Assembly: GCA_002401635.1 (NCBI GenBank)
Contig: NVTQ01000016.1
Span: forward strand, 18,533 to 29,085
Direction: 5' to 3'
Source of the DNA: Pseudomonadota bacterium
Lineage (GTDB): Bacteria; Pseudomonadota; Zetaproteobacteria; Mariprofundales; Mariprofundaceae
Length of the DNA: 10,553 nt
The stretch's first letter is position 1, and each line of letters begins with the position of its first letter. The notes below the pieces were generated by a model, which had not been told where the DNA came from, did no database searches, and was given only the letters and a program-made list of their open reading frames with translations. Positions 1-10,553 of this stretch are shown here, piece by piece. The position numbers and the translations under genes are program-made.

Positions 1-149
1 GGATTCCCGCCTTCGCGGGAATGACGGGGGTGGTGGTACTTTTGGGGTTTTCATTTTTATGGGAATGACGCAGTATCATAGATTCGCCATTCCCGCGATT
101 AGGTGAATTGCAAAGCAGGATATTATCCTCTGGGGGAAGGCGGGAATCC
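1..149. repeat. MITE-like palindromic repeat with 14-bp terminal inverted repeats inside the RM gene
   Basis: Positions 1-14 (GGATTCCCGCCTTC) are the exact reverse complement of 136-149. The left end is itself a hairpin (arms 3-10 and 15-22). The half-site ATTCCCGC recurs at 89-96 and its complement at 140-147, and GGGAATGACG occurs at both 18-27 and 61-70, so the stretch is a mosaic of related units. The ATTCCCGC/GCGGGAAT core resembles a dispersed palindromic repeat common in proteobacterial genomes (from memory). It lies within the open frame of the methylase, after the catalytic domain, and the left end encodes VIPAKAGI. The true left boundary may lie outside the window. No target duplication can be tested. 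Confidence 0.65.
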
Positions 150-2176
150 ATTTCAATCTTCTGCATAATCAAAATCGCAGGGTAAGTCGTTGCCCCTTCA
201 AACACCTGCATATCACCAAAATCGACAATGGTTTCCAACGCTACATGTTGATTAAGAAAATGGCGCAAGGGTTTGCCCGATGCGGTTTTAAAGAAGGTGG
301 ATGATGAGATATAACCCAAGCGACCATTATCTTTAAGCAGCTTGATACCGCGCTCAAAGAAATAAGCATAAAGATCTGCCACGCCATGATACACGCTATA
401 ATTCGCTTCCAAATCAGCTTTATAATGTTTAATCAATTCTTGGCGAACATAAGGCGGATTGCCCAAGATAATATCAAAGCCTCCCTCGACAAACACGTCT
501 GGAAACGCTGCTTGCCAATCAAATGCATCATCCAACAAGCTATTACCCTGCTGGATATTGGCATCAAGGCTGGTTAAAGGTTTGCCTTGTTCAGCGGTTT
601 TCAGCCAAAGCGAGAGTTTGCTGATTTCAATGGATTCGGGGTTGATGTCCACGCCATAAATATTTTGGGTGAGAATGGTTTTATTCAAGTCGAATACAGA
701 GTAACCACCCGTTAAATCATACAAGGCATCGGATACCCTGCGGTATTCTGCATGAAGATAATCAAATGCCGCCACCAAAAATGCACCCGAGCCACAAGCT
801 GGGTCGCAGACTTTTAAGTTCTTCAGAATCTCATCCCGATACGTTTCCCAAAAGGCAATATCTCGCTTTTTGCTGCTGCGCCCTGTTTGTTTGGCTTTGA
901 GCGCATCGAACTGTTGCTTGAGATAACCGCCAATGGTTTCATCCACGATAAAGCGGGTGATGGCATCGGGGGTATAAAACACGCCATCGGTTTTGCGCTT
1001 GCCTGGTAAAAAGGGGACAGTTTCACTTTTTCCTACGGAAGAAAGTAAACTGTCCCCTTTCTTACTCTTCATTTCTTCCAAATCGGTGATGGATTGCTCA
1101 AAAATATGCCCGAGCACAGTCACCGATACTTCCGAAGCAAAATCATACGCCGCCAAAGCCTTGAAATGTTCGCATGCACTAGCAGGAAGACTCAAACCAT
1201 CCAGCAAAGCATCGGGCGCGAATAGCCCGCCATTGTAAGCAGGGATATTGAGCACGGCATTGCCTTTATCCACAGCTTGAAACAAGCCCTGAAAATTGTG
1301 CCAAATCGGGGCAGGATTAAACGCATTACTGCTCTCAAAAGCTTTAAGCAAAATATTATGTGGCAACAAACCCACATCTTCGGCAAAGGCGATAAACAAT
1401 ACGCGGTCGAGAATCTTTTGTGCGGCAGAAATGAGAACCACATCATCAACTTCAGCATTACCAGCACATAACTGCGCGAATAAATCACTGCGAATACTGC
1501 GATAATCATGATACAAACGTTTGGTAATCGCTTTTTCAGCCGCACCCGATTCTTCCAGTAATCTATCGGTGGTGCTGGGCATGTCTTCTTCGATATTACC
1601 AGCAAGGAAATTGGCTTTGCTGAGTAAAAGCTGCAAACGCCAGTATTCGGCTGGTTCGGTGAGTTTGCTGATTTCAAAGGATTCATATTCCGATGGCGTG
1701 CGGCTGGTTGCATAAAGGCGAAGCTCTTTATAATTGGAAACCAATACCCAACGACAGCCCACAACAGCATTGGCATAACGCCATGCTTGTTGCACAGGCG
1801 TATAACCGCGAGACATGGTATGATCCAAACTTGTCATGGCTCCCTTTAATTCAAGCGGGGCAACAAGGCGTTGCTTATGCTCGGAAATAAAGCCAAGTCC
1901 TGCATCGGCTTGGCCAGCGCCAGCAATATGAATTTCGGCTTGGCAATTCCAAATGCCATCATCTGCTGATGTAACACCATCATAACCAAGAATATGCCCG
2001 AAAATATCGGTTAGAAATTCGCCATGTAGAGAGACTTCTTTGATTTTATGCAGTCGCCCCGATTCAAAGCCTTCTTGCCAGCGTTTTAACATGCCTAGGT
2101 GTTGTTCAGGAATCGCTGCGAATTCGCCAAGGCGACGCTTGATTAAACTGGGTTGAAACAATTGAATATGTGCCAC
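1..2176 (-). CDS. Type IIG restriction-modification enzyme (fused nuclease and N6-adenine methylase), 3' end beyond window
   Basis: A single open frame of 725 codons runs off the left edge with no stop, so the C-terminal target-recognition part is missing. The GTG start at 2176 is chosen because a strong GGAGG lies six bases upstream. The N-terminal region has a PD-(D/E)XK-like nuclease signature: Asp91, then Glu109-Leu-Lys111, followed by a Gln130-x3-Tyr134 motif as in type I and IIG nucleases. The methylase follows: motif I DPACGSGAF at 458-466, acidic GVD at 508-510, and catalytic NPPY at 573-576, the signature of N6-adenine methylation (Eco57I/COG1002-like). One polypeptide is therefore expected to cut and to methylate DNA using S-adenosylmethionine. 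Two repeat elements are translated in frame, at residues 373-389 and from about 677 onward. No separate methylase or specificity gene is visible. Whether the enzyme is active cannot be judged without the C-terminus. Confidence 0.88.
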   Translation of the reverse strand, partial: MAHIQLFQPSLIKRRLGEFAAIPEQHLGMLKRWQEGFESGRLHKIKEVSLHGEFLTDIFGHILGYDGVTSADDGIWNCQAEIHIAGAGQADAGLGFISEHKQRLVAPLELKGAMTSLDHTMSRGYTPVQQAWRYANAVVGCRWVLVSNYKELRLYATSRTPSEYESFEISKLTEPAEYWRLQLLLSKANFLAGNIEEDMPSTTDRLLEESGAAEKAITKRLYHDYRSIRSDLFAQLCAGNAEVDDVVLISAAQKILDRVLFIAFAEDVGLLPHNILLKAFESSNAFNPAPIWHNFQGLFQAVDKGNAVLNIPAYNGGLFAPDALLDGLSLPASACEHFKALAAYDFASEVSVTVLGHIFEQSITDLEEMKSKKGDSLLSSVGKSETVPFLPGKRKTDGVFYTPDAITRFIVDETIGGYLKQQFDALKAKQTGRSSKKRDIAFWETYRDEILKNLKVCDPACGSGAFLVAAFDYLHAEYRRVSDALYDLTGGYSVFDLNKTILTQNIYGVDINPESIEISKLSLWLKTAEQGKPLTSLDANIQQGNSLLDDAFDWQAAFPDVFVEGGFDIILGNPPYVRQELIKHYKADLEANYSVYHGVADLYAYFFERGIKLLKDNGRLGYISSSTFFKTASGKPLRHFLNQHVALETIVDFGDMQVFEGATTYPAILIMQKIEMDSRLPPEDNILLCNSPNRGNGESMILRHSHKNENPKSTTTPVIPAKAGI
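1010..1060. repeat. REP-like 51-bp hairpin read in frame within the RM gene
   Basis: Perfect 14-bp arms (1010-1023 and 1047-1060, AAAGGGGACAGTTT and its complement) continue into 1025-1033 paired with 1037-1046. The only interruptions are single-base bulges at 1024 and 1041, and the loop is three bases. The length is 17 codons exactly. It encodes residues 373-389 of the methylase, in the linker just before the KRKTDGVFYTP segment that opens the methylase domain. A GGGGACAGT palindrome resembles REP sequences mobilised by REP-associated Y1 transposases (from memory). No such transposase gene is in the window. Confidence 0.75.
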
Positions 2177-2180
2177 AGCG

Positions 2181-2187
2181 CCCCTCC
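2181..2187 (-). promoter_or_regulatory. Strong Shine-Dalgarno deciding the GTG start of the restriction-modification gene
   Basis: On the minus strand GGAGGGG lies just upstream of GTG at 2176, with the GGAGG core six bases from the start codon. No ATG in the same frame nearby has a comparable site, so the GTG is preferred. Confidence 0.6.
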
Positions 2188-2258
2188 GATCCCTTATAGA
2201 TTATTGCAAAATATACTTATTTTTCATGAAATGAATAAAAATAGCGATATTTTAGCAA

Positions 2259-2305
2259 TTAACTTTCTTAAAGGCCCCCTAAAATGGTGTTTTATGAGAA
2301 GTTAA
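2259..2305 (-). terminator. Imperfect hairpin just after hisS, possible terminator without a T-tract
   Basis: TTAACTT (2259-2265) pairs with AAGTTAA (2299-2305). The stem extends inward through 2266-2272 and 2291-2297 with one bulge and one mismatch, leaving an 18-base loop. It starts two bases beyond the hisS stop codon. No run of T follows on the minus strand, so intrinsic termination is uncertain. The rest of 2177-2306 is AT-rich, with a small AAAATA/TATTTT hairpin around 2238-2253, and I see no gene in it. A promoter for the RM gene probably lies here, but I could not place one with confidence. Confidence 0.25.
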
Positions 2306-2306
2306 T

Positions 2307-3545
2307 TTAACATTTAAGTGAATCTATTGCCTGCTCAAGTGTACAAGTCTTCTGCTCACCTGTTGCCAAATTCTTGAATGCAACAAGGCTCTGTTGCATT
2401 TCATCATCACCCACCACTGCAACAAAACGCGCGCCTTCACGGTCTGCAAGTTTAAACTGACGTTTGGCTGCGCCACCACCTGCATGCACCACAGCAATAC
2501 CCTGCTCACGTAATTGTTTGGCAACCTGCAAGGAGTACGGCAATGCGTCATCACCCAGAGAAACCACAACCACATCCACTACATGCGTATCCATGTCAGG
2601 CATCAACATTGCCAAACGCTCCATACCTGCCGCAAATCCAACCGCTGTGGTTGCAGGGCCACCGAGTGATTCAACCAAACCATCATAACGACCGCCTGCC
2701 AAAACAGTGCCTTGTGCGCCAAGTTGATCGGTGACAAATTCAAAGGCCGTGCGGTTATAATAATCCAAACCGCGTACAATGCGTGGATTCACGTCATAGC
2801 GCACAGCCAGCGCATCCAAGCCTGCTTTCAAACCTGAAAAATGCATATCGCAATCACCACATACATGCGCCACCATTTCTGGCGCATCAATTAATTGCGC
2901 TTGGCATGTATCATTTTTGCAATCCAATACACGCATAGGGTTTTTTTCAATGCGATCATTGCATGTGTCACACAGTGATTCTGCACGTGCATTCAAATAA
3001 GCAATTAATGTGTCACGATAGGCGGGGCGGCATGCAGAACAGCCCAAGGAATTGATTTCCAAACGAACTTTCTCGATACCCAAAGTATCCAAAAAACGCT
3101 GTGCCATCGCTAGCATCTCAGCATCCGCTACAGGGCCTGCAACACCGAACCATTCCACACCAATTTGTTGGAATTGACGCAAACGCCCCTTTTGCGGGCG
3201 CTCCCTACGAAACATCGGCCCCATATAAAACCAACGCTGTGCACCTGCTCGCGTTAAACCTGCTTGCAAGTAAGCCCGAACCGCTCCTGCCGTGCCTTCT
3301 GGACGCAAGCAAATATTGTCACCGCCCTGATCTTCAAAAGCATACATCTCTTTGGAGACTATATCGGTCTCTTCACCCACCGAACGGATAAAAAGCTCCG
3401 TCGGTTCTAAAATTGGCAAGCGCACTTCTGATACCGCATGCGTAGCAAACACCTGCCGCGCCACATCTTCAATTTTTCGCCATTTGGAAACTTCTGATGG
3501 CAAACCATCATGAATTCCACGAATACTTTGTAATTTCTTAGCCAT
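2307..3545 (-). CDS. hisS: Histidyl-tRNA synthetase
   Basis: This 412-residue class II aminoacyl-tRNA synthetase attaches histidine to tRNA-His in the cytoplasm using ATP. Visible signatures are LRPEGTAGAVRAY near 80-92, class II motif 2 at 109-129 (GPMFRRERPQKGR), the histidine-specific RGLDYYNRT at 258-266, AGGRYDGL at 283-290 and motif 3 GFAAGMERL at 303-311. A C-terminal anticodon-binding domain occupies about 320-412. The insertion domain carries eight cysteines (169, 172, 192, 195, 209, 214, 229, 232), mostly in CxxC pairs, which could bind metal. A GAAGGA ribosome site precedes the ATG. Only 24 bases separate it from the toxin gene upstream, so the three genes may share a transcript. 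In many proteobacteria hisS directly follows ispG; here they are about 1.9 kb apart. Confidence 0.97.
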   Translation of the reverse strand: MAKKLQSIRGIHDGLPSEVSKWRKIEDVARQVFATHAVSEVRLPILEPTELFIRSVGEETDIVSKEMYAFEDQGGDNICLRPEGTAGAVRAYLQAGLTRAGAQRWFYMGPMFRRERPQKGRLRQFQQIGVEWFGVAGPVADAEMLAMAQRFLDTLGIEKVRLEINSLGCSACRPAYRDTLIAYLNARAESLCDTCNDRIEKNPMRVLDCKNDTCQAQLIDAPEMVAHVCGDCDMHFSGLKAGLDALAVRYDVNPRIVRGLDYYNRTAFEFVTDQLGAQGTVLAGGRYDGLVESLGGPATTAVGFAAGMERLAMLMPDMDTHVVDVVVVSLGDDALPYSLQVAKQLREQGIAVVHAGGGAAKRQFKLADREGARFVAVVGDDEMQQSLVAFKNLATGEQKTCTLEQAIDSLKC

Positions 3546-3569
3546 CTTATCCTTCTCTATTCATTTATC

Positions 3570-3953
3570 TTATTCAACTGGAGTGAACACATGCAAGTCT
3601 AATTCTTGAATCACCGAAAAGTGTTTCTCATTGGCAGAAGCCAAGCCTAGATGATTTTCTACAGCCGTTGCAGCCACAAGCGCATCACCTGCTCGCATGG
3701 CATGTGAAAGCGCATACTCCTCCACATATACAGAAGCACGATGACCAATATTTTCAGTCAAAGGCAATACCGTAAACGCATAATCTTTAAGAAACCTCTG
3801 AATCACCTGATGCTGCCTTTTATTTTTAGCACCTTGCAATAACTCCATATAAGTCTGCGTAGAAATATACCGCTGTTTTGCATTTTCTACCCATTGCGCG
3901 GCTTTTACATGACCTCCTTGCACAAAAATAAGCACATCTGTATCAAACACCAT
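3570..3953 (-). CDS. vapC: PIN-domain toxin, VapC-like ribonuclease
   Basis: This is a 127-residue protein. The ATG at 3953 overlaps the antitoxin stop by one base (TGATG); a TTG one codon earlier is less likely. Acidic residues expected of a PIN active site are present: Asp4/Asp6 in the N-terminal FDTDVLI, Glu37 in TYMELLQ, and Asp90 in RAGDALVAATA. The fourth position, usually Asp, reads Asn108 in SANEKHF. VapC toxins are Mg-dependent endoribonucleases that cut tRNA or rRNA when not held by their antitoxin. The overlapped gene pair and the size both fit a type II module. The exact RNA target cannot be read from the sequence. The next gene downstream on the strand is hisS, 24 bases away. Confidence 0.88.
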   Translation of the reverse strand: MVFDTDVLIFVQGGHVKAAQWVENAKQRYISTQTYMELLQGAKNKRQHQVIQRFLKDYAFTVLPLTENIGHRASVYVEEYALSHAMRAGDALVAATAVENHLGLASANEKHFSVIQELDLHVFTPVE

Positions 3954-4183
3954 CAATAACGACCGTCACGCAACCCTTCCATCACCTGCTCAACAGATTC
4001 ATCCACATCGCCATGCATACCAAAAAAGGCATGCTCAACAACAGGCTCACACACCGCATGCTCTATAGGTAAAATCACAGCCTTTTCCTTGCCATGATAA
4101 AACACCGTCACCGCCTCATGACGATCTACCGCTCGCATAATATCTTTCATGTTACGTCGTAAATCAACGGCATTTGTCTTCAT
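3953..4183 (-). CDS. Phd/YefM-type antitoxin partnering the PIN toxin
   Basis: This is a 76-residue protein. The ATG at 4183 is preferred over an upstream GTG at 4204 because GGAG (4190-4193) sits six bases before the ATG. The N-terminal half (MKTNAVDLRRNMKDIMRAV, then VFYHGKEKAVILPI) has the layout of the Phd/YefM DNA-binding fold: helix, strand, and a KEKAVILP strand. The C-terminal tail FFGMHGD...VMEGLRDGRY resembles the toxin-wrapping tail seen in Phd-family partners of PIN toxins. It would neutralise the toxin and repress its own promoter. The coding frame ends in TGATG, overlapping the toxin start and coupling their translation. Confidence 0.85.
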   Translation of the reverse strand: MKTNAVDLRRNMKDIMRAVDRHEAVTVFYHGKEKAVILPIEHAVCEPVVEHAFFGMHGDVDESVEQVMEGLRDGRY

Positions 4184-4480
4184 GCAAAACTCCAATATGA
4201 ACACTTTCTATGCACACTTTAAGCTTTTATGCGTTTCGCGCAAGCCATGCAGCATAATCATTTTTCGAGATACTTCTTTAGGAAAACACTGATCAACTCA
4301 ATGCATGGCAATCAAGCGTCCGTCATCACCAATTTCTACATTGGCTATCTTATCAATAGCGTTAACAGTTCTCACCTTAGTATTAGCGATTTTGAATCCC
4401 ATAACTTGTCATCCAGAGTTAATCAGCACTTTCCTAAAGAGAGAAAAAATAATTTCCTGCTATTATTAATAACCTTCCAG
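4184..4480. other. Gene-free AT-rich region upstream of the toxin-antitoxin pair
   Basis: I see no supported gene here. The stretch should hold the antitoxin promoter and operator on the minus strand, but no convincing -35/-10 pair stood out. An 8-bp inverted repeat, GCCATGCA at 4244-4251 and TGCATGGC at 4302-4309, is a weak operator candidate. An open frame at 4229-4495 on the plus strand lacks a ribosome site and any recognisable domain. Confidence 0.4.
4190..4193 (-). promoter_or_regulatory. Shine-Dalgarno deciding the antitoxin start
   Basis: GGAG on the minus strand, six bases from ATG 4183. It lies inside the longer GTG-started reading (4204), which favours the shorter protein. Confidence 0.5.
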
Positions 4481-4631
4481 CATTTTAGCATTTAAAGGGT
4501 AGGATAACCTCTATATAGATTCTCCTCAGAAACTAAAATAATTATAAATACCAACAAGAAATGATTATTTGAATAGTGTTTGGTGTAAGTTTTTACATGA
4601 ATGTGAGCGTAAAAGCTTGCAGGAGATTGCT

Positions 4632-4659
4632 GTTCTTTCTTGCGTTCCCAAGAAAGAAC
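4632..4659. repeat. Perfect 11-bp hairpin nested in the MITE-like element
   Basis: GTTCTTTCTTG (4632-4642) is the exact reverse complement of 4649-4659, with a six-base loop. The flank continues as CAAAGAAGGGAACCC. From memory, palindromes of the type GGTTCTTTCTTG...CAAGAAAGAACC followed by CAAAGAA occur as dispersed intergenic repeats in several proteobacteria. There is no T-tract, so this is not a typical terminator. Confidence 0.7.
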
Positions 4660-4701
4660 CAAAGAAGGGAACCCTGGGAATCTGCTTGCTTCCTTCACTT
4701 A

Positions 4702-4749
4702 CAGCTATGAAAAGGGCACGTGTTACTGCGCTTTTCCTTTTCATAGCTG
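4702..4749. repeat. Perfect 14-bp inverted repeat nested in the MITE-like element
   Basis: CAGCTATGAAAAGG (4702-4715) is the exact reverse complement of 4736-4749, around a 20-base GC-richer loop. Together with the hairpin at 4632-4659 it would give the element two stable stems. Confidence 0.7.
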
Positions 4750-5013
4750 ACGTTACGGCGCAGCTAGACAGGGAAAGCAGTCCGCCACACTTGGTTTTTC
4801 TCTGTATCTCTGTGGTGAAAAATAAAAATATCGAGTTTCTGAGGAAGCTCTATATAAAGCGGCTTAAAAATGTCATTTTAGCCTTTACTATCAAGCCATT
4901 ATAGGCATCATGCCAGACTGCGCATGCTATCCTATATTGCATGCTTGCAGAGAGTTATCTACGAAAAATGGGCTTTACGTTACAAGTAGATCAAACTCTT
5001 TTAGAGAGGTGAA

Positions 5014-5352
5014 ATGAAAAATAAATTTGTGTTATTTATATTTTTGATACTGGCTGCTTCTATATCTATGTCATGCAACAGTAATACAAGTATAAGCGAA
5101 GATACAAAGCTCAAAGCTTTGGATTTACCCACAAATATGTGGGCAGCATTTTTTGAGTTTCATAAAAAAGGTGACTACAAGGCTATTGCTGTTAGCGGCC
5201 GAGATGTCGATGAAGATTTTTGGGTATATGGAACAGCTTACAATGCCAAGTCACAAGCATCGGCAGACAACTGGGCAATTAAACGCTGTGAGTACATGAG
5301 AAATAAAGAAAAACTTGCGGAAATATGTCGTATCTTTGACAGGGGAGGATAG
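5014..5352 (+). CDS. Small orphan lipoprotein, possibly DUF4189-like
   Basis: This is a 112-residue protein and the only plus-strand gene between the flanking minus-strand blocks. AGAGAGGTG three bases upstream of the ATG is a good ribosome site. The N-terminus is a short basic start and hydrophobic stretch (residues 4-19) ending at Cys21 in ISMSC. That is an imperfect lipobox because position -3 is Ser, so export as a lipoprotein is likely but not certain. The mature part contains YKAIAVSG, then YGTAYNAKSQASADNWAIKRCE and a late Cys. The pattern recalls small DUF4189-type periplasmic domains with an AIA strand, an alanine-rich helix and RC...C cysteines; this is by eye only. The function is unknown. 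It converges on ispG with 59 bases between the stop codons. Confidence 0.72.
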   Translation: MKNKFVLFIFLILAASISMSCNSNTSISEDTKLKALDLPTNMWAAFFEFHKKGDYKAIAVSGRDVDEDFWVYGTAYNAKSQASADNWAIKRCEYMRNKEKLAEICRIFDRGG

Positions 5353-5411
5353 CAGACCCTAAATTAGCTCGCTCGCTCAGTTATTGAGAGGTGGTTCACT
5401 GCCCTTTTCAT

Positions 5412-6521
5412 TCACGCTTTAATTTCATGATCTTTTTCAGCACGAATCACAGCAGCGCGCTTTTCTACTTCTTCCACTAAAGAATCAATCATATTTGATG
5501 ATTTCACACGCCCGAATTTCTCGCCATCATGGTAAAAAGTATGGGTTGGGTAACCGCCCGTGATACCCACCTGCACTTCTTGCGCCTCACCAGGGCCATT
5601 GACCACACAACCAATTACCGCCACATCCAAAGGCTCCTGAATGTGCGCTAGACGTGCTTCTAGCTCTTGTACAACTTCAATCACGTTAAACTTTTGACGT
5701 GCGCACGATGGGCAAGCAATCAAATTCACACCGCGATGTCTTAAACCAAGACTTTTCAAGATTTCAAAGCCGACTTTAATTTCTTCTTTTGGTTCGGCAG
5801 CCAGCGATACACGCACTGTATCACCGATGCCATCGGCTAAAATCAAACCGAGTCCCACCGATGATTTGACTGTGCCACCAAACAAGCTACCAGACTCAGT
5901 AATACCCAAATGAAATGGATAATCAACTTTTTCGGCTAATTTTCGATACGCCATCACAGTCATCGGAATATTGCTGGCTTTGAGCGATATTTTAATGTCG
6001 TTAAAATTCATATCTTCAAGAATACGAATATGCCGCAATGCCGAATCAACCATAGCATCCGCACATGGTTCGCCATACTTATCATTAAACTCTTTTTCAA
6101 GTGAACCTGCATTCACACCGATACGAATCGATACATTTTTTTCCTGTGCGGCTTTAACCACCCGTTCCACACGCTCTTGGCTACCAATATTACCTGGATT
6201 TAAGCGTAGACCATGCACACCCGCATCCAATGATAATAACGCCATTTTGTAGCTGAAATGAATATCCGCGATAATCGGCACGTCTGTCTGCGCTAAAATT
6301 TCAGGCATTGCCGCAGCAGATTCCGCATCTGGCACCGAAATGCGTACAATATCTGCCCCCGCTTCTTCCAAGGAATGAACTTGGGCTACGGTGGCATCAA
6401 TATCGGTGGTTAACGTGTTGGTCATCGATTGTACGGCAATCGGAGCATCACCACCGACTGGCACATCGCCGACCATAATCTGCCGCGTTTTGCGGCGTGG
6501 CATCACTATCGTATCACGCAT
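5412..6521 (-). CDS. ispG: 4-hydroxy-3-methylbut-2-enyl diphosphate synthase (flavodoxin/ferredoxin)
   Basis: IspG (GcpE) converts 2-C-methyl-erythritol 2,4-cyclodiphosphate to HMBPP in the MEP isoprenoid pathway, using a [4Fe-4S] cluster. The 369-residue length matches the short proteobacterial form. The TIM-barrel start has [13 protein letters not shown] at 28-40, and RLNPGNIG is at 106-113. The cluster ligands are Cys270 and Cys273 in ACPSCAR, Cys305 in [11 protein letters not shown], and Glu312, the same numbering as E. coli. The ATG at 6521 has AAGGAT six bases upstream. It is last in a four-gene minus-strand run, 66 bases after the lipoprotein gene, with no terminator visible between, so it probably shares transcription with the signalling genes. 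Confidence 0.97.
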
Positions 6522-6587
6522 GGTTTATCCTTATCTCGCAATCATTCAATCATATTATTTCGAGCTGCTGCAATTAAAATTTAAGCC

Positions 6588-7709
6588 TTACTCCAAATCA
6601 CTGCGTAACAAGTGCAAGCGCTCTTGCAACTGCATCGCACGACGCAGTGCATCTACATATTCAGAGTTCTCTGGCTGCATGCTCACAGCCTGATCCCACA
6701 ACTTCACAGCAGCATCAATATGCTCTCTTCGAAATGCTGATGAGCCTTGCGCAAACAATGCAGATGCGGCTTTTTCCAAACCAGCATTCACCGCTTTCAA
6801 AAGCTCGTCCGCGCCTTTACCGTCATAACGACGATACAACAATGCAGCATCCTTGGCTTGCAACCACTTTGCCTGCTTCATCAACTTGGTCACATCCGAC
6901 TTACGGATGCTATGCTCTTTTGCAGGTGTTTTTTTACGCACTTTTTTCACTATCGTTTTCTTGCCAAGTGCCCTGACAAGCAAACCTTTGGGCATAACCT
7001 CGCGCACATCCAGCATCAAACGCTGACCTTTCTCTGAAGCTGGCATTAATCGCAAATATGATTCCGCTTCAATATATGCCACACCAACCATATCCTTATT
7101 TAAATAGCGTCGCGCTTCTCTATAAGAACGCGCCGCACGATCCTCAAGGTCGCTCTCGATAGATGCGCGCATACGAGAAAAAGCAGTATCTGCGGGCTTA
7201 ACACCATGGGGAGGCTCATAAGATCGCGACCAACGTATCCATGCATCATCTTCCAAACGGCGTTGTTTCAGCAATACATCCATACGCTTCTGGCGCATTT
7301 TCAACTCCATATTGCTCACATAGGCGAGAAAAATACTGGGCTTTGCAGAGAACTCTGCCGCCTGCTGGTAAAACACCATGGCTTTTGACCAATCATGACC
7401 TTTCTCGGCCTTTTTGCCCTTGGCTTTGTAGTGCCTGAGTAGGCGAATACGGGCTGGATTAATCTTATTTTTCAACAATGCTTGCGCTTGTTTGTAGTCA
7501 TCGCGCCCAGTATCCATTGCCAATACTCGAGCCCTTGCTTCCATCACTTTGCCCGCATTATAATCCTGCAATGCCATGCTATAACTGTTTAAAAATGAAA
7601 GGGCTGAACCCTTAATATGCGCCCCGCCACTGCCTGTCACGCAGCCTGTTAAAAAAAGACAGCTCGCAATCACAAGTAGCCCGTATTTATTTAATGAGTT
7701 TGATTTCAT
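6588..7709 (-). CDS. TPR-like lipoprotein coupled to the adenylate cyclase
   Basis: This is a 373-residue protein. The ATG at 7709 overlaps the cyclase stop by one base (TGATG), implying translational coupling; a GTG one codon earlier is less likely. The signal peptide (hydrophobic residues 10-20) ends in a good lipobox, LTGC, with Cys23 as the lipidated residue. Residues after Cys are Val-Thr, so outer-membrane sorting would be expected by the E. coli rule. The mature part is almost wholly helical: tetratricopeptide-like pairs around 104-133 (HDWSKAMVFYQQAAEF) and a clear TPR-like unit at 317-355 ending AVSMQPENSEYVDAL. A strongly basic linker, KKTIVKKVRKK, lies at 250-260. I do not recognise a named family. 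A role as periplasmic scaffold or sensor partner of the cyclase is inferred from gene order only. Confidence 0.85.
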   Translation of the reverse strand: MKSNSLNKYGLLVIASCLFLTGCVTGSGGAHIKGSALSFLNSYSMALQDYNAGKVMEARARVLAMDTGRDDYKQAQALLKNKINPARIRLLRHYKAKGKKAEKGHDWSKAMVFYQQAAEFSAKPSIFLAYVSNMELKMRQKRMDVLLKQRRLEDDAWIRWSRSYEPPHGVKPADTAFSRMRASIESDLEDRAARSYREARRYLNKDMVGVAYIEAESYLRLMPASEKGQRLMLDVREVMPKGLLVRALGKKTIVKKVRKKTPAKEHSIRKSDVTKLMKQAKWLQAKDAALLYRRYDGKGADELLKAVNAGLEKAASALFAQGSSAFRREHIDAAVKLWDQAVSMQPENSEYVDALRRAMQLQERLHLLRSDLE

Positions 7710-9178
7710 CACGCGTTTATATCCCCAATAATCAACCGCACATCTGACGGTAGCGTCAAGTCAAAGGCCAGAGCTACCGCATGAGACACCTTACGTTTGG
7801 TCGTTTCATCCATTGCGGTAACACGACCACACTCTACCTCATCCCTCACACCTTTAATATTTTTCTTGCCCAGTGAATCAAAAGCAAAACCTTCACCCAG
7901 ATGTTTATATGTCGATTGTGAAAGTATCACTTCCCCACCTTCACCCAGCCCGCCCATACGCGAAGCCACATTCACTGTATCGCCAATCACCGTATACTCC
8001 AAGCGCTCTGCGGCACCAATACTTCCGACGATCACATTGCCTCGGTTTAAACCAACACGGAATGATATTGCCTCACCATTTTTACGCAATATGCCAAGTT
8101 TCCGACAAGCAACCGTCATCGCTAATCCTGCCATACTCGCATGCCGTTCATGCTCAGGATCTTCATTGGGGTGGTTAAATACAGCCATCACCGCATCACC
8201 GATATATTTATCCACATGGCCATCAAAATAATCAATAATCCGATGGAAAACTTCAAAATGTTTGTTCAGAACCTCAACGATTTCAGCAGGTTCTGCGCTC
8301 TCTGAGAATGATGTAAAACCAACCATATCAGCAAACAATACGGTTACCTCCTGACTGCTATCTTCCACATGCGCTGTACCACCATCAAACACTTCCGACA
8401 CCAGCTTGGGATTCAAATATTTCCCAAAAACATCCCGAATTTCTTCTTTATGCGCCAATTCTTCCACCATACTATTAAACTGGCTTGTCGCATCACTAAC
8501 CTCATCGTTGCCTTCTACAGCCAAACGCACACTATAATCACCGCCCGCAACTTGAGCGGCAGCAGCGGCCAGCAACTCCATAGGGCGGCTCATTTGCCCC
8601 GCAACCCAATAAACCATCATACTCGCCAACACAATCACTAAACTTGCTGCCAAAAGCATGCGTGTCACCAAACGCTCCGCCAAAGATTCCCACGCTTCTT
8701 CGGAATAACGCACCGCCACCGAGCCAATCGTTGTGCCGCCATAAATAATCCGCTTAGCAAACCACAGTTTGTCGCCCGCTAGCCGTGTAATATGCCTAGC
8801 CTGTACCACCTGTTTCAGCATAGCTGCATCCAACGTTTCATCACCAAACTGTTGGCTTTTTCCATCCACGTACTGCACGTGTGCCGCCAAAACAGCAGGT
8901 GCTGTTTGCAAAAAGCTCCGCGCAATCACATCTACTTCAGCGGCACTACCGCTTAACATTGGAATTTTTAATTCATCACCCAAGCGATCTACCAAAAATT
9001 CAGCCTGCGACTCCTGGCTCTCAAGCCAAGCATCACGTTCCATATCTAGGATTACCAAAGCCAGCACCAACACTGCTGCTGTAACAGCAAAACCTACCAA
9101 CATTGTCCAACGCCAACGCAAAGGAAAACGCGGCGAATGCATTTCCTCATTTGCATCCACATGCACAACTGAACTCAT
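7709..9178 (-). CDS. Membrane class III adenylate cyclase with periplasmic sensor and HAMP domain
   Basis: The protein has 489 residues from the ATG at 9178; a TTG five codons upstream lacks a better ribosome site. Two membrane helices, near 24-45 and 172-193, enclose a periplasmic domain of about 125 residues. A HAMP linker (about 194-245, with PMELLAAAAAQVAGGDYSVR) leads to the class III cyclase domain. Metal-binding Asp284 (VLFADMVGFT) and Asp328 (KYIGDAVMAVF) are present. The base-selecting pair is Lys324 and Thr396 (YTVIGDTVN), which in this family indicates ATP rather than GTP and the IIIb subtype, often bicarbonate-responsive. Transition-state Asn403 and Arg407 (VNVASR) are kept. It should make cAMP as a dimer in response to a periplasmic signal. 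No cAMP receptor gene is in the window. Confidence 0.92.
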   Translation of the reverse strand: MSSVVHVDANEEMHSPRFPLRWRWTMLVGFAVTAAVLVLALVILDMERDAWLESQESQAEFLVDRLGDELKIPMLSGSAAEVDVIARSFLQTAPAVLAAHVQYVDGKSQQFGDETLDAAMLKQVVQARHITRLAGDKLWFAKRIIYGGTTIGSVAVRYSEEAWESLAERLVTRMLLAASLVIVLASMMVYWVAGQMSRPMELLAAAAAQVAGGDYSVRLAVEGNDEVSDATSQFNSMVEELAHKEEIRDVFGKYLNPKLVSEVFDGGTAHVEDSSQEVTVLFADMVGFTSFSESAEPAEIVEVLNKHFEVFHRIIDYFDGHVDKYIGDAVMAVFNHPNEDPEHERHASMAGLAMTVACRKLGILRKNGEAISFRVGLNRGNVIVGSIGAAERLEYTVIGDTVNVASRMGGLGEGGEVILSQSTYKHLGEGFAFDSLGKKNIKGVRDEVECGRVTAMDETTKRKVSHAVALAFDLTLPSDVRLIIGDINA

Positions 9179-9211
9179 GGTAATATACCCCAAAATCCAA
9201 AAAATATTTGT

Positions 9212-10093
9212 TTATTCATTGCTGCCGCCCACCACACAGGCTCGCCCACAGTCTTTTGCTTCGTATAAATAGCGATCCACCTTTTCCAACAACGCCTCAA
9301 TATACTGCTGCACACTTCCCCCATCTTTCACTCGCAATCCCACCACACCTGCTGAAAAACTTATCTCCAACACCTCTCCATTCGCGAGGGTCACAGGTAC
9401 TTTCTGCACACGATCCAGCCACTGCTGCGTTGCCGCCCGTGCATCAACCTCATTTGTATGCGGCAATAAAACAATAAACTCTTCGCCACCCCATCGCCCA
9501 AGCACATCGGCAGTACGCACATTCTTTTGCAACTCACTAGACACCTGCTTCAGCACAAGATCGCCCACTGTGTGCCCATACGTATCATTCACACGCTTAA
9601 AGTGATCCAAATCAATCAACACCAAAGAGCATTCAAAGCCATAGCGTATCGCTTGACTAAGCTCTCGGTGTAGCTGATCCATGACATAACGACGGTTATA
9701 CAAGCCAGTCAAAGCATCATGGGTTGCCTGATACTCCAAGTCTTTTTTAGCATCTTTCAAATCTGTCACCATACGCCACAAAAGCCTTGCTTCGAGCCCG
9801 CCGATCACACCACCAGCACCTAAAACACCATATGCGATCTCTTCAACCATCTCATTATTGGTAAGATTAAAAGCCACGCAAGGCGCATTGGCAATCAATG
9901 CCTTTTCCACATCTGTATATATTGGAATGCCCATCGCTTTCGCCTGAACGATGCCTGGAGCATCACTATTATGATCAACCACTGCCACAACGTCCGTCAA
10001 TGACTCATCGCATAACATCTCAAGCATGGCTGCGCCTCCACGGCCACCACCCAAAATAACAATACGACTGGGATCCTCCCTCAAACGCTTCAT
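9212..10093 (-). CDS. Diguanylate cyclase with N-terminal Rossmann-like domain
   Basis: This is a 293-residue soluble protein. Residues 10-105 look like a Rossmann fold: a strand, then GGGRGG at 15-20, a second strand ending VVAVVD with Asp40, and NLTNNEMVEEIAYG at 76-89. Residues 110-120 form a short helical linker. The GGDEF domain at about 121-290 is intact: DALTGLYNRR at 126-135, metal Asp161 in IDLDHFKRVND, and GGEEF at 202-206. The inhibitory site RTAD at 193-196 lies exactly five residues before GGEEF, so product feedback by c-di-GMP is likely. It should condense two GTP to c-di-GMP. The N-terminal domain may sense a dinucleotide or CoA-type ligand; that is inference. It is first in the run of four genes and 33 bases ahead of the adenylate cyclase. 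Confidence 0.92.
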   Translation of the reverse strand: MKRLREDPSRIVILGGGRGGAAMLEMLCDESLTDVVAVVDHNSDAPGIVQAKAMGIPIYTDVEKALIANAPCVAFNLTNNEMVEEIAYGVLGAGGVIGGLEARLLWRMVTDLKDAKKDLEYQATHDALTGLYNRRYVMDQLHRELSQAIRYGFECSLVLIDLDHFKRVNDTYGHTVGDLVLKQVSSELQKNVRTADVLGRWGGEEFIVLLPHTNEVDARAATQQWLDRVQKVPVTLANGEVLEISFSAGVVGLRVKDGGSVQQYIEALLEKVDRYLYEAKDCGRACVVGGSNE

Positions 10094-10110
10094 GAACCTT
10101 GCTCCCTATA

Positions 10111-10142
10111 CAATCAGACAATCAGACAATCAGACAATCATC
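10111..10142. repeat. 8-bp tandem repeat upstream of the diguanylate cyclase operon
   Basis: CAATCAGA is repeated exactly three times (10111-10134), followed by a partial copy, CAATCA. It lies 17 bases before the start codon of the minus-strand diguanylate cyclase gene, within the 153-base region shared with divergent yhbY. It falls in the leader or promoter of the operon, where copy-number change would alter spacing. The rest of 10094-10246 holds no gene, and I could not place a convincing promoter for either direction. Confidence 0.85.
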
Positions 10143-10246
10143 ATGGAACATAAAACATCACCGTCTTACTGTCCATAACTACCATTTTCGACACATACTT
10201 GTACACTGCGATTTTAATTTATTAGCCCGCACACTAGAGAGCCATT

Positions 10247-10531
10247 ATGCCTATCAACAGCAAACAACGCAAAGCATTAAAAACCAGAGCCCACCACCTA
10301 AAACCAGTCATTCGCATAGGCCAACACGGTGTCTCCGAAGGTGTCATTGCTGAAACCCATATTGCCCTAAATACCCATGAGTTAATCAAGGTTCAGATTC
10401 AACAAGGTGAGCGTGATGATCGCCACACCGCCATCGAAACATTGTGCCAACAAACGCAGGCAGAATTGATCCATTCCATTGGAAAAGTTTTTATTATTTA
10501 CCGCCAACGCAAAGAGCAAACCAAAAAATGA
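10247..10531 (+). CDS. yhbY: YhbY-family RNA-binding protein (CRM domain)
   Basis: This 94-residue protein consists of a single CRM domain, linked in bacteria to 50S ribosome assembly. The RNA-contacting GxxG loop is visible as IGQHG at 24-28, within KPVIRIGQHGVSEGVI. The helix-strand ALNTHELIKVQI at 40-51 and the C-terminal SIGKVFIIYRQRKE match the E. coli protein pattern (LKPVVLLGSNG, HELIKVKI, VIGKTLVLYR). A purine-rich AGAGAG lies a few bases before the ATG. The gene diverges from the diguanylate cyclase operon, and its stop overlaps the next plus-strand start (ATGA), indicating an operon continuing to the right. Confidence 0.95.
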   Translation: MPINSKQRKALKTRAHHLKPVIRIGQHGVSEGVIAETHIALNTHELIKVQIQQGERDDRHTAIETLCQQTQAELIHSIGKVFIIYRQRKEQTKK

Positions 10532-10553
10532 GTGCGCGCTCTGATGAAATTCA
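10528..10553 (+). CDS. Start of an unidentified gene after yhbY, partial
   Basis: An ATG at 10528 overlaps the yhbY stop in ATGA. Eight codons are visible (MSARSDEI) before the window ends. In many bacteria yhbY is followed or flanked by the 23S rRNA methyltransferase gene rlmE, but eight residues are too few to say. The overlap is the only evidence for it being a gene. Confidence 0.4.

Follow-up and report, generated by a model that had tools for sequence, protein, structure and literature searches.

In-frame palindromic repeats of two classes in the linkers of a predicted type IIG-like restriction-modification enzyme from a Mariprofundaceae bacterium

Mobile palindromes very probably inserted in frame, on two separate occasions, into the gene of one restriction-modification enzyme and lengthened two of its linkers. 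At both sites the gene is longer than in its homologues by palindrome DNA, and both additions keep the frame. The two inserts are unlike in their distribution and are probably of different age; the family of the first one is found in frame in unrelated genes including ftsK. The stretch of DNA analysed as a whole, called the window (10,553 nt, G000:C67:18533-29085), belongs to a host assembly (G000) of 2.1 Mb that is 79% complete. From the closest named homologues of the enzyme, the host is taken to be a zetaproteobacterium of the Mariprofundaceae, which are iron oxidisers.

The minus-strand frame is open from position 2176 down to window base 2 and is part of an ORF of 1118 residues (L003:5353-8709). 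Its 1118 codons contain no stop, and one codon holds an ambiguous base, the single one of the contig that lies directly left of window base 1; the public protein P0001 is the same as the host enzyme apart from an H at this codon. The Eco57I, N6_Mtase and MmeI_Mtase domains were recognised in the host enzyme, its top PADLOC model was REase_MTase_IIG (401 bits), and PF12950 is listed for most of its close homologues. Out of 5778 homologues at E <= 1e-30, 120 were listed and 18 proteins were aligned, including the partial P0007 and P0009. The closest named homologues among the matches listed come from Ghiorsea sp. (74% identity, partial) and from a Mariprofundaceae bacterium (63%). D91, E109, K111, DPACGSG and NPPY are invariant in the 18 aligned rows; the nuclease role of the first three is one that we take over from PD-(D/E)XK enzymes. 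Both the domains and these motifs point to the makeup of a type IIG enzyme, with a fused nuclease motif, an N6-adenine methylase core and a recognition region, and the gene product is a predicted type IIG-like restriction-modification enzyme. It resembles the single-chain type IIG enzymes MmeI and BsaXI (PDB 5hr4, 8w0p) in its methylase core, which aligns with theirs, and the sequence matches to these solved chains are confined to the methylase part. An earlier note on this DNA had claimed that one restriction-modification gene carries two palindromic repeats as coding sequence, both outside the catalytic motifs. This is borne out, as the 1118-residue frame crosses both repeats while DPACGSG and NPPY fall between them, neither being touched (Table 1).

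Table 1. Positions in the window of the restriction-modification gene, its two inserts and its conserved motifs
Feature	Positions	Strand	Basis or remark
Type IIG-like restriction-modification gene (predicted), residues 1-725 of 1118	1..2176	-	ORF, domains, PADLOC; extends left beyond window
Presumed nuclease motif D91...E109-L-K111	1844..1906	-	invariant alignment columns
Insert 1, GGGGACAG hairpin read as residues 373-389 KGDSLLSSVGKSETVPF	1010..1060	-	pairing, fold, absence in relatives
Methylase motif DPACGSG, residues 458-464	785..805	-	invariant alignment columns; between inserts 1 and 2
Catalytic motif NPPY, residues 573-576	449..460	-	invariant alignment columns; between inserts 1 and 2
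Insert 2, head-to-head dimer of CGTC-tagged REPs, residues about 676-725 (MDSRLPPEDN...PVIPAKAGI)	1..150	-	sequence, alignments, fold, PMC3733652
CGTC unit A: tag CGTC 26-23; stem ATTCCCGC/GCGGGAAT 22-15 + 10-3; loop GAAG 14-11	1..26	-	
CGTC unit A tail: CC at 2-1 + ambiguous base beyond window	1..26	-	
CGTC unit B: tag CGCC 85-88 (degenerate); stem 89-96 + 140-147; loop 97-139; tail CCA 148-150	85..150	+	

The frame had been described as reading through a 51-bp hairpin as 17 codons, and this hairpin, insert 1, is real by pairing and by fold. Its arms pair at 20 of 24 positions, against 14-15 in five mononucleotide shuffles of the window, and its DNA fold has a z of -7.1, none of 200 shuffles being equally stable; together with the dispersed copies of its word, described below, these values rule out a chance hairpin. 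With regard to the GGGGWSAS motif, GGGGACAG is present at both hairpin ends. The linker between the conserved MK and GKRKTDG has 21 residues in the host (SKKGDSLLSSVGKSETVPFLP), and reads GGDIDL in G003 and P0003, GGDIHL in G002 and P0009 (6 residues in all four), and GEAQGEKSL (9 residues) in P0002 and P0007. A comparison with relatives had been suggested as a check of residues 373-389: they occur in one of the 18 aligned proteins and are absent from 17 of the 17 other homologues, and at the DNA level the host locus shows a net gain of 45 nt over both congeneric loci, those of G002 and G003. The bases common to the copies of insert 1 span about 1007-1064 (~58 nt), and the true ends of the element probably differ from those of the 51 bp.

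Within the host genome (79% complete), no second close copy of the insert 1 hairpin or of its strict word was found. The 20-nt word GGGGACAGTTTACTTTCTTC, with at most one mismatch, has ten copies in five of 398 Pseudomonadota genomes, all of them Mariprofundaceae, and is absent from the other 393; the reversed pattern, used as a control, gave no match in the 398 genomes. Five strict full copies share the same asymmetric arms, and palindromes with these arms occur three times in G014 and also in G022, which represent other genera of the family. By position, five of the ten strict copies are internal to a gene and in frame; three more sit at a gene start or close to one (Fe-S_biosyn by Pfam; cysC-like and pstC-like as judged from the translated sequence), and the other two are intergenic. 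A blastn search with 61 nt matched 34 of 74 family genomes at E <= 1 and eight of them at E <= 1e-3 (G000, G011, G014, G022, G058, G062, G066, G071), so that this looser search adds degenerate copies in three genomes (G011, G058, G062) to the strict five. Two such copies at G011:C158 and one at G066:C361 lie in short frames only, the copy at G058:C334 is in an open frame of 185 residues and a 29-nt piece at G062:C86 in one of 446 residues, both by the frame screen, and G022:C79 carries a second, degenerate copy within a kinase gene. Phage and plasmid collections gave no match to 71 bases (blastn, E 1e-5).

Copies of insert 1 scattered over four further Mariprofundaceae genomes make it a repeat family. 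A repeat unique to the window locus, a candidate reading that is true inside the host, is rejected at the family level by these copies. The earlier note had proposed a search of the host for further copies of both repeats and had counted their uniqueness against its own reading; the search succeeds for the CGTC palindrome of insert 2, found in ten places, and fails for the hairpin, which is unique in the host, yet dispersed in the rest of the family. The idea that the palindromes arose in place, the linkers evolving fast and changing by drift or by mutation templated on a local hairpin, would agree with the length variability of both sites among homologues and with net gains that are unequal to the element length. 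It is nevertheless extremely unlikely in view of a 20-nt word whose ten occurrences all fall within five of the 398 genomes searched, of the same asymmetric arms kept by the five strict full copies, and of the fit of insert 2 to a described multi-copy repeat family.

The repeat that had been noticed at the window edge (1-149), and through which the frame does read, is seen as a CGTC dimer. The tag is CGTC in unit A and a degenerate CGCC in unit B; unit A has the 8-bp stem and 4-nt loop of CGTC-1 repeats, whereas unit B departs from them by a 43-nt loop, 39 nt above the usual 4. Unit B ends in CCA and unit A in CC with an implied A, since P0001 reads H at the codon with the ambiguous base. The DNA fold of insert 2 has a z of -4.5. 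CGTC repeats are multi-copy in the host, and they are arranged head-to-head both here and in the G003 gene, where two of two units have a 4-nt loop and intact palindromes. The ATTCCCGC palindrome is found in ten places of the host genome (79% complete); its tagged form gives ten matches on nine palindromes in the host and is present in 32 of 74 family genomes. Only the window copy among the ten strict host palindromes has a frame open over more than 42 residues on both sides (open-frame screen). A 21-nt word of the unit B loop occurs in one place only among 331 fetched loci.

As for its distribution, the residues from about 676 onward occur in the window's enzyme and in P0003, two of the 18 proteins aligned, as well as in the congener G003. 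The expectation that relatives would be without them from about residue 677 holds for 15 of the 18 aligned homologues and fails for P0003 and G003, which carry the insert; P0009 ends at the site. The linker measures 56 residues in the host, 50 in G003 and 65 in the metagenomic protein P0003, with the frame kept in all three, and 9-10 residues in P0002, P0004 and P0005; P0006 and P0007 have short unrelated extras at this site, and the G002 sequence is cut off before it. A single insertion before the split of the host and G003 would be the simplest reading of these sequences. An independent insertion at one hotspot in G000 and G003 is possible, because the interiors of their inserts align poorly.

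The five internal copies of the insert-1 family lie in the window enzyme, two hybrid histidine kinases of G022, the FtsK of G066 and an FGE-sulfatase-domain protein of G071. KGDSLLSSxxxSETVP is common, in the same frame, to the window enzyme, FtsK and one histidine kinase, so that a restriction-modification enzyme, FtsK and a histidine kinase, which are unrelated, show the same peptide in the manner of the Rickettsia palindromic elements (RPE); the paralogous kinase keeps its first half. Four of the five copies use one frame, and we make no statistical claim on a frame preference because two of the four are paralogous kinases. The FGE-domain protein reads the element from the opposite strand, in another frame.

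FtsK is, on the aligned loci, the clearest capture of the insert-1 family as a peptide. The insert is absent from 29 of 29 aligned relatives, the nearest of which (G058) is 92% identical, and the gain is 18 residues (54 nt) over G058 and 19 residues (57 nt) over five others measured; out of 63 genomes, 30 with FtsK loci were aligned, the host FtsK being outside that set. The FGE-domain protein has gained 22 residues (66 nt) over four of the four distinct relatives aligned, those that passed a motif filter among the 12 other genomes having it. The kinases, the second of which is a 71% identical paralogue of the first, are weaker evidence of capture, because the linkers holding the element vary in all relatives aligned (15 matches in 13 genomes, of which 7 rows were aligned, 3 were without a frame holding the chosen motif and 5 were not taken). 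Repeat capture as a source of linker peptides, which had been suggested for this one enzyme, is in this way supported beyond it.

The net gains of 45, 54-57 and 66 nt are multiples of three and none equals 51 or ~58. Since no gain equals 51 and the shared bases reach ~58 nt, 51 bp is an unproven element length; since the net gains differ from the element length, native bases were lost or changed, with no clean target site. Insertion was imprecise, and it was probably selection among the results that preserved the frame.

Between G000 and G003, the enzyme gene has a dN/dS of 0.098 over 802 codons and, downstream of insert 2, of 0.197 over 107 codons, with dS near saturation (0.9-1.4); dN/dS lies at 0.07-0.10 in three pairwise comparisons. 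These values speak to the carriers of insert 2, insert 1 having no sister carrier, and if the insertion is shared they suggest purifying selection on the enzyme gene while it carried insert 2. They weigh against a decaying, non-functional gene that accumulates insertions, with an open frame that merely coincides with a recent insertion. Such decay could be read from the presence of both repeats in one gene, as a sign of relaxed constraint, and from insert 1 being known from the host genome alone, and restriction genes are often lost. It is unlikely, given the low dN/dS, the intact catalytic motifs, the 1118 codons without a stop (one with an ambiguous base) and the frame kept by the three homologues with insert 2, whose linkers differ in length.

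An AlphaFold2 model from the 18-row alignment has a mean pLDDT of 70.6, with values below 50 at 375-402 and 678-724, which coincide with the inserts; there are nine segments with pLDDT <50, seven of them apart from the inserts, and the low values at the insert columns are partly due to alignment rows that are missing there. In this model the inserts would fit tolerated linkers. The insertions could instead be adaptive, the peptides changing the spacing between methylase and target recognition or the palindromes acting in the messenger. Insert 2 is indeed present in G000, G003 and P0003, and both of its palindromic units are intact in G003, but its interior varies freely in sequence and length among carriers, as for a tolerated linker, and we regard an adaptive role as very unlikely.

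Taken together, these data are in agreement with two captures, probably of different age. Insert 2, a CGTC-type REP dimer, would have entered the stretch that joins the methylase core to the C-terminal target-recognition part, most simply before the split of the host and its sister genome G003. Insert 1, the exact core of which is found only in Mariprofundaceae, would have entered later, just before the methylase domain. The hairpin may move in single-stranded form, with a REP/TIR-associated Y1 transposase of the TIRYT type recognising the palindrome; insertions that keep the frame in exposed loops would then survive selection, and the peptide would be a linker, polar for the most part, that is tolerated and has no specific function. 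That two captures of different classes met in one enzyme may be luck: by after-the-fact arithmetic (10 x 3.4/2105), a 2.1-Mb genome that has one hairpin and ten CGTC palindromes is expected to place both kinds in a shared 3.4-kb gene about once in 60 such genomes.

As to the mover, the host has eight Y1 transposase matches, five of which have inverted GGGGACA or GGGGTCAG on either side, two with GGGGACACAAT and three with GGGGTCAG. GGGGACAG lies beside none of the eight in this 79% complete genome, which means that they are not flanked by the same repeat. No Y1 gene examined was flanked by GGGGACAGTTTACTT, and no cognate transposase of the insert-1 palindrome was found among them. Inverted GGGG-type ends on both sides of a Y1 gene occur in two of six cases in G014 and in one of three examined in G022. 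The GGGGWSAS motif is described for TIRYT transposases in the portions of PMC3733652 and PMC6006769 available to us, and CGTC repeats, in that of PMC3733652, come without associated transposase genes. In named genomes the pattern AAGGGGACAGTN{5,35}ACTGTCCCCTT matched at least 120 stretches. In the 80 of them that were compared, the insert-1 sequence occurs only in the added Mariprofundaceae copies, and the rest of these 80 have mainly the GGGGACAGT ends in common; a broad spread of the insert-1 sequence in named genomes was not borne out among the matches listed. All the stretches listed together comprise 122 copies, 107 of which have at least one stop-free frame across, and 13 have a best frame open over at least 100 aa on both sides in the frame screen, one being the G022 kinase. 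The listed loci (at least 120) include two Y1-like matches, one clearly bracketed; in a Firestonebacteria record (L147), a distant Y1 gene lies between GGGGACAG palindromes (GGGGACAGTCACGTGACTGTCCCC).

The concept of coding palindrome capture is already known, and insert 2 is a further example of it. In the available portion of PMC3733652, intragenic GTAG and CGTC REPs are reported in several species, many in DNA synthesis or repair genes, and the intragenic repeats of R. conorii are identified with RPE-4 and RPE-6 and placed among CGTC repeats; as far as the accessible text of this paper and of PMC6006769 goes, GTAG and CGTC repeats are the only ones with catalogued copies inside genes. Only part of our finding is new, because intragenic REPs outside Rickettsia are already published. 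Among the papers listed by searches of the open-licence literature, supplementary files aside, none described GGGGWSAS palindromes that code for protein or repeats of this kind in Zetaproteobacteria, and the GGGGWSAS-type palindrome as a protein-coding element appears to be new. We lean slightly towards the view that the mobile GGGGWSAS (TIRYT) hairpin of Mariprofundaceae is a protein-coding palindromic element, with half of its ten strict copies in frame. If this is true, Y1-transposase repeats of several tag classes would generally give rise to coding capture, beyond Rickettsia and beyond GTAG and CGTC REPs. It would add a further sequence class of coding palindrome, for which the empty-site FtsK relative with 92% identity makes the step from selfish DNA to linker visible and testable. 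Inserts of two classes in one enzyme suggest that the loops of dispensable, and even of central, proteins filter mobile palindromes. There is also a warning, in that a predicted protein containing a peptide such as VIPAKAGI, MDSRLRGND or KGDSLLSS may owe it to a translated repeat, as seen here.

Among known systems, the CGTC-1 REPs, as set out in the part of PMC3733652 at hand, share with insert 2 the CGTC tag, the 8-bp stem ATTCCCGC, the 4-nt loop and the CC(A) tail, as well as the head-to-head dimer, the multi-copy state and the occasional intragenic position. Insert 2 differs from them by the degenerate tag and 43-nt loop of its second unit, and is alone among the ten strict host palindromes in its long open frame. 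With the TIRYT / TnpA-REP subclass 2.1 GGGGWSAS repeats, in the available portions of PMC3733652 and PMC6006769, insert 1 has in common that GGGGACAG fits the motif and that inverted ends of the GGGGACAC or GGGGTCAG kind surround five Y1 genes of the host; the difference is that no Y1 gene with the exact insert-1 palindrome was found. The enterobacterial RU elements (the accessible part of PMC2759123) are likewise small, mobile and found inside genes, where they lengthen or break into reading frames in frame, but are longer (103-168 bp) and of other sequences. The same applies to the Coxiella QMITEs, which are intragenic and in frame in the text at hand of PMC5896051, QMITE2 being longer (150-190 bp) and again of other sequences. 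The palindromic elements of Rickettsia resemble the present ones by in-frame palindromes in unrelated genes and by a recurring peptide; here the copies per genome are few and the hairpin belongs to a different sequence class. To our knowledge, Mariprofundaceae are not Rickettsia-like intracellular bacteria. In-frame palindromes in Rickettsia genes are covered by the review PMC10969869, in its available part. The comparison with them that had been drawn from the window is closer than an analogy for insert 2, which falls in the same superfamily as some RPEs because PMC3733652, in the portion available, equates R. conorii repeats with RPE-4 and RPE-6.

In the head-to-head REP dimer lying inside the restriction-modification gene, the second CGTC unit carries 39 extra nt in its loop (window 97-139), within which a small palindrome, AGGATAATATCCT, is found, and the homologous gene of the congener G003 is devoid of this extra sequence. 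To the left of the window on the same contig, numerous ambiguous bases occur at about 1700-2000 of L003, the stretch carrying the restriction-modification gene, indicating that the assembly is imperfect at this place.

Coordinates of additional features in the window and in a Firestonebacteria record (L147)
Feature	Position	Description
Two overlapping small ORFs	window 3570-4204	PIN-domain protein and Phd/YefM-like antitoxin
Second inverted repeat	window 4275-4440	25-nt arms, 84% complementary, 116 nt between arms
Inverted repeat	window 4509-4859	26-nt arms, 85% complementary, 299 nt between arms; between larger genes
AATCAGAC, about 4 head-to-tail copies	window 10110-10141	directly upstream of GGDEF-domain gene
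Y1 transposase gene	L147 about 6172-6918	two GGGGACAGTCACGTGACTGTCCCC palindromes, one each side

The two small ORFs are probably a toxin-antitoxin pair, the PIN-domain match exceeding the Pfam cut-off and the antitoxin match falling under it. The inverted repeat with 26-nt arms looks like a miniature inverted-repeat element; the second one is located near it. The tandem array preceding the GGDEF-domain gene is possibly a variable tract.

In the genome G066, where an in-frame hairpin copy is inserted in the FtsK gene (L221, G066:C255), the hairpin has two tandem copies of AATAAGGGGGAC at its left edge, to the left of the insert, as if the end of the element had been duplicated.
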